This document shows positions 1-64,000 of a stretch of 64,000 nt of DNA, one piece after another. Position 1 is the first letter of the stretch; each line of letters starts with the position of its first letter. The translations under genes were made by a program, and so were the position numbers. This DNA comes from Dehalococcoidia bacterium. GTDB taxonomy: Bacteria > Chloroflexota > Dehalococcoidia > GIF9 > AB-539-J10. A model generated the notes under the pieces. The model made no database searches and had not been told where the DNA came from. It saw only the letters and a list, made by a program, of their open reading frames with translations. The stretch covers positions 1 to 64,000 of the forward strand of contig PWUU01000077.1 in assembly GCA_003562475.1 (NCBI GenBank), written 5' to 3'.

Positions 1-78
1 CGGCATCAGAACCTCCTCGACAGAGATTCTATGGCCGTTCGTTGCCCAGCGACGCTTCCCTTCTAAGCCATCATCGGG

Positions 79-170
79 GTGGCCAATTTGCTCCGTGACG
101 CTGGCCTAGTTTGCTCCGACAAGGTGGCCAATTTCCTCCGTGACGGTGGCCAATTTCGTCCGAAATACGC
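79..170 (+). mobile_element. Terminal multi-repeat region resembling an IS21-family (istAB) element end
   Basis: Four tandem ~22-bp units: gtggccaatttgctccgtgacg / ctggcctagtttgctccgacaag / gtggccaatttcctccgtgacg / gtggccaatttcgtccgaaatacgc. IS21-family ends carry repeated transposase-binding motifs of this general form. Identification is from memory. Confidence 0.5.
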
Positions 171-637
171 AGCTGGCCATAAGTATGGTGCGTCGTCATC
201 GCTTAGCTGAGCGCTTTCTTACAGACATATTGAAGATCCCGTGGCATCAGACACACGAGGAGGCATGTTTGCTTGAACATGCAATGACCGAGAGAGTGGT
301 AGAGAGACTGTATGACGTTCTGGGAGAACCTGAGACATGCCCGCATGGGAACCCTATACCGATGGGCCATGCGCTACCTGTTGCACGCGGTGTGCCCTTG
401 AGCAGTGTCATCGATGGCTCAACTGCTGTCGTGGAGCGGATTTCTGAAGAGGCAGACTGTTCGTCTGAACTCATGGAACATTTCGAGCGGACGGGCGTTA
501 AACCAGGGGCTGCAATCACGGTCCAAGAAGTAGCTGATTATGCTGGCACGATATCAGTATCGATAGGCACGAAGTCGGTCTCCCTTGGAACCAAAGCAGC
601 GGCAATGGTCTGGGTAATCCCCGACGGTAAGACCTAG
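140..637 (+). pseudogene. 5'-truncated DtxR/MntR-family metal-dependent repressor (dimerisation/metal-binding and FeoA/SH3-like domains only)
   Basis: VRRHRLAERFL...HEEACLLEHAMTERVVERLYDVLGEPETCPHGNPIP is the typical DtxR dimerisation/metal-binding block. The ~60-aa N-terminal HTH is absent and replaced by IS-end sequence. Confidence 0.8.
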
Positions 638-837
638 ATTTCAGTGCCGAGAAGTGTCATTGCATCTACCCAGATGCCCTGTGTGCCATTGAGAGTAAGT
701 ATCTACTAACGAACCAATTTGGTATCTACTAATGGTCGCGACAGGGCAGAGACAGACAGTCATGGGTTTCCGTATGAATCCTCATCACAACTAGAGTCCC
801 TGGCTGACACGCAATGAGATCGAAAGGAGAAGGAGAC

Positions 838-1881
838 ATGTCATCTCGCCTTAGAATGGCGACGCTGCTGGTGTTGCTCTCGATGATGGTCATCGCCGCA
901 ACCTCATGCACTCGGCCTGCACCAACTGTGCCGCACGTTCCACAGTCGCCAGGTTCACAAGCCCTTACGGTGTATTCGGGTCGGGCGGAAGGACTGGTTC
1001 AGCCGGTGATTGAACATTTCAGTGAATCCACCGGCATAGATGTCCGAGTCCGCTATGCTGGCACTGCCGAACTGGCGGCCACTATTATGGAAGAGGGCAG
1101 GAACAGTCCGGCGGATGTATTCTTCGCCCAGGACCCCGGCGGAATAGGAGCTGTTGAAGCGCTGCTGACGCGGCTGCCGGAAAGCATTCTCGCACTCGTA
1201 GAGCCCGAGTTCGTCTCCCCGGAACACAAGTGGGTCGGTGTTTCCGGACGGGCGCGCGTCATTGCCTACAACACCCGGCACGTTAAAGAGTCGGAACTGC
1301 CTGATGATGTCTTTGATCTGACGGATCCGAAATGGCGGGGGCGCATTGGATGGGCTCCTACCAATGCTTCGTTGCAGGCCATGGTCACTGCGATGAGGCA
1401 TGTGTGGGGAGAGGAGAAGACCAGGCATTGGCTAGAGGGCATGCAGGCTAATTCCCCCAAAGTCTACGCCAACAACACCGCCCAGATTGCCGCACTTGGC
1501 ACGGGTGAAGTCGACGTCGCGCTGCCGAATCACTACTACCTTTACCGTTTTCTTGAGGACGAGGGAGAATCCTTCCGTGTACGGAATTACCACCCTAGAG
1601 CAGGCGGACCGGGAGCCGTGATGTTGGTGGCGGGTGCAGGCATTCTTGATACGTCCGACAACAAAGGATCTGCGGAGAAGTTTCTTGAGTTCATGCTCTC
1701 TCCGACTGCGCAAGAGTATTTCGCCACCCGAACCTATGAATATCCTGTGATACAGGGTGTCGTTACGCACCGATTGCTGACCCCATTGGCCGAAATCAGC
1801 AGCCCCGAAATCAGCATGGCTGATATGGCGGATCTGAGGGGTACGCTGAATCTGTTGAGGGAGGTGGGGATAGTCCCCTAG
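838..1881 (+). CDS. Fe(3+) ABC transporter substrate-binding lipoprotein (FutA/FbpA-like)
   Basis: Lipoprotein signal ending ATSC; LTVYSGRAEGLVQPVIEHF...; RBS aaaggagaaggag upstream of ATG 838. The ORF-track start at 814 is probably too early. Confidence 0.85.
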   Translation: MSSRLRMATLLVLLSMMVIAATSCTRPAPTVPHVPQSPGSQALTVYSGRAEGLVQPVIEHFSESTGIDVRVRYAGTAELAATIMEEGRNSPADVFFAQDPGGIGAVEALLTRLPESILALVEPEFVSPEHKWVGVSGRARVIAYNTRHVKESELPDDVFDLTDPKWRGRIGWAPTNASLQAMVTAMRHVWGEEKTRHWLEGMQANSPKVYANNTAQIAALGTGEVDVALPNHYYLYRFLEDEGESFRVRNYHPRAGGPGAVMLVAGAGILDTSDNKGSAEKFLEFMLSPTAQEYFATRTYEYPVIQGVVTHRLLTPLAEISSPEISMADMADLRGTLNLLREVGIVP

Positions 1882-1886
1882 GAAGT

Positions 1887-3515
1887 ATGGCAACCACACT
1901 CACGAAGTTGGCACGTGAGAAGGCAGGTCGGGTGGGCAACCGTACACTTCCCCCGATCGCCTTGTGGCTATCGGCAGCATTGATAGCCATCGCGGTCTTG
2001 CTGCCATTGGGCTACTTGGTGCTACGGGCAACGGGGGCAGGCACTGAGCTGTGGAGTCTGCTATTCCGTACTCGCACTCTTGAGATCATGGGACGGACCA
2101 TGGCTCTGGTCGTAGCAGTGACGGTAGTATCACTGGCGTTGTCCTTACCACTTGCCTGGTTGACCCAGAGAACAGACCTGCCGCTACGGCGGTTATGGTC
2201 GGTTTTGACTGTTCTTCCTCTGGTAATCCCCAGCTACGTAATTGGTTTTGTGATTGTGGCAGCGCTCGGACCACGCGGTGTACTACAGCAGACGCTTGCC
2301 GGCCCCTTCGGTTTGGACAGGTTGCCGGAAATATATGGCTTTCCGGGAGCGCTGCTTGCTATTACTCTGGTCGCATACCCGTACATTCTGCTTCCATTGC
2401 AGTCCGCCGTTAGCGGTCTGGACCCTCGCCTGGATGAAGTCGCTCGCAGCCTGGGGCATGGACGATGGGGTGTCTTTCGGCGGGTAGTCTTGCCTCAGCT
2501 TCGCCCAGCCATGGCGGCCGGCGCTCTGCTTGTAGCTCTGTACACGCTGCGAGACTTCGGAGCGGTATCACTCCTTCGTTACGAGACTTTCACCTGGGCC
2601 ATATATCTCCAGTACCAGACTTCCTTCGACAGGACCCTGGCTGCCGGTCTCTCATTGGTTCTGGTGGTCATAGCGGTAGCAATCCTGTTTCTGGAGTTTC
2701 GTACAAGGGGAAATCTGAAGTACCACCGGGCTGCTGCCGGGGCCGGGCGCTCTCCAGTCGGTATCCGGCTGGGCAGATGGCGGTGGCCGGCCCTCGCCCT
2801 GTGCACCGTGGTTGTTCTTGTGGCGCTGGTCATGCCCGTCTCTATTCTGGGCTACTGGGTAGTACGCAGCTTGTCCGTTGGTGGTGATCTTTGGCAAACA
2901 ACTGGTTATGGATGGAACTCGGTGTATGTCTCTTGTCTGGCGGCGGTGGTCACCGCCGTTGCCGCCATCTCTGTCGCTTTTCTGGACGTGCGCTATTCCA
3001 GCCTGTTCAGCAGACTTCTTGAGCGAGCAACCTATGTTGGCTTCGCGTTGCCCGGGATAGTCATTGCTCTAGCGCTGGTCTTCTTTGGCGCCAATTATGC
3101 GACGTTTGCCTACCAGACTCTTGCGATGTTGGTCTTCGCCTATGTGGTGCTGTTTCTGCCGCAAGCAGTGGGAGCCATCCGCTCATCTTTGCTGCAACTT
3201 AGTCCACGACTTGAGGAAGCTGCGCGCAGTCTTGGACGCACGCCTTTGCAGACGTTGACTGCGGTTACGTTGCCCCTGGTGCGCCCAGGAATCCTGGCTG
3301 GGGCAGGCCTGGTCTTCCTGACAACGATGAAAGAACTCCCCGCCACTCTCTTGTTGAGCCCAATTGGGTTCCGAACGCTCGCCACTTCTGTCTGGGCTGC
3401 CACATCCGAAGGGTCATTTGTGAGGGCCGCGTTTCCTGCGCTCCTACTCATCTTGCTGTCGTCTGTTCCGATGGCTTTTCTGATGATCAGGGAGAAGAGT
3501 AATAATGACAACTAG
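1887..3515 (+). CDS. Iron ABC transporter permease, two fused BPD_transp_1 halves (FbpB-like)
   Basis: 542 aa with ~12 TM pattern; two EAA-like loops (LDEVARSLGHGRWGVFRRVVLPQLRP and LEEAARSLGRTPLQTLTAVTLPLVRP). Confidence 0.88.
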   Translation: MATTLTKLAREKAGRVGNRTLPPIALWLSAALIAIAVLLPLGYLVLRATGAGTELWSLLFRTRTLEIMGRTMALVVAVTVVSLALSLPLAWLTQRTDLPLRRLWSVLTVLPLVIPSYVIGFVIVAALGPRGVLQQTLAGPFGLDRLPEIYGFPGALLAITLVAYPYILLPLQSAVSGLDPRLDEVARSLGHGRWGVFRRVVLPQLRPAMAAGALLVALYTLRDFGAVSLLRYETFTWAIYLQYQTSFDRTLAAGLSLVLVVIAVAILFLEFRTRGNLKYHRAAAGAGRSPVGIRLGRWRWPALALCTVVVLVALVMPVSILGYWVVRSLSVGGDLWQTTGYGWNSVYVSCLAAVVTAVAAISVAFLDVRYSSLFSRLLERATYVGFALPGIVIALALVFFGANYATFAYQTLAMLVFAYVVLFLPQAVGAIRSSLLQLSPRLEEAARSLGRTPLQTLTAVTLPLVRPGILAGAGLVFLTTMKELPATLLLSPIGFRTLATSVWAATSEGSFVRAAFPALLLILLSSVPMAFLMIREKSNNDN

Positions 3516-4569
3516 CATTGCCGTACGTTGCACAGGGTTGTGTAAGGCCTACGCGCAGACGCCGGCCATCCACGATGTCAGCCTGGAGCTCGAAGAGGGT
3601 AAGTTCTTGGCACTGCTTGGGCCGAGCGGCTGTGGCAAGACCACGTTACTGAGACTGTTCGCCGGTTTCGACGTGCCTGATAGTGGAACCATCGAGATAT
3701 GCGACAGGATGGTCAGCGGTGATGGTGTATTTCTGCCGCCCGAGAACCGCAAGGTGGGGATTGTCTTCCAAGACTATGCTCTGTTCCCTCACCTGGACGT
3801 CTCCGCAAATGTCGCCTTCGGCATCGCGAATCGCGTCGACCGGAAAGAGCGAACTGCGGAAATGCTCTCTCTTGTCGGTCTTGAGGGGATGGAGCACCGC
3901 ATGCCGCATGAGCTCTCGGGCGGCGAGCAGCAGCGCGTCGCACTTGCACGTGCCCTGGCACCGGACCCAAAGGTGCTGTTACTGGATGAACCATTCTCCA
4001 ACCTCGATGCAGATCTTAGAATACGAATTCGGGCTGAGATCAAGGATATCCTGACCTATGCTGGAGCCACGGTGATCTTTGTGACCCACGACCAGCACGA
4101 GGCCCTGTTCATGGGCGACCTCGTCGGAGTGATGAGTGTGGGACATGTGGAACAGGTGGATACTCCGCAGGTCATGTTCGAGAAGCCCGCGACTCCTTTT
4201 GTAGCCAGATTCATCGGGTTAGCTGATTTCATCACCGGCACCATCAAGAATGGACAGCTCGTAACTGAAGTCGGAAACATCCCAGCACAGGAGCAGATGC
4301 CAGAAGATGAGACGGTCAGTATCATGCTTCGTCCTACCCATGTAAGCATCAACCCTGATCCGAACGGGATTGGGGTTATCAAGGGGCGGGTATTTCAGGG
4401 TGGCCATTACCTTTACCAGGTGCAACTTCCATCTGGTGCCGTCGTGCACAGCCTCCAGCCGTGCAATAACAGCCACCCTATCCACACGCGTGTATCCATT
4501 GATGCAATCCTCGACCAAGATGTCGTGTATTTCGGTGACAAACGGATTGCTGACTGTCGGCCTAAGTGA
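3505..4569 (+). CDS. Iron ABC transporter ATP-binding protein (FbpC-like)
   Basis: Walker A GPSGCGKTT, signature LSGGEQQRVALARAL, Walker B VLLLDEPF; start overlaps the permease stop. Confidence 0.9.
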   Translation: MTTSIAVRCTGLCKAYAQTPAIHDVSLELEEGKFLALLGPSGCGKTTLLRLFAGFDVPDSGTIEICDRMVSGDGVFLPPENRKVGIVFQDYALFPHLDVSANVAFGIANRVDRKERTAEMLSLVGLEGMEHRMPHELSGGEQQRVALARALAPDPKVLLLDEPFSNLDADLRIRIRAEIKDILTYAGATVIFVTHDQHEALFMGDLVGVMSVGHVEQVDTPQVMFEKPATPFVARFIGLADFITGTIKNGQLVTEVGNIPAQEQMPEDETVSIMLRPTHVSINPDPNGIGVIKGRVFQGGHYLYQVQLPSGAVVHSLQPCNNSHPIHTRVSIDAILDQDVVYFGDKRIADCRPK

Positions 4570-5308
4570 CCTCCAGCGAATGAAGGGGCCATGGCGCCGT
4601 GAAGAAGTCGCTGTATGCGACCGTGAGACTGTTTCGTTGGTGATGAGCCGGCCGCCAGCTGCTGCAAATGCGGGGGCTTGCAGAGTTGGTTGATTCCGCT
4701 GCCGCCCAGGTCGAATCTATTGAACTCACCACTTGGCCGTGCGACGGCAAGCAGGAATCCTTCGGGAAGTGTCAACTGTGAACGTTCGAGACTTGGCCTG
4801 CAGAAGGCATGAAGACAACAGAGGCAGAAGCCACCGGAGCACCCCACGTGGTGAGTTCTCCAGTATTGCGCCACTCGTAATGGCCGGGGCCTTTCAGCTG
4901 TGACTCCCGAAGCGGCGAATGACGTATAGGAAGACAGCAGGAATCCACCTTAACCCTGCCCCTGTCTTGTCCTAACGATGATGCCCACCTAAGCCGGAGA
5001 CTCACATGAAGCTGTGTTGATCCTCAACCGCATCTGCAGTGTTCAAGAGACAGGGGAAACGTCACGTGCACTATCCACAAGGCTCACTCGGCGGTCTGAC
5101 GCCACTCCTTCATGGGGAACACGGCACGACCCCGGTTGTCACCGGCATCAATCTCGGGTAAGGTCGCCACGAACAAAGTGAAGCTGAAGAAATCTACTAA
5201 CTATCTACCATCTTGCAGGTGACAAGATGACCCAAGATGGCACGACACGAACAAATCGACTGTCGGGGCACTGACAACATAACACTGTTTTGTACGTAAA
5301 ACGACGTC

Positions 5309-5383
5309 GTGGCGCGGTCAGTATCGGACCTGAAATCCGCTTCCCGCAAGGGAGTGTGGGTTCGAATCCCACCCTCGGCACCA
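5309..5383 (+). pseudogene. Degenerate tRNA-Ser(TGA)-like 3' part (anticodon arm, variable arm, T arm, CCA)
   Basis: cggacctgaaatccg anticodon arm, tcccgcaaggga variable arm, gtgggttcgaatcccac T arm, cctcggcacca. No upstream 5' acceptor strand (gccgagg) was found. The 5' boundary is approximate. Confidence 0.6.
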
Positions 5384-5894
5384 GTTTCTGAAGCTAAGTC
5401 GATGCCTTCCCTCTGCTCCGTCATGTCGGTCATGTCTCACCAGGACCGTTTGCCAACAATGTGCTGCAGAACTCCTTTCGGCAGCTATGGTCAACACCAA
5501 AGTGTGGAATCTCTGAACAGCAACTCCTTGGATGCCCGATAGGATGGGAAATACAGGTCAAGCGTCACAGCGACGAACGCACGGCCAGGGCGGGCTGCAC
5601 CACCTTAAGGCGGATGTTCTGCTTCGGCAGCAGGCTCACGTGAAGGGACACGTGTCTTGGGAAGCAAACACTTGCTGAAGCCGACTTCCTGGGCACTCTG
5701 GCCCACATGCCGGGAACATGATCCAGCAGTATCCGTATGCTTCCCCGTTCGGGAACACGACGCCCTGATCCATGGGAGAAGCTCAGAATACCGGACTCAT
5801 GCTTCACATCTCGCCCTGAAACTCCTGAGGACTTCTCCTCTTACTGTTGAGGGAGTGCTGCCGGCTATAGAGTATGCGCACCGAAATCCGTATC

Positions 5895-6050
5895 GTACGC
5901 ACCTCGTCGGCCACAATCTGCTTCAACCGCCTGTTGTCCGCCTCCAACGTCTTCGACAAGTGCAACTCCCTAACAGTCATCCCGGCGTACTGCGCCTGGC
6001 AGCTGTAGTATGCTGCGTCACCGCTACCGTGGTTGCGACAGCGCTTGGCT
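5895..6050 (-). pseudogene. IS3-family orfA (IS911/IS407-like) transposase remnant
   Basis: Minus strand reads AKRCRNHGSGDAAYYSCQAQYAGMTVRELHLSKTLEADNRRLKQIVADE, matching the orfA pattern 'CR..GIS.ATFYRW..KYGGM...RLK.LE.ENRRLK.IVAD'. The frame does not continue into orfB. Confidence 0.65.
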
Positions 6051-6409
6051 AGATGTGTCCCCGCTTAAGTGCCTGGGGTACCGCGATCATCCACTGCTCC
6101 GCTCACCGCTTGCCTGCCCTGCGAAGCTGGGTCACCCTTCCCTTCATCAGTCGACCGAGGACTCCAGTGTACGTTTGTATTGCTCGTGTGGCGAAGGTGA
6201 TCCGATTAGTTGAGGGGGTTTGCCTTGGGGCATGAGCAGTACAAGTGGCGGAATACGAGGCTTTTCGACCTGGTCAAGAAGACGTCTTGGTACGTTTGCC
6301 AGTGACAACTCATCCTGATTGTCATACACTGACGATGAAGACAATACAGGCGCATGTGGTGAGGAATGCTCATCGAGCCGGCGTGCCTAACAAGATAGGA
6401 GGAGTCAAC

Positions 6410-7129
6410 ATAAAGACGAAGGCGATTGGTATGATCGGCGGTCTCAGTCCGGAATCAACGCTCTACTACTATCGTGTCCTCATTGACCTCTGCCATAGAA
6501 TGGAGCCTCTGAAGGGACGGCACGTGATCAGATATCCGGACATCATCATCTACAGTGTAGACCATGACAAGGTGTATTCACTGATGGTCGATGGGAAGTG
6601 GAGTGACGTAGCATCATACCTCGCGGGAGTATTCCGCAGTCTCGAGAAAGCTGGTGCCCAGTTCGGACTCATATCCGCAAATACGCCCCACGCGGTCTTC
6701 AACGAAATACAGGTGCAAACGGAGTTGCCTTTACTGAGCATCGTCGAGGTGACCTGCAAGAGAGTAGTTGAGAGCGGACTGACGAAGGTTGGCCTATTTG
6801 GCACAGCGATGACTATGGAGATGGATTTCTATCCTCGTGTGTTTGCCGAGTGTGGCGTCTCTGTGATAGTTCCCTCACCGACTGAACGAGAGTATATTGA
6901 TAGTCGGTTGGTCAATGAGCTTTCGATAGGAAGGATCTTGGAAGGGACACGAAACGAATTCGTCCGAATTGCGAGAAGAATGGTCAGCGAAGAGTCGATC
7001 CAGGGATTGATACTCGGGTGCACGGAGATCCCACTGCTACTTCGTGAGAGCGGGACAATCGGCATACCGTTCTTTGACACCTCGGCAATACATGCAGAGG
7101 CTGCTCTGGCTCGAAGCGTCACAGGCTAG
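6410..7129 (+). CDS. Aspartate/glutamate/hydantoin racemase family protein
   Basis: TKAIGMIGGLSPESTLYYYRVL...ISANTPHAVF...GLILGCTEIPLLL. Start codon uncertain: possible ATA at 6410 behind an aggagg; otherwise upstream ATGs at 6335 or 6245. Confidence 0.75.
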   Translation: MKTKAIGMIGGLSPESTLYYYRVLIDLCHRMEPLKGRHVIRYPDIIIYSVDHDKVYSLMVDGKWSDVASYLAGVFRSLEKAGAQFGLISANTPHAVFNEIQVQTELPLLSIVEVTCKRVVESGLTKVGLFGTAMTMEMDFYPRVFAECGVSVIVPSPTEREYIDSRLVNELSIGRILEGTRNEFVRIARRMVSEESIQGLILGCTEIPLLLRESGTIGIPFFDTSAIHAEAALARSVTG

Positions 7130-7469
7130 CTGACCATCCCTTCTCAAGAAGTGGGAACATACTTGGTTAGGGAAGATATCGGGTTACGTCGATGAAGCAG
7201 TAGGAGAACATACTTGTGGATGCCTTGGTGATCAGCCAGTCGTTTGAGTCGGCTGGCATGTGCTCTTCGTCAAGTCGATATAACTGTGACTGCGAGACGC
7301 GTAGTCGAAACGAAGTGAAGCACAACTGCAGGGCTGGCGTGTAGCTGTTGCTGTGAGAGCTTGTGACTCGTAGATATGCAGGCACTAACTTTGTGACACG
7401 TAGCCAGACGATCGTGTTCGCTCCATCAGAACCGTTCGCACCTAAGCTGAGGAGACTGCGAGAAGGACT

Positions 7470-8738
7470 ATGTCACTTGAACGCGTGAGAAAGGAAGTGG
7501 TTGAACTCGGCCGTCTTGGACGGCGTGAACCAGTCGCTGTACATAGGGCGGAAGGACTTGATCCTTCGAAGGGTATCTTCAGGCTGGAAGGGACTCGGCA
7601 GATGACAGATGCCCGCGAGTTCGTTCTGGGACTTATGCGCAAGGCTGGCCTTGAGATACGATTCGATCGAGTGGGTAACATGTTCGGCAGGAGACAGGGT
7701 CGCGTGTCCGCCAGAGCTGTCATGTCCGGATCTCACCTGGACTCGGTTGCCAATGGGGGTCAGTTTGATGGAGTTGTTGGAGTGGTAGGGGGACTCGAAG
7801 CCGTTAGGAGACTTGCCGAGGAAGGGTATCCGCATGAACGTCCAATTGAGATTGCAGTGTTCTTTGGAGAAGAAGGATCAGCGTTTGGCAGGGGTGCCAT
7901 TGGCAGCGCCGTGCTTGCGGGAATGCTATCTCAGGCTGATGCCTTGAATCTAACAGACGAGAACGGCACTTCGCTTCGTGAGACACTCCGGTGGAGTGGC
8001 CACGTCGGAGATCTGGAGATGCAACTGGCTGATGACGTTGCGTGCTTTGTAGAACTGCACGTTGAACAGGGCTCGAGACTCTACAACACAAGAACCCGGA
8101 TTGGTGTGGTGGACAGAGTCATTGGGTCCAGCTGGCTTTCGATTGTCATCACTGGTCAGCAGAATCATGCTGGAACAACTCCAATGTCGGAACGAACGGA
8201 TGCTTTGGTTAGTGCTGCCGATCTTATCCTGCAAGTGAAACGATATGCCGAAACCATGGCAAGACAGTACGACGGTTCTGCTGTGGCCACCGTCGGGAGG
8301 TTGAAGGCTTTCCCAAATGCACCGAATGTGCTTTCTGAGACAGTGGAATTGGGCGTTGATGTTCGAGAGATGGTTGATGAGAGGATGGAAATCCTCATGA
8401 ACCAGATCCTTGATGCTGTGTCTGGTCTGGGCGGCAGGTATCAGGTAAGTACAGAGGCGGTTGTCAGGCACAAGTTCGGAGTCGCTGATCTCTCGCCCAC
8501 AGTTGTTGGCACGATTGAACGGTGCGCATGCCGACTGAGGTTGACGACAAGCAGGATTCACAGTCACGCCGGACATGATGCAATGAACTTGGCTCGAATC
8601 GTTCCTGCGGGCATGATATTCATCCCGAGTCAGCAAGGCATTAGCCATTCGCCTATGGAGTGGAGCGACTGGAGTGATATCGAGGCGGGCATCCGGGTAC
8701 TGACGGAAACTCTGAAAGATCTCTCGCGACTGGAATAG
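7470..8738 (+). CDS. Zn-dependent hydrolase, N-carbamoyl-L-amino-acid hydrolase/allantoate amidohydrolase family (M20)
   Basis: GSHLDSVANGGQFDGVVGVVGGLEAVRRL, FFGEEGSAFGRGAIGSAVLAG, ELHVEQGSRLY, SHAGHDAMNLARIVPAGMIFIPSQQGISHSPMEWS. Confidence 0.88.
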   Translation: MSLERVRKEVVELGRLGRREPVAVHRAEGLDPSKGIFRLEGTRQMTDAREFVLGLMRKAGLEIRFDRVGNMFGRRQGRVSARAVMSGSHLDSVANGGQFDGVVGVVGGLEAVRRLAEEGYPHERPIEIAVFFGEEGSAFGRGAIGSAVLAGMLSQADALNLTDENGTSLRETLRWSGHVGDLEMQLADDVACFVELHVEQGSRLYNTRTRIGVVDRVIGSSWLSIVITGQQNHAGTTPMSERTDALVSAADLILQVKRYAETMARQYDGSAVATVGRLKAFPNAPNVLSETVELGVDVREMVDERMEILMNQILDAVSGLGGRYQVSTEAVVRHKFGVADLSPTVVGTIERCACRLRLTTSRIHSHAGHDAMNLARIVPAGMIFIPSQQGISHSPMEWSDWSDIEAGIRVLTETLKDLSRLE

Positions 8739-9408
8739 AGATGGATACCCTGAGGTGGCTTGCGGGTCATTCGGCTCATGAGAGTGGATGATATCTGAGA
8801 CATGCGACGCCACCATGCTTGTGCTATGAATGTCTACGAGAGCAACCCTGGCTGCTAACGTCAGGAGAAGCGGAGCGATCTATTGAAGCAGGTACGACTC
8901 CATCCGAGGTGCTTTGAGCATTTCCCTGCACATCGAGACGACGCCAAGCCGATCTGGTGTCACTTCGATGTCTCTCCGCACACGTTGTAGTGCGGAGCAC
9001 GCATCAAGGTCTTCGCACGAGTGGCTTACGTCTACCGTAACTCCAGGAGCCTCAGACAGTATCATGCGCAGCAAGAGACAGGAGGCTCAGCCTATCGCTG
9101 CATGAGCATCTCACACTTATCGACGTACAGCCCCGATGTTCCTTCCACCTCTTGACATCTAAGATTTCTATGTGCGACTATCAGGATTAACCATCGGCAA
9201 CTTACACGGAAACCATGACAGATGATGCCGGGTCAGTTTCCTTCGCGCGAGTAACATTAGGCACGGACACTGACAACGTGAAGGGTAGTATGCCACATTT
9301 ATTTTCCTTATTGCGCACCGAGACAAGAGGAAGGAAGGTGATGCTTGTGAGGCAAGAGAAGGTCAAGAAAGAGAGATAGGAAAGAAATCGGGCAAGGAGG
9401 ATCGACGG

Positions 9409-10491
9409 ATGCGTCGTAATATAGCTATATCATTGGTAGCAGCAATGGTCATCGCAGTGTTGATTGTTGGGGGCTGCGCGCCCGCACCAACTCCGCCGGT
9501 GAATGACACTACTCCTGAACCACCGCGGGAAGTCATCAACTGGAGGTTTCAAGCGCATCATCCGCCAGGTTTCATGACCACTGCGCATCTATTTCCCGCG
9601 TTCATAGAGCGAGTGGACAAGATGTCCGGTGGCAGGCTTAAGATCGAAATGTATTATGGCGGGGATCTAGTAGCACCTACCGAGGTAGATGGCGCTCTGA
9701 AAGAAGGTGCGATTCAGATGGCCGATCTCGGGCTGGACCTTTTTAGGGGCACACATCCCACAGGCTGGCTTGCCCCTAATTCCCTTCCTCCCCTGATTTG
9801 GAGAAACGAAATTGAGTTTTTTGATCTGTTCCACACTCAAGGGCTTGATGAGCTAATGCGAGACGGCTTCAGGGAGGTGGGTATTCACCCTCTAAACCAC
9901 CGTAGCGTGGGCGAGACATACTTCTGGAGTGCGGAACCGCGTTATGGGGTAGAGGATATCGAGGGATTCAAGGTAAGGTTTTTTGGTGCCATGTCGGACA
10001 CCATGACAGCGCTTGGTGGCTCATCGGTCTTCCTTCCTCACGAGGAAACCTACATGGCGATCTCCACGGGCACCCTTGATGGTAGTGGTACAGCCTGGTG
10101 GATATTTCGGGATCTCAAGCTTTATGAGGTCTGCCCCTATTTCATCGGACCGCCATGGCAGGCGCCACAGGGGATGGTGACCATGCTATCGCTAGATGCC
10201 TGGGAGGCTTTGCCCGATGACATTAAGGCGATAGTCGACACTGCGGACATGGCTCTCGTACATGATTATCACCAGCGTGTGTCACTGGAGATGCTATACA
10301 TGTTTGAGCAATCATTTCCTGAGTGGGGGGTCACCTATATTGAGTGGGGACCCGAGGATGTAGCAACAGTTACGGAAGTATCGGTGCAGATCCTGGACGA
10401 TATTCGTACCGAAATAGGCCCCCAAGATGCGAGGGTTAGCCAGGGTATCGACATAATCCTGGACTTCATGCGGGAGAAAGGTTACCTGTAG
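9409..10491 (+). CDS. TRAP transporter substrate-binding lipoprotein (DctP)
   Basis: Lipoprotein signal (IVGGCAPAP); INWRFQAHHPPGF...; GGDLVAPTEVDGALKEGAIQMADLG; followed by DctQ/DctM. Confidence 0.87.
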   Translation: MRRNIAISLVAAMVIAVLIVGGCAPAPTPPVNDTTPEPPREVINWRFQAHHPPGFMTTAHLFPAFIERVDKMSGGRLKIEMYYGGDLVAPTEVDGALKEGAIQMADLGLDLFRGTHPTGWLAPNSLPPLIWRNEIEFFDLFHTQGLDELMRDGFREVGIHPLNHRSVGETYFWSAEPRYGVEDIEGFKVRFFGAMSDTMTALGGSSVFLPHEETYMAISTGTLDGSGTAWWIFRDLKLYEVCPYFIGPPWQAPQGMVTMLSLDAWEALPDDIKAIVDTADMALVHDYHQRVSLEMLYMFEQSFPEWGVTYIEWGPEDVATVTEVSVQILDDIRTEIGPQDARVSQGIDIILDFMREKGYL

Positions 10492-10549
10492 GATTGACAC
10501 CGAGTCATCTGCGGTTTGCGTTTGGTCAGGCTGCCGCAAGTGTATTGAA

Positions 10550-10578
10550 GTGAAGGGGGGCGCGTTGCCCCCCCTCAC
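10550..10578 (+). promoter_or_regulatory. Strong intercistronic hairpin between dctP and dctQ
   Basis: gtgaaggggggc-gcgtt-gccccccctcac: 12-nt arms with one mismatch and a GCGTT loop. Confidence 0.65.
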
Positions 10579-10594
10579 ATGAAGTGGAGCCATC

Positions 10595-11149
10595 ATGAGG
10601 TATGTTTCGTCTTACATAAGGTTTATTGACAGCCTGAACAATTGGGTGGGCAGGCTATTCTCCGTCCTCGTCTACCCCATGATGTTCCTTCTTGTATACG
10701 AGGTCGTAATGAGGTATGTATTCAACAGGCCCACCTTCTGGGTTCACGAGACTACGGAGTTCCTTTATGCGGCGCACTTCATCATGGGGGGAGCTTACGC
10801 CCTTCGCTGGAGTGCGCATGTCAATATAGAGTTACTCTACAATCGCTTTCCCCTCCGGACGAGAGCCATTGTTGACCTGTTAACGTGGATAGCATTCTAT
10901 GCTTTTCTCATTACGTTGCTGTGGCATGGCGGCAGGATGGCCCTGACTAGCGTGAGGGTGTTGGAGTACTCCGGTAGCCCTTGGGGCCCCCCTGTCTGGC
11001 CAGTTAAGCTAACCGTACCTGCGGCGGCTGCTCTGATGTTGCTTCAGGGGTCGACAAAGACAATTAAGGATGCTTACACCGCCATAACCGGACGTGAGTT
11101 TAGTGCCGAAGGTAACGCGAAACATGGCGACTACACGAAGGTGAGATAG
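10595..11149 (+). CDS. TRAP transporter small permease (DctQ)
   Basis: 4-TM DctQ pattern, RYVFNRPTFWVHETTEFLYAAHFIMGGAYALRWSAHVNIELLY. Confidence 0.87.
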   Translation: MRYVSSYIRFIDSLNNWVGRLFSVLVYPMMFLLVYEVVMRYVFNRPTFWVHETTEFLYAAHFIMGGAYALRWSAHVNIELLYNRFPLRTRAIVDLLTWIAFYAFLITLLWHGGRMALTSVRVLEYSGSPWGPPVWPVKLTVPAAAALMLLQGSTKTIKDAYTAITGREFSAEGNAKHGDYTKVR

Positions 11150-12462
11150 TGGACATACTGACTATTACGTTTCTCCTATTTGGTTCCATGTTCATTCTGT
11201 TAGCCTTGGGGCTTCCCGTAGCTTTTGTACTCGGTGGAATAGGAACGCTTTTCGCCGCCCTGCTCTGGGGACCCGGCGGACTATACATGGTTGTGGCTAG
11301 AACTCTAGGGATGATGTCGACTGTGGTTCTGATAGCGGGCCCCCTGTTCATATTCATGGCATGTGCACTTGAACGTTCCGGTGTAGCAGAGGCTATGTAT
11401 GACATGATGTACCGCTGGATGGGCCGTCTCAAAGGTGGTTTGGCAGCCGGGACGGTCGCCATCTGCACCGTAATAGCTGCGATGTCAGGAATCGCTGCTA
11501 CTGGCGTAGTGACCATGGGTATCATAGCCTTGCCAGCCATGCTGAAACGGGGGTACTCCAAGACTCTGGCGATGGGTAGTGTCTTGGCGGGAGGAGTGCT
11601 GGGGCCCCTTATCCCTCCCAGCATAGTGTTGATTGTCTATGGAGTTGTTGCCCAGGTATCGGTGGGCAGGCTCTTTGCCGCTGGGCTGGTTCCAGGGCTG
11701 CTCCTCGCAGTTCTCTACATTACGTACATTTTGGTGAAATGTCAGTTGAATCCAAGTCTTGGCCCTCCTCTGCCGCCAGACGAGAGGGTAAGTATCCGGG
11801 AGAAACTCGTTTCCTTGAAGGGAGTGATCCTGCCCTTCGCCCTGGTAGCTTCTGTCCTTGGTTCGATCTACGCGGGCATGGCCACGCCTACTGAGGCTGC
11901 CGCAGTAGGTGCTGTTGGCGCTCTGGTATGTACCGCTATCCACCGCAGGCTTAACTGGGAGTTACTGAAGACTTCGGCCTTGACTACGATCAGAGTCGTC
12001 TCCTTCATGATGTGGATACTGATGGCTGCTCAGGTGTTTGCCGCTGTGTATGTGGGACTGGGAGCCCCAAGGCTGGTGCAGCAGTTGCTTGAGGCATATG
12101 ACATAAGTCCCTGGACTATGCTCATACTCATTCAGATCGTCTGGTTCGTCCTGGGTTGTCTGATGGATGCGCTGAGCATATTGGTGATCACCGCTCCGCT
12201 CTTTCTCCCCTTACTTCCATTCTTTGGGTTCGATCCTTTGTGGTTTGGAATCCTCTACGCAGTCAATACGCAGATGGGGTACCTGACGCCACCATTTGGT
12301 ACGATGCTGTTCATCATAAAGGGAATCGCCCCGAAATCCATAACCACGAGAGACACCTATGTGGCGATTATGCCTTTTGTGGCACTGCAAGCGCTTGGTC
12401 TAGTGATTTGCATAGTGTATCCCCCGATAGTGACATGGCTACCGAACCTCTTGTTCGGATAA
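11149..12462 (+). CDS. TRAP transporter large permease (DctM)
   Basis: GTG start overlapping the dctQ stop; GLPVAFVLGGIGTLFA, LGPLIPPSIVLIVYG, TPTEAAAVGAVGAL, MGYLTPPFGTMLFIIKG. Confidence 0.9.
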   Translation: MDILTITFLLFGSMFILLALGLPVAFVLGGIGTLFAALLWGPGGLYMVVARTLGMMSTVVLIAGPLFIFMACALERSGVAEAMYDMMYRWMGRLKGGLAAGTVAICTVIAAMSGIAATGVVTMGIIALPAMLKRGYSKTLAMGSVLAGGVLGPLIPPSIVLIVYGVVAQVSVGRLFAAGLVPGLLLAVLYITYILVKCQLNPSLGPPLPPDERVSIREKLVSLKGVILPFALVASVLGSIYAGMATPTEAAAVGAVGALVCTAIHRRLNWELLKTSALTTIRVVSFMMWILMAAQVFAAVYVGLGAPRLVQQLLEAYDISPWTMLILIQIVWFVLGCLMDALSILVITAPLFLPLLPFFGFDPLWFGILYAVNTQMGYLTPPFGTMLFIIKGIAPKSITTRDTYVAIMPFVALQALGLVICIVYPPIVTWLPNLLFG

Positions 12463-12491
12463 AGAGGTATCGGGAACTGGTGGGAGGAATC

Positions 12492-13634
12492 ATGGAAGCC
12501 GGAATTCTCAAGACTGCGGTCACTGGCGAAATAGATGTTCGAGCAGAACAGTTGAGAGAGTTGAGTCTGAGAATCCATTCCACCCCCGAGGTACCGTTCG
12601 AGGAGTTCAAAGCAGCAGGCTGGTTAACCGCGTATTTGAGAGAGAACGGTTTTTCTATCGAGACGGGCATCTGTGAACTGCCAACTGCTTTCAGGGCGAG
12701 CTATGGTCGAGGGAAGCCGATTATCGGCATTGTAGCTGAATATGATGCGCTACCTGACCTTGGTCACGGCTGTGGTCACAATCTGATGGCCGGCTGCGCC
12801 GCCGGAGTCGGGATAGCCTGTAAGGCAGCCGTAGACCGGTTCGGGGGCAGTCTCATTGTGATTGGCACGCCTGCTGAGGAGATATATGGGGCCAAGAACA
12901 CAATGGCAGAGAGGGGGGCCTTCAGTGATCTGGATGTGGCGATGATGGTGCATTTTGAGACACGAGATATTGTTGCTCCTCTAGCCCTCGCTATCCAGAA
13001 CCTCGATGTTGAGTTCTTTGGCAAACCCGCTCACGCTGCTGCCCACGCCGATGCAGGTGTCAATGCCCTGGAAGCGATGCTCCAATCCTTCGCTTCCATT
13101 AATTCGCTCAGACAGCACATCAAGGACAGCGCCCGCATCCATGGCATTATTACTAAGGGAGGGGATGCGGTTAACATTGTACCAGCGTACAGTGCCGCAA
13201 CATTCATGTTACGGGCCGAGGATGATGACTACCTGGATATCCTCAAACAGAAGGTCATCAACTGCTTTGTTGGCGCCGCTACTGCTAGCGGCGCTCGACT
13301 TGAATACAAGTGGGGCATGCGTTCTCCCTCCCTGCGCACCGATCCAATCCTGGCTCGACTCTTCAAACGAAACATGCAGTCTCTGGGACGGAAAATGCGG
13401 CTTTCAGATTCAGGTGAAGCCTTCGGCAGTACAGATTTCGGCGTGGTCAGTCATATGATGCCCAGCATTCATCCCTTGGTAGCCATAGCTCCTGTGGGAG
13501 TGGCGCTACATACGCCGGAATTTGTCGCGGCGTCTGCCTCTGAGGCTGGACTCCGTGGTCTTCTTGATTCTGCCAAAGCGCTGAGCATGACCGTTGTTGA
13601 CCTTGTGGCCAATCCTGAACAGATCGCCACGTAG
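12492..13634 (+). CDS. M20-family amidohydrolase (AbgB/IAA-amino-acid hydrolase-like)
   Basis: GIVAEYDALPDLGHGCGHNLMAGCAAGVGIA, GTPAEEIYGAKNTMAERGAFSDLDVAMMVHFET. ATG 12492 preferred over the ORF-track start inside dctM. Confidence 0.85.
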   Translation: MEAGILKTAVTGEIDVRAEQLRELSLRIHSTPEVPFEEFKAAGWLTAYLRENGFSIETGICELPTAFRASYGRGKPIIGIVAEYDALPDLGHGCGHNLMAGCAAGVGIACKAAVDRFGGSLIVIGTPAEEIYGAKNTMAERGAFSDLDVAMMVHFETRDIVAPLALAIQNLDVEFFGKPAHAAAHADAGVNALEAMLQSFASINSLRQHIKDSARIHGIITKGGDAVNIVPAYSAATFMLRAEDDDYLDILKQKVINCFVGAATASGARLEYKWGMRSPSLRTDPILARLFKRNMQSLGRKMRLSDSGEAFGSTDFGVVSHMMPSIHPLVAIAPVGVALHTPEFVAASASEAGLRGLLDSAKALSMTVVDLVANPEQIAT

Positions 13635-13720
13635 TCCCACGATCACCATATATGTTAAGAGGAAGGTATAAGTGAGCGGGCCAGATGCCTTCTTTGTCAG
13701 TACCCCAAGAGGAGAAATGT

Positions 13721-14746
13721 ATGATACCAGTAATCGAAAACCTGCCACGACTCAGGCTTGGTTTCTTCCCGACTCCTATTAGCGACGCGCAGCGGCTTTC
13801 GTCAGTTCTGAACGGGCCACGAATCCTGATTAAACGTGAAGACCTCACCGGACTGGCGCTTGGCGGAAACAAGTGTCGTATGCAGGAGTTCATTCTTGGA
13901 TATGCCAAGGAACAGGGATACGACGCGCTCGTTAGTACTGCCAGTTCTCAGTCAAACACGTGCGTGCAGGCAGCGGCGATAGCACGCATGCTGGGAATGA
14001 AACCTTGCTTCGTTCTGCTGAAGGGTGTACATAACGAGACGCAGGGGAACCTTCTGCTTCACGAGATTTTGGAGTCAGACATCGAGATTCTGGATTTCTC
14101 TGACATGACTCAGCTTGGTGGAACGTATGTGTCAGAAAAGCTGGATGCAGTAGCCGATCGGCTCCGATCAGAGGGATATAAACCATTCATTTTCAAACAT
14201 AATCTTCCCGACATTGCAGCGGTTATCGCGCCCGTAGGATGGGTAAGTGGCGCCGACGAATTGGCTCAGCAATTGAGGAACAGCAATGTTGTAGCTGACT
14301 ACGTCGTGCTGGCAAATGCTGGTGGGGCAACCCAGGGAGGACTAACCTTGGGACTGAAGCTACTGGGTGCAGGCTGCAGGGTGATGGGCTTTTCTGTTCT
14401 GCGGAAGGCACCTGATGCTGTAGCAGCCACAATCCAACACGCAAATGCTACCTCCAAGTATTTGGGCCTCGACACTTTGGTGGAAGAAGACGATGTAGAG
14501 ATACATGATGACTATGTTGGAGACCTGTACGGAGTGCCCGACAGGGAATGCGTAGATGCTATCAGGCTTGTAGCTCAGACGGAGGGCATATTCCTTGACC
14601 CCGTCTACACGGGCAGAGCAATGGCTGGACTCATTGACTCAATAAAGAAGGGACGCTTCAAGCGAACAGATACAGTGGTCTTCATTCACACCGGGGGCAC
14701 CGCGGCGTTGTTTGCCTACAATGAGGAAATTGCGAGGAGTAGGTAA
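13721..14746 (+). CDS. D-cysteine desulfhydrase/ACC-deaminase-like PLP enzyme
   Basis: LPRLRLGFFPTPISDAQRLSSVLNGPRILIKREDLTGLALGGNKCRMQEF; LDPVYTGRAMAGLIDSI; aagaggag RBS upstream. Confidence 0.85.
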   Translation: MIPVIENLPRLRLGFFPTPISDAQRLSSVLNGPRILIKREDLTGLALGGNKCRMQEFILGYAKEQGYDALVSTASSQSNTCVQAAAIARMLGMKPCFVLLKGVHNETQGNLLLHEILESDIEILDFSDMTQLGGTYVSEKLDAVADRLRSEGYKPFIFKHNLPDIAAVIAPVGWVSGADELAQQLRNSNVVADYVVLANAGGATQGGLTLGLKLLGAGCRVMGFSVLRKAPDAVAATIQHANATSKYLGLDTLVEEDDVEIHDDYVGDLYGVPDRECVDAIRLVAQTEGIFLDPVYTGRAMAGLIDSIKKGRFKRTDTVVFIHTGGTAALFAYNEEIARSR

Positions 14747-14858
14747 CGGTTGCAGCTGGCTGACCGTACCTGGTGGGCGGATTGTACCTCAGTCCTCGTC
14801 TGTACGCCCATCTAGAGCCAGCGCGCTCTAGCTTGCTGCCTGGCATTGCGACTGCTAT

Positions 14859-15965
14859 TCAGTCAAGAGACGCATATTCAATGAACTCGATGTCGAGATC
14901 TCTCGCAATCTTTTCCAGGGCGGCGACAGTTCCGAAAGGCAGAGGGATACCGGTTCTAGTGCGCAGTGCGTAGCAGCGCTCCTCTCGCTCGCCCGGCATT
15001 AAGATCTCCCCAAATCCATCCGCCCTTGGAAGCAGTTTCAGGTGGTCAATAAGATCGTCAACCTGGCTCTTGTATTCCTCCAGGGTAATAAATCGACCAA
15101 TGTCAATCGCCGCCACAATACTGTTCTGATTGTGCGTAGCCAAACGATCTGCGGGCGTGCTGCGCGCGTCTTCAATGCCTGATCGCTCATCGAATGCACA
15201 TGCCAGGACTGGCTGAACCAGTGCATTCCCTGCCATGACGCTTGCGAGGCATTCAAATAGCAGGGCCATTCCTGACCCCTTTGGGCCACCGATTGGAAGG
15301 AGTGCTGCAAGAGCCTCAGGGTCGGTTGTCGGTCTTCCATTGATGTCGAGTCCCCATTCCTGCGGGATTTTGGCACCAGAGTCGCAGGCGACAAGCACTT
15401 TTCCGAGGGCCACCACACTGGTTGCCATATCCAGCACCAGAGGAGGGTACCGCCTGGCGGGTACACACACTGCAATTGGACAGTTGTTCAGACCCGCGAC
15501 GCAGGCGCCGTAAGGGACCATGTTGGGTTGGGCACATGCCACAACCAGACCTGCCATGTCACTGTATGCAATTCTCTGGGCGTACTGCCCGATAGCGCCT
15601 TGGTGTGTATGGTTTCGTATCAACACCCAGCCGATCCCGCACGCCCTTGCTTTCTCAAGAGCAAGCTCGACCACCTGATTGGTGACCACGGCTCCGAACG
15701 CACGGTCAGCCTCAACAAGTGCTACTGCCGCTGTCTGCAGCTGGATCCGAATCTTTGGACGTGGATTCATGATGCCCTTGTTCACGTTCTCCAGATACCA
15801 TGGAATACGAACTGCCCCATGAGAGTCCACACCTCTGAGATTGGCCCAGATGAGAGCATCGGCCTCGGTCACCGCGTCCTCCTCGGGCATTCCTATGCGC
15901 GTGAAGACACGTGCCATGAACTGGTGAAGTTCCCTCCAGTCGAAAATCCATGTTCTCTCAGCCAT
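14859..15965 (-). CDS. Malate/L-lactate dehydrogenase family oxidoreductase (LDH2)
   Basis: ALIWANLRGVDSHGAVRIPWYLENV...VLDMATSVVALGKV...LLPIGGPKGSGMALLFECLASVMAGNA. Confidence 0.87.
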   Translation of the reverse strand: MAERTWIFDWRELHQFMARVFTRIGMPEEDAVTEADALIWANLRGVDSHGAVRIPWYLENVNKGIMNPRPKIRIQLQTAAVALVEADRAFGAVVTNQVVELALEKARACGIGWVLIRNHTHQGAIGQYAQRIAYSDMAGLVVACAQPNMVPYGACVAGLNNCPIAVCVPARRYPPLVLDMATSVVALGKVLVACDSGAKIPQEWGLDINGRPTTDPEALAALLPIGGPKGSGMALLFECLASVMAGNALVQPVLACAFDERSGIEDARSTPADRLATHNQNSIVAAIDIGRFITLEEYKSQVDDLIDHLKLLPRADGFGEILMPGEREERCYALRTRTGIPLPFGTVAALEKIARDLDIEFIEYASLD

Positions 15966-16852
15966 TGCTGTGCTCCTTGATCTTGTGGAAACTCAGTGTT
16001 CTGCGTCCGGGTGCATATTCCAGCGACTCGAGGTCGTGGTCACGGGGCGAAGTTGCCACACTTGCCGACGAAACTGGCCGACTGGTTGGGGCCGAGCGAT
16101 ACCCGCCTGATTGTCACTCTATCCTATTCCCTCTGTCTCTTCAATAGCGGGAATTGCCTCGCAATCCCTGGTGTCGAGGGGGTGGTGTTGTGTCACAGGT
16201 GGTGTTAGCTATAGGCCATCTGGATCATCTTCACCTGGCTGGCGAGCGCAGGTCTTGGAGCCATACCAAGTTCTACAAGTTCCACTATTCTCCTTCACTT
16301 TGCCATCAACGAGGAATCCCACCTGTCTCAGTGTTTCGAGAATCTTATCGGCACAGCAGGCAGTCAGTTCCCTGGCAGGAGTCGCTTACTGGAATGTCTA
16401 CATCGTCACTGGAAGGAGTTGCGGAACAACATGTGGTGGCAACTCTTGCCTGTGCTGGAGGCAGGGCTCCACGAGCCGGCGAACGACATCATGAGCTACC
16501 TTCTTGCCTCAGAAGCCGTTTGTCCCGGTGCCAACAGGACCGCTCCACCTGCGCTGGAGATACGGAAGTCATCCTCCGGCAGTGCTTCTACACGAATGGG
16601 CTGAAGCATCTTCTTCACAGGGTTCCTAGAAGTGGGACTACACCCCTTCTTTCAGATGACTGCTCCATTGGACCCACCTCGCTCTGGCGCTTGTAGTCAG
16701 CATGTGTGAGGAAGGCCTTCCGCTGCAAATAGGTGCCCCTACCACGTATCTTGAAGCGGGAGGATGTGGGGGGGCCCGCGTCCTACGTTACAGCCGATCC
16801 TGTTTTGTCGGGGGTTTCCAGACCAACTTCGCCCGCGCATTAATCACAGGCG

Positions 16853-18106
16853 TTACGGACCACTGGGCCTCTTGACAAGAAGGATGATCAGAATACCGAA
16901 GAAGAACAGCACGCCAAAGGTGACGAATGCCCAGTAGTACGTGTCCGTAGCGTCGTACATCAGCCCCGCGAAAAACGGACCTGTGGCTGTGCCGACGCTC
17001 TGTGCCAAGTTGAGCGCTCCAAAAACGGCGCCGTAGAACGCCATGCCGAAGCTGGTGCTGGCCAGTGTCGATAGCGTGGGCAGCCAGGCTCCCCCTCCCA
17101 GTCCGAGGAGGAGCGAATATGCCCAGATAAGTGTGGTTGGAGATTCCCCGCGGATGCTCAGCAGTATCAGAACCGATGATGCCAATACGACCTGTCCGAG
17201 CGCCCACACGTGCTTCGGCTGCATCTTGTCGCAGAGCCATCCGAACAACACCTTACCGAGAGCGCTGCCGATGCCCATGACGCCGAGGGCGGACGCGGCC
17301 GTCTGAATGGGGAATCCGATGTCCTGGAGAAATGGCACCGGTGCCTGCATGAGTCCCGTCGTGGCGAAACAGCCAGTGAGAAAGGAGAACGCGATAAACC
17401 AGAACGTGCGCGTTCGCGCGGCCTTGGACAAGGTGATACCTTGGAGGACTACGGCGGGCTGCGATTGTTCACCCGGGAGGATGGGGGCGCCGTCCGGATA
17501 CATGCCCATCTCCGATGGTCGGGTGCGCACCACCAGCGCACCGAGTGGAACAACGATCACCCAGATGATGATGGCCATCGCCAGGTAAGCAGTGCGCCAG
17601 CCGTAACCGGCGATGATACTGCCGATGAGGGGCGCAATCAGCCCGCCCGCTCCAGTTCCTGCCGCCATGAACCCGATGGCAGTGCCTCGGCGCTTTCTGA
17701 ACCAGTGAGAAACCACGGCACTCGAGGGAACCTGTCCCATGCCTGCGGCGCCAGTTCCGACCAGCACGTAACCGAGGTAGAAGAGGTGGAGGTCGCTCAT
17801 ACGACTAATCACCAGGAAGCCAAGACCCATCACCATGGCACCGATGGGGATGACCGATCTCGCCCCGTAACCATCGACCAGCCGACCGACTAGCGGTGAG
17901 ACGAGCCCCATCGTCACGAAGAAGATAGTGAAGCCAGCCATGATCTGACCTCGTCCCCAACCCAGCGCCGATTGCAGCGGCATGACAAACAGGCTGAATG
18001 CGTACGAGCCACAGCCGATGGTGAGAAGCATGAACACGAAAGTGACTAGCACTAACCAGTTGCCGTAGAAGAAGCGTGACTCTCGCGCGCGGGCGCCTGC
18101 GTTCAT
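16853..18106 (-). CDS. MFS transporter (OFA/monocarboxylate-transporter-like)
   Basis: 417 aa, 12-TM pattern; RFFYGNWLVLVTFVFMLLTIGCGSYAFSLFVMPLQSALGWGRGQIMAGFT; VVSHWFRKRRGTAIGFM. Confidence 0.85.
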   Translation of the reverse strand: MNAGARARESRFFYGNWLVLVTFVFMLLTIGCGSYAFSLFVMPLQSALGWGRGQIMAGFTIFFVTMGLVSPLVGRLVDGYGARSVIPIGAMVMGLGFLVISRMSDLHLFYLGYVLVGTGAAGMGQVPSSAVVSHWFRKRRGTAIGFMAAGTGAGGLIAPLIGSIIAGYGWRTAYLAMAIIIWVIVVPLGALVVRTRPSEMGMYPDGAPILPGEQSQPAVVLQGITLSKAARTRTFWFIAFSFLTGCFATTGLMQAPVPFLQDIGFPIQTAASALGVMGIGSALGKVLFGWLCDKMQPKHVWALGQVVLASSVLILLSIRGESPTTLIWAYSLLLGLGGGAWLPTLSTLASTSFGMAFYGAVFGALNLAQSVGTATGPFFAGLMYDATDTYYWAFVTFGVLFFFGILIILLVKRPSGP

Positions 18107-18279
18107 AAGATGCGACTTCCTGCTACGTGGAGACTCATGTATTGTAACAGGTGTGCGGAACGTTCCGTCCTGCCCACTGCAATGACGTTCCTATATGAGT
18201 TGACGCGGGGGTGATTGCGGTGTGGCGAACCGTCCGTCGGATAGAGAGCGGATAGTGCCACTGATGGAGCAGGTACAGG

Positions 18280-18680
18280 CGAACACAGGAGAGTTCTCCC
18301 GGAAGATGTCGCCGGATGCGGGGTACTGCTCTAGGGAAGCGGTAGAGGAGTTGAGCGCCAGGGGCGTAAAGGTGTACATGTAGCCGGAGAGGATGCCGCA
18401 CACGTGCCGGATGCCGGCGGCGCTCCGGAGCCGGATACCAGAGGGATTATGGACAGCGGACAGGATGCGGCGCAAGCTGAGGATGAAGCAGGGATGGAGG
18501 CGTCATGGGCTGAGGAAGGAGCTCGATGAGCCGGTGTTCGGGCAGATAACACAGGGAAGAGGTTTCCGCCAGTGTCTGTTCAGGGGCAAGGAGAAGGTGA
18601 GTGTCGAAAAGGCGGCTCATCTGCACCGGGCACAACGTGCTCAAGCTATCTGGGTGCGCTTCACGTGGGACTGGGCTGGG
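18280..18680 (+). pseudogene. IS1182-like DDE transposase C-terminal remnant
   Basis: SPDAGYCSREAVEELSARGVKVYM*PERM...RRKLRMKQGWRRHGLRKELDEPVFGQITQGRGFRQCLFRGKEKVSVE; in-frame TAG at 18381. Confidence 0.7.
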
Positions 18681-18933
18681 AGGAGTTGTGGGGCAAGGCA
18701 TCAGCAGGCTGAGGTGGGCACACGCCCTGTAGTGACTTGCGACCGTCTGCGCTGGCCTGCCTGAAGAACCGCCCACGTAAACCAGCCGACACCGGCAACC
18801 AATGTAGATGACAATGCCAAGCTGGGAAGCACTTAGTCAGACGAGCTCGTAGGAACGAGAGACTTGGCGAGAGAGGGGATTCTACCAGGAAGACGATTCT
18901 TGCCAGGCAGGCGTAATGTTGAAAACGAGTCAG

Positions 18934-19007
18934 CCTGTTGGAACCTTGGTGTCGGAGTTAAGATGCGCTTCCAAGAAGGGAGTGTGGGTTCGAATCGCTT
19001 CCTCGGC
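18934..19007 (+). pseudogene. Second degenerate tRNA-Ser-like 3' fragment
   Basis: cgcttccaagaagggagtgtgggttcgaatcgcttcctcggca matches 37/43 nt of the 3' part of the 5309-5383 fragment by manual count. Weaker similarity continues into the anticodon arm; T-arm pairing is broken. Confidence 0.5.
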
Positions 19008-19435
19008 AGTCTGGATGACGTGTCTCTCTTCTGGTGCGCTTGGATGTCATCATCTGTCAGGCGTGGTCATTTGGAGGTAGTGAGTGACGTGCCGGATGTC
19101 TTCTACGGCACCCTGTCCGTGCCTGCAAGAGGAACGGCCATGTGCTTCACCTCAGCCAGGCAGTAAGGAGTGCTGGCTTCTGTGAGCACGTGCGGAGACA
19201 TTCGGGATGGCACCAGCCTGGAGACGTATGACAAGTTGGAGGTCATTCATCCCATGAGTTGTATTGGGGTTTGAGTCTTCCTCAATACCCGGATCCTGCG
19301 CAGTGAGGGTTATGCGACTCCTCGCAAGGTAGACAGCGCGCTCGCGGTGCGGCGACGCGGCCTCGGAATTCCGCTGCGACAGGGCAAAGGTCGCAGCCCC
19401 CACTCGAGTCTGCTTGGTGTCTCCTCGGGGTGGTG

Positions 19436-19642
19436 CTACTCGACCGTGAATCCTATTTTCACGGTGACCTGCCAGTGGGCTATCTTATTGTCCTCCATAT
19501 AGCCGCGTGTTTGAGCAATCTCGAACCAGCGCATGTTCCGAATTGTCTTCCCTGCCCTTTCGATTGCCGTACGTACGGCATCCTCTATGCTGGTTGTAGA
19601 CGATCCCGTCAACTCAATGGTCTTGTACACGTGGTCGGGCAT
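19436..19642 (-). CDS. Dodecin family protein
   Basis: [68 protein letters not shown], full-length dodecin pattern. Confidence 0.92.
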
Positions 19643-20091
19643 ATCCTCCTCCTTCTTCGGCTTAGCCTTCGGGTTTTCCCATTAGAACACTGTACGCCAG
19701 TGACACCGCCGTCCGCACCTGTGCGGTCCGATCGACACCCTGAAGTGGCTCGTGCCTCACGTGCCGGCAGGGCCACCGGTGTCTCATAGCGTATCAGGAC
19801 TGGATGAACGGCACCAAGAAGAAACGGCGGCATGACCCCATTCTCTGGGAGTCATAGAGGCAATCATGAGTAACAAAAGGCGCATCACACGAGAGTGTGA
19901 AGGCCGGTGCTGCTACCGGTCCTCTGTTGTGGTCCAGGTTGAAACACCGCAGTCACTGTCCCGCTTGAGTGCTCGAGCCATGGACGTGCGTAGTAGGAAT
20001 TGGCGGCGATGGCAATGATATCCTGGTGCGCCGTTTGACAGCATCATGACTTCCATCGAAAATGTCAGGACGGTCGCGGGGTGAATACACG

Positions 20092-20973
20092 ATGAGGATC
20101 GGCGCGTTCGAACTTGCTGAGCCGTTGCCGGACCTGCGAGAGCCTCATGCTCTGGCCATGCTGCGGCCATGGATTGACGCAGGCAGTGTCGGCGCTCTTA
20201 CGTTGCTTGAGGTCGAGCAGCAATTCGGCTCCCGGCATGTTGCCTCGCTGGTGCGGCCGGGTTCGTTCTACGACTTGACTCGGTATCGTCCTACCGTGGA
20301 CCTGCGCAACGGCAAACAAGAGCTCTCGATACCGAACACATCGGTGAGCATTGCGAACCCTCCTGATGGTCCGGATCTCGTCATTGTCAAGATGCTTGAA
20401 CCCCACATATTCGGAGAAACATATGTGGAATCAGTTCTATCGCTCCTGAGCACGCTGGGCGTACGGCGCTATCTCTGGCTTGGGAGCATGTATGACATGG
20501 TGCCCCACACACGTCCGCTACTGGTGAGCGGTGGAGGAATCGGGGTGCAGGTAGAAGCGGAGATACGTCGGTTGAAGGTACTTCCGACGGAATACCAGGG
20601 ACCCTCAACGCTGACTTTTCAGATTGTCCAACGAGCTCCTCTGATGGGAATTGAGACGATGTGGTGTATCGTGCACCTGCCACAGTACGTACAAGTCGAG
20701 GAAGACTATGCCGGGAAGGTCCGGCTCTTACAGATAGTCCAGGGCCTCTATGGCGTCCGCATCGATCATACCGACGTCGAGCGTGCGATGGAACAGACAG
20801 AGGCAATTGACCGCGCCATGACAGAGAACCCCGATCTTGCTGCGGTGCTGCCCCACTTTGAAGCACGGTACGAGGCGCTCCTGCATAATCGGGAGTGTGA
20901 CGCGGCTCCTTTGCCCCCGGACGTGCAGCAATTCCTCAAGGATCTTGGCAACTGCCGCGGAATGGACCTATGA
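20092..20973 (+). CDS. PAC2 (proteasome assembly chaperone-like) family protein
   Basis: MRIGAFELAEPLPDLREPHALAMLRPWIDAGSVG...DLVIVKMLEPHIFGETYVESVLSLLSTLGVRRYLWLGSMYDMVPHTRP. Confidence 0.75.
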   Translation: MRIGAFELAEPLPDLREPHALAMLRPWIDAGSVGALTLLEVEQQFGSRHVASLVRPGSFYDLTRYRPTVDLRNGKQELSIPNTSVSIANPPDGPDLVIVKMLEPHIFGETYVESVLSLLSTLGVRRYLWLGSMYDMVPHTRPLLVSGGGIGVQVEAEIRRLKVLPTEYQGPSTLTFQIVQRAPLMGIETMWCIVHLPQYVQVEEDYAGKVRLLQIVQGLYGVRIDHTDVERAMEQTEAIDRAMTENPDLAAVLPHFEARYEALLHNRECDAAPLPPDVQQFLKDLGNCRGMDL

Positions 20974-21039
20974 CAGCGTGCTGGCACACGTGCAATCAGG
21001 CCGGGTCCGCTCAGGTGCAGGTGAAAGAAGGGGCAACGT

Positions 21040-21945
21040 CTATGAGCGCAGTGTTGCGAGTTGTGCCCCGGCCTCTTCCTCGATCTCCCGCCGCGACGAG
21101 AGGCGCATTGCCTCCAGGAAGTGCGAGCGAGCGAGACTGCGAGCTTTCTCGTATGGCATCTCAAGGCTGTCAAGCGTCACAAGCCTGAGCGGTCCTGGCT
21201 CCTTGCCGGGCCCCCAACCCTTCGCATTGGATAGAGCCGCCCAGTAGAAGTTGCCGAGCGTCAGGTGGAGCCGTGCATCATTCGGATTCAGCTCGACTGC
21301 AGTTTCAATGACGTGTTGCGCATCAAGTATCCGGTCGGCGAGAATGTGAGACATAAACAGCGTATACGCGTTGGCGCTATGCTTCGGGCTCAGGCAGAGC
21401 ATTCGGAGCATTCGGTCTCGGTCCGGTGCGGAATCGAGCAGGGCAACGACATCCTCGGGGTTCTCGCTCTTCGACAGACGGTCCTCCACGGAGGTAACCT
21501 CATCATGCAACACACTCAGGCGTAGGGCTTCGTCGTACGCCTCCTTGAGGCGCTCCTCCCATCCTCCCGGGGTGTAGCGTCCGATGCTGACAAGCTCGCG
21601 CGGACCGTCGATTGCGCCTACGGTGAGCCGGTCCGCGAACTCGAGGCGTATCGACTCGCGATCGATAATACGGTAGTGGAGCTTTTCTTCTTTGTCCAGG
21701 AGCCCCTTGCGTGTGCGAAACAGGACGGCGAGGCCAAGACTATCCAGTTTGGCAATGAGCTGCGAGTACAGTTCGGCGCTCAGCGGACTGGTTTCGACGG
21801 GGGGGGCATGGCGCGACCTGGAAGGCGCATGAGTGGCGCGAAAGGCCACGATGAATCTGGCGCTCTCGATGGTCTCCTCGCTGGGCCGTTCCTTATGCTT
21901 CCCGATGATCATGTGCCGTCTCGCTCGATCGTTTCCGGTGGGCAT
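21040..21945 (-). CDS. Hypothetical protein with TPR-like C-terminal half
   Basis: 301-aa ORF; VIETAVELNPNDARLHLTLGNFYWAA is TPR-like. Confidence 0.55.
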   Translation of the reverse strand: MPTGNDRARRHMIIGKHKERPSEETIESARFIVAFRATHAPSRSRHAPPVETSPLSAELYSQLIAKLDSLGLAVLFRTRKGLLDKEEKLHYRIIDRESIRLEFADRLTVGAIDGPRELVSIGRYTPGGWEERLKEAYDEALRLSVLHDEVTSVEDRLSKSENPEDVVALLDSAPDRDRMLRMLCLSPKHSANAYTLFMSHILADRILDAQHVIETAVELNPNDARLHLTLGNFYWAALSNAKGWGPGKEPGPLRLVTLDSLEMPYEKARSLARSHFLEAMRLSSRREIEEEAGAQLATLRS

Positions 21946-21999
21946 GACCAGTATGATTGCGCGTCTGTTCTCGTATGTTAGGCTGGCGTGTCGTGGCTG

Positions 22000-22390
22000 T
22001 CAATTACCAGTGACGCTCTGTGCCTGCTGGAATGGGGGGACGGTCTGTGCCGCAAGGCAGATTTCCAGCCATGGTTGCACGGTGAAAGAACACCATTCTG
22101 GAGCGCTGATCTGAGAGGCACTTCTGCTGGCATCGACACGCGTACAAGAAGCGTCTCGCTTTCGACAGCGATCCTCGAGGGTGCTGCATGTACTCTGAGC
22201 CGCAGGATCGATGCGATAACCCTTGCGTGTTCCAGTACATCCGGCGTGTTAGTTGCGGATGGAGGGGTGCGCCTCTCAGTAATACCGCGCGTGGTTCAAG
22301 ACAGCGTGAACGTGCCAACAGTGGTTCTGAGGAGCCAGGACTACGTGGCTTCGGATGGAGAGGCTCTCTGCGGCTGAAGCAACGACGGGC
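22000..22390 (+). pseudogene. FGGY carbohydrate kinase (xylulokinase-like) C-terminal remnant
   Basis: PWLHGERTPFWSADLRGTSAGIDTRTRSVSLSTAILEGAACTLSRRIDAI...VADGGVRLSVIPRVVQDSVNVPTVV; no N-terminal ATPase domain, frame lost near 22370. Confidence 0.6.
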
Positions 22391-22657
22391 GTCGATGTTG
22401 CGGTAATCCCGGACACGGTTCCATTTCGGGGTGCGGCTGCCTCACCCGGCGAGCCTGAAGACAGTTCCTGGCGGGAATCCCGCCATCATCTCCGGGGTTG
22501 ATGCCGCGCCCACCTGTCCCGACACCGCCAGCGGCTTCGCTGGTCGGCTTTCGGGTTGCCAGTTGCCGGTTCCACGCGTATTCGAGGTTGTCTGGCAGGT
22601 TTGCCGGGATCGAGTGACATTGCCGCCGAGATCACCACCAATCTGAGCTGGAATCCT

Positions 22658-23062
22658 CTAATAGTCTGAGGAAGCGAAGGATGGCTTTCTGGCTTTGTCG
22701 GCCAAGTCCTGCCTGGGGGGACAGAAGATGTCGATTGCCTTGCACCCCGCCTCCGGGATGTAGCCGCCGTGCTCAGTGCCTGGAGGCAGAACCAGGACAT
22801 CGCCTTTCTTCAGGCGGTACAGTTTGCCTTCCACAATTTCGTCCTGCTCGCCATCGAGGACAATCATGATCTGCTGAACGTCATGCCGGTGTGGGGCGAA
22901 GTAGCTGTTTGGCTTCTGGTCAAGGAAGCTGATTAGAACCTTGCCCGACGAGACCAGCCGGCTATTCGATCCGGGTGCCAACTCTGTGAATGGCAGGTCA
23001 GGATAGTGGATGACTCTGCTGTTGAACTCTTCCGGTGTTGCATACGGCTCCTTCTTCTGCAT
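22658..23062 (-). CDS. Cupin-domain protein
   Basis: SYFAPHRHDVQQIMIVLDGEQDEIVEGKLYRLKKGDVLVLPPGTEHGGYI. Confidence 0.8.
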   Translation of the reverse strand: MQKKEPYATPEEFNSRVIHYPDLPFTELAPGSNSRLVSSGKVLISFLDQKPNSYFAPHRHDVQQIMIVLDGEQDEIVEGKLYRLKKGDVLVLPPGTEHGGYIPEAGCKAIDIFCPPRQDLADKARKPSFASSDY

Positions 23063-23539
23063 CCTTTACACTCCTTGTATCTCAGTTGACATCTGGCAGC
23101 CGCGCTACGAGCCGATGGCTGCGGGGGTGCAATAGTCCTTTCGGCAACTGGCAACAATGGCCGTGAGAGAGCGCTATTCTATCCTCTTGAAAGCTCCCGG
23201 AGCAAAGAGGACCAGGATCTTCCTACCCCCATAGCAAGCTGGCAGCCAGGGAGACCCACTATGCCAAGGGGGTACCCTGACCTGCCCGGGAACAGCCCCG
23301 ACATAAGCTGGAGTCCTCTATCAGGCTCACGAAGCGAAGGAGGGCTGCACCGTGTTTCGCAAGTGGGAGCAAATAATTGCCGTGCTCCAGCAGGAGGAAG
23401 CGCATGATGCACGAGCATCTTGACGCGAGACCGGGGTGAAGGGGTAGCGCGAAAGGCGGACGAGAGCTTCAGAATCTCGATTGTCGGATGTTCGGAGGAA
23501 GAATCGCGAGATTATTCCTCGATAGGAGGTGTTTACCTC

Positions 23540-23567
23540 TTGACACCAGAGGCTAAGACGCTATAAT
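23540..23567 (+). promoter_or_regulatory. Perfect-consensus sigma-70 promoter TTGACA-N16-TATAAT
   Basis: ttgaca 23540-23545 and tataat 23562-23567. The -35 box lies inside the inverted repeat cctct-tgacacc-agagg (23536-23552). Confidence 0.75.
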
Positions 23568-23574
23568 TGCTTCT

Positions 23575-23718
23575 CGTTTGCTCTGTTGTGGAGGATCGGA
23601 GGTTTCCAACAGTCAGCTTCAGCACACTATGCTGTCGTGTCTCGTCCTTCGGGCGACGAGGGTCCTGGACCTCCGGTGGAGGTGTGCTACAGGTCGAACA
23701 GGTTTTGAGAGGTATACG
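23575..23718 (+). ncRNA. Candidate structured leader or small RNA
   Basis: ctgttg/caacag (23583-23588/23607-23612); agcacac/gtgtgct (23621-23627/23682-23688); ctcgtc..cUUCGg..gacgag (23641-23660); acctcc/ggaggt (23669-23674/23678-23683); competing cggaggt/acctccg (23597-23603/23669-23675). Confidence 0.4.
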
Positions 23719-23919
23719 ATGGCAGACATGAAGAACGTTCGAAGGTCGAGGCGAGGTGCGCCCACAGTCGATCGCTGGCTTCTGGACGTGGACGATGAAG
23801 AGAGGCGAGAACTGGAGATCGACCCGTATGCCGGTCGCTTCCCCGGTGATCACCCCGACTATGATCTTGAAGATTCCGAATTGGACAGGCTGGGCGGTCA
23901 TGGCCTTTTCGGCTTCTGA
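23719..23919 (+). CDS. Small charged hypothetical protein (66 aa)
   Basis: MADMKNVRRSRRGAPTVDRWLLDVDDEERRELEIDPYAGRFPGDHPDYDLEDSELDRLGGHGLFGF; gagaggt RBS upstream of ATG. Confidence 0.5.
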   Translation: MADMKNVRRSRRGAPTVDRWLLDVDDEERRELEIDPYAGRFPGDHPDYDLEDSELDRLGGHGLFGF

Positions 23920-24123
23920 CGTGCGACGTCCTCCAGTTGCCCTGGATGATTCCATCTCCAGGGCGTCACGCTCCGTGAAACGGTGACGTGCAGTCACGAC
24001 GCGTCCAGCCGGTGATCGCCAGCTCGAGATACAGGGACCCGGCGACCTGCGCTCAGGTGTACGTACAGGTCCATTCTCGCATCTGCTACACTTGCTCCAC
24101 TCATCTTCCAGAGGAGGCGGCAC

Positions 24124-25308
24124 ATGAGAATCGTTAATGTGGAAGCGTTCGTCTTTGATGCAGGTTGGCGCCCATGGACCTTCGTGAAAGTCAGCACTGA
24201 TGAGGGCGTCACAGGATGGGGTGAATGCAGTGTGCCAAGAGGGCCGTTTGCAGTCGTAGGGGCTGTGGAGGATTTCAAACCCCTGCTAATCGGTGCCGAC
24301 CCGCGTGCGTACGAGATGCGCTTCTGGGACATGGCCCGGCTGGCTATTCAAGGGCCGCTGGGCGCGAGAGCAAAAGCCCTTGCTGGCATCGAACTGGCGC
24401 TGCTGGATATCAAGGCGAGGGCACTTGACATTTCGGTCGTCGAACTCTTCGGTGGTCCCACTCGTGAAGATGTTCGTGTCTACTGGTCACATTGTGCGAC
24501 CACACGCGCCCTCTATCCTGAGATGGGAAAGCCGCCCATACGCACGATGGCTGATATACATGCGCTCGGCAAAGAAGTCATCGATGCCGGCTATTCAGCG
24601 CTCAAGACCAACATTGTGTTTCCCGGGGATCCAGCACGTGTGCACTTCGACGGTTTCGGGGGAGGATTGGGAACCACCGATCAGGTCGCGGACAATGCGA
24701 TGCTCTCACATATTGAGACGCTCATCGGGACGTTTCGTGATGCAGTGGGTCCCCAGGTGGATATATGTCTCGACCTGAACTTCAACTTCAAGCCGGAGAG
24801 TTGCATTCGCATAGCACGCGTGCTCGAGCCGTACAGGCTAATGTGGCTTGAGATAGACATGTACAGTCCTGAGGCACTGCGCGCTATCAGGGAATTGGCC
24901 AGTACACCGATATGTACGGGAGAGAACTTCATCTACATGCGTGAGTTCCTGCCGTATTTCCAGAACAGGAGTGCCGATGTCTTCATGGTGGACGTCCCAT
25001 GGGTCGGCTTCAGCCAGTCGAAGAAGATCGCCGATCTCGCCCAGGTGTTCGAGTTCAACATGGCGCCGCACAACTACTACAGTCACTTCGCCTCGTTCAT
25101 TAGCGCGAGCCTGTGTGCCGTCATTCCGAACGTGCACATCATGGAGACGGATGTGGATGACGTACCTGTTCGAGAGGAGCTGGTGACCAGGGTGCCGGAG
25201 ATATCCGCCGGCCGCATGAAGATTCCTGCTGGACCAGGATGGGGCACCGAGGTCAATGAGGATGTGCTAAGAGCCTACCCGTGGAAGAAACCAAAGGCTC
25301 ACTGGTAG
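24124..25308 (+). CDS. Mandelate racemase/muconate lactonizing enzyme (enolase superfamily), galactonate-dehydratase-like
   Basis: VKVSTDEGVTGWGECSVPRGPFAVVGAVEDFKPLLIGADP...DICLDLNFNF...WLEIDMYSPEALRAIRELASTPICTGENF; RBS gaggagg. Confidence 0.88.
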   Translation: MRIVNVEAFVFDAGWRPWTFVKVSTDEGVTGWGECSVPRGPFAVVGAVEDFKPLLIGADPRAYEMRFWDMARLAIQGPLGARAKALAGIELALLDIKARALDISVVELFGGPTREDVRVYWSHCATTRALYPEMGKPPIRTMADIHALGKEVIDAGYSALKTNIVFPGDPARVHFDGFGGGLGTTDQVADNAMLSHIETLIGTFRDAVGPQVDICLDLNFNFKPESCIRIARVLEPYRLMWLEIDMYSPEALRAIRELASTPICTGENFIYMREFLPYFQNRSADVFMVDVPWVGFSQSKKIADLAQVFEFNMAPHNYYSHFASFISASLCAVIPNVHIMETDVDDVPVREELVTRVPEISAGRMKIPAGPGWGTEVNEDVLRAYPWKKPKAHW

Positions 25309-25421
25309 GCAGCGCGTTTCGTGTCGTGGGAAAGACACACAGGAGGCCGGTGATAGTCCTGCTCCCTGTGTGTATCCGTGGTTTCGGCACGGAAGATGCA
25401 GGACCGGAGGAGACGCAGGTG

Positions 25422-26195
25422 CTAGGCGCGTTCCTTCGGGCCAACCGGGGTGCGGAGTACTCCTATGCCCTCAATCTCCACTTCCATGACATCTCCCACG
25501 TTAACCACGTAGTGACCATTCTCGGGAGTGCCGGTGAAGACCACATCCCCGGCTCTCAGGGTCATGAACTCTGATATGTAGCTGATTATCCTGGCGGCGC
25601 CGAACAGCATCTCCGAGGTATTACTGTCCTGGATCACCTCGCCGTTCACCCTTCCCTTGATGGCCAGATTGGTGGGGTCGAGGTCGGTCTCAACCCATGG
25701 CCCCAGTGCGGATGACATATCGAAGCCTTTGGCTCTTGTGATGAGCCCCTTATCCTTCTGCAGGATGTCCATCATGCCGATATCGTTGCCACACGTGTAG
25801 CCAAGAACGTGGTCAAGCGCTTCGTGCTCGGCCACGTTGCGCGTGGTTCTCTTGATGACGCAGCACAGTTCGGCCTCGTGCGAGAGCTCCCGGGTGATTG
25901 CCGGGTACGGGATCTCCGCGCCCGGGTCAAGCAGTGTGGTAGGTGGCTTGAAGAAGAGCGATGGCTCCTCGGGGACTTCGGCGCCGAGATGCTTGATCTC
26001 CCCTATGTAGTTGAGGCCACAGGCTACGATGATAGTCGGTTCTGCGGGCGCCAATAGTCTGGCGTCACCGAGAGCGCAGAGTCGCTCTCCTCTTGCGAAA
26101 ACGCCATAAGGGTCTCCCTGAAGCGTGTAGAGGTCACCCCCATCGATGGTGCCCCAGCCTTGCGTTCCCTGGTAGTTGAAGCGCGCGACTTTCAT
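25422..26195 (-). CDS. Fumarylacetoacetate hydrolase family protein
   Basis: MKVARFNYQGTQGWGTIDGGDLY...IVACGLNYIGEIKHLGAEVPEEPSLFFKPPTTL...GDVVFTGTPENGHYVVNVGDVMEVEIEGIG. Confidence 0.88.
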   Translation of the reverse strand: MKVARFNYQGTQGWGTIDGGDLYTLQGDPYGVFARGERLCALGDARLLAPAEPTIIVACGLNYIGEIKHLGAEVPEEPSLFFKPPTTLLDPGAEIPYPAITRELSHEAELCCVIKRTTRNVAEHEALDHVLGYTCGNDIGMMDILQKDKGLITRAKGFDMSSALGPWVETDLDPTNLAIKGRVNGEVIQDSNTSEMLFGAARIISYISEFMTLRAGDVVFTGTPENGHYVVNVGDVMEVEIEGIGVLRTPVGPKERA

Positions 26196-26309
26196 GATTG
26201 CTCCTTGACGCCCCTCTGCCATTGCTGCCGGCATCCTGAACTGTGCGCCGGTCAATTGGCAGGGACCCGAGTGTCTCCCACCGATGCAACGCTCGTGTCT
26301 CGTTCACAC

Positions 26310-26339
26310 CGAAGGCCCGGAGACTTCTCCGGGCCTTCG
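26310..26339 (-). terminator. Perfect GC-rich hairpin between two minus-strand genes
   Basis: cgaaggcccggaga-ct-tctccgggccttcg: 14-nt arms, but no U tract. Confidence 0.55.
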
Positions 26340-26367
26340 TGGTGCTCTCGTGAAGCCAGGCGGTTCC

Positions 26368-27240
26368 CTATATTCCGCCAAGTGTGTCGAGTTGTGCCTG
26401 GGCGTCGTAGCTATAGTCCTCCGGGGAGCTCACGAAGTAGGACTCGCCACACGTAGCGCGAGGCTCGTTCTTTATGGAGGTCACCAGGTCGAAAGCCCTC
26501 TTCACGTGTGCTTCATCGCCCTCTATCGATAGGGTCACAGCGCCCTCCGAGCCCCCCACTCCGCCGGAGCAGATGTGGTATGCCTTGACGCCGGCAAGTA
26601 CGCCCAGCGCCTGAATCTCGGTAACCACCTTGCCGGTGATGACGGGAACGAGCTTGGCCGGCAACCCGAGACTCCACTTGTAGTAGTAGACCCCACTGTG
26701 GTTGGACGCATCCATCACGGATGGGACCAGTTTCTCCAGTCCTGCGGTGATAATGACGTGAGAGTTGCGTGCAGTGGTTATGGGGGTGAACATGCCCCAG
26801 GTGCCACCCTTGAGTGACGACGCCATGATCCCCGCGTTGCCCTGGGGGTCGATCGCATTGGCACCCTTGATGAACACGTCATCTGGGCCGAAATTGTGAA
26901 TCTCCACGTTGGAGTCTGCGTTCTCCACCACCTTGCCATCGTGCACTACGTGCATCGTACATGGCGGGGGTGCACAGTTGGCGTTAGTGGCACCATTGAA
27001 AACAAGCCCAACCGTCTGGTGTGACTTCGGCTCCACGGTGATGTTAAAGAGCTCTTCGCTGACATAGGCGGCCGTGATGCCACGGGCAATGATGATCCAC
27101 CCTTTCTTCATGGCGGCCTGCACTTCAGGCAGGGCTACTGTGGCCTTCGCGATGAGGCGCCTTGATGCTGCCGGGTTCAATGTGATGAGGGCAGCGACCT
27201 TGTCTTTGCCGGGATCTGGCAGATTGACTTCATAGAACAT
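26368..27240 (-). CDS. Conserved-looking hypothetical protein, family not recognised
   Basis: ~290 aa from MFYEVNLPDPGKDKVAALITLNPAASRRLIAKATVALPEVQAAMKKGWIIIARGITAAYV...; RBS ggaggt upstream of 27240. Confidence 0.65.
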   Translation of the reverse strand: MFYEVNLPDPGKDKVAALITLNPAASRRLIAKATVALPEVQAAMKKGWIIIARGITAAYVSEELFNITVEPKSHQTVGLVFNGATNANCAPPPCTMHVVHDGKVVENADSNVEIHNFGPDDVFIKGANAIDPQGNAGIMASSLKGGTWGMFTPITTARNSHVIITAGLEKLVPSVMDASNHSGVYYYKWSLGLPAKLVPVITGKVVTEIQALGVLAGVKAYHICSGGVGGSEGAVTLSIEGDEAHVKRAFDLVTSIKNEPRATCGESYFVSSPEDYSYDAQAQLDTLGGI

Positions 27241-27436
27241 ACGGATACCTCCCTGGACAATGTCCCGATTGTGCGTGTAACTGAGATTCAATACGAAGCA
27301 GTGCTAGAGGCAAATGGATATGATGCATCGATAGTCGTGCAATGGTATCGTGACCCCCTGAGAGTGTCAAGAATCATGTACGCGGCAGTGCGCGGTTGGT
27401 TTGGAACCGGTGCTCCTCTATAATGCGGGTTCAGCA

Positions 27437-28035
27437 ATGCGCACCACTGTCATCATGGGACTTGGCAATCCGGGTCCGGCTTATGCCGGGACGAGGCACA
27501 ACGTGGGGTTCCGCTGTGCGGATGACTTCGCGTTGAGGCACGGAGTGCGCTTCGCGCGGAACGCGTGCGGCGCTCAACTGGCCGAGTTAGAACTGGCCGA
27601 CGCGCATGTCGTAATCGCAAAACCTCGAACATTCATGAATTTGAGTGGGCGATCGGCACTGGCGTTGACACACGCTCTCGGTATATCACCGGAGAATCTG
27701 GTAGTAGTGTATGACGATGTCGACCTGCCGCTCGGGAGGCTCCGGGTACGACCCTCCGGTGGTTCAGGTGGTCACAACGGGGTAAGATCGATCCTGGAGG
27801 CACTTGATACAGATAAATTCCCAAGGGTGCGAGTGGGAATTGGCAGGCCTGACGAGCCGGGATCGACTGGATGGTCGGAGGCTTCGCTTATCGACTATGT
27901 GCTGACCTCGTTCACGGCTGAACAAGAGACCATCATAGAGGAAGCGATATCGAGAGTCAGCGACATCCTGGACTGTATAGTTGAAGAAGGCATCGACGCT
28001 GCAATGAGTCGGTTCAACAGTGTAGTATGGGCGCC

Positions 28036-28039
<4 letters not shown>
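27437..28039 (+). CDS. pth: Peptidyl-tRNA hydrolase
   Basis: TVIMGLGNPGPAYAGTRHNVGFRCADDFA...KPRTFMNLSGRSALAL...VVYDDVDLPLGRLRVRPSGGSGGHNGVRSI. Confidence 0.95.
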
Positions 28040-29822
<1,783 letters not shown>

Positions 29823-29828
29823 TGGTTC

Positions 29829-30821
29829 GTGGAGATTGTGACAGGCGTACACCAGTTGCGTATCCCCTTTCCAGAGGGCATCGAACGGCTGACAAATGCC
29901 TACGTAATTGAAGGAAACCGGGGAAGTATACTTGTCGATTGTGGATGGGATAGCTCGGAGGCGATATGGGCCTTCCGTGAGCAATTGCGGGTCGAGCGCC
30001 TGGCATTTGAGGACATCAATTGGATTGTGGTGACTCATGTGCACCCCGATCATTTTGGTATGGCTGCGAAGCTACGGGAACTCTGCGGCGCAAAGATAGT
30101 CATGCACCGGGCGGACGCGGAACTTATTCGTTCGCGATATGTGGATTATCGGAGTCTGGCAGAGGAAACGGAGAAAATGCTGCTGGCGCACGGCGTGCCG
30201 GCAGATGAGGCAGCCCGGATGCGCGCAGCTTCGGCGTGGGGAGCGCAATATGTGACGGCAGTAGAGCCGGATGTCGTGGTGGAGGACGGTGATACCATAT
30301 CGAATGGCACGTTCCAAATGGAAGTGCTTCACACCCCCGGCCACACACCCGGTCATCTCTGCCTGTATGATCCGCGCAAACGACGCCTGTTCTGCGGCGA
30401 CATTGTCCTGTTCGATGCGATGCCTCATGTTGGTGCTAATCCCCAATCGGGCAAAGACCCGGTTGCGGAGTACAAGAGTTCACTGGAGTACGTCAGTGAG
30501 CGATTGGTCAGCTTTGTCTTTCCCGGCCATGGTCCTGTGTTCAACAGTCTCGGGATACGATCGGAGGAGCTGCGTCGTTTGCTGGAGACTCGACAGCGCC
30601 AGATCCTTGCGGTGCTGGATGAGGGGTTGAAGGACGCGTACCAGGTGACCCGGGTGCTGTATCGGGGGGTTGATGCGAGTGATGCCGCGTATGAAGACCT
30701 GCACGCTCGGGAACGCAGGGCGGGAGTGACCGAGGTAATTGCGTGGTTGAGACACCTCGATGCCTGCGGCAAAATAGCCACGCTGGATCAGAATGGCAGG
30801 ACAGTCTATCTTGCCAAATAG
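29829..30821 (+). CDS. MBL-fold metallohydrolase
   Basis: THVHPDHFG...LHTPGHTPGHLCLYDPRKRRLFCGDIVL. Confidence 0.88.
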   Translation: MEIVTGVHQLRIPFPEGIERLTNAYVIEGNRGSILVDCGWDSSEAIWAFREQLRVERLAFEDINWIVVTHVHPDHFGMAAKLRELCGAKIVMHRADAELIRSRYVDYRSLAEETEKMLLAHGVPADEAARMRAASAWGAQYVTAVEPDVVVEDGDTISNGTFQMEVLHTPGHTPGHLCLYDPRKRRLFCGDIVLFDAMPHVGANPQSGKDPVAEYKSSLEYVSERLVSFVFPGHGPVFNSLGIRSEELRRLLETRQRQILAVLDEGLKDAYQVTRVLYRGVDASDAAYEDLHARERRAGVTEVIAWLRHLDACGKIATLDQNGRTVYLAK

Positions 30822-31853
<1,032 letters not shown>

Positions 31854-31880
31854 CGGCATGTGTTGTGCCACCTTCCGGCG

Positions 31881-31908
31881 CTACGGCGGAGTAGGAACTC
31901 CGCCGTAG
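31881..31908 (+). terminator. Rho-independent-like terminator after gap
   Basis: ctacggcggag-taggaa-ctccgccgtag, perfect 11-bp stem followed by a T-rich stretch. Confidence 0.7.
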
Positions 31909-32119
31909 TACTGTATTTGATTTCCGTTGATCGGTGCAAAGGTGTCATCACCTCTATCGTCTGAATGAGGGACACTTCGAGCGGGCCTCATTGTGCAAAT
32001 CCGGGTGGTGTGGGGAGCCTCGTGCCTCCTTTGTGCTTGTGACTTAGTGAAAGGTTTTCGGCTCGGACATAAACCGCCATACACGTTGTCACGTTTGTCT
32101 TATAATAGACATCGTTGTG

Positions 32120-32659
32120 ATGTCTGAAGAGCAGGAAATTGTAGCCCGGGCAGCTCGGGGAGATGTAGATGCTTTTACGAAGCTCTACGAAGAGAACTTC
32201 GATCGAGTCTACCGCTACCTCTATGTCCGACTGGGCAACGAGGCGGAATCTGAGGATATCACACAGGAGGTATTTGCCAAGGTCCTTGAGGTGATCGGTT
32301 CGTTTCAGTGGCGAGACGTACCCTTTGCGTCATGGCTGTTTCGCATTGCGCATAACAAGATGATCGACCATATTCGCAAAGAGAAGCGGGTGGAGAGAGC
32401 TGATTCGGAGGAAGCTGTTCTCTCGCTGGACGACCCGGATCCAGCGGATATCGCCGAGCACAATTTGCAGCTCGAGAAAGTGAGGCACAACATCGGCAAA
32501 CTGTCGCCGGCACAGCGCGAGGTTATCTGGTTGCGATTTGGTGCGGGCCTTACCACGACGGAGGTTGCCAGCGCCCTTGGAAAGAGTACGGGTACGGTGA
32601 AGGCACTGCAATACAATGGGATAGTGGCGTTGAGGAAGCTGATGGAGTTCTCTTCATGA
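32120..32659 (+). CDS. Sigma-70 family RNA polymerase sigma factor (ECF-like)
   Basis: DVDAFTKLYEENFDRVYRYLYVRLGNEAESEDITQEVFAKVLE...LSPAQREVIWLRFGAGLTTTEVASALGKSTGTVKAL; TATAAT at 32101-32106. Confidence 0.9.
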   Translation: MSEEQEIVARAARGDVDAFTKLYEENFDRVYRYLYVRLGNEAESEDITQEVFAKVLEVIGSFQWRDVPFASWLFRIAHNKMIDHIRKEKRVERADSEEAVLSLDDPDPADIAEHNLQLEKVRHNIGKLSPAQREVIWLRFGAGLTTTEVASALGKSTGTVKALQYNGIVALRKLMEFSS

Positions 32660-33459
32660 ACGAAAGAGTTGAGGAACTGTTCGATCGATATGTCGACCGG
32701 CTGATAGCCGGCGAAGATATTACGTCGTGCGCGGCGGACGACCCCGAATTGCTCGAGGCACTGGCGCCACTGCTGCACACCGGCGAGTTGGTGGCTCATC
32801 AATTGAGAGCTGTCGAGCCATCGTCGCAGTTCAGAAGAGCAGCGCGCACCCGAATGAGAAACCTCTTCTTTGCCCGGCTTGCACGTAAGGAACCTCGTCC
32901 TGGCTACCTCTCAATGTGGTGGCAGCGACGCTGGGCAACAGCGATGGTTACCGCGATGGTCGTGTGCCTCGCAGGACTTGGTGTGCTCGCGGCATCCTTC
33001 AATGCACTACCGACCGGGTTCTTCTATCCGGTGAAGACGGCGACTGAGCAGATGCGTCTGGTCATGACCACGTCAGAATACGAGCGAACTGAACTCCAGC
33101 TCGAGTATGTTGAGCGCAGACTCTCCGAAATGACGAGCATGGCAGGGAGAGGAGATGCTGACACAGCTATCCTCGTGGCGGGTGAAGCTATGCGCCTCCT
33201 CGTTCAGATGTCTACGAGTGCTCTGTTCGACTTTTCCGACGGGCAAGTCTTCCTGACGATGGCGCCGCCGGACCCCTCTGAGGCTCTGTCCCCTATCGCG
33301 GTTCTCAACGCCGATCGCGAAGGCTCCCTCGAGTTGCTTGCAGGTGTGCTCGATGAGGCGCCTGAAGAGTTGAAGCCGAGGATCGAGCAGCTTATGGCGG
33401 AACTCTCTCGGGAGTTCGATGCGACCATTGCGCATCTGGAGACGAAGACCACGTCCTGA
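32656..33459 (+). CDS. Membrane-anchored putative anti-sigma factor with DUF5667-like domain
   Basis: Overlaps the sigma stop; one TM (ATAMVTAMVVCLAGLGVLAASFNALP); GFFYPVKTATEQMRLVMTTSEYERTELQLEYVERRLSEM. Confidence 0.7.
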   Translation: MNERVEELFDRYVDRLIAGEDITSCAADDPELLEALAPLLHTGELVAHQLRAVEPSSQFRRAARTRMRNLFFARLARKEPRPGYLSMWWQRRWATAMVTAMVVCLAGLGVLAASFNALPTGFFYPVKTATEQMRLVMTTSEYERTELQLEYVERRLSEMTSMAGRGDADTAILVAGEAMRLLVQMSTSALFDFSDGQVFLTMAPPDPSEALSPIAVLNADREGSLELLAGVLDEAPEELKPRIEQLMAELSREFDATIAHLETKTTS

Positions 33460-33498
33460 TCACAAGGGGACGCCCTACTCCATCCTTTCTCTGCGCGC

Positions 33499-33507
33499 TG
33501 GTATAAT
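33499..33507 (+). promoter_or_regulatory. Extended -10 (TGGTATAAT) upstream of dnaX
   Basis: tggtataat; the -10 box ends 15 nt before the dnaX ATG. Confidence 0.55.
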
Positions 33508-33522
33508 ACCTGCGTCACTGTC

Positions 33523-35328
33523 ATGTCATCAGAAGTCCTCTACCGAAAGTGGCGGCCGCAGACCCTTGGCGAGGTAGTCGGCCAGGAGACGGTCACCACC
33601 ACGCTTCGCAACGCGGTGAGGAGCAATCGCGTTGGCCACGCGTATCTGTTCTGTGGACCAAGGGGGACGGGGAAGACGAGCACCGGACGCATCCTGGCAA
33701 AGGCTGTCAATTGTCTCAGTCCAGCGGATGGTGAACCCTGTAACGAATGCGATGCATGCGTCTCTATCTCGGAGGGTCGCTGTCTCGACGTCATCGAGAG
33801 CGATGCGGCGAGTAATCGTGGCGTCGATGACATTCGCCAGCTCCGAGAACGCGTCAACTATGCAGCCGGCATGGTCAGGCGCAAGGTGTACATCGTCGAT
33901 GAAGTCCATATGCTGACTGACGTGGCCTCGAATGCCCTGCTGAAGACGCTGGAAGAACCGCCTCCTCACGTGGTGTTTATCCTTGCCACGACGGAATTCC
34001 ATAGAGTACTTCCTACGATTGTATCGAGGTGTCAGTGTTTCCATTTCCGGCGGCTGGCGCTGAACTCGATTGCAGCGAAACTGCGACTTGTTTGTGAGCA
34101 GGAGGGTATTGAAATAGAGGATACGAGTCTTGCGGCCATAGCTCGCGCTGCGGCCGGCAGCTTGCGTGATGCAGAGAACCTCCTGCAGCAATTGCTTGCA
34201 AGTCATGGGCGACAGCTGTTGGCCGCTGATGTGCGAGAGGGATTGGGCATTGCGGATGAATCGCATGTCATCGAACTGCTTCGTGCGCTCACTTCCAGAG
34301 ATCTGACCGGGGGACTTCGTGTGTTGCACCAGGCGAGCGACGACGGCCTGGATATGCGTCACTTCAGCCGCGAGGTAGTCATGTCCCTTCGTGATGTACT
34401 ACTCGTCAAGTCGGGGTGTGATGATATCGTTGAGGGCGGAGTTGAGCGAATCGAAGAGCTGCGTCAGATTGCACAAGAAGCTGACCTCGGCGATATCTCC
34501 CGGGCCATGCGGCTCTTCGGTGACAGTAATACGAAGGATGCCTCCCACCCACTTCTGGCTCTCGAAATTGCCTTTGTGGACGGTGTAGCCGGAACCACGC
34601 AGGTTGAGGCCGCAGGTGAGAAGAGCGATGGTCCCGCGGTGCAGAAGAGCGTTCGGAAACGGACGCCGCCATCTTCGGCCCGCGTTGTACCGGGAGACAG
34701 GGGAGCACAACCGATCCGGTCCGGCGAGACCGAGGGGCGCTCCGTGCACGAAGAGGAGCCACCACCAGTTGTCTCCCGTGCTGCAAGTACTGGTGGCGGG
34801 CGGCCAGTCGAAACGGGGGAAGCCGAACTGCATTCTCCGGAATTGGTGGGAGGAGCTGAACCGGAGGAACAGCTCCAGCAAACACCCGCGGCTGGGATGA
34901 TGGATGTGCCGGCACGAAGTCCGGTCGATGGGCATTCTCCGCAGGGGGAAGAGCTGGAGCATATGTCCGGTGAGCTTGGCCGGGTGCGCGCGAGCTGGCG
35001 AGAGTACGTTGATTCCCTTCGAGGGCTTGGCTCAAGCGGCAATCTCGACGCGTTTCTACGAAGCGCGTGTGAACCGGTATCTCTCGAAGATGGAGTGCTG
35101 GTACTCCGATTCTCTCACCAGTTTCATAAGAACAAGGTGGAAGACCCGAAGTATCGCCATGTTGTGGAAGAGCGCCTCCATCAGTTCTACGGACGCCCGT
35201 ACCGGATAGCGTGTGTGCTTGAAGTGCAGTCAGGCGGTCAATCCAATCCATCTACCGATGTGAGAGCAGAGGGTCATCTTGTCGAGGCGGCACTCAAGCT
35301 CGGGGCGCGGCCGAGAAGTCCGAAGTAA
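33523..35328 (+). CDS. dnaX: DNA polymerase III subunits gamma/tau
   Basis: YRKWRPQTLGEVVGQETVTTTLRNAV, GPRGTGKTSTGRILAKA, CNECDACVSISEGRCLDVIESDAASNRGVDDIR. Confidence 0.95.
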   Translation: MSSEVLYRKWRPQTLGEVVGQETVTTTLRNAVRSNRVGHAYLFCGPRGTGKTSTGRILAKAVNCLSPADGEPCNECDACVSISEGRCLDVIESDAASNRGVDDIRQLRERVNYAAGMVRRKVYIVDEVHMLTDVASNALLKTLEEPPPHVVFILATTEFHRVLPTIVSRCQCFHFRRLALNSIAAKLRLVCEQEGIEIEDTSLAAIARAAAGSLRDAENLLQQLLASHGRQLLAADVREGLGIADESHVIELLRALTSRDLTGGLRVLHQASDDGLDMRHFSREVVMSLRDVLLVKSGCDDIVEGGVERIEELRQIAQEADLGDISRAMRLFGDSNTKDASHPLLALEIAFVDGVAGTTQVEAAGEKSDGPAVQKSVRKRTPPSSARVVPGDRGAQPIRSGETEGRSVHEEEPPPVVSRAASTGGGRPVETGEAELHSPELVGGAEPEEQLQQTPAAGMMDVPARSPVDGHSPQGEELEHMSGELGRVRASWREYVDSLRGLGSSGNLDAFLRSACEPVSLEDGVLVLRFSHQFHKNKVEDPKYRHVVEERLHQFYGRPYRIACVLEVQSGGQSNPSTDVRAEGHLVEAALKLGARPRSPK

Positions 35329-35356
35329 TCGAGGACTGTGAAAGGTGGTGATCCGC

Positions 35357-35959
35357 ATGTCAGTCACTGCTGAACCTATCGCGCGGGTGGTCCTTGCGTT
35401 GAGCAAATTGCCGGGGATCGGCCCTAAGAGCGCACAACGACTCGCCTATCATCTGCTCCAGAGCGCCGATGCCGACATCGAGGAACTCGCAGACTCTCTG
35501 CGTGCGTTGAAGGGGAGCCTCACATTGTGTGCTACTTGTTTCAATGTAACCGACAAGAATCCCTGTATGATCTGTGCCGACACCCAGCGGGATTCTTCCA
35601 TACTGTGTGTGATCGAAAGGCCGGCGGATATACCCCCTGTCGAGCGCACCGGTCGCTTCAGCGGGTTCTATCATGTGCTGCACGGCGCGCTGAGTCCCGC
35701 TCGAGGTGTAGGGCCGGAGGATCTACGGATTCAAGAACTACTGCCAAGGGTGTGGAACACGGGCGTGAGAGAAGTGATTCTCGCGACGAATCCAACGGTC
35801 GAGGGTGAAGCCACTGCGATGTACATTCGTCAGGTGATAAGTCCGGCTGGTGTTCGCGTCAGCAGGCTTGCGCGAGGGCTTCCGTTTGGAGCAGATATCG
35901 AGTATGCTGATGACATAACTCTTGGCCAGGCGTTCGACTCGCGCCAGGGGTTCTGGTGA
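35357..35959 (+). CDS. recR: Recombination protein RecR
   Basis: LSKLPGIGPKSAQRLAYHLL, CATCFNVTDKNPCMIC, ILATNPTVEGEATAMYI. Confidence 0.94.
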   Translation: MSVTAEPIARVVLALSKLPGIGPKSAQRLAYHLLQSADADIEELADSLRALKGSLTLCATCFNVTDKNPCMICADTQRDSSILCVIERPADIPPVERTGRFSGFYHVLHGALSPARGVGPEDLRIQELLPRVWNTGVREVILATNPTVEGEATAMYIRQVISPAGVRVSRLARGLPFGADIEYADDITLGQAFDSRQGFW

Positions 35960-35965
35960 CGATCC

Positions 35966-36781
35966 ATGACCGGCGGCAGAGACTACCAGGTTGAGGGTCT
36001 TGTCATCCGAAATGCGGCTGTGGGTGAGCGCGACCGGGTAGTGACTCTTTTCACTCGTGACGAGGGCAAGCTCACGTTTGTTGCTCGTGGTGCGCGGCGT
36101 CCAGGCAGCACTCTCGGCCCTTCCGTCCAGATGCTCACACGAGGACGATTTCAGTGCGTTCGTCGTCGCGGCCTCGACCTCATCACCCAGGCAGTCACCG
36201 TTGACTCGTACAGCAAGCTGAAGGCCGATCTCTGGTGCATGTCGTGTGGCTTCTATTTGACCGAACTGGTTGATGCGTCGACAGTTGAGGGCTCACCGAA
36301 CCGGGCGCTTTACGATCTGTTGATTGCGGCGCTCAGTACGGCGAGTCAAGGTGGGTGTACTGAGGTACTGCTCCGGTTCTTTGAGTTGCGGCTGCTTCAG
36401 TACGTGGGCTTCTGTCCAGCACTGCAGAGCTGTGTGAATTGTGGTGCTGCGTTGCGTCCTGAGGAGAATTCCCTCAGTATAGATTGGGGCGGCGTCCTTT
36501 GCCCCGAGTGCTCTCCTTTGTGTAGCGATGCGAGACCTCTCAGCCTGGATGCGCTTAAGGTCCTGAGGTTCTGCCTCGCCAACACACTGGATACCTCCTG
36601 TCGCGCACGATTGAATGACGGGCTGGCGCGTGAAGTTGAGGATCACGTCTACAGGTTTATGAGTTCCGTGCTGCAGAGAGATGTGAAGTCACGGGGATGG
36701 CTACAGCGACTCCGTGCGGAGTCGCTGTTGACAGGTCATGGGGAAGCTTCTACAATCGCTGACTTGTGTGAATCCGGATAG
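35966..36781 (+). CDS. recO: DNA repair protein RecO
   Basis: YQVEGLVIRNAAVGERDRVVTLFTRDEGKLTFVARGARRPGS; Zn-finger-like CxNC...CPEC. Confidence 0.9.
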   Translation: MTGGRDYQVEGLVIRNAAVGERDRVVTLFTRDEGKLTFVARGARRPGSTLGPSVQMLTRGRFQCVRRRGLDLITQAVTVDSYSKLKADLWCMSCGFYLTELVDASTVEGSPNRALYDLLIAALSTASQGGCTEVLLRFFELRLLQYVGFCPALQSCVNCGAALRPEENSLSIDWGGVLCPECSPLCSDARPLSLDALKVLRFCLANTLDTSCRARLNDGLAREVEDHVYRFMSSVLQRDVKSRGWLQRLRAESLLTGHGEASTIADLCESG

Positions 36782-36924
36782 TACTGACATCGCGAACAGT
36801 CGTATACTGCAAATAGCGCACGGCCAGGAGACGTGTAATGGTGTGTCCAACGCAGTCCTTCTTCGGTAGTTCCGGTACCCCAGCCCGTACACATACGTGG
36901 CATAGCTGATATCCTGAAGACGCA

Positions 36925-38295
36925 ATGTACATCGCAATCGTCGGTGCGGGTGCTGCAGGTTTCTACATTGCCAGCCTTCTCTCCAGAGAGAAACACGAGA
37001 TTGTCGTTATCGAGCAGGATGAGGAAGCGGCGGGACAGGTCCGCCGGGAACTGGACGCGGGGGTTGTAGTTGGCAATGCTGTCATACCCAGGATTCTGTG
37101 GCAGGCGGAAGTACAGCGCGCCGATCTCCTGGTAGCGGTCACGGGGGTGGACGAGACCAACATGATCACCTGCTTTATGGCCAAGGAGCTCGGAGTCAAG
37201 AAGACAATCGCTCGTATTCGAAACCCGGAGTATGCGGGTTACCTCCTTGTTGGTGGCAGATCGCCCTATGCAACGCGCAAGATCGTACGGCCGCGGAGTC
37301 TCGGAGTCGACCTCTTCGTCAACCCCGAGATCGAAGCTGCGCGGGAAATCGTCTCGATCCTTTCAGGACTCTACGTGACACCCATGGAGGAATTCGCCGA
37401 CGGCAGGGTGCAGCTGCGTGAGTTCAGGGCCGGGAGTGCCGCAGTAGTCGAGAAACGGCTCTCGGAGATCCCGTTTCCCAGGCCATGCGTCGTTGTGATG
37501 CTGGGGCGTGGCGATGACATAGGAGTACCGTCTCCTGACACCAGCGTGCAGAAGGGCGATCGGCTCTACCTATTGGCGGCTCGAAAGGATATGGATCAGC
37601 TCGGCGCCATCTTCGAGGTGCCCCGGCGTTCTCCACGGACGGTGGTCATATTCGGTGGTGGCACAGTCGGATTCCACGTTGCAGAGGCGCTCGAGAAGCG
37701 CGGTGTTCAGGTGAAACTCATCGAGAAAAGTGTCGCGAGATCTCAAGAGATCAGCTCGCGACTCAAGCGCACCGTGGTCATTCAGGGTGGAAGGCCTGAC
37801 CGCGAGCTTCTTCTGGGCGAAGGGGTTTCCCACTCGGATGCGTTCGTTGCCGCTACGGGAGACGAGTCGCTCAATATACTTGCCGGCCTCGTGGCCAAAG
37901 ATGTGGGAGTCTCTCGAACCATTGTCGTAGTCGATGAACCGGAGTACATACCACTTGCCGAAGCGATAGGCGTCGATGTCGCCATGTCGCCACTCTTGCT
38001 CTGCGGAAGCCGTATCGCACACTACATTCTCCATGGCGGTGCGGTGTCGGTTGCGTTGCTTGGCAAAGAGGATGCACAGGTGATCGAGTTTGTGGTGGGC
38101 CCGAACGCACGTATCAGCAAGCAGGCAATCGGAGAGTTACAGTGGCCGAAGCGCGCGGTCCTGGGTGCCGTTGTCCGGGGTGACGCAGTACTTGCTCCAA
38201 CCAGCTCCATGACTATCGAGCCCGGGGATACGGTGATTGTTGCCGCCATGATTGACGCGATTCCCGGTGTGGAACGTCTGTTTAAGTCGCCGTGA
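36925..38295 (+). CDS. trkA: Trk K+ transport regulatory NAD-binding protein TrkA (duplicated RCK)
   Basis: YIAIVGAGAAGFYIASLLSREKHEIVVIEQDEEAA...VVIFGGGTVGFHVAEALEKRGVQVKLIEKS. Confidence 0.9.
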   Translation: MYIAIVGAGAAGFYIASLLSREKHEIVVIEQDEEAAGQVRRELDAGVVVGNAVIPRILWQAEVQRADLLVAVTGVDETNMITCFMAKELGVKKTIARIRNPEYAGYLLVGGRSPYATRKIVRPRSLGVDLFVNPEIEAAREIVSILSGLYVTPMEEFADGRVQLREFRAGSAAVVEKRLSEIPFPRPCVVVMLGRGDDIGVPSPDTSVQKGDRLYLLAARKDMDQLGAIFEVPRRSPRTVVIFGGGTVGFHVAEALEKRGVQVKLIEKSVARSQEISSRLKRTVVIQGGRPDRELLLGEGVSHSDAFVAATGDESLNILAGLVAKDVGVSRTIVVVDEPEYIPLAEAIGVDVAMSPLLLCGSRIAHYILHGGAVSVALLGKEDAQVIEFVVGPNARISKQAIGELQWPKRAVLGAVVRGDAVLAPTSSMTIEPGDTVIVAAMIDAIPGVERLFKSP

Positions 38296-39752
38296 ATATC
38301 CGGATCGTCCTCAAATATCTCGGCATTCTTCTGGCTATACTTGGCGTCTCGCTTTTCCTCCCGCTCTTCTGGTCGGTTGCCGTCGCCCGTGACGGGGCTC
38401 ATGCGGGCTTTCTCGTGCCGATGGCCATTGCGTTGTTCGGAGGACTCGCGCTGTTCCGCTTCATTCGCTCGGACAGACGGGGCCTCTCCAGGAGAGAAGG
38501 GCTTGCGCTCGTCACCTGGACCTGGCTGGGTGGGGTGCTCATCGGCGCCCTGCCGTACACGATCTCGGGAACTCTGCCGTCGTTCGTCGATGCCTTCTTC
38601 GAATCGATGTCGGGATTCACGACGACCGGAGCGACGGTCATGCCGGCCATCGGCCAGCAGCCCCCCAGCATACTCCTCTGGCGGAACTTCACGCAGTGGA
38701 TCGGTGGAATGGGCATCATCACCTTCTTCGTGGCCCTGTTTCCGATGCTCGGCATCGGTGCGGCGCGGCTGTTTGAAGCCGAGGTGCCCGGTCTTCAAGC
38801 TGGACGGCTCCGCGCGCGTGTGGTCGATACAGCTCGGGCTCTGTGGATTCTGTATGTGGGGCTCTCCTTCATCCTGTTCGGACTGCTGTGGATTGGCGCG
38901 CGAATCCCGGTCTACGACTCGATGAACATCACGTTCGGGACCATGCCCACCGGAGGTTTCCTGCACCTGGGTGAGAGCATCGGCGCATATGCCGACAGGC
39001 CGTTTGTCACCACCGTCGTAACCTTCTTCATGCTGGTTGCGGGAGTCAACTTCGCGCTCTACCACCTGGCCCTCCGTCGCGGGCGACTCAGTGCCCTGGT
39101 GGACAATCCGGAGTTCCGACTCTACATTGGAATCTTCGCGATCGCGGCCGGTGTTGTCACAATCGAACTCGTGAGCAGGACAGGTATGGCTCCGACAGAG
39201 GCACTGCAGCACGCTGCGTTTCAGGTGGCGTCGATTCAGACCACGACCGGTTTCACGACGGCCAACTACGACGCATGGCCCTACCTGTCGCGGAGCATTC
39301 TGCTGGTGCTCATGCTCGTCGGTGCCTGTGCTGGATCAACTGGCGGTGGATTCAAAGTCGTTAGATTACTGATCGTCGTCAAGTACTCCTTCCGGCAGGT
39401 CGTAGCGACCTTCAGCCCGAGATCGGTGATGCCTCTGAAGGTTGGCGGTGAGACAATATCTGAGCCCATAGTCTCCGCCGTTGCAGGGATGGGTGGATTG
39501 TTTGCGGTTTCACTCGTGGGAGGGTTTCTGTTCATGAGCGCGCTGGGACTCGATGCCGTGACCGCATTCGCGTCCGTTGCTGCGACTGTTGGGAATGTGG
39601 GCCCCGGCCTTGCGGGAGTTGGGCCTGCTTTGGATTATGCCTTTATTCCTGACGCGGGCAAGATTGTACTCGCGATCCTGATGCTGGTAGGGCGGCTCGA
39701 GTTTGTGACGGTCATGGCGCTGGTGAGTGCTTCTTTCTGGCGCTGGCGGTAG
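38292..39752 (+). CDS. trkH: Trk potassium uptake system membrane subunit TrkH
   Basis: MSGFTTTGATVMP, RNFTQWIGGMGIITF, GACAGSTGGGFKVVRLLI, GRLEFVTVMALVS. Confidence 0.93.
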   Translation: MNIRIVLKYLGILLAILGVSLFLPLFWSVAVARDGAHAGFLVPMAIALFGGLALFRFIRSDRRGLSRREGLALVTWTWLGGVLIGALPYTISGTLPSFVDAFFESMSGFTTTGATVMPAIGQQPPSILLWRNFTQWIGGMGIITFFVALFPMLGIGAARLFEAEVPGLQAGRLRARVVDTARALWILYVGLSFILFGLLWIGARIPVYDSMNITFGTMPTGGFLHLGESIGAYADRPFVTTVVTFFMLVAGVNFALYHLALRRGRLSALVDNPEFRLYIGIFAIAAGVVTIELVSRTGMAPTEALQHAAFQVASIQTTTGFTTANYDAWPYLSRSILLVLMLVGACAGSTGGGFKVVRLLIVVKYSFRQVVATFSPRSVMPLKVGGETISEPIVSAVAGMGGLFAVSLVGGFLFMSALGLDAVTAFASVAATVGNVGPGLAGVGPALDYAFIPDAGKIVLAILMLVGRLEFVTVMALVSASFWRWR

Positions 39753-39820
39753 CAGAACTTCTACAGTAGTAGCGGTATGTGTTGACTAATTATGCGGAAG
39801 TCATTACTATCCGTCGCCGT

Positions 39821-40261
39821 ATGGACATTGGAAAGATACTGGTGCCGATAAGTGGAAACCACGTCGACGCCGAGGTGATCCGCATGGCATGTGGCCTGGC
39901 CGAGGACACCAGCGCGTCGGTCTATGCAGTGTACGTCATAGAGGTGGAGAGGAGTCTCCCTGTCGATGCATCGCTCGGGGAACAGTCGGCCAGGGCGGAA
40001 GAGATTCTGTCTCGTGCCGAGGCGATTGCGCATGAGTATGGCTACGAGATCGATACGGGTCTGCTGCAGGCCCGGGAAGCCGGCCCCGCCATTATCGGAG
40101 AGGCAATCGAGGGTTGTGCTGACCTGATCGTCATGGGAGTGGCGTACCGCCGCCGGCTTGGCATGTTCGATATCGGGAACACAACATCTCATGTGCTCAA
40201 AGAAGCACCGTGCCACGTTGTTCTCTACAGGGCAGCTGCTTCGTCAGGAGAGCGAGCGTGA
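39821..40261 (+). CDS. Universal stress protein (UspA family)
   Basis: MDIGKILVPISGNHVDAEVIRMACGLA...DLIVMGVAYRRRLGMFDIGNTTSHVLKEAPCHVVLYR. Confidence 0.88.
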   Translation: MDIGKILVPISGNHVDAEVIRMACGLAEDTSASVYAVYVIEVERSLPVDASLGEQSARAEEILSRAEAIAHEYGYEIDTGLLQAREAGPAIIGEAIEGCADLIVMGVAYRRRLGMFDIGNTTSHVLKEAPCHVVLYRAAASSGERA

Positions 40262-40656
40262 ACGCTGTGATAATGGGTTGTGGCCGCGTTGCCTCCGAAC
40301 TTGCCACGCTACTGGACCAGGAAGGGCATGACGTTACAGTTATCGATACGGAGCTCTCCCAGTTCGAAAGGCTTCCGCAGTCGTTTGGAGGAACAACGGT
40401 GGTGGGAGATGCAACCGATGAAGAAGTGCTGCGCAAGGCTGGACTGATGTCTGCAGATGCATTCATTGCCCTCACACGGGATGACGATCGTAACGCTATG
40501 GCCGCGCAGATAGCGAAACACATATTTGGCGTGCGCAAGGTCATCTGTCGCATCTACGATCCTCCGCGTGAGCAGTTCTACAAAGCCCTTGGACTGGAGG
40601 CCATTAGCCCGATAATGGTATTTGCCAGGCTCGTCAAAGGACGTCTCGAGGAGTGA
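40258..40656 (+). CDS. TrkA-N (RCK N-domain) protein, short
   Basis: NAVIMGCGRVASELATLLDQEGHDVTVIDTELSQFERL...TVVGDATDEEVLRKAG; ~133 aa, no RCK_C. Confidence 0.85.
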   Translation: MNAVIMGCGRVASELATLLDQEGHDVTVIDTELSQFERLPQSFGGTTVVGDATDEEVLRKAGLMSADAFIALTRDDDRNAMAAQIAKHIFGVRKVICRIYDPPREQFYKALGLEAISPIMVFARLVKGRLEE

Positions 40657-40660
40657 CTTC

Positions 40661-41347
40661 GTGTACATCATAATTGTTGGTGGTGGAGAGGTGGGGTTCT
40701 ATCTGACCAGGGAGTTCATCGAGGCTGGCCACGAGGTACTTGTCATTGAACCGGACAGCAGACAGCGAGAATGGCTGGAGGAAGAGCTTGGCGGTGTCAC
40801 TCTTGTGGGCGAAGGGTGCCGGATCCAATGTCTTGATGAGGCGGGTGCCTCTCGGGCCGATGTATTCATCGCGGCGACCGACGCAGATGAGGTCAATCTG
40901 GCTGCGTGCCAGCTGGCACAGCTGAAATACCGTGTCCCAAGGGTCGTCGCGAAGCTCAACAATCCGCGCAACCGAAACATCTTCCACAAGCTTGGCATCG
41001 AGCACACTGTTGATGTCGCGGCACTGCTACTGGAGCACCTTAAAGCCCAAATGCCGGTCTTTCCGTTCATGCGCCTGCTCACACTCGAGGAGGAGGGAAT
41101 GGAAGTGGTACAGGTGAGAGTGACTGAAGGTTCTCGTCTCAGCGAGAGGAAGCTTGGTGAGACGGATGTCGCGTTTCTGGCAGAGTCCGCGTGTCTGGTC
41201 AGGGTGGGGGCCGGACCGCAGGTGGTGAGCGAGTCGACGAGGCTTCAGGTTGGTGATAGCCTCATCTGCGTTGTGCCTGAGGACCGGCTTGAGAGGCTGC
41301 GGGCGGAAGTAGGTGGGATCGTGTCGCCGGATGAGGGTGGCGGATAG
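40661..41347 (+). CDS. TrkA family K+ regulatory protein (RCK_N + RCK_C)
   Basis: GTG start at 40661, YIIIVGGGEVGFYLTREFIEAGHEVLVIEPD...; C-terminal TrkA-C-like segment LSERKLGETDVAFLAE. Confidence 0.87.
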   Translation: MYIIIVGGGEVGFYLTREFIEAGHEVLVIEPDSRQREWLEEELGGVTLVGEGCRIQCLDEAGASRADVFIAATDADEVNLAACQLAQLKYRVPRVVAKLNNPRNRNIFHKLGIEHTVDVAALLLEHLKAQMPVFPFMRLLTLEEEGMEVVQVRVTEGSRLSERKLGETDVAFLAESACLVRVGAGPQVVSESTRLQVGDSLICVVPEDRLERLRAEVGGIVSPDEGGG

Positions 41348-41365
41348 TCCCCTGTTCTGAGCCTG

Positions 41366-41872
41366 TTACTCCAGGGCGTCCTTCAGTCGCTGGTACATTG
41401 AGGACAGACTTTCCGACATCACCCGTGTGTTGAACAGTACCGGCATGAAGTTGGTGTCGCCGAGCCAGCGGGGCACGATATGTGTGTGGAGGTGGTGGTC
41501 GAATCCAGCTCCGGCAACTCGACCCAGGTTGAGGCCTATGTTGAATCCATCGGGGTGTGCCGCGCGTTTTAGAAGAGCGACACCCAGTCTGACCAACTCC
41601 TGGTGCTCGATGCTCTCCTCACGGGTTATCGACTCCAGTTCGGCTGTGTGTCTGAAAGGCGCGACCATGAGATGGCCGGGACTGTAGGGGAACGCGTTCA
41701 TCATAATGAAGTTCCACTGTCCCCGGTGGAGTACAAGCGCCGACTCGTCATCGTCTCCCGCCGGCGCAGAACAAAATACACAATCGGTATCCCTCGAGTG
41801 TCGAATGTACTCGATACGCCAGGGAGCCCACAGCCGCTGTAACCGTTCTTCTGTTGCCTTGAAGTCGTCCAT
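41366..41872 (-). CDS. HIT domain protein (Ap4A phosphorylase/hydrolase-like)
   Basis: LWAPWRIEYI, DCVFCSAPAGDDDESALVLHRGQWNFIMMNAFPYSPGHLMVAPFRHTAEL, HHLHTHIVPRW. Confidence 0.93.
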   Translation of the reverse strand: MDDFKATEERLQRLWAPWRIEYIRHSRDTDCVFCSAPAGDDDESALVLHRGQWNFIMMNAFPYSPGHLMVAPFRHTAELESITREESIEHQELVRLGVALLKRAAHPDGFNIGLNLGRVAGAGFDHHLHTHIVPRWLGDTNFMPVLFNTRVMSESLSSMYQRLKDALE

Positions 41873-41878
41873 CGCCTG

Positions 41879-43345
41879 CTAATCGAGGTAGTCCTTGAGC
41901 TTTCGGCTTCGGCTCGGATGTCGCAGTTTGCGGAGTGCCTTTGCTTCTATCTGGCGTATGCGCTCACGGGTTACATTGAATTCCTGCCCGACCTCTTCGA
42001 GCGTGCGCGCATGTCCGTCTTTGAGTCCAAATCGAAGCTGAAGGACTCGTTTCTCTCTTGGAGTAAGCTCGTCGAGCACTCTGTCCAGCTGTTCTTTCAG
42101 CAGTTCCTGTGTGGCGACCTCCGCAGGAGCCGGGCTTGTCTGATCCTCCACGAAGTCTCCCAGGCGTGTGTCCCCGTCCTCACCAATGGGAGTCTCCAGT
42201 GAGATGGGCTCATGGTGAAACAGGTCCATGACCTCTTCGACCCGGTCCGAATTCATGTTGAGACGGAGTCCAATTTCTTCGTAACTCGGCTCACGCTTGA
42301 GCTCCTGGCTCAGCTGGCGTGTGGTGCGCAGAAGCCGGTTCATAGTCTCAACCATGTGCACTGGAATACGTATGGTTCGCGCCTGATCGGCGATAGCCCG
42401 AGTGATGCCCTGCCGTATCCACCACGTTGCATAGGTGCTGAACTTGTAACCCTTGCGGTGGCGGAACTTCTCCACCGCCCGCATCAGACCGATGTTGCCC
42501 TCCTGGATGAGATCCAGCAGCGACATCCCGTGGCCGATGTACTTCTTGGCGATGCTTACCACCAGGCGAAGGTTTGCCTGGGTGAGGTGTCTTTCCGCGT
42601 GCAGTGCCGCGCGCTTCACTGCATCGTAGTGGCGCTGGAATTCATCCTCGTAAGGCTGGAACAAGGACGCAAGGCGCTCTTCCGCGATGATCTCCCGCAG
42701 CTGCTCCAGTGAGCCGGCCGCCAACAGCTCTACGGCCCTTGGCGGCAACACGCTGCTGTTCACCGAGAGGCTCACGATCGCCTCATCCGCCGCCAGAGCG
42801 GTCCGGTTGGTATGCTCGGCCACAGCTGTAACGAGGCCGGGTTTGATATCATTGTCGATGGCAACTCGAAGCTCATGCATATTCACGATCTGACCGATCG
42901 TGAGCCCTTCCTCGATATCCAGCTGTTCCCTGATGACGTCCAGCACAGGATGGGCCCTCACCACACGGCCGATGAGGTCCACTGTCATGTCGACTGCCGT
43001 GAGGTGTGCGCAGGACTTCTTGTAGTGTGCGTCCTCGAGCTTGGCGAGGTGGCGCCCGCGCTCGATTCTGCTGGAGAGAACTCTCTCCTCCGATGCGTTC
43101 AGCAACGGCACCTGCCCGATTTCACGCAGGTACATGCGGACTGAGTCGTCGATGACCTCATGATCTTCAAGACTTATCGTCGCCTTGACGTCGTCCGCCA
43201 CCAGGGTCAACCCTGGTTCATCGGAGCTCTCACTGTCAGTCGTGGTATCCGGCTCGTCCGTCTCTTCCTCGCCATATCCTTCAGTCGCCGGGCTCGCCGG
43301 CTCGTCCTGAAGATCAGTCGAACTGGTGTCTCGAATCATTTCCAT
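41879..43345 (-). CDS. rpoD: Primary RNA polymerase sigma factor
   Basis: [98 protein letters not shown]. Confidence 0.95.
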
Positions 43346-43347
43346 GG

Positions 43348-45225
43348 TTATCCTCGCTTATCTCGGCTTCTGCGGTTCTTCCGTAGGAAAATCTCGTGTA
43401 GTCTCGCAGTGGAAGCGACACCGGTCTGCTCTAGCGTCGCGAGTTCAGCTTCAAGCCCCTGTTCCTGTCGCTCGCGTTGCAGCGTCGTTTCAATGATGAA
43501 TTGCTGGCGCTTCAACTGACGTTCCTGAAGGCGGAGAATGCATTCATTGAGGGCACGTCTCTGGATCTCTTCGTCTCCGGGAATATCTGGATGGAATGGT
43601 CTTGACAGGAGGTAGTCTAGATGCTCGACAAGGAGAGCGTCAAGTGACGAACGAAGGCCATCCTCGTTTGCCCCCGCCCTCCATGCCTCATATATATGTT
43701 GGTTCTCCGTGGTCTCGAAGTGATCGCTCTCAAGTCCGTCTGCGGCTTCCCGCAATTGGGGGTTCTTGAGGAGGAGAGTAAGGCAGTAGTCCTCAATTGT
43801 GCTGGACCCAGCGCGATGTGGCTGCGCGGCCTCCGCTGAAGCATGTTCTGTCGGTCTCCGGCTCCTGTTCCGGCTGAGGCGTGCCAGTTCCGTCATAAGC
43901 TCGCGCTCCGGAATCTCAAGCGCTCGACTGAGTCTGGAGTAGAACCGCGAACGGTCCATTGAGTCCTCTAGCTCTCCGATGATCGGCTCACAGGCTGCGA
44001 TGAGTTCCCGTTTACCGCGTGCGGTCGAGGTTTCGGCAGAACGCATAAGCGTGTCGACATAGAAATCGACGTACGGGACTGCGTGCGCAACCAGGTGCGC
44101 CCACGTATCCGGAGATTCTGCGATGATCCTATCAGGGTCCTCGCCGGACGACAGAACAATCACACGTATGTCGGCATCAAGGATTGACCTGAACGTCTGC
44201 TTCCCCCTTGGACCGAACTCTGCGACTGTCCGCTGTCCGAAGGCTTTACGAAATCTACCGGTTGTCTCACGTATGGTCTTCATGGCAGCGGCCAGTCCCG
44301 CCTCATCCGCATCGAGTGCCAGATATATGTTCCTGGTAATGCGTGAGAGCAAGGAAGCGTGGTGTTCCGTCAACGAGGTTCCCATCGGGGCAACCACGTT
44401 CTCCCATCCATGCTGATGTGCCTGGAGGACATCCGTGTAGCCTTCCACGAGGATGATCTGGTCTGCCCGGCGAGCGGCTGGTCTGGCCTTGTGGATTCCA
44501 TAGAGCACCTGGCCCTTATCGAATACACGTGTCTGGGGTGAGTTCAGGTACTTGGGCTGGAGATCTCCAAGTGCGCGCGCGCCAAACCCAATCACTCTGC
44601 CCGCCACATCGCATATGGGGAACATAAGACGATCCCGGAACCTATCGTATGTGTTCCCGTCTTCGCGCTGGGAGAGTAGTCCGGCGTCGGTAAGCTCCTG
44701 TTCTGAGAAGCCCTGAGACATGAGCAGGTCTTTGAGTGCCGTCCATCCCGACGGGCTGTAGCCCAGTCGAAAGGCAGCGGCTGTCTCTCCATCCACCGGA
44801 ATTCGGCGCCTGCTCGCGTACTCTCGTGCCCTTGTGGCACTATCTGCGGTGAGCAGCAGTGTGCGATAGTATTCTGCTGCTGCCTCGACAGCAGCGAGCA
44901 GCCGCTCTTTCTCTGCGTCCTTTTCGGATGAAGCCTCAGGCGGGCGCACCAGGGTCACTCCGGCACGGGCGGCAAGCATTCGTAGCGCTTCCTTGAAGTC
45001 GACGTTCTCTTTCTTCATCACGAAAGAGAACACGTCCCCACCGGTGCCGCATGCGCCAAAGCAATGCCAGCCCTGTCGGTCGGGAAATACGAAGAACGAC
45101 CCGTGCTTCTCCGTGTGGAACGGGCACAGCCCCTTGTAGTTCTTGCCGGCTTTCGTGAGCTGTACGTACTCTGATACAAGCGTCACGATGTCGATCTGTT
45201 CTTTGACGTCTGAGATCGCACTCAT
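43348..45225 (-). CDS. dnaG: DNA primase
   Basis: [51 protein letters not shown]; toprim [16 protein letters not shown]. Confidence 0.95.
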
Positions 45226-45361
45226 ATGCTGGCCGGACTGTGCCGGTGCCCGTGATGCTATGTCGGCAGACCCGCACAGTCGTGATGACTGGCATTAGGA
45301 TAGCACGCCGGACGCCTCGCGCGTGACAAACCCGGAGGGAACACCGGCGGTTGTGTGCGAA

Positions 45362-47770
45362 CTAGCTGTCCACGAGGCCAAGCATCTCAAGGTCAGCCAC
45401 GCGGATGCGGGTTGACAGGACCACATCTGCGTTCAGCGACATGGAATCGATGCCGCACTCGATCAGGTATCCTGCGAACTCGGGGAAATCGCTTGGCGCC
45501 TGGCCGCAGATGCCGACCTTGCGTGGAGGTTCATGGGCGTGGGCGAAATCGATAATCCTCTTGACCACCCGCCTGACTGCCTCATCCCGCTCGTCGGCGA
45601 TCTTTGAGAGCGTGTCAGAATCGCGGTCGATCCCCAGCATGAGCTGTGTCAGGTCGTTCGAGCCAATGCTGAACGCGTCGAACACATCGGCAAACTCGCC
45701 GGCGAGAGTTACATTGGATGGCCCCTCGCACATCATGTAGACCTCGAGTCCGTTCTCTCCCTGCACCAGCCCGAACTCGCGCATGACTTCGATGACCTTG
45801 CGGCCTTCTTCCGGAGTGCGGCAGAACGGGACCATGACCTTCACGTTGATCAGTCCCATCTCGTTGCGGACGCGCTTGATAGCAGCGCACTCCATGCCGA
45901 ATGCAGGCTTGAAGCGTTCGTCGTAGTAACGCGATGCGCCGCGCCACCCGATCATGGGGTTGCTCTCCTCCGGTTCGTAGAGGTATCCACCGACCAGGTT
46001 GGCGTACTCGTTGGTCTTGAAGTCAGAGAATCGGACAATGACGTCGTTCGGATAGAATCCTGCACCGATCTTGGCGATGCCCATCGTGAGGTTATCCACG
46101 TAGAAGTCCGTCTTGTTCTTGTAGCCGACCGTGCGCTTGTCGATGGCGCGAACCACTCGTGCCACCTTCCTGTCTGATTCCGCGGTCTTCTTGAGGTCCT
46201 CGTAGTTATAGAGCGCCATTGGATGGATGCCGATGTAGGAGTTAATGATGAACTCTTCTCTCGCCAGCCCCACACCGTCGTTGGGAATCTGTCCCCTGAT
46301 GAACGCCTCGTCCGGAATTCCGACGTTCATCATGATCTGCGTTCTCGGTCGGGGGACGTTATCGAGCGCGATCTCATCGACGCGGTATTTCAGGAGTCCA
46401 TTGTAGACCTTGCCGGTGCCCTCGGAGCAGTCGACTGTGACCTCCTTCGCTTTCCTGAGGACCCTGGTGCCATTGCCCGTGCCGATGACGCAGGGCACTC
46501 CGAGTTCCCTGCTGATGATCGCCGCGTGACATGTCCTGCCTCCCTCGTTGGTGACTATTGCAGCGGCGACCTTCATGATGGGCTCCCAATCGGGGTCGGT
46601 CATGTTGGTGACCAGCACCTCTCCCTCGCAGAAGTTGTGCATGTCCGCAGCGCTCGCGATGACATGGACCGGGCCCTGTCCTATCCTGGTGCCTACGGCC
46701 TCTCCGGTTATGAGAAGCTTCCCTGTCCCTTCAAGCACGTAGTTCTGGAGTGATACGGTGCCCGAGCGGGAGTGGACGGTCTCGGGTCTCGCCTGTACGA
46801 TGAACAGTTGCTCGGTTTGGCCATCCTTGGCCCACTCGACATCCATCGGCTTGCCGTAGTGCTGTTCTATGGCGCAGCCCCACCTGGCAAGCTGTACGAT
46901 TTCGTCGTCGGTGAGTGCGAAACGCTGTCTCTCTGCTACCGGGACACGCGATTGCCTCGTGCCACGCCCGTTGGGCCGGTAGACCATTCTCTTGCCCTTT
47001 GTGCCCAGGCGCTTCTCCACGATTGGCCGAAATCCTTCGTGCAACGTGGGCTTGAAGACGTAGAACTGGTCGGGATTGACGGTCCCCTGAACGATATTCT
47101 CGCCGAGTCCGTAGGCGGCAGTGATGTAGACGACGTCCCGAAAACCTGACTCGGTATCGATGGTGAACATCACACCCGAACACGCGAGATCGGAGCGAAC
47201 CATCTTCTGCACGCCAACCGACAGGTACACATCGAAGTGGTCGAATCCCTTGTCCACGCGGTACGAGATGGCGCGATTGGTGAACAGCGACGCGAAACAG
47301 GAACGAACCTTGATGAGCAGTTCCTTTGCCCCCTTCACGTTCAGGTATGTCTCCTGTTGTCCTGCAAAGGAAGCATCAGGGAGGTCCTCGGCGGTGGCGC
47401 TGCTGCGCACCGCCACATCTACCCCGCTGCCGTACTCCTGCTCCATTGCCTCGTACGCCTTCAGAATCTCCTGCTCCAGGTCGTCTGGCAACGAGGCTCC
47501 CAGTATGATGCCCCGGACCTTCGCGCCCCGGGAAACCAGTCCGCGGTAGTCCCGCGTGTCGAGATCGCTCAGAATGCTCCGAATCTGCCGGTCCACGCCG
47601 GCCCGTTCGATGAAATGCCGGTACCCTTCGGCGGTGACAGCAAATCCCGATGGCACGTGGACACCCTTGTTCTTGAGGGCGCGGAGCATTTCCCCCAGTG
47701 AGGCATTCTTGCCTCCTACAAGTCCCACATCTGTGATGCCTACTTCATCCAGTCGCTTGATGAACTCCAA
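45362..47770 (-). CDS. ppsA: Phosphoenolpyruvate synthase
   Basis: FIKRLDEVGITDVGLVGGKNASLGEML; ERTCHAAIISRELGVPCVIGT-type phosphohistidine region (GGRTCHAAI); CGQAPSDFPEFAGYLIECGIDSMSLN. TTG 47770 with upstream ggggagg preferred over the annotated start at 47872. Confidence 0.92.
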   Translation of the reverse strand: MEFIKRLDEVGITDVGLVGGKNASLGEMLRALKNKGVHVPSGFAVTAEGYRHFIERAGVDRQIRSILSDLDTRDYRGLVSRGAKVRGIILGASLPDDLEQEILKAYEAMEQEYGSGVDVAVRSSATAEDLPDASFAGQQETYLNVKGAKELLIKVRSCFASLFTNRAISYRVDKGFDHFDVYLSVGVQKMVRSDLACSGVMFTIDTESGFRDVVYITAAYGLGENIVQGTVNPDQFYVFKPTLHEGFRPIVEKRLGTKGKRMVYRPNGRGTRQSRVPVAERQRFALTDDEIVQLARWGCAIEQHYGKPMDVEWAKDGQTEQLFIVQARPETVHSRSGTVSLQNYVLEGTGKLLITGEAVGTRIGQGPVHVIASAADMHNFCEGEVLVTNMTDPDWEPIMKVAAAIVTNEGGRTCHAAIISRELGVPCVIGTGNGTRVLRKAKEVTVDCSEGTGKVYNGLLKYRVDEIALDNVPRPRTQIMMNVGIPDEAFIRGQIPNDGVGLAREEFIINSYIGIHPMALYNYEDLKKTAESDRKVARVVRAIDKRTVGYKNKTDFYVDNLTMGIAKIGAGFYPNDVIVRFSDFKTNEYANLVGGYLYEPEESNPMIGWRGASRYYDERFKPAFGMECAAIKRVRNEMGLINVKVMVPFCRTPEEGRKVIEVMREFGLVQGENGLEVYMMCEGPSNVTLAGEFADVFDAFSIGSNDLTQLMLGIDRDSDTLSKIADERDEAVRRVVKRIIDFAHAHEPPRKVGICGQAPSDFPEFAGYLIECGIDSMSLNADVVLSTRIRVADLEMLGLVDS

Positions 47771-47893
47771 GGTGGTCAGACCTCCCCTGTCCAGGTGCTT
47801 GATATCACCGTCGGGCGTTTCTTGTGGCGCAGTGGATTCGGCGATTATAAATGAAGCCTGACCGGGGGGCAACAGGGACTTATGGTGGGCGGA

Positions 47894-49165
47894 TCATCCG
47901 GGAGGTTGACGCGAGTCACGTGGCATGGCCGATGGCCTCGTTGCGAATAGCATCAGGACTACGGCTGTCACAAGTGCTGCCTGAACGAGAAGAAATGCCG
48001 TATGGTAACTCCCCGTAATGTCGTGTAGCACGCCCCCAAGCCAGGGTCCCAGGGCGCCTCCGATCGAAATGACGAGAATCATCGTGCCGTGAATGGCACC
48101 GTAGTTCCTGCCGTGAAAACGGTCGGCGACGGCTGCAAAACACGTGGGCGGAGATACGCCAAGGCCCCACCCGGCACATGCCGCGAACAGAAATGGGATC
48201 AGCGACGAGCCTGGGTCCGGCGGGATGCGGAGAAGAAGTATGCTTGAGGTAGTGACGAGGCAGCCTGCCACGAAGAAAGGGACTCTGCCCAATCGGTCGG
48301 ACAATAAACTCGATACATTTCCGGCGGCAAAGGCAACGCCATACACACTGAACATGCTTGCCGCCGTCATGGGATCATGTCCGATGTCCTGGAGCAGATA
48401 GACCTGGTGGGCGATGGTGACCTGCTGGGAAAACCCCATGTTGCAGAATCCGATGGCGAGGAACAATCGGAACGATCGTGTGCGGAGAGCCTCACGTATG
48501 GTCCATTGGTGCGTGTGGCGGTCGTGATCGGCAGATATGGCATCCGGCTGCTGTGCCTTCTCATCGCTATCGACCAGAGCCTGCTGTTGAGGGCTGCGGC
48601 GCATCAGAAAGAGGCTGATAGGCACGATAAGGACGATTGCGGCGAGGCCGATCTGTACATAGGCCATGCGCCAGCCGTAGTCGGAGATCAGCCACTGAAA
48701 TAGGGGTGCGGATACCAGGCTGATCCCGAAACCCGCACCCAGCAGGCCAAACAGCATGCCTCCGCGCTTGCTGCCGAACCAGTGGGATAGCACTGAGATG
48801 AGGGGCGTGAGGCCTATGAGACTAAGCCCGATCGCTACGAGGATGCCGTAGATGATATAGAAGAACCACACCGAGTTTGCCACACTGCACAGGGCGATGC
48901 CGCCGCCGACGACGAGACCGCCTGTTGCCAGTACATACTTTGGATGGAACCTGTCGGCGAGCCGCCCGGCGACTGGCGAGAACAGGCCGTAGGCCAGAAG
49001 CGTCACCGAGTACATCAATGCGGTGCCGCCTCGTGTCCAGCCGAAGTCCGAGACGATGACCGGATAGAACACCGAGAAGGTGTTACGCATGGCGTAACCA
49101 AGGAGCATGATGGCGAATCCGCCCGCAAGGACGATCCAGCCGTAGAAGAAAGGGGGACGGCGCAT
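47894..49165 (-). CDS. MFS transporter (monocarboxylate/OFA-like)
   Basis: PPFFYGWIVLAGGFAIMLLGYAMRNTFSVFYPVIVSDFGWTRGGTALMYS. Confidence 0.87.
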   Translation of the reverse strand: MRRPPFFYGWIVLAGGFAIMLLGYAMRNTFSVFYPVIVSDFGWTRGGTALMYSVTLLAYGLFSPVAGRLADRFHPKYVLATGGLVVGGGIALCSVANSVWFFYIIYGILVAIGLSLIGLTPLISVLSHWFGSKRGGMLFGLLGAGFGISLVSAPLFQWLISDYGWRMAYVQIGLAAIVLIVPISLFLMRRSPQQQALVDSDEKAQQPDAISADHDRHTHQWTIREALRTRSFRLFLAIGFCNMGFSQQVTIAHQVYLLQDIGHDPMTAASMFSVYGVAFAAGNVSSLLSDRLGRVPFFVAGCLVTTSSILLLRIPPDPGSSLIPFLFAACAGWGLGVSPPTCFAAVADRFHGRNYGAIHGTMILVISIGGALGPWLGGVLHDITGSYHTAFLLVQAALVTAVVLMLFATRPSAMPRDSRQPPG

Positions 49166-49169
49166 CAGA

Positions 49170-50468
49170 TCAGCTGCTACCTCCCGGGCGCTGCGCGTTC
49201 AATGCAGCAACCGGCCTTAGCTTGCCCGGCGCAACGAGCGCCACAAGTATGGCGCCTGCCGCAAGCGCGGAGACGGCGATCGCCACTGCGGGCGAATAGC
49301 TTCCGGTCACGTCATGCATATACCCTGCGAACCATGGGCTAAAGGCGCCGCCGACTGAGAATCCCATGACCATGAACCCCTGGATGGCGCCGTAGCTGCG
49401 ACCTTGAAACAGATCAGCTACCGTTGCGAAGAAGGTCGTCACCGCAGCCCCCATACCCAGGCCGCAGAAGAACATGGAGAGGAATGCCAGCCATACATGC
49501 GATGGATCACGAATGAGGAACAACAGGGAGGTGGCCGCAGCGGCCATGAGGCAGCTGGGAATGAGGATTCGTTCGCGACCGAATCTGTCGGAGAGGTTGG
49601 CAAAGAGGTAGCCGATGGTGATGCCGACGCCGTACATGCTGAACGAGTTCGCGGCGAGCTGCGGAGCGAACCCGCTGTCGCGGAACAGATAGACACTGTG
49701 CGCGATGATCATCTGCTGCGCGAGGCCCATCAGGCATAAATTGAATGCAAACATGAGCCAGAACTGGCGCGTAGCCATTGCCCGTCGCAGCGTCCATTCG
49801 GTGCGCATCCATGCGGTCTCCATACGCGCCTGGACAGACCCGTCCGGCGGCAACGGCGGAACGAACACACCGTCTGGCGCTGTCCCCTTCTCCTGCGGTG
49901 TCCTGCGAATGAAGATGACGACGAGTGGTACAGCTATCGCGATGGCCAGCAGTCCTATCGTCAGGTACGCCTGTTGACGTCCGAGGCTGGAGATGAGCGA
50001 CTGGGCGATGGGCGCAAAGAGCAGGCTCAATCCGAAGCCCATGTTGAAGATACCGAAGGCGAGCGCGCGCCGCCGGACGAACCATCTCGCGATGAGTGCG
50101 CTCAATGGGGTGACTCCCGCCATGCTGAGGCCTGTGGCTGCCATTGCGCCGTACAGGAAATAGAAGTGCCACTGCTCGGTAGCCAGGCTGCACAGTACAA
50201 TGGCGCCGCCCATTATGCAGACGCCGGCCGATAGGACAAATCTCGGGTTGAACCGGTCGACCAGTCCTCCTGCGAGCGGTGCGGTGATGCCGTACACGAT
50301 GATGTTGATCGAAAACATGAGGGCGGTGTTGCCGCGTTCCCAGCCGAATTCATCAACGAGCACCGGGTAGAAAACCGAGAACGTGTTGCGCAACGTATAG
50401 CCGACCGCCATCAGAGTAAGCGCGACGGCGACTATCACCCAGCCGTAGAAGAAGCGTGACCGTTGCAT
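49170..50468 (-). CDS. MFS transporter, tandem paralog of 47894-49165
   Basis: SRFFYGWVIVAVALTLMAVGYTLRNTFSVFYPVLVDEFGWERGNTALMFS. Confidence 0.87.
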   Translation of the reverse strand: MQRSRFFYGWVIVAVALTLMAVGYTLRNTFSVFYPVLVDEFGWERGNTALMFSINIIVYGITAPLAGGLVDRFNPRFVLSAGVCIMGGAIVLCSLATEQWHFYFLYGAMAATGLSMAGVTPLSALIARWFVRRRALAFGIFNMGFGLSLLFAPIAQSLISSLGRQQAYLTIGLLAIAIAVPLVVIFIRRTPQEKGTAPDGVFVPPLPPDGSVQARMETAWMRTEWTLRRAMATRQFWLMFAFNLCLMGLAQQMIIAHSVYLFRDSGFAPQLAANSFSMYGVGITIGYLFANLSDRFGRERILIPSCLMAAAATSLLFLIRDPSHVWLAFLSMFFCGLGMGAAVTTFFATVADLFQGRSYGAIQGFMVMGFSVGGAFSPWFAGYMHDVTGSYSPAVAIAVSALAAGAILVALVAPGKLRPVAALNAQRPGGSS

Positions 50469-50678
50469 TGCTCAACGTGGGGCGATGGACGATGGCGCGG
50501 CATCATAGACGAAGTCATCCAAGGGCTTTCCGTCGCGGGACTGCCAACAGACACCGACTCAAACCCGCGCCAGTATAGCACTTGCCCACTGCCCTCACAA
50601 TCCTGGTGTAGCTCAGATAAGGATGTGCAGAGGTGCGGCTGACCTGCGTGCTGATGCTCGCGTGCAGAAGCGTTCCGG

Positions 50679-53600
50679 TTAGTTGCGTGGGGATAGTTCA
50701 TGCACGATACCGGGACTGGTAAAGATCAGAATCAGTCGAATACGCGAAGGCATGATGTGCAGGATACGGGAAAGAGCTCTTCGGTAGAGCTCCATCTGCA
50801 GGCGGTACAGTGCTGCTCGCTGCGGCACGCCTGCCGCGGGGATCTCGTCGGTCTTGAAGTCGTAGATGGTTGCCGTTCGAGGAGTATCGTCTGTGTTGTG
50901 CTCGATGACGACACGATCGAACGTGCCGGTGACCCACTTGTCCTCCAGGACGACGTCGAACGGCCGTTCACGCCATAGCGTGACCCTGCCGTCGGGCCTG
51001 CGCAGTATCGAGCGCATGCTGGGGTGTGCCATCGCGGTGCGGAAATGGTGCAACGCCCTTTTCCGCGTGTCCTCATCGAGGCTGCGGCCGCCGTCCCACT
51101 GCGAGACAATGATGGGGACCTCCACCTCATCGTCCCAGGCTACCAGTCGGAACAGCTCGTGCACTGCCGCGGCGGCGTCGAGTCTTTGTCGCCTTTCCGG
51201 GTCGAACAATCTCGCCGCTTCTTTCTCTGCGTCGTCGGCATCGGAGGGGCGCACGGCGACGAGTCTCCCGTGTGCCGCGGGTGCGGCTTCTCCCGGAACA
51301 ACCTGTGTCACCACTGGCTCGGGCATCTTCTTCAGGTGTGGCAGCGATTCGTACCATTTCTGGTTGCCCGCCGTGTGCAGGCATGTATACACGCTGCCGC
51401 CGACGTTGTATGGATTGCCGCCAGCCTCGGTTGGCTTCGTTCCACCCGTGAGCTGCCGCTTCAGGAATGCTGCCTGCGTGAATGAGGAGGCCGTCTTCCC
51501 CGGGTATGACGTGACGATGTACAGCGCTCGCTTGGCGCGTGTCATTGCTACGTAGAGGAGACAGAGCGATTCGAGGGCGGCGTCCTCTTCCATCTTCGCA
51601 AGCTGCGCCGCCAGCACCGGGTCGGCCATGGCAACATCGCGCCGAGGCAGCTCGAGCGCCCACAGCGGCTGGTTCGTGAGAGGATCGCGCGCGAGCACAA
51701 ACGATGTGTCGCGGGCTTTCGACATGCTGAGCCTGTCGTCCAGCTCCGGCAGTATCACCACATCGAACTCAAGTCCCTTCGCCTGGTGCACGGTCATCAC
51801 TCGAACCGCATCGTCGGCAGCCTGCTCGTGCAACTCGTAGTCGTCGACGAAATCGAGGAACTCGTCGCAGTCCCGGCTGCCCGTTGCGTCGAACTCGGTC
51901 GCCGCGGCGAGGAGTTCGCCAAGTCTTTTCCTGCCGTACGCGTCGAGCGTGGTGACTGAATCCAGCCGCCTGCTCCAGTCGCGCAGAAGCGCCTCGAATC
52001 CATGGGCCTGTATGCAGCGAAGCAGGTGACGCGACAGCGCGTCGCGCGTATGGCGGTCATTCCCCAGCGCCGAATTGATCGGGCTCATCTGCAGGTGGCG
52101 CCAGGCGAACGTGTTGCCTGGATGTCCGGCGAGCGTGACGAGCGACAGCAGCACTACCACCACCGGGTTGTCCTTGATGGCGGCCCTGCCCTCGTGGATG
52201 ACGGTCATGTTGGGGCACTCTCTGCGGAGGAGGTCGACCACCGCCTTTCCCTGGTCGTTTGTACGCACCAGGACCGCTGCCGTGAGCGGCGCGACGTCAT
52301 CTCCGGGCGCTCTTCTGCGCGTCGGGTCGATATCGCGGAGCAGTCCCGCGGCCAGACGGTACCGGTCCTCCGGTCGTGGCCTGAGCTCGCCGCCGTCGCA
52401 TGGTGGCTCGAGCAGCATCATGCACCCGGTCTCCGGGTCGGTGTGGATGGTCGTGTGTTCCTCGAACCTCCACCGTCCTGGGAGTCCTTTCGGAAGGTCA
52501 GGCTCGCCCGGGATCTCGCGAAACACCGTGTTGACCGTGTCGACTACGGGTTGTGCGGACCGGCGCGAAAGCTGCAGCACGTCCTGTTCGATGATCGGAT
52601 AGCGGTGCAGCAGCATGTCGAACAGCTCTGGGTTGCCGCCCCGCCATCCGTAGATAGCCTGCTTCACATCGCCGACGTAGAAGAAGCTCCTCGTGCCCGT
52701 GTCATCCTGGAGCACCTCATCGATGAGGTTCCCGAGCACATCCCACTGGAGGTCGCTCGTGTCCTGGAACTCGTCCAGCAGCCAGTGCCAGAGGTGCGCA
52801 TCGAGCCGGTAGTCGATGTAGAGCCGGGATGTCTCGTGTGCCGCCGTCGCCGAACCGGTGAGTGCTGCGCCCGAGCCTGCCATGCCGCGGCCTGTAAGCA
52901 GGTGCTGCACGTCTGCAAAGGTGAGGCGTCCCTCCCTGTGTGCGGCCTCGTCGTATAGCGTGTCGTACATATCGATGACGTGGTAAATGCCTCGCGTCCG
53001 CGCCATCGCAGCCCTGAGTTCCGTCGCGATGACGTATTTCATAAGCGCGAGCGCCTGGCGGGCGGCATCACCCGTGAGGTCGTATTCCGTCCTGTTGAGT
53101 TTGACCGTGCCGCAGCCCGACATGAGGTCGCCGGCGCAGGCGAGAAGCTTATCCATCATGTACCTGAGCGGGCCGTCCCACCGGGAGTACGCGGTGTGAC
53201 GCGCGGCTGCACTGGCGAAATCGGAGAAGCGGTCGTGATGCGCATCCGACAGACCCGGTGCGGTGATGCACGCGAGGAACCGCTTCGCCACATCATTGAC
53301 GTCGTCAACCGGTTCCAGCCACGGACTGCCGTTCGGCCAGATGGCGGACGGCTCGCCCCAGCGATCTGCCTCCGGCAGCACGCGGTAGTGCTCCTGGTAT
53401 GCGGCAATGAAATCCGATAGTGGCGCCTCCACTCCCTTGCCGGAGCGACCGGTACGCGCCTGCTCGAATGCGCTCAGGAACCGGCGGCGGTCAGCGCTGG
53501 TGGGGTCGCCTGCAAACATCTGGTCCAGTATGCGGCGGCGGAAGCTCTGTGTTGCCGCGTTGTCTCCTTCCATCAGCTCGAACGAAGATGGTATTCCCAA

Positions 53601-53966
53601 CTCCAGCGGGAAGCACTTGACTACTTTGACCGCGAAGCTGTCGATCGTCCCGATGTGGAGCCGGTGGATGCTCTCCAGGAGGCGACGCAGCATAGTGACA
53701 TAATCGCACATGGTTATCCGGGGAGCGCCGGCGCCGAGGTGGGAGGTGGTCTGTGTCGCTGCACTCTCGCTCAGGCAGGCTGCTGAGATGTACCCTGTGA
53801 TGGCGTCGAATATCTCTCCTGCGGCCTTGCGGGTGAATGTCAGCGCCACTATCTCATCGGGAGAGACGCCCTCGGAGAGCAGTCGGATGTACCGGTGCGC
53901 TAGCCTGAAGGTCTTGCCCGAGCCGGCGGATGCACGGATCGCGAGAAACGCCGGTGCTACGGACAT
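50679..53966 (-). CDS. UvrD-family helicase-nuclease (AddA-like)
   Basis: IRASAGSGKTFRLAHRYIRLL, HWLLDEFQDTSDLQWDVL, VMTVHQAKGLEFDVVILPELD, C-terminal nuclease motif IYDFKTDEI. Confidence 0.9.
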   Translation of the reverse strand: MSVAPAFLAIRASAGSGKTFRLAHRYIRLLSEGVSPDEIVALTFTRKAAGEIFDAITGYISAACLSESAATQTTSHLGAGAPRITMCDYVTMLRRLLESIHRLHIGTIDSFAVKVVKCFPLELGIPSSFELMEGDNAATQSFRRRILDQMFAGDPTSADRRRFLSAFEQARTGRSGKGVEAPLSDFIAAYQEHYRVLPEADRWGEPSAIWPNGSPWLEPVDDVNDVAKRFLACITAPGLSDAHHDRFSDFASAAARHTAYSRWDGPLRYMMDKLLACAGDLMSGCGTVKLNRTEYDLTGDAARQALALMKYVIATELRAAMARTRGIYHVIDMYDTLYDEAAHREGRLTFADVQHLLTGRGMAGSGAALTGSATAAHETSRLYIDYRLDAHLWHWLLDEFQDTSDLQWDVLGNLIDEVLQDDTGTRSFFYVGDVKQAIYGWRGGNPELFDMLLHRYPIIEQDVLQLSRRSAQPVVDTVNTVFREIPGEPDLPKGLPGRWRFEEHTTIHTDPETGCMMLLEPPCDGGELRPRPEDRYRLAAGLLRDIDPTRRRAPGDDVAPLTAAVLVRTNDQGKAVVDLLRRECPNMTVIHEGRAAIKDNPVVVVLLSLVTLAGHPGNTFAWRHLQMSPINSALGNDRHTRDALSRHLLRCIQAHGFEALLRDWSRRLDSVTTLDAYGRKRLGELLAAATEFDATGSRDCDEFLDFVDDYELHEQAADDAVRVMTVHQAKGLEFDVVILPELDDRLSMSKARDTSFVLARDPLTNQPLWALELPRRDVAMADPVLAAQLAKMEEDAALESLCLLYVAMTRAKRALYIVTSYPGKTASSFTQAAFLKRQLTGGTKPTEAGGNPYNVGGSVYTCLHTAGNQKWYESLPHLKKMPEPVVTQVVPGEAAPAAHGRLVAVRPSDADDAEKEAARLFDPERRQRLDAAAAVHELFRLVAWDDEVEVPIIVSQWDGGRSLDEDTRKRALHHFRTAMAHPSMRSILRRPDGRVTLWRERPFDVVLEDKWVTGTFDRVVIEHNTDDTPRTATIYDFKTDEIPAAGVPQRAALYRLQMELYRRALSRILHIMPSRIRLILIFTSPGIVHELSPRN

Positions 53967-56809
53967 GCCGTGTCCCCCTTGTCCCTGGCGGCGAGCGAGC
54001 CGGGATCGATTGTCGTGTCGTTCAGGCCTCCGGGAAACAGGGACTCGAAGTCGTCGAAATCAACCCTCTCAGCCGGGGGCCAGAATACGCCCCTCTGGAT
54101 GTCCTTCGCAGCAGCCTCTGCGCACGCGTATGCAGCGGCCGTGAGGCTGCTGTCCAAGCCCTCCCATGTAACCACACCGGTCGTGGCCGGGTCCGCAGGA
54201 AGATTAAAGTACCCGACGGTGACAGGCCCGGCACGGCGGACAGGCTCCGGGATCATGAGCGCGTAGAGTGGAAGCTGAAGGTCTATCCAGCGTTTGGGCT
54301 TGCCCTCGCCTTTGAATTGCGTGTAGGGCAGGGCCGTCTCGCGCCACGTGTCGAGGTGTGCCTGCTCCGGTGTCTTGCCGTTTTCGGATGCCTTGTAATC
54401 GAGCACCCGTATCTCTCCGGTCTCGATATTGCGGTCGATACGGTCGATGCGACCCCGTACAACAAGACCGTCGAGCACGCACGTGAACGACTCCTCGTGG
54501 CCGACGATTCGCCAGCCGTCGGCGACTGATCGGGCCTGCTCCCGTGCTGCCGCCGCCAGTCGGTCGCGTGCTTCGTCGAGCTGTATTGAGATGTTGAGGG
54601 GGAGTGATGAGCCGAGCCTGTCGGCCACCCACTCATCAGTCCTCGCGACAAGGTGCTTGCTGAGGAGTCTCGCATCGTCGCACTCCTTCATACGCTCGTC
54701 GGCCGCCATGGCATTCATGACGTGGTGCACCAACGAGCCGAAGTCGAGCGCGTCCAGTTCCCGCTTGCGGTCGTCGAGCGTCTCCATCCTGAGCACGTGC
54801 TTCAGGTAGAACCTGAACGGACAGGCGATGTAGTCGCGCAGCCCCACTACCGACACATGTGTGAGTGCCGGTGGAGCGCCCTGCAGTGGCGCATCGGCCT
54901 TGAACCTGAAGCTGACGGTCGAGGGAACGCTCGCGCGACTGTCCGCGGATGGCCCGAACAATCGTGAGGCGCGCTCCGGAAGCTCGGCATCGCTGCACCT
55001 GAACAGGATGCGGGATGGCAGCAGCGGGTCCCCACTGGCGGTTGTCTTTGCGGCGAGGAGCATCACCCGGCCATCTGCCCGGCGCGACTCGACGAGCGAG
55101 CGCGTGAGATACACGTCACGCCCGTATCGGTCGTCGTTCGTTCTGATTCTGATAGCCGCGCGAAGCGACTCGGGCAGGAAGGTCTCGTTGCTCAGTCGAG
55201 CGGGCACCTTGCCCTCGTTCATGCCGGTGACGACCACATGAGTGGCGTCATTCCACTGGAGCTCGAGCCAGCCCTCCAGGTCGATGGAGTCGCGGGGCCG
55301 CTGGGGCACAAACCTGGCGTCTCCCAGTTGGTCCAGCAGCATATCGAACACCTCGGCATCGGTGAATCCGAGGGCGCGGAGCGATGAGCCGGGCGAGGCC
55401 CGCAGCGCCTCGTCAACACGCACGGCAACTGCCCTGAATGCGTCGTCATCCGGCGAATCGTACTCGAGTTCCCGGTGTGCGAACACGGTCTGCAGGAACT
55501 GCCGGATGCGTGTTTCGATCGGCTCACTGGTCGAGCCAAACGATAGTTTCGCAACTATGTGTATGGCCTGCTGCAGGCTCGTGAGCCGCGATGCCGGAAG
55601 CTCGGCCGTGAACGCACCCTCGCGGAAACGCCTGAGCATATCGCCGGCCGTCGTGGGCAGGTAGTGATTCTGATATGCATCGAGTTCCTGGAGCAGCCTG
55701 TCTGCGCGCAGTGCAGACGAGGCTGAGAGATAGTCGAGTACGTCTGCGTTTCGGAGGAGCGTGGCGAGCGAGCGGTAGCTGCCGTCGGAGATGAGGTCGC
55801 GATACGCGCGCAACAGCTGCGCCAATGGAGTTGTTGCGACGGATACGCCGTTGGGATCGAATGCAGCGAGTCCGGCTTCTTCCAGTTCAGCTTCAAGGTA
55901 TGGTGCGACCTCCGGGTCGAGTATGCCGACCGCGACGTCGGCGCCGTGACTCTTGACGTGGTGCACGACGTATGCGCTCTCGGTTGCGGACGAGCCTGCG
56001 AGGACGAGGGTGTCGTTGATGTCCGGTATCTCGATCGTCTCACTGCGCCAGTCGGCAGCCAGAGGGCGTCCCCACCCGTCGAACATGGCGGCGTACTCAT
56101 CCGGCGCGTGTATGAGCACGGTTGTCTCGACCGTCTGTGCAACTGTTGAGAGCGCCTGCAGTGCGAGGGGCGCAGGGTCGGTGACACACGCGACAACGAC
56201 TCGTTCGATGCCGGGGGGAATCGCTGGATTCGTCGCCGCCTGGAGACTCGCCTGTCCGGGCTCCTGTTCTCCGGTGGCCGCACGATAGCGCGCTACGTAG
56301 AGATCTTCGAGGCGGGCCATATCCTCCCAGCGCTGGCGTTCTTCGAGTCGGTCACCGTGTGACTGCAGGACGTCCCTGATGGTGCGTCCGTGCTCGAGCA
56401 GTTCGCGGCGCAGCGAGTGCAGCAGCTGGCCCGTGCTGCGCGCCCACGCGAACGTGCGCAATGGTGGCTTCGGGAACAGCCCCGGGTAGTGCGCCGGATC
56501 GATATCGAGAAAAAGTCGCGTCCAGACTGCCAAGACATCGAGCCTCTGTCGTGTGTCATCTGTCTCGAGCGTCGCAATGAGCGAAGGAGGCGTCACTACC
56601 CGCGGCGGAAGCAGATAAGTGTTCTTCTCGTGACAGACGACGGCGAGCGCCTCGCGCAGACGGCGACCGGCGTGCCTGGTGGGCACTACCACCAGAGTCG
56701 ACCGCAGGTCGACAGGTCCTTCGGAAGCGTCACGTATGAGGTGGTCACGGACCCGTCGCAGTGCAGGTGCATCCCATCCGAGGAAGTGGCGTTCGACCGT
56801 CATGACCAT
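53957..56809 (-). CDS. AddB-like PD-(D/E)XK nuclease/helicase-fold protein
   Basis: STLVVVPTRHAGRRLREAL, LRDYIACPFRFYLKHVLRME, IRVLDYKASENGKTPEQAH, IDLQLPLYALM; overlaps the addA start. Confidence 0.85.
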   Translation of the reverse strand: MVMTVERHFLGWDAPALRRVRDHLIRDASEGPVDLRSTLVVVPTRHAGRRLREALAVVCHEKNTYLLPPRVVTPPSLIATLETDDTRQRLDVLAVWTRLFLDIDPAHYPGLFPKPPLRTFAWARSTGQLLHSLRRELLEHGRTIRDVLQSHGDRLEERQRWEDMARLEDLYVARYRAATGEQEPGQASLQAATNPAIPPGIERVVVACVTDPAPLALQALSTVAQTVETTVLIHAPDEYAAMFDGWGRPLAADWRSETIEIPDINDTLVLAGSSATESAYVVHHVKSHGADVAVGILDPEVAPYLEAELEEAGLAAFDPNGVSVATTPLAQLLRAYRDLISDGSYRSLATLLRNADVLDYLSASSALRADRLLQELDAYQNHYLPTTAGDMLRRFREGAFTAELPASRLTSLQQAIHIVAKLSFGSTSEPIETRIRQFLQTVFAHRELEYDSPDDDAFRAVAVRVDEALRASPGSSLRALGFTDAEVFDMLLDQLGDARFVPQRPRDSIDLEGWLELQWNDATHVVVTGMNEGKVPARLSNETFLPESLRAAIRIRTNDDRYGRDVYLTRSLVESRRADGRVMLLAAKTTASGDPLLPSRILFRCSDAELPERASRLFGPSADSRASVPSTVSFRFKADAPLQGAPPALTHVSVVGLRDYIACPFRFYLKHVLRMETLDDRKRELDALDFGSLVHHVMNAMAADERMKECDDARLLSKHLVARTDEWVADRLGSSLPLNISIQLDEARDRLAAAAREQARSVADGWRIVGHEESFTCVLDGLVVRGRIDRIDRNIETGEIRVLDYKASENGKTPEQAHLDTWRETALPYTQFKGEGKPKRWIDLQLPLYALMIPEPVRRAGPVTVGYFNLPADPATTGVVTWEGLDSSLTAAAYACAEAAAKDIQRGVFWPPAERVDFDDFESLFPGGLNDTTIDPGSLAARDKGDTACP

Positions 56810-56893
56810 GCCTCCAGCGCGACCCGAGGTGGCCGGTCGCGTCGCCTGGCCTTGCCCATGGTACCACGGGCGGAGCCGGCTTCGTCCGTGTCG

Positions 56894-57244
56894 CTACAGC
56901 GGGCAGCAGCAATCTTCACCGCGCAGCGGCACCAGGCAGATGAACTGGAGATTTTCGGTGCCGGTGTTCAGCAGCTGGTGCTGCTCGTTGGGAGAAATGA
57001 GGAGAGCGGAGCCCCGGCCAAACAGTACATCGCCTCGGGGGGCTTTGAGTACGCCTGTTCCCTTGAGTATGAGGATTTCGTGCTCGAAATCGTGAGCGTG
57101 ATTCGAGCTGCCTCCGCCGGGGGGTATATCGAAGATGCGCATCGCGAAGGTTGGGGCGCCTTCTTTCTGCCCGAACACAACGCGCTTCTGCGCTCCCTCG
57201 CCATAGGGTACCGATGGTATGTCGTCGATGTGACGTATGAGCAC
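56894..57244 (-). CDS. Cupin-domain protein
   Basis: MRIFDIPPGGGSSNHAHDFEHEILILKGTGVLKAPRGDVLFGRGSALLISPNEQHQLLNTG; GTG 57244 with RBS gatggaggg. Confidence 0.82.
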   Translation of the reverse strand: MLIRHIDDIPSVPYGEGAQKRVVFGQKEGAPTFAMRIFDIPPGGGSSNHAHDFEHEILILKGTGVLKAPRGDVLFGRGSALLISPNEQHQLLNTGTENLQFICLVPLRGEDCCCPL

Positions 57245-57300
57245 GTGATTCCCTCCATCGTAATGAACTGCAGTGCATGAGCGGCTCCGCGCGGATGCGG

Positions 57301-58245
57301 TCACGTGCCGCGGGTCGTCGCCACGAAATCCGCAACGGCATCGTCCAGCCCGTATCGCGGCTGCCAGCCCCAGTCGGCACGCGCAAGGCTGTCGTCAAGC
57401 TCTTGCGGGATCGACTTGATGAATGCGGTGATCTGCTCGTCCGGTTCAAACGTGATGTGGGCGTCGGGCATCTGACGCATGATCGCGTCTCTCAGTTCTT
57501 GGGCCGTAACGACGAAGCCGCGCAGGCTGTAACATCGCCGGGTGAGCGAGGCGTTGTCGGCGGTTGCGATGTCCGCGAGGCTCCGTGCGGCGTCGCGTAT
57601 GTACAGCACACCGGTCGGCGTCTCCGGCGCAACCCGCATGGCGTAGGGTCTTCCGAGGGCGGCCTCTTCGATTGCCAGCGACGTGTATGCGGTCCAGCCA
57701 GACGATGCCGCGCGGCCGAGTCCAAAAATAGGTGGAAAGCGGACTGCCCGGAAATCGAGCTTGAAGCGACGATGGTAGTACTCGCCCAATCGTTCGCTGC
57801 AGACCTTGCTGACGCCGTACATCCCGGTTGGGTGCTGGGCGAAGTCGTTGGGCACGAGCTCGCGAGGCGCATCGGGTCCGTACGAAGCAATGCTGCTGGC
57901 GTAGATCACGCGATCGACGTTGAACAGGCGTGAGGCCTCGAGCACGTTGTAAGTGCCGGTGATGTTTGCCTCGAATGCTGCCTGCGGCATAGACTCGCTT
58001 GCAGGGGGAAGTATGGCGCCGGAATGAATGATGTGGTCCGGCTTCGTGTCTGCGATTGTGCCTGTAACCTCGGCCCAGTTGGCGAGCGACCCCTGCACGG
58101 CGGACACCTGATTGCCGGCTTGCTGCAAGAATGCGTCGTCCGAGACGATATCGAAGAGCGTGATGTCGTGCCCCGCCTCGGCCAGCATAAGTGTTAGATA
58201 CCTGCCGATGAATCCGAACCCTCCGGTAATCAGCGTACGTGTCAT
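57301..58245 (-). CDS. NAD-dependent epimerase/dehydratase
   Basis: TLITGGFGFIGRYLTLMLAEAGHDITLFD; YGVSKVCSERLGEYYHRRF. Confidence 0.9.
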   Translation of the reverse strand: MTRTLITGGFGFIGRYLTLMLAEAGHDITLFDIVSDDAFLQQAGNQVSAVQGSLANWAEVTGTIADTKPDHIIHSGAILPPASESMPQAAFEANITGTYNVLEASRLFNVDRVIYASSIASYGPDAPRELVPNDFAQHPTGMYGVSKVCSERLGEYYHRRFKLDFRAVRFPPIFGLGRAASSGWTAYTSLAIEEAALGRPYAMRVAPETPTGVLYIRDAARSLADIATADNASLTRRCYSLRGFVVTAQELRDAIMRQMPDAHITFEPDEQITAFIKSIPQELDDSLARADWGWQPRYGLDDAVADFVATTRGT

Positions 58246-58309
58246 AAGACAGCCTCCATGGCGAGCAAATGGGAGGATACGGTGTCGTCTTGCCCCTGTC
58301 TGAGTCCTG

Positions 58310-59092
58310 TCACTCTTCGCGCTCCCCTGCGGGCGTCCCTGGAGTTGCCGGCTTCTCGAGGCCGACGCGCCGGTAGTACACCTCGGGTATACTCTCGGGA
58401 TCCTTGTAGAAGAGCAGCGCGCACGGCTTGTCCGGGTCGTCAGGGTCGTACTCCTCGACGAGCCGGGTGGGCACTCCCGTCGCCTGCATTGCCATCAGCT
58501 CATGCCAGACGGAGCAGTGCAGGCAGTAGTAGGAGACGTTTTCCTTGCCCCAGGACCACGGGTGGGCATTCTTCGTGGTTCCCAGGTTGAACGGCGGATC
58601 GGTTCGCGGCGGCGTGCCGTCAATCGGGCTACCGCGGCGCATCCGTCCTCCTGCGCCGCAGGGATCACATGAGATGACGAACCGATCCTCCTCTTCGCGC
58701 ACGGTCAGCTCGCCACGCTCCCCGGGGCCGGAGCGGTGCGCGCGCATCTGTTCTGTGTACCACTGCACGAGTTGCTTTCTGGTCTTGAGGTTCTTCAACT
58801 GATCCAGGAAGACGGCTGAAATCATCTGCCTGGAGTGCCGCAGCACGTCCAGAAGCCGTTCCTCGCCGCAGTTGTCGGATATCCAGGTCAGCAGTCCGTA
58901 CACCCAGTCGCAGTAGAGGTCGTGCAACCCCTTTCCCTCCAGTTGCACGTAGTCGATTAGTGCAAGTGCCGTCTCCGTATCCCCGGCCTTCACCGCGTCG
59001 CGTAGCCGGTCGTAGGAACTGATGCCAAGCTCCTCAATCGGCTCATCGACGCGCAGCGGTCTGCCGAGTAGCTCATAGTCGATCTTCAGCAT
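58310..59092 (-). CDS. Hypothetical protein with two cysteine pairs (SCDPCGAGGRM, YYCLHCSVWHEL)
   Basis: 260-aa ORF in a co-directional cluster; CxxC-type pairs ~70 residues apart; family not recognised. Confidence 0.7.
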   Translation of the reverse strand: MLKIDYELLGRPLRVDEPIEELGISSYDRLRDAVKAGDTETALALIDYVQLEGKGLHDLYCDWVYGLLTWISDNCGEERLLDVLRHSRQMISAVFLDQLKNLKTRKQLVQWYTEQMRAHRSGPGERGELTVREEEDRFVISCDPCGAGGRMRRGSPIDGTPPRTDPPFNLGTTKNAHPWSWGKENVSYYCLHCSVWHELMAMQATGVPTRLVEEYDPDDPDKPCALLFYKDPESIPEVYYRRVGLEKPATPGTPAGEREE

Positions 59093-59095
59093 CGG

Positions 59096-60325
59096 TTATC
59101 TCCCGGCCTTCACGTCGTCCGCAATACTCTTGAACTCTTCCTCGGTGAGCTGCCGCTTGACGTCGTGGGAGTAAAGCTTCACCCGGCGCAGTACCTCGGC
59201 GCCCTGTTCCTTGTCGAGGTCGATCTGCAGCTTCTCGGCCCAGATGGCGACGGAATCAATGCCACTCTTCTTTCCCATTACGTAGCGAGGATCGCGATGT
59301 CCCACGAGGGAAGGGAGTATTGGTACAGTCTCAGTCGGATACTCATTCCTGCTGTTCCGGTGCCAGCTTACGACCATCCCGGATTCGACGTCGTACGTCT
59401 CCTCGCCGACGAAGGGACGATTCGGCCCTCGTCCTGCCAGTGTTGAGACCAGTTCGGAAACCTCGGTGAACAACTCGTACTTGAGGTCCGCCTCCACGCC
59501 GTACAGGATGCGCAGTGCCATGACGGCCTCGATCATGGGACAGTTGCCGCCCCCTTCGCCGATGCCGGTGATGGTGGAGTGAATCACCTCACCACCTTCG
59601 AGGACGGCCATGACGGTGTTGGCCACGGCCATGCCGAAGTTATTGTGGAAATGAACCTCAAGGGGTTTGGCGATACGCTTGCGCATCGTGCGGGTGTAAT
59701 AGGCGGCACCGTGTGGAGAGAGGACACCGAACGTGTCAACCAGTCCCAGCGCATCCATGTGACCCTCGGCGGCGACACGTTCTATGAGTTGCAGGAACCA
59801 GTCGATGTTGGACCGGGTCGCATCAACCGGGAAGAAAGAGACGTACAGGCCCTGCTCATGCGCAAACTGTGTAGCCTTGATGGACAGGTCGATCGCCTTC
59901 TGCATCGACCACTTGTAGGAATGCTCGACGAGGTGTTCTGATGATGGTATCTCGATGGTGACGCCATCGACTCCACAATCGACGGCTCGCTTCACATCAT
60001 CTATCATGCACCTGCTGAGGACGAATACTTCGGGGCCAAGATTGCGTTTCACTATCTCCTTGATCGCGGCCTCATCGTTCGGGGAGACCGCCGGTGTGCC
60101 GGCCTCAATGCGGTGCACACCGACCTCGGCGAGCTTCTCTGCGATGCGGATCTTCTCCGCCCGTGTGAAGACGACGCCGGCCTGCTGCTCTCCGTCGCGA
60201 AGCGTCACATCGTGAATCCGGAGGCGGGAGGGAGGCCTGAAGTCCGCGGTAACCTCGTTGACGAAGTTCCAGGGACTCACAAACCAGCTATCCGTCTTCC
60301 AGGGTGGTGCTGCCTTTCGGGACAT
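59096..60325 (-). CDS. DRE-TIM metallolyase (homocitrate/2-isopropylmalate-synthase-like)
   Basis: IHDVTLRDGEQQAGVVFTRAEKIRIAEKLAEVGVHRIEAGTPAVSPNDEAAIKEI; EVHFHNNFGMAVANTVMAVLEGGEVIHSTITGIGEGGGNCP. Confidence 0.88.
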   Translation of the reverse strand: MSRKAAPPWKTDSWFVSPWNFVNEVTADFRPPSRLRIHDVTLRDGEQQAGVVFTRAEKIRIAEKLAEVGVHRIEAGTPAVSPNDEAAIKEIVKRNLGPEVFVLSRCMIDDVKRAVDCGVDGVTIEIPSSEHLVEHSYKWSMQKAIDLSIKATQFAHEQGLYVSFFPVDATRSNIDWFLQLIERVAAEGHMDALGLVDTFGVLSPHGAAYYTRTMRKRIAKPLEVHFHNNFGMAVANTVMAVLEGGEVIHSTITGIGEGGGNCPMIEAVMALRILYGVEADLKYELFTEVSELVSTLAGRGPNRPFVGEETYDVESGMVVSWHRNSRNEYPTETVPILPSLVGHRDPRYVMGKKSGIDSVAIWAEKLQIDLDKEQGAEVLRRVKLYSHDVKRQLTEEEFKSIADDVKAGR

Positions 60326-60348
60326 GTTGTCTCCGCTCGGTGTTGGGG

Positions 60349-61209
60349 TCACTCGAGGCTCTTGGCAAGTTCCTCGAGTTTCTCGGCCTCGCCCTCGATC
60401 ATCTTGTAGCAGTGGACGTCCTCGGGGAAACGTCCTTCGCGCACGTCCTCAACGTACTGTCCGATGGCTTTCACCGACATGTCGGCCAGCTCCGCATAGC
60501 GTCGGACGAACTTCGGCTTGAACGCTTCCCAGATACCCAGTACATCGCTCACGATGAGGAGTTGCCCGTCGCAATGCGGTCCCGCACCGATGCTGTACAC
60601 CGGGATGTCGAGATCCCTGGCGATGAAACCACCAACCTCGGGTGTGATCGCCTCCAGCAGGATCATGGCTGCACCGGCATCACGCACCGCGCGCGCGTCC
60701 TTGATGACCTCAAGCGCGGTCTCAGCGGTCCTGCCCTGGGCTTTGTAGCCGCCAAACTGTCCGGTGCTCTGGGGCGTCAGGCCGATGTGGCCGCACAGTA
60801 CCATGCCGGCGTCCACAACGGCGCGGATCATCGGCACAACTCGTCGTCCCCCCTCGAGCTTGATGGCATCCACCTCGGCTTCTTTGAAGAATCGAACCGC
60901 GTTTCTCACGGCATCATCGGGTGTTGTCTGGTAGGACCCGAACGGCATGTCGCCCATGATGAACGTATTGGGAGCGCCCCTGCGTACAGCCTGGCAGTGC
61001 ACGATGCACATATCCATCGTGACAGGGAGTGTGCCCGACGCGTACCCGTAGACCGTGTTGCCCATCGAATCGCCCACCAGGATCATGTCGATGCCGGCCT
61101 GCTCTTCAAAGCAGGCGGTAGGGTAGTCGTAGGCAGTGAGCCAGGTGACCTTGAGTCCTTCCTCCTTCATGCGGCGGAAGTCGAGGAGACCCTTCTTCTT
61201 GATTTCCAT
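60349..61209 (-). CDS. panB: 3-methyl-2-oxobutanoate hydroxymethyltransferase (PanB) family protein
   Basis: VTWLTAYDYPTACFEEQAGIDMILVGDSMGNTVYGYASGTLPVTMDMCIVHCQAVRRGAPNTFIMGDMPFGSYQ; GHIGLTPQS. Confidence 0.85.
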   Translation of the reverse strand: MEIKKKGLLDFRRMKEEGLKVTWLTAYDYPTACFEEQAGIDMILVGDSMGNTVYGYASGTLPVTMDMCIVHCQAVRRGAPNTFIMGDMPFGSYQTTPDDAVRNAVRFFKEAEVDAIKLEGGRRVVPMIRAVVDAGMVLCGHIGLTPQSTGQFGGYKAQGRTAETALEVIKDARAVRDAGAAMILLEAITPEVGGFIARDLDIPVYSIGAGPHCDGQLLIVSDVLGIWEAFKPKFVRRYAELADMSVKAIGQYVEDVREGRFPEDVHCYKMIEGEAEKLEELAKSLE

Positions 61210-61355
61210 CCGTATCCTCCTTGGGTCTGTCGCTGTGGCCGTCACATGCTATCTGAATTGGGGCGGAGCGGCAAGCGGTCCGGCTGGAGGACTTATGGGG
61301 AGTGCCCTGAATCGTTGGCGTATACTGATATTATGTGTGTGATGAGGCACGTGGT

Positions 61356-62060
61356 ATGAGTAAGACCATTCTCGTGGTCGAAGATGACGGAAACCTGCTC
61401 GACATCGTGCAGTTCAACCTCTCACGTGAGGGTTACCGGGTGGTAACCGCCAGAGACGGAGAGGAAGCACTGGATATGGCGAGACGAGGAAAACCTGACC
61501 TGATTATTCTCGACATAATGTTACCTCGGCTCGATGGCCTTGAGGTCTGCAGGATTCTTCGCAAGCAGATGAGTGTGCCAATCCTCATGCTCACGGCGAA
61601 AGCGGATGAGATCGACAGAGTCGTTGGTCTTGAGATGGGGGCTGACGACTACGTCACCAAGCCGTTCAGTCTGCGCGAATTGCTGGCTCGCGTGAAGGCG
61701 ATGTTGCGAAGGACCGAGCTCATCCGTGAAGAATCGGCCGGTGTGGCCGATTCCGGGCCGGACACGATTGAGATCGGCAACGTCGTTATCGATCTTGTGC
61801 GCCATGCTGTCACTCGAGGCGGTGAGGAGGTTCCACTCAGTCCTAAGGAGTTCGACTTGCTTGCATTCCTGGCTCAGAACAAGAGGCGGGCTTTCAGCCG
61901 TGACCACCTTCTTGAGAAGGTGTGGGGGTACGACTACGCTGGTGACACGAGAACCGTTGATGTTCATGTACGGTGGCTGCGGCAGAAGATCGAGACTGAT
62001 GCTGCACATCCTTCTCTTGTGGTCACCGTGCGTGGGGTGGGTTATAAGCTGGAGGCCTGA
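61356..62060 (+). CDS. phoB: OmpR/PhoB-family response regulator
   Basis: TILVVEDDGNLLDIVQFNLSREGY...DLIILDIMLPRLDGLEVCRILR...GADDYVTKPFSLRELLARVKAMLRR; followed by a PhoR-like kinase and PhoU. Confidence 0.85.
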   Translation: MSKTILVVEDDGNLLDIVQFNLSREGYRVVTARDGEEALDMARRGKPDLIILDIMLPRLDGLEVCRILRKQMSVPILMLTAKADEIDRVVGLEMGADDYVTKPFSLRELLARVKAMLRRTELIREESAGVADSGPDTIEIGNVVIDLVRHAVTRGGEEVPLSPKEFDLLAFLAQNKRRAFSRDHLLEKVWGYDYAGDTRTVDVHVRWLRQKIETDAAHPSLVVTVRGVGYKLEA

Positions 62061-62153
62061 ATGAGCCTCCACGTGCATGGGAGTGAGAAGGCCGTCTTGT
62101 GAGCGTACAATGAGGACGAAACACCCGTCTTCACCGCAGGGAGACTAGGTGGG

Positions 62154-63437
62154 ATGCCTGAATCCATTGGATCTACAGTTGTGTATGTGCTCCTGGCACT
62201 TGCTCTCGCTATTGCCACGGCTTTGACGGTCGCGCGGGTGGAGCGACGCCGCTTTCTGCAGACTGTGAAGAGCGTGGTGGCTGCGGCGTCGACCGGGACG
62301 GGGCGGCAGGGAGCCTCCGGCGGCGAGCCTCGGCCTTCCAGGGAGTATCATGCCGTCACGCAAGCCTTTGATCGAGTGGCTGAGGAATTGCGCGATCGAA
62401 TGGCGCGTGTCGAACAGGAACGACAGGCGGTCTTATCCGTGTTGTCCTGTCTAAGTGATGGAGTCCTCGTCACCGATGCCAACGGGATCATCGTGTTGGC
62501 GAACAGGTCGCAGCAGGAACGATTGGGACTTCCTGAGCATCGCGTTCTTGGACGGAGCCTCATTGAGGTGATGCATGATCACGAGGTGCACGAGCTGGTG
62601 CAAAGGTGCCTCGCCTCGGACATGGAGCAGAAGGCTCTCGTCGAGACCGAGCCCGGCAGGCGATTTGTAAACGTGAGCGCAACGCCACTGGGTCGGCGCG
62701 AAGGGTGTGCGGTTGTTTTCCAGGACAAAACCGAGTTGAGGCGTTTGGAGAAGGTGCGACGAGACTTCGTTGCGAATATCTCGCACGAATTGCGGACACC
62801 ACTGACCACACTCAAACTGCTGTCCGAAACTCTTGGCCCCGGAAGGGGAGATGATGTGACAGTTGTGAGTGACTACGTCTCCCGGATCGGAATTGAGGTG
62901 GATCGGTTGAGCCAGCTTGTTGATGAGCTCGGCGAGTTGTCCCTCATCGAGAGCGGCCAGGTGGCTTTGGAGAGGATACCTGTCAGTGTCGGTGCGGTCA
63001 TCGCGCGCGCGTTTGAACGTTTGGAAGCACAGGCGTCGCGGGCTGGCTTGGAGTTGGAAGTAAGTGTGGCCGATAATCTGCCCGCACCGCGAGGAGACGA
63101 ACGCCGGCTTGAGCAGGTTCTGGTGAATCTGCTGCACAATGCCATCAAGTTCACCCCGGAAGGGGGCAGCATCAGAGTTGCAGCGGAAGAGGCTGACGGA
63201 GAGGTTCGGGTCATGGTGGAGGACACCGGCATTGGCATTCCGCAGGAAGATTTGGACAGGGTGTTTGAGAGGTTCTACAAGACGGACAAGTCACGCGCCA
63301 GCTCCGGTACCGGACTGGGACTGGCGATCGCGCGCCACATAATTGGTGGGCATGGTGGCAGGATATGGGTGGAGAGTGTAGAGGGAAGGGGTTCGAAGTT
63401 TTCGTTCACCTTGCCGGTCGTCGATGCTGGTACCTGA
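62154..63437 (+). CDS. phoR: PAS-containing sensor histidine kinase (PhoR-like)
   Basis: RRDFVANISHELRTPLTTLKLLSETL; LVNLLHNAIKFTPEGGSIRV; GTGLGLAIARHIIGGHGGRIWVES. Confidence 0.83.
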   Translation: MPESIGSTVVYVLLALALAIATALTVARVERRRFLQTVKSVVAAASTGTGRQGASGGEPRPSREYHAVTQAFDRVAEELRDRMARVEQERQAVLSVLSCLSDGVLVTDANGIIVLANRSQQERLGLPEHRVLGRSLIEVMHDHEVHELVQRCLASDMEQKALVETEPGRRFVNVSATPLGRREGCAVVFQDKTELRRLEKVRRDFVANISHELRTPLTTLKLLSETLGPGRGDDVTVVSDYVSRIGIEVDRLSQLVDELGELSLIESGQVALERIPVSVGAVIARAFERLEAQASRAGLELEVSVADNLPAPRGDERRLEQVLVNLLHNAIKFTPEGGSIRVAAEEADGEVRVMVEDTGIGIPQEDLDRVFERFYKTDKSRASSGTGLGLAIARHIIGGHGGRIWVESVEGRGSKFSFTLPVVDAGT

Positions 63438-63464
63438 TAGCTGGAGTTGTGCCGCTTGTGCGTG

Positions 63465-64000
63465 TCAGTCTGCTTCTGGCTTTGTCTCTTCCATCTTGCC
63501 GGTAACAGCGAAGACGACCCTCTCACATATGTTCGTCACGCGGTCGGCACTGCGCTCAAGGTTATGGGCGACCCAGATTAGGCGGGTGGCCCTTGTGATT
63601 GTTCTGGGGTCTTCTATCATGAAGGTAAGCAGTTCTCTGAAGATCTGGTCGTAGAGACCGTCGACCTCATCGTCTCGCGCAGCGATCCTTCTGGCGGCGT
63701 CTGCATCACGACTCGAAAAGGCCTCGAGGCTTTCGCGGAGCATATGGGTAGTCTTTTCAACCATGCGCGGTATGTCGATTAGCGGCTTGAGCGGCGGTTC
63801 GTCACCGATCATGACGACCACGCGTGCGATACCCTCGGCGTAATCGCCGATGCGTTCCAGTTCAGTGACTATGCTGAGTACGGACACGATCGTTCGAAGG
63901 TCTCCTGCCATCGGCTGTTGGGTAGCGATCAGTTGAATGCATTGCTCCTCTATGGTGAACCGCTTGCGATTCACGTGGATGTCATCGTTGATTATCTGTC
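63465..64000 (-). CDS. phoU: Phosphate transport regulator PhoU, partial (continues past window end)
   Basis: IINDDIHVNRKRFTIEEQCIQLIATQQPMAGDLRTIVSVLSIVTELERIGDYAEGIARVV. The frame stays open to position 64000, so GTG 63974 is not the start. Confidence 0.9.
   Translation of the reverse strand, partial: QIINDDIHVNRKRFTIEEQCIQLIATQQPMAGDLRTIVSVLSIVTELERIGDYAEGIARVVVMIGDEPPLKPLIDIPRMVEKTTHMLRESLEAFSSRDADAARRIAARDDEVDGLYDQIFRELLTFMIEDPRTITRATRLIWVAHNLERSADRVTNICERVVFAVTGKMEETKPEAD

Follow-up and report, generated by a model that had tools for sequence, protein, structure and literature searches.

DtxR-family repressors bind DNA as metal-activated dimers, and dimerisation is required (PMC10317159; PMC7762939). 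Among elements of the IS21 family, a 6-bp direct repeat is listed for ISLxc1 (PMC2516522), while the member studied in PMC10122671 has a repeat of 5 bp. We describe here a DtxR/IdeR-type repressor gene that is split by an IS21-family element next to genes for an FbpABC-type importer. The stretch of DNA analysed, called the window in the following, comprises 64,000 bp (C29:1-64000), and its base 1 coincides with the contig end. The assembly consists of 133 contigs (2.46 Mb), is composite and has an estimated contamination of 8.7%. The assembly broke inside the IS, so that the 5' half of the repressor gene opens contig C9 and the 3' half opens C29. We consider it very likely that the split gene reflects an ordinary IS21 insertion between the DNA-binding and the dimerisation domain, and that the contig merely ends within the IS. 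As the sequence shows, the element entered the codons linking the two domains, thereby duplicating the 6 bp GCTGGC. The features of the locus are compiled in Table 1.

Table 1. Features of the split repressor locus in the window and on contig C9 (positions without contig name refer to the window).
Feature	Position	Strand	Remarks
IS21-family left end	1..171	-	terminus TGCGTATTTCGG at 171, tandem terminal repeats; cut by contig end at base 1
3' part of split dtxR/ideR-type repressor gene	172..637	+	dimerisation/metal-binding and FeoA/SH3-like domains
Target-site duplication GCTGGC	172..177	+	other copy is the last 6 host bases at C9:1530 (-); exactly 6 bases common
DtxR-box-like site TAAGTATCTACTAA (TTAG-N6-CTAA, 1 mismatch)	696..709	+	motif scan; suggestive only
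DtxR-box-like site TTGGTATCTACTAA (1 mismatch)	719..732	+	motif scan; suggestive only
fbpA-like ferric-iron-binding protein gene, intact	838..1881	+	best solved match 7w3w, E 2e-84
fbpB-like fused two-domain permease gene, intact	1887..3515	+	domain matches
fbpC-like ABC ATPase gene with TOBE domain, intact	3505..4569	+	domain matches
58-bp copy of the 3' end of tRNA-Leu(TAA), candidate attachment-site repeat	5325..5382	+	95% identical to intact tRNA-Leu
HTH-encoding 5' half of dtxR	C9:1530-1753	-	PF01325 match inside
Intact tRNA-Leu	C9:16183-16267	-	orientation matches the 5325-5382 copy once contigs are joined through the IS

The window holds the 3' two-thirds of the repressor gene. A preliminary description of this DNA had recognised the DtxR dimerisation/metal-binding block and the SH3-like domain in the reading frame, and domain searches bear this out: the frame 140-637 matches PF02742 (Fe_dep_repr_C) with residues 11-74 (E 1.6e-28) and PF04023 (FeoA, the C-terminal SH3-like domain) with residues 85-160 (E 2.4e-12). 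It had also attributed the residues before about AISMVRRHRL to IS21-like terminal-repeat sequence. This agrees with the exact junction between IS and host at 171/172 and with a terminal repeat, TGGCCAATTTGCTCCGTGACG, at position 80 and, with one mismatch, at 125 (chance expectation 0); residues ahead of LAISMV are wholly or partly encoded by the IS. The codon at 140 is GTG and not, as described, ATG. The loss of the helix-turn-helix (HTH) holds for the window frame, in which no PF01325 match was found by domain search, but not for the genome, since a PF01325 search of its own contigs recovered the HTH half at C9:1568-1732 (-) with an E value of 2.7e-13. Rfam gave no match in the window.

The two halves fit together at their broken ends. 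On C9 the host sequence stops with ...AAGCTGGC and the IS begins with TGCGGATTTCGG; in the window the host sequence resumes with GCTGGCCATAAG after the IS terminus ...TACGCA. Joining the flanks with one copy of GCTGGC, done solely to display the empty site, yields one uninterrupted reading frame, 227 codons long with a GTG start (...LTEKGTKLAISMVRRHRLAERFL...), and neither half has a frameshift or stop. Thus, the missing HTH half, which the preliminary description had proposed to seek beyond the IS, lies on C9 together with the matching repeat. An assembly chimera, considered there as an objection, was rejected because the HTH half is found across the IS, the 6-bp repeat recurs at both breaks and the join is in frame. 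Either contig as a contaminant was likewise judged unlikely, as the two flanks complete each other; C9 moreover bears a gene that is 78-91% identical in congeners, which counts against contamination. Both contig ends are seen in the sequence, and from them we infer that C9 and C29 were linked through one IS copy.

Intact relatives read on across the insertion site and hence support a split gene. A scan of genome contigs found four of them, in MAGs labelled Acidobacteria, Chloroflexi (two) and Dehalococcoidales, and identity to L057 and L058 is 67-69% in the N-terminal half and 66-72% in the C-terminal half. In L057 a full-length repressor gene is located directly upstream of fbpA and fbpB homologues, while in L058 it is found just after an fbpC homologue, near FTR1 and Fe2+-transport (PF10634) genes. 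Between dtxR and fbpA of L057 (1000-1240, +) an apparent C-terminal Fur-family fragment (HFVCLTCGGIF...) was read by eye from the translation. A Dehalococcoidales contig, L059, encodes at 6736-7542 (+) a protein that starts with the N-terminal part of a Fur-family member (match at residues 16-64) and continues in frame as the C-terminal portion of an FbpC-like ATPase (TOBE at residues 186-250); this fusion is either a deletion or an assembly artefact. Same-genus DtxR matches were considered as the intact allele and rejected, being paralogues of 38-42% identity. The genome itself carries one further DtxR-type gene, intact and 182 codons long, with feoA and feoB immediately downstream (C111:25188-27000). 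Apart from the split repressor, its product is the sole DtxR-type protein of this genome; the two share about 36% identity in short segments.

Assignment of the element to the IS21 family is based on istB beside istA, multiple terminal repeats and a short target duplication; the assembled istA lacks the middle, catalytic part. On C9 the right end adjoins istB (NF038214, E 4e-71, above cut-off) and the 3' part of istA, which encodes a Mu-transposase C-terminal domain (PF22483) and reaches the first base of the contig. The NF033546 profile did not detect this istA copy. The minus strand of the left end in the window carries GAGGAGG ahead of an istA-like ATGCCG start at bases 6-1. An internally deleted derivative of about 360 bp on another contig (C41:1475-1830) retains both ends, its left part being 84% like the window end and its right part 79% like the C9 end, so that both ends can be assigned to a single type of IS. 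The split dtxR is preceded, at a distance of about 300 bp, by an isolated second IS21-type end (C9:2047-2101, -), a relic of another insertion.

The preliminary description had named an FbpABC-type Fe(III) importer as the next genes, correctly. Judged by sequence, binding protein, permease and ATPase are encoded in one operon; none of the three genes reaches an NCBIfam equivalog cut-off, and therefore Fe(III) as substrate rests on similarity. The motif TTAG-N6-CTAA agrees with the DtxR consensus TTAGGTTAGCCTAACCTAA (PMC7762939) over the first 14 bases of the latter. Versions with one mismatch precede dtxR on C9 (one site) and fbpA in the window (two sites). It is exact in L057 and L059, both before dtxR and before the downstream genes, and in both its second site overlaps a TTGACA-N17-TATACT promoter, as read from the sequence. 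The motif was picked from these same loci and is suggestive only; across the 64-kb window 3 sites with at most one mismatch were found (2 of them before fbpA) compared to a mean of 6.1 in shuffled sequence, hence fewer than after shuffling. Within the window an fbpA promoter could not be identified, and the upstream region of fbpA holds no near-perfect palindrome. The earlier proposal that the repressor regulated the adjacent importer is probably right.

Repressors of this family need dimers and the insertion parts the DNA-binding domain from the rest, thus neither piece should repress. The 5' half reads into the IS, the C9 frame terminating within the right end after 107 residues, and encodes an HTH protein devoid of the dimerisation domain; the 3' half shows no visible start signals. 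Metal-dependent DNA binding as a dimer is expected to be lost after the split, and most likely the insertion inactivated the repressor. With two DtxR-box-like sites upstream, fbpABC has probably lost local iron repression. Sites of this kind before both dtxR and fbpA make derepression of the importer probably the likeliest effect, and the better of the two outcomes foreseen in the preliminary description. The second DtxR-type regulator, beside feoAB, might compensate, and another regulator may bind the sites before fbpA.

The wider surroundings suggest that the operon came with an island. A truncated tRNA-Leu copy sits after fbpC, and the matching orientation of the tRNA-Leu repeats links C9 and the window independently of the IS junction. 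Integrase matches in short frames are present at C9:14444-14788 (-) and C9:5748-5966 (+), and the stretch of C9 between them contains genes for a heavy-metal P-type ATPase and an IS transposase. In a search of congeners and the order for the empty site in a close relative, none of the other 83 genomes of the order had the importer permease at E <= 1e-60. Together, the repeats, the integrase remnants and the permease distribution suggest that dtxR and fbpABC belong to a genomic island, at least about 22 kb long and putatively integrated at tRNA-Leu. Congener pieces around the URO-D gene of C9 have no gene order in common with the window, and ARAGORN found no complete tRNA in the window. A third, weaker tRNA-Leu-like fragment (80%) at window positions 18949-19008 leaves the right boundary of the island ambiguous.

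How far the insertion is established in the population deserves consideration. Some cells could carry the IS and others an intact gene, and the contig break would then reflect strain variation instead of a fixed mutation; we regard this as rather unlikely. The IS in which the assembly broke is present there in no further full-length copy, the absence of frameshifts and stops from both halves fits a young insertion, and the C9 part of the IS has a G+C content of 0.66 versus 0.57-0.58 in the surroundings, as for a recent arrival. A composite assembly with contamination at the estimated level also fits a mixed population. However, no uninterrupted dtxR allele was found among the contigs. Improbable, in our view, is that the halves are no longer neighbours because recombination between IS copies separated C9 and C29 after insertion. 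No contig of the assembly spans the full IS between them and related IS ends occur on C34, C37, C41 and C104, as such recombination would have it, but these ends are only 77-84% alike, the identical 6-bp repeat marks both ends as once the two sides of one insertion, and the tRNA-Leu repeats are still found on either side of the pair in consistent orientation.

The products of the halves invite further readings. The preliminary description had proposed that the 3' fragment, if translated from a start within the IS or close to it, could be dead for DNA binding and exert a dominant-negative effect on DtxR subunits. The frame from GTG 140 is open and contains all or nearly all of the dimerisation and FeoA/SH3-like domains, and His, Glu, His, Cys, Glu and His are retained at metal-ligand positions of the DtxR family (read from alignments). 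Yet the window offers no promoter-like site in 1-900 and no ribosome-binding site ahead of the possible starts 140, 146 and 185, the primary metal site takes its helix-1 ligand from the C9 half, and no intact subunit of this repressor that could be poisoned was found in the assembly, the C111 protein being only about 36% similar in short segments. A literature search with the terms used found no paper on a dominant-negative DtxR. We consider this proposal very improbable. It is more doubtful still that both halves are expressed and reassemble, or that the HTH-less half modulates another DtxR-type regulator, either of which would rewire the iron response.

An IS21 insertion that inactivated the repressor thus remains the preferred reading. 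As read from the sequence, the event is ordinary, a real IS21 insertion; the gene described as "decapitated" represents a routine event seen edge-on where a contig stops, with the other half recoverable from the same assembly. If the insertion is fixed, iron uptake may be unregulated there, which is of local interest only. In an uncultured lineage, the locus provides a candidate for a naturally knocked-out DtxR-type repressor; the ferric-iron importer alongside is intact, and a mobile island probably carries them. The closest named relatives of genes from this lineage mostly bear the label Chloroflexi.

Compared with characterised DtxR/IdeR proteins (IdeR of M. tuberculosis, 1fx7, and S. erythraea, 7b1v; DtxR of C. 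diphtheriae, 1bi0), the L057 protein shows an identical set of three domains, and among solved structures it is matched best by IdeR and DtxR, with E values of 1e-39 and below. Unlike in the known systems, the gene described here is split by an IS. A Cys occupies the Cys102 position, as in the iron-sensing DtxR/IdeR type, whereas the alignment places Glu at the Met10 position, where the classical iron type has Met. MntR has Asp or Asn there (PMC10317159), and the Glu thus matches neither type. The element resembles the IS21 family in istA/istB, multiple terminal repeats, TG...CA ends and the 6-bp direct repeat; as the middle of istA is not assembled, it cannot be named within the family. The importer compares well with FbpABC/HitABC systems: the fbpA product matches solved ferric-iron-binding proteins with E values of 2e-84 and below, and with the fused permease and the TOBE-containing ATPase a transport of Fe(III) is predicted.
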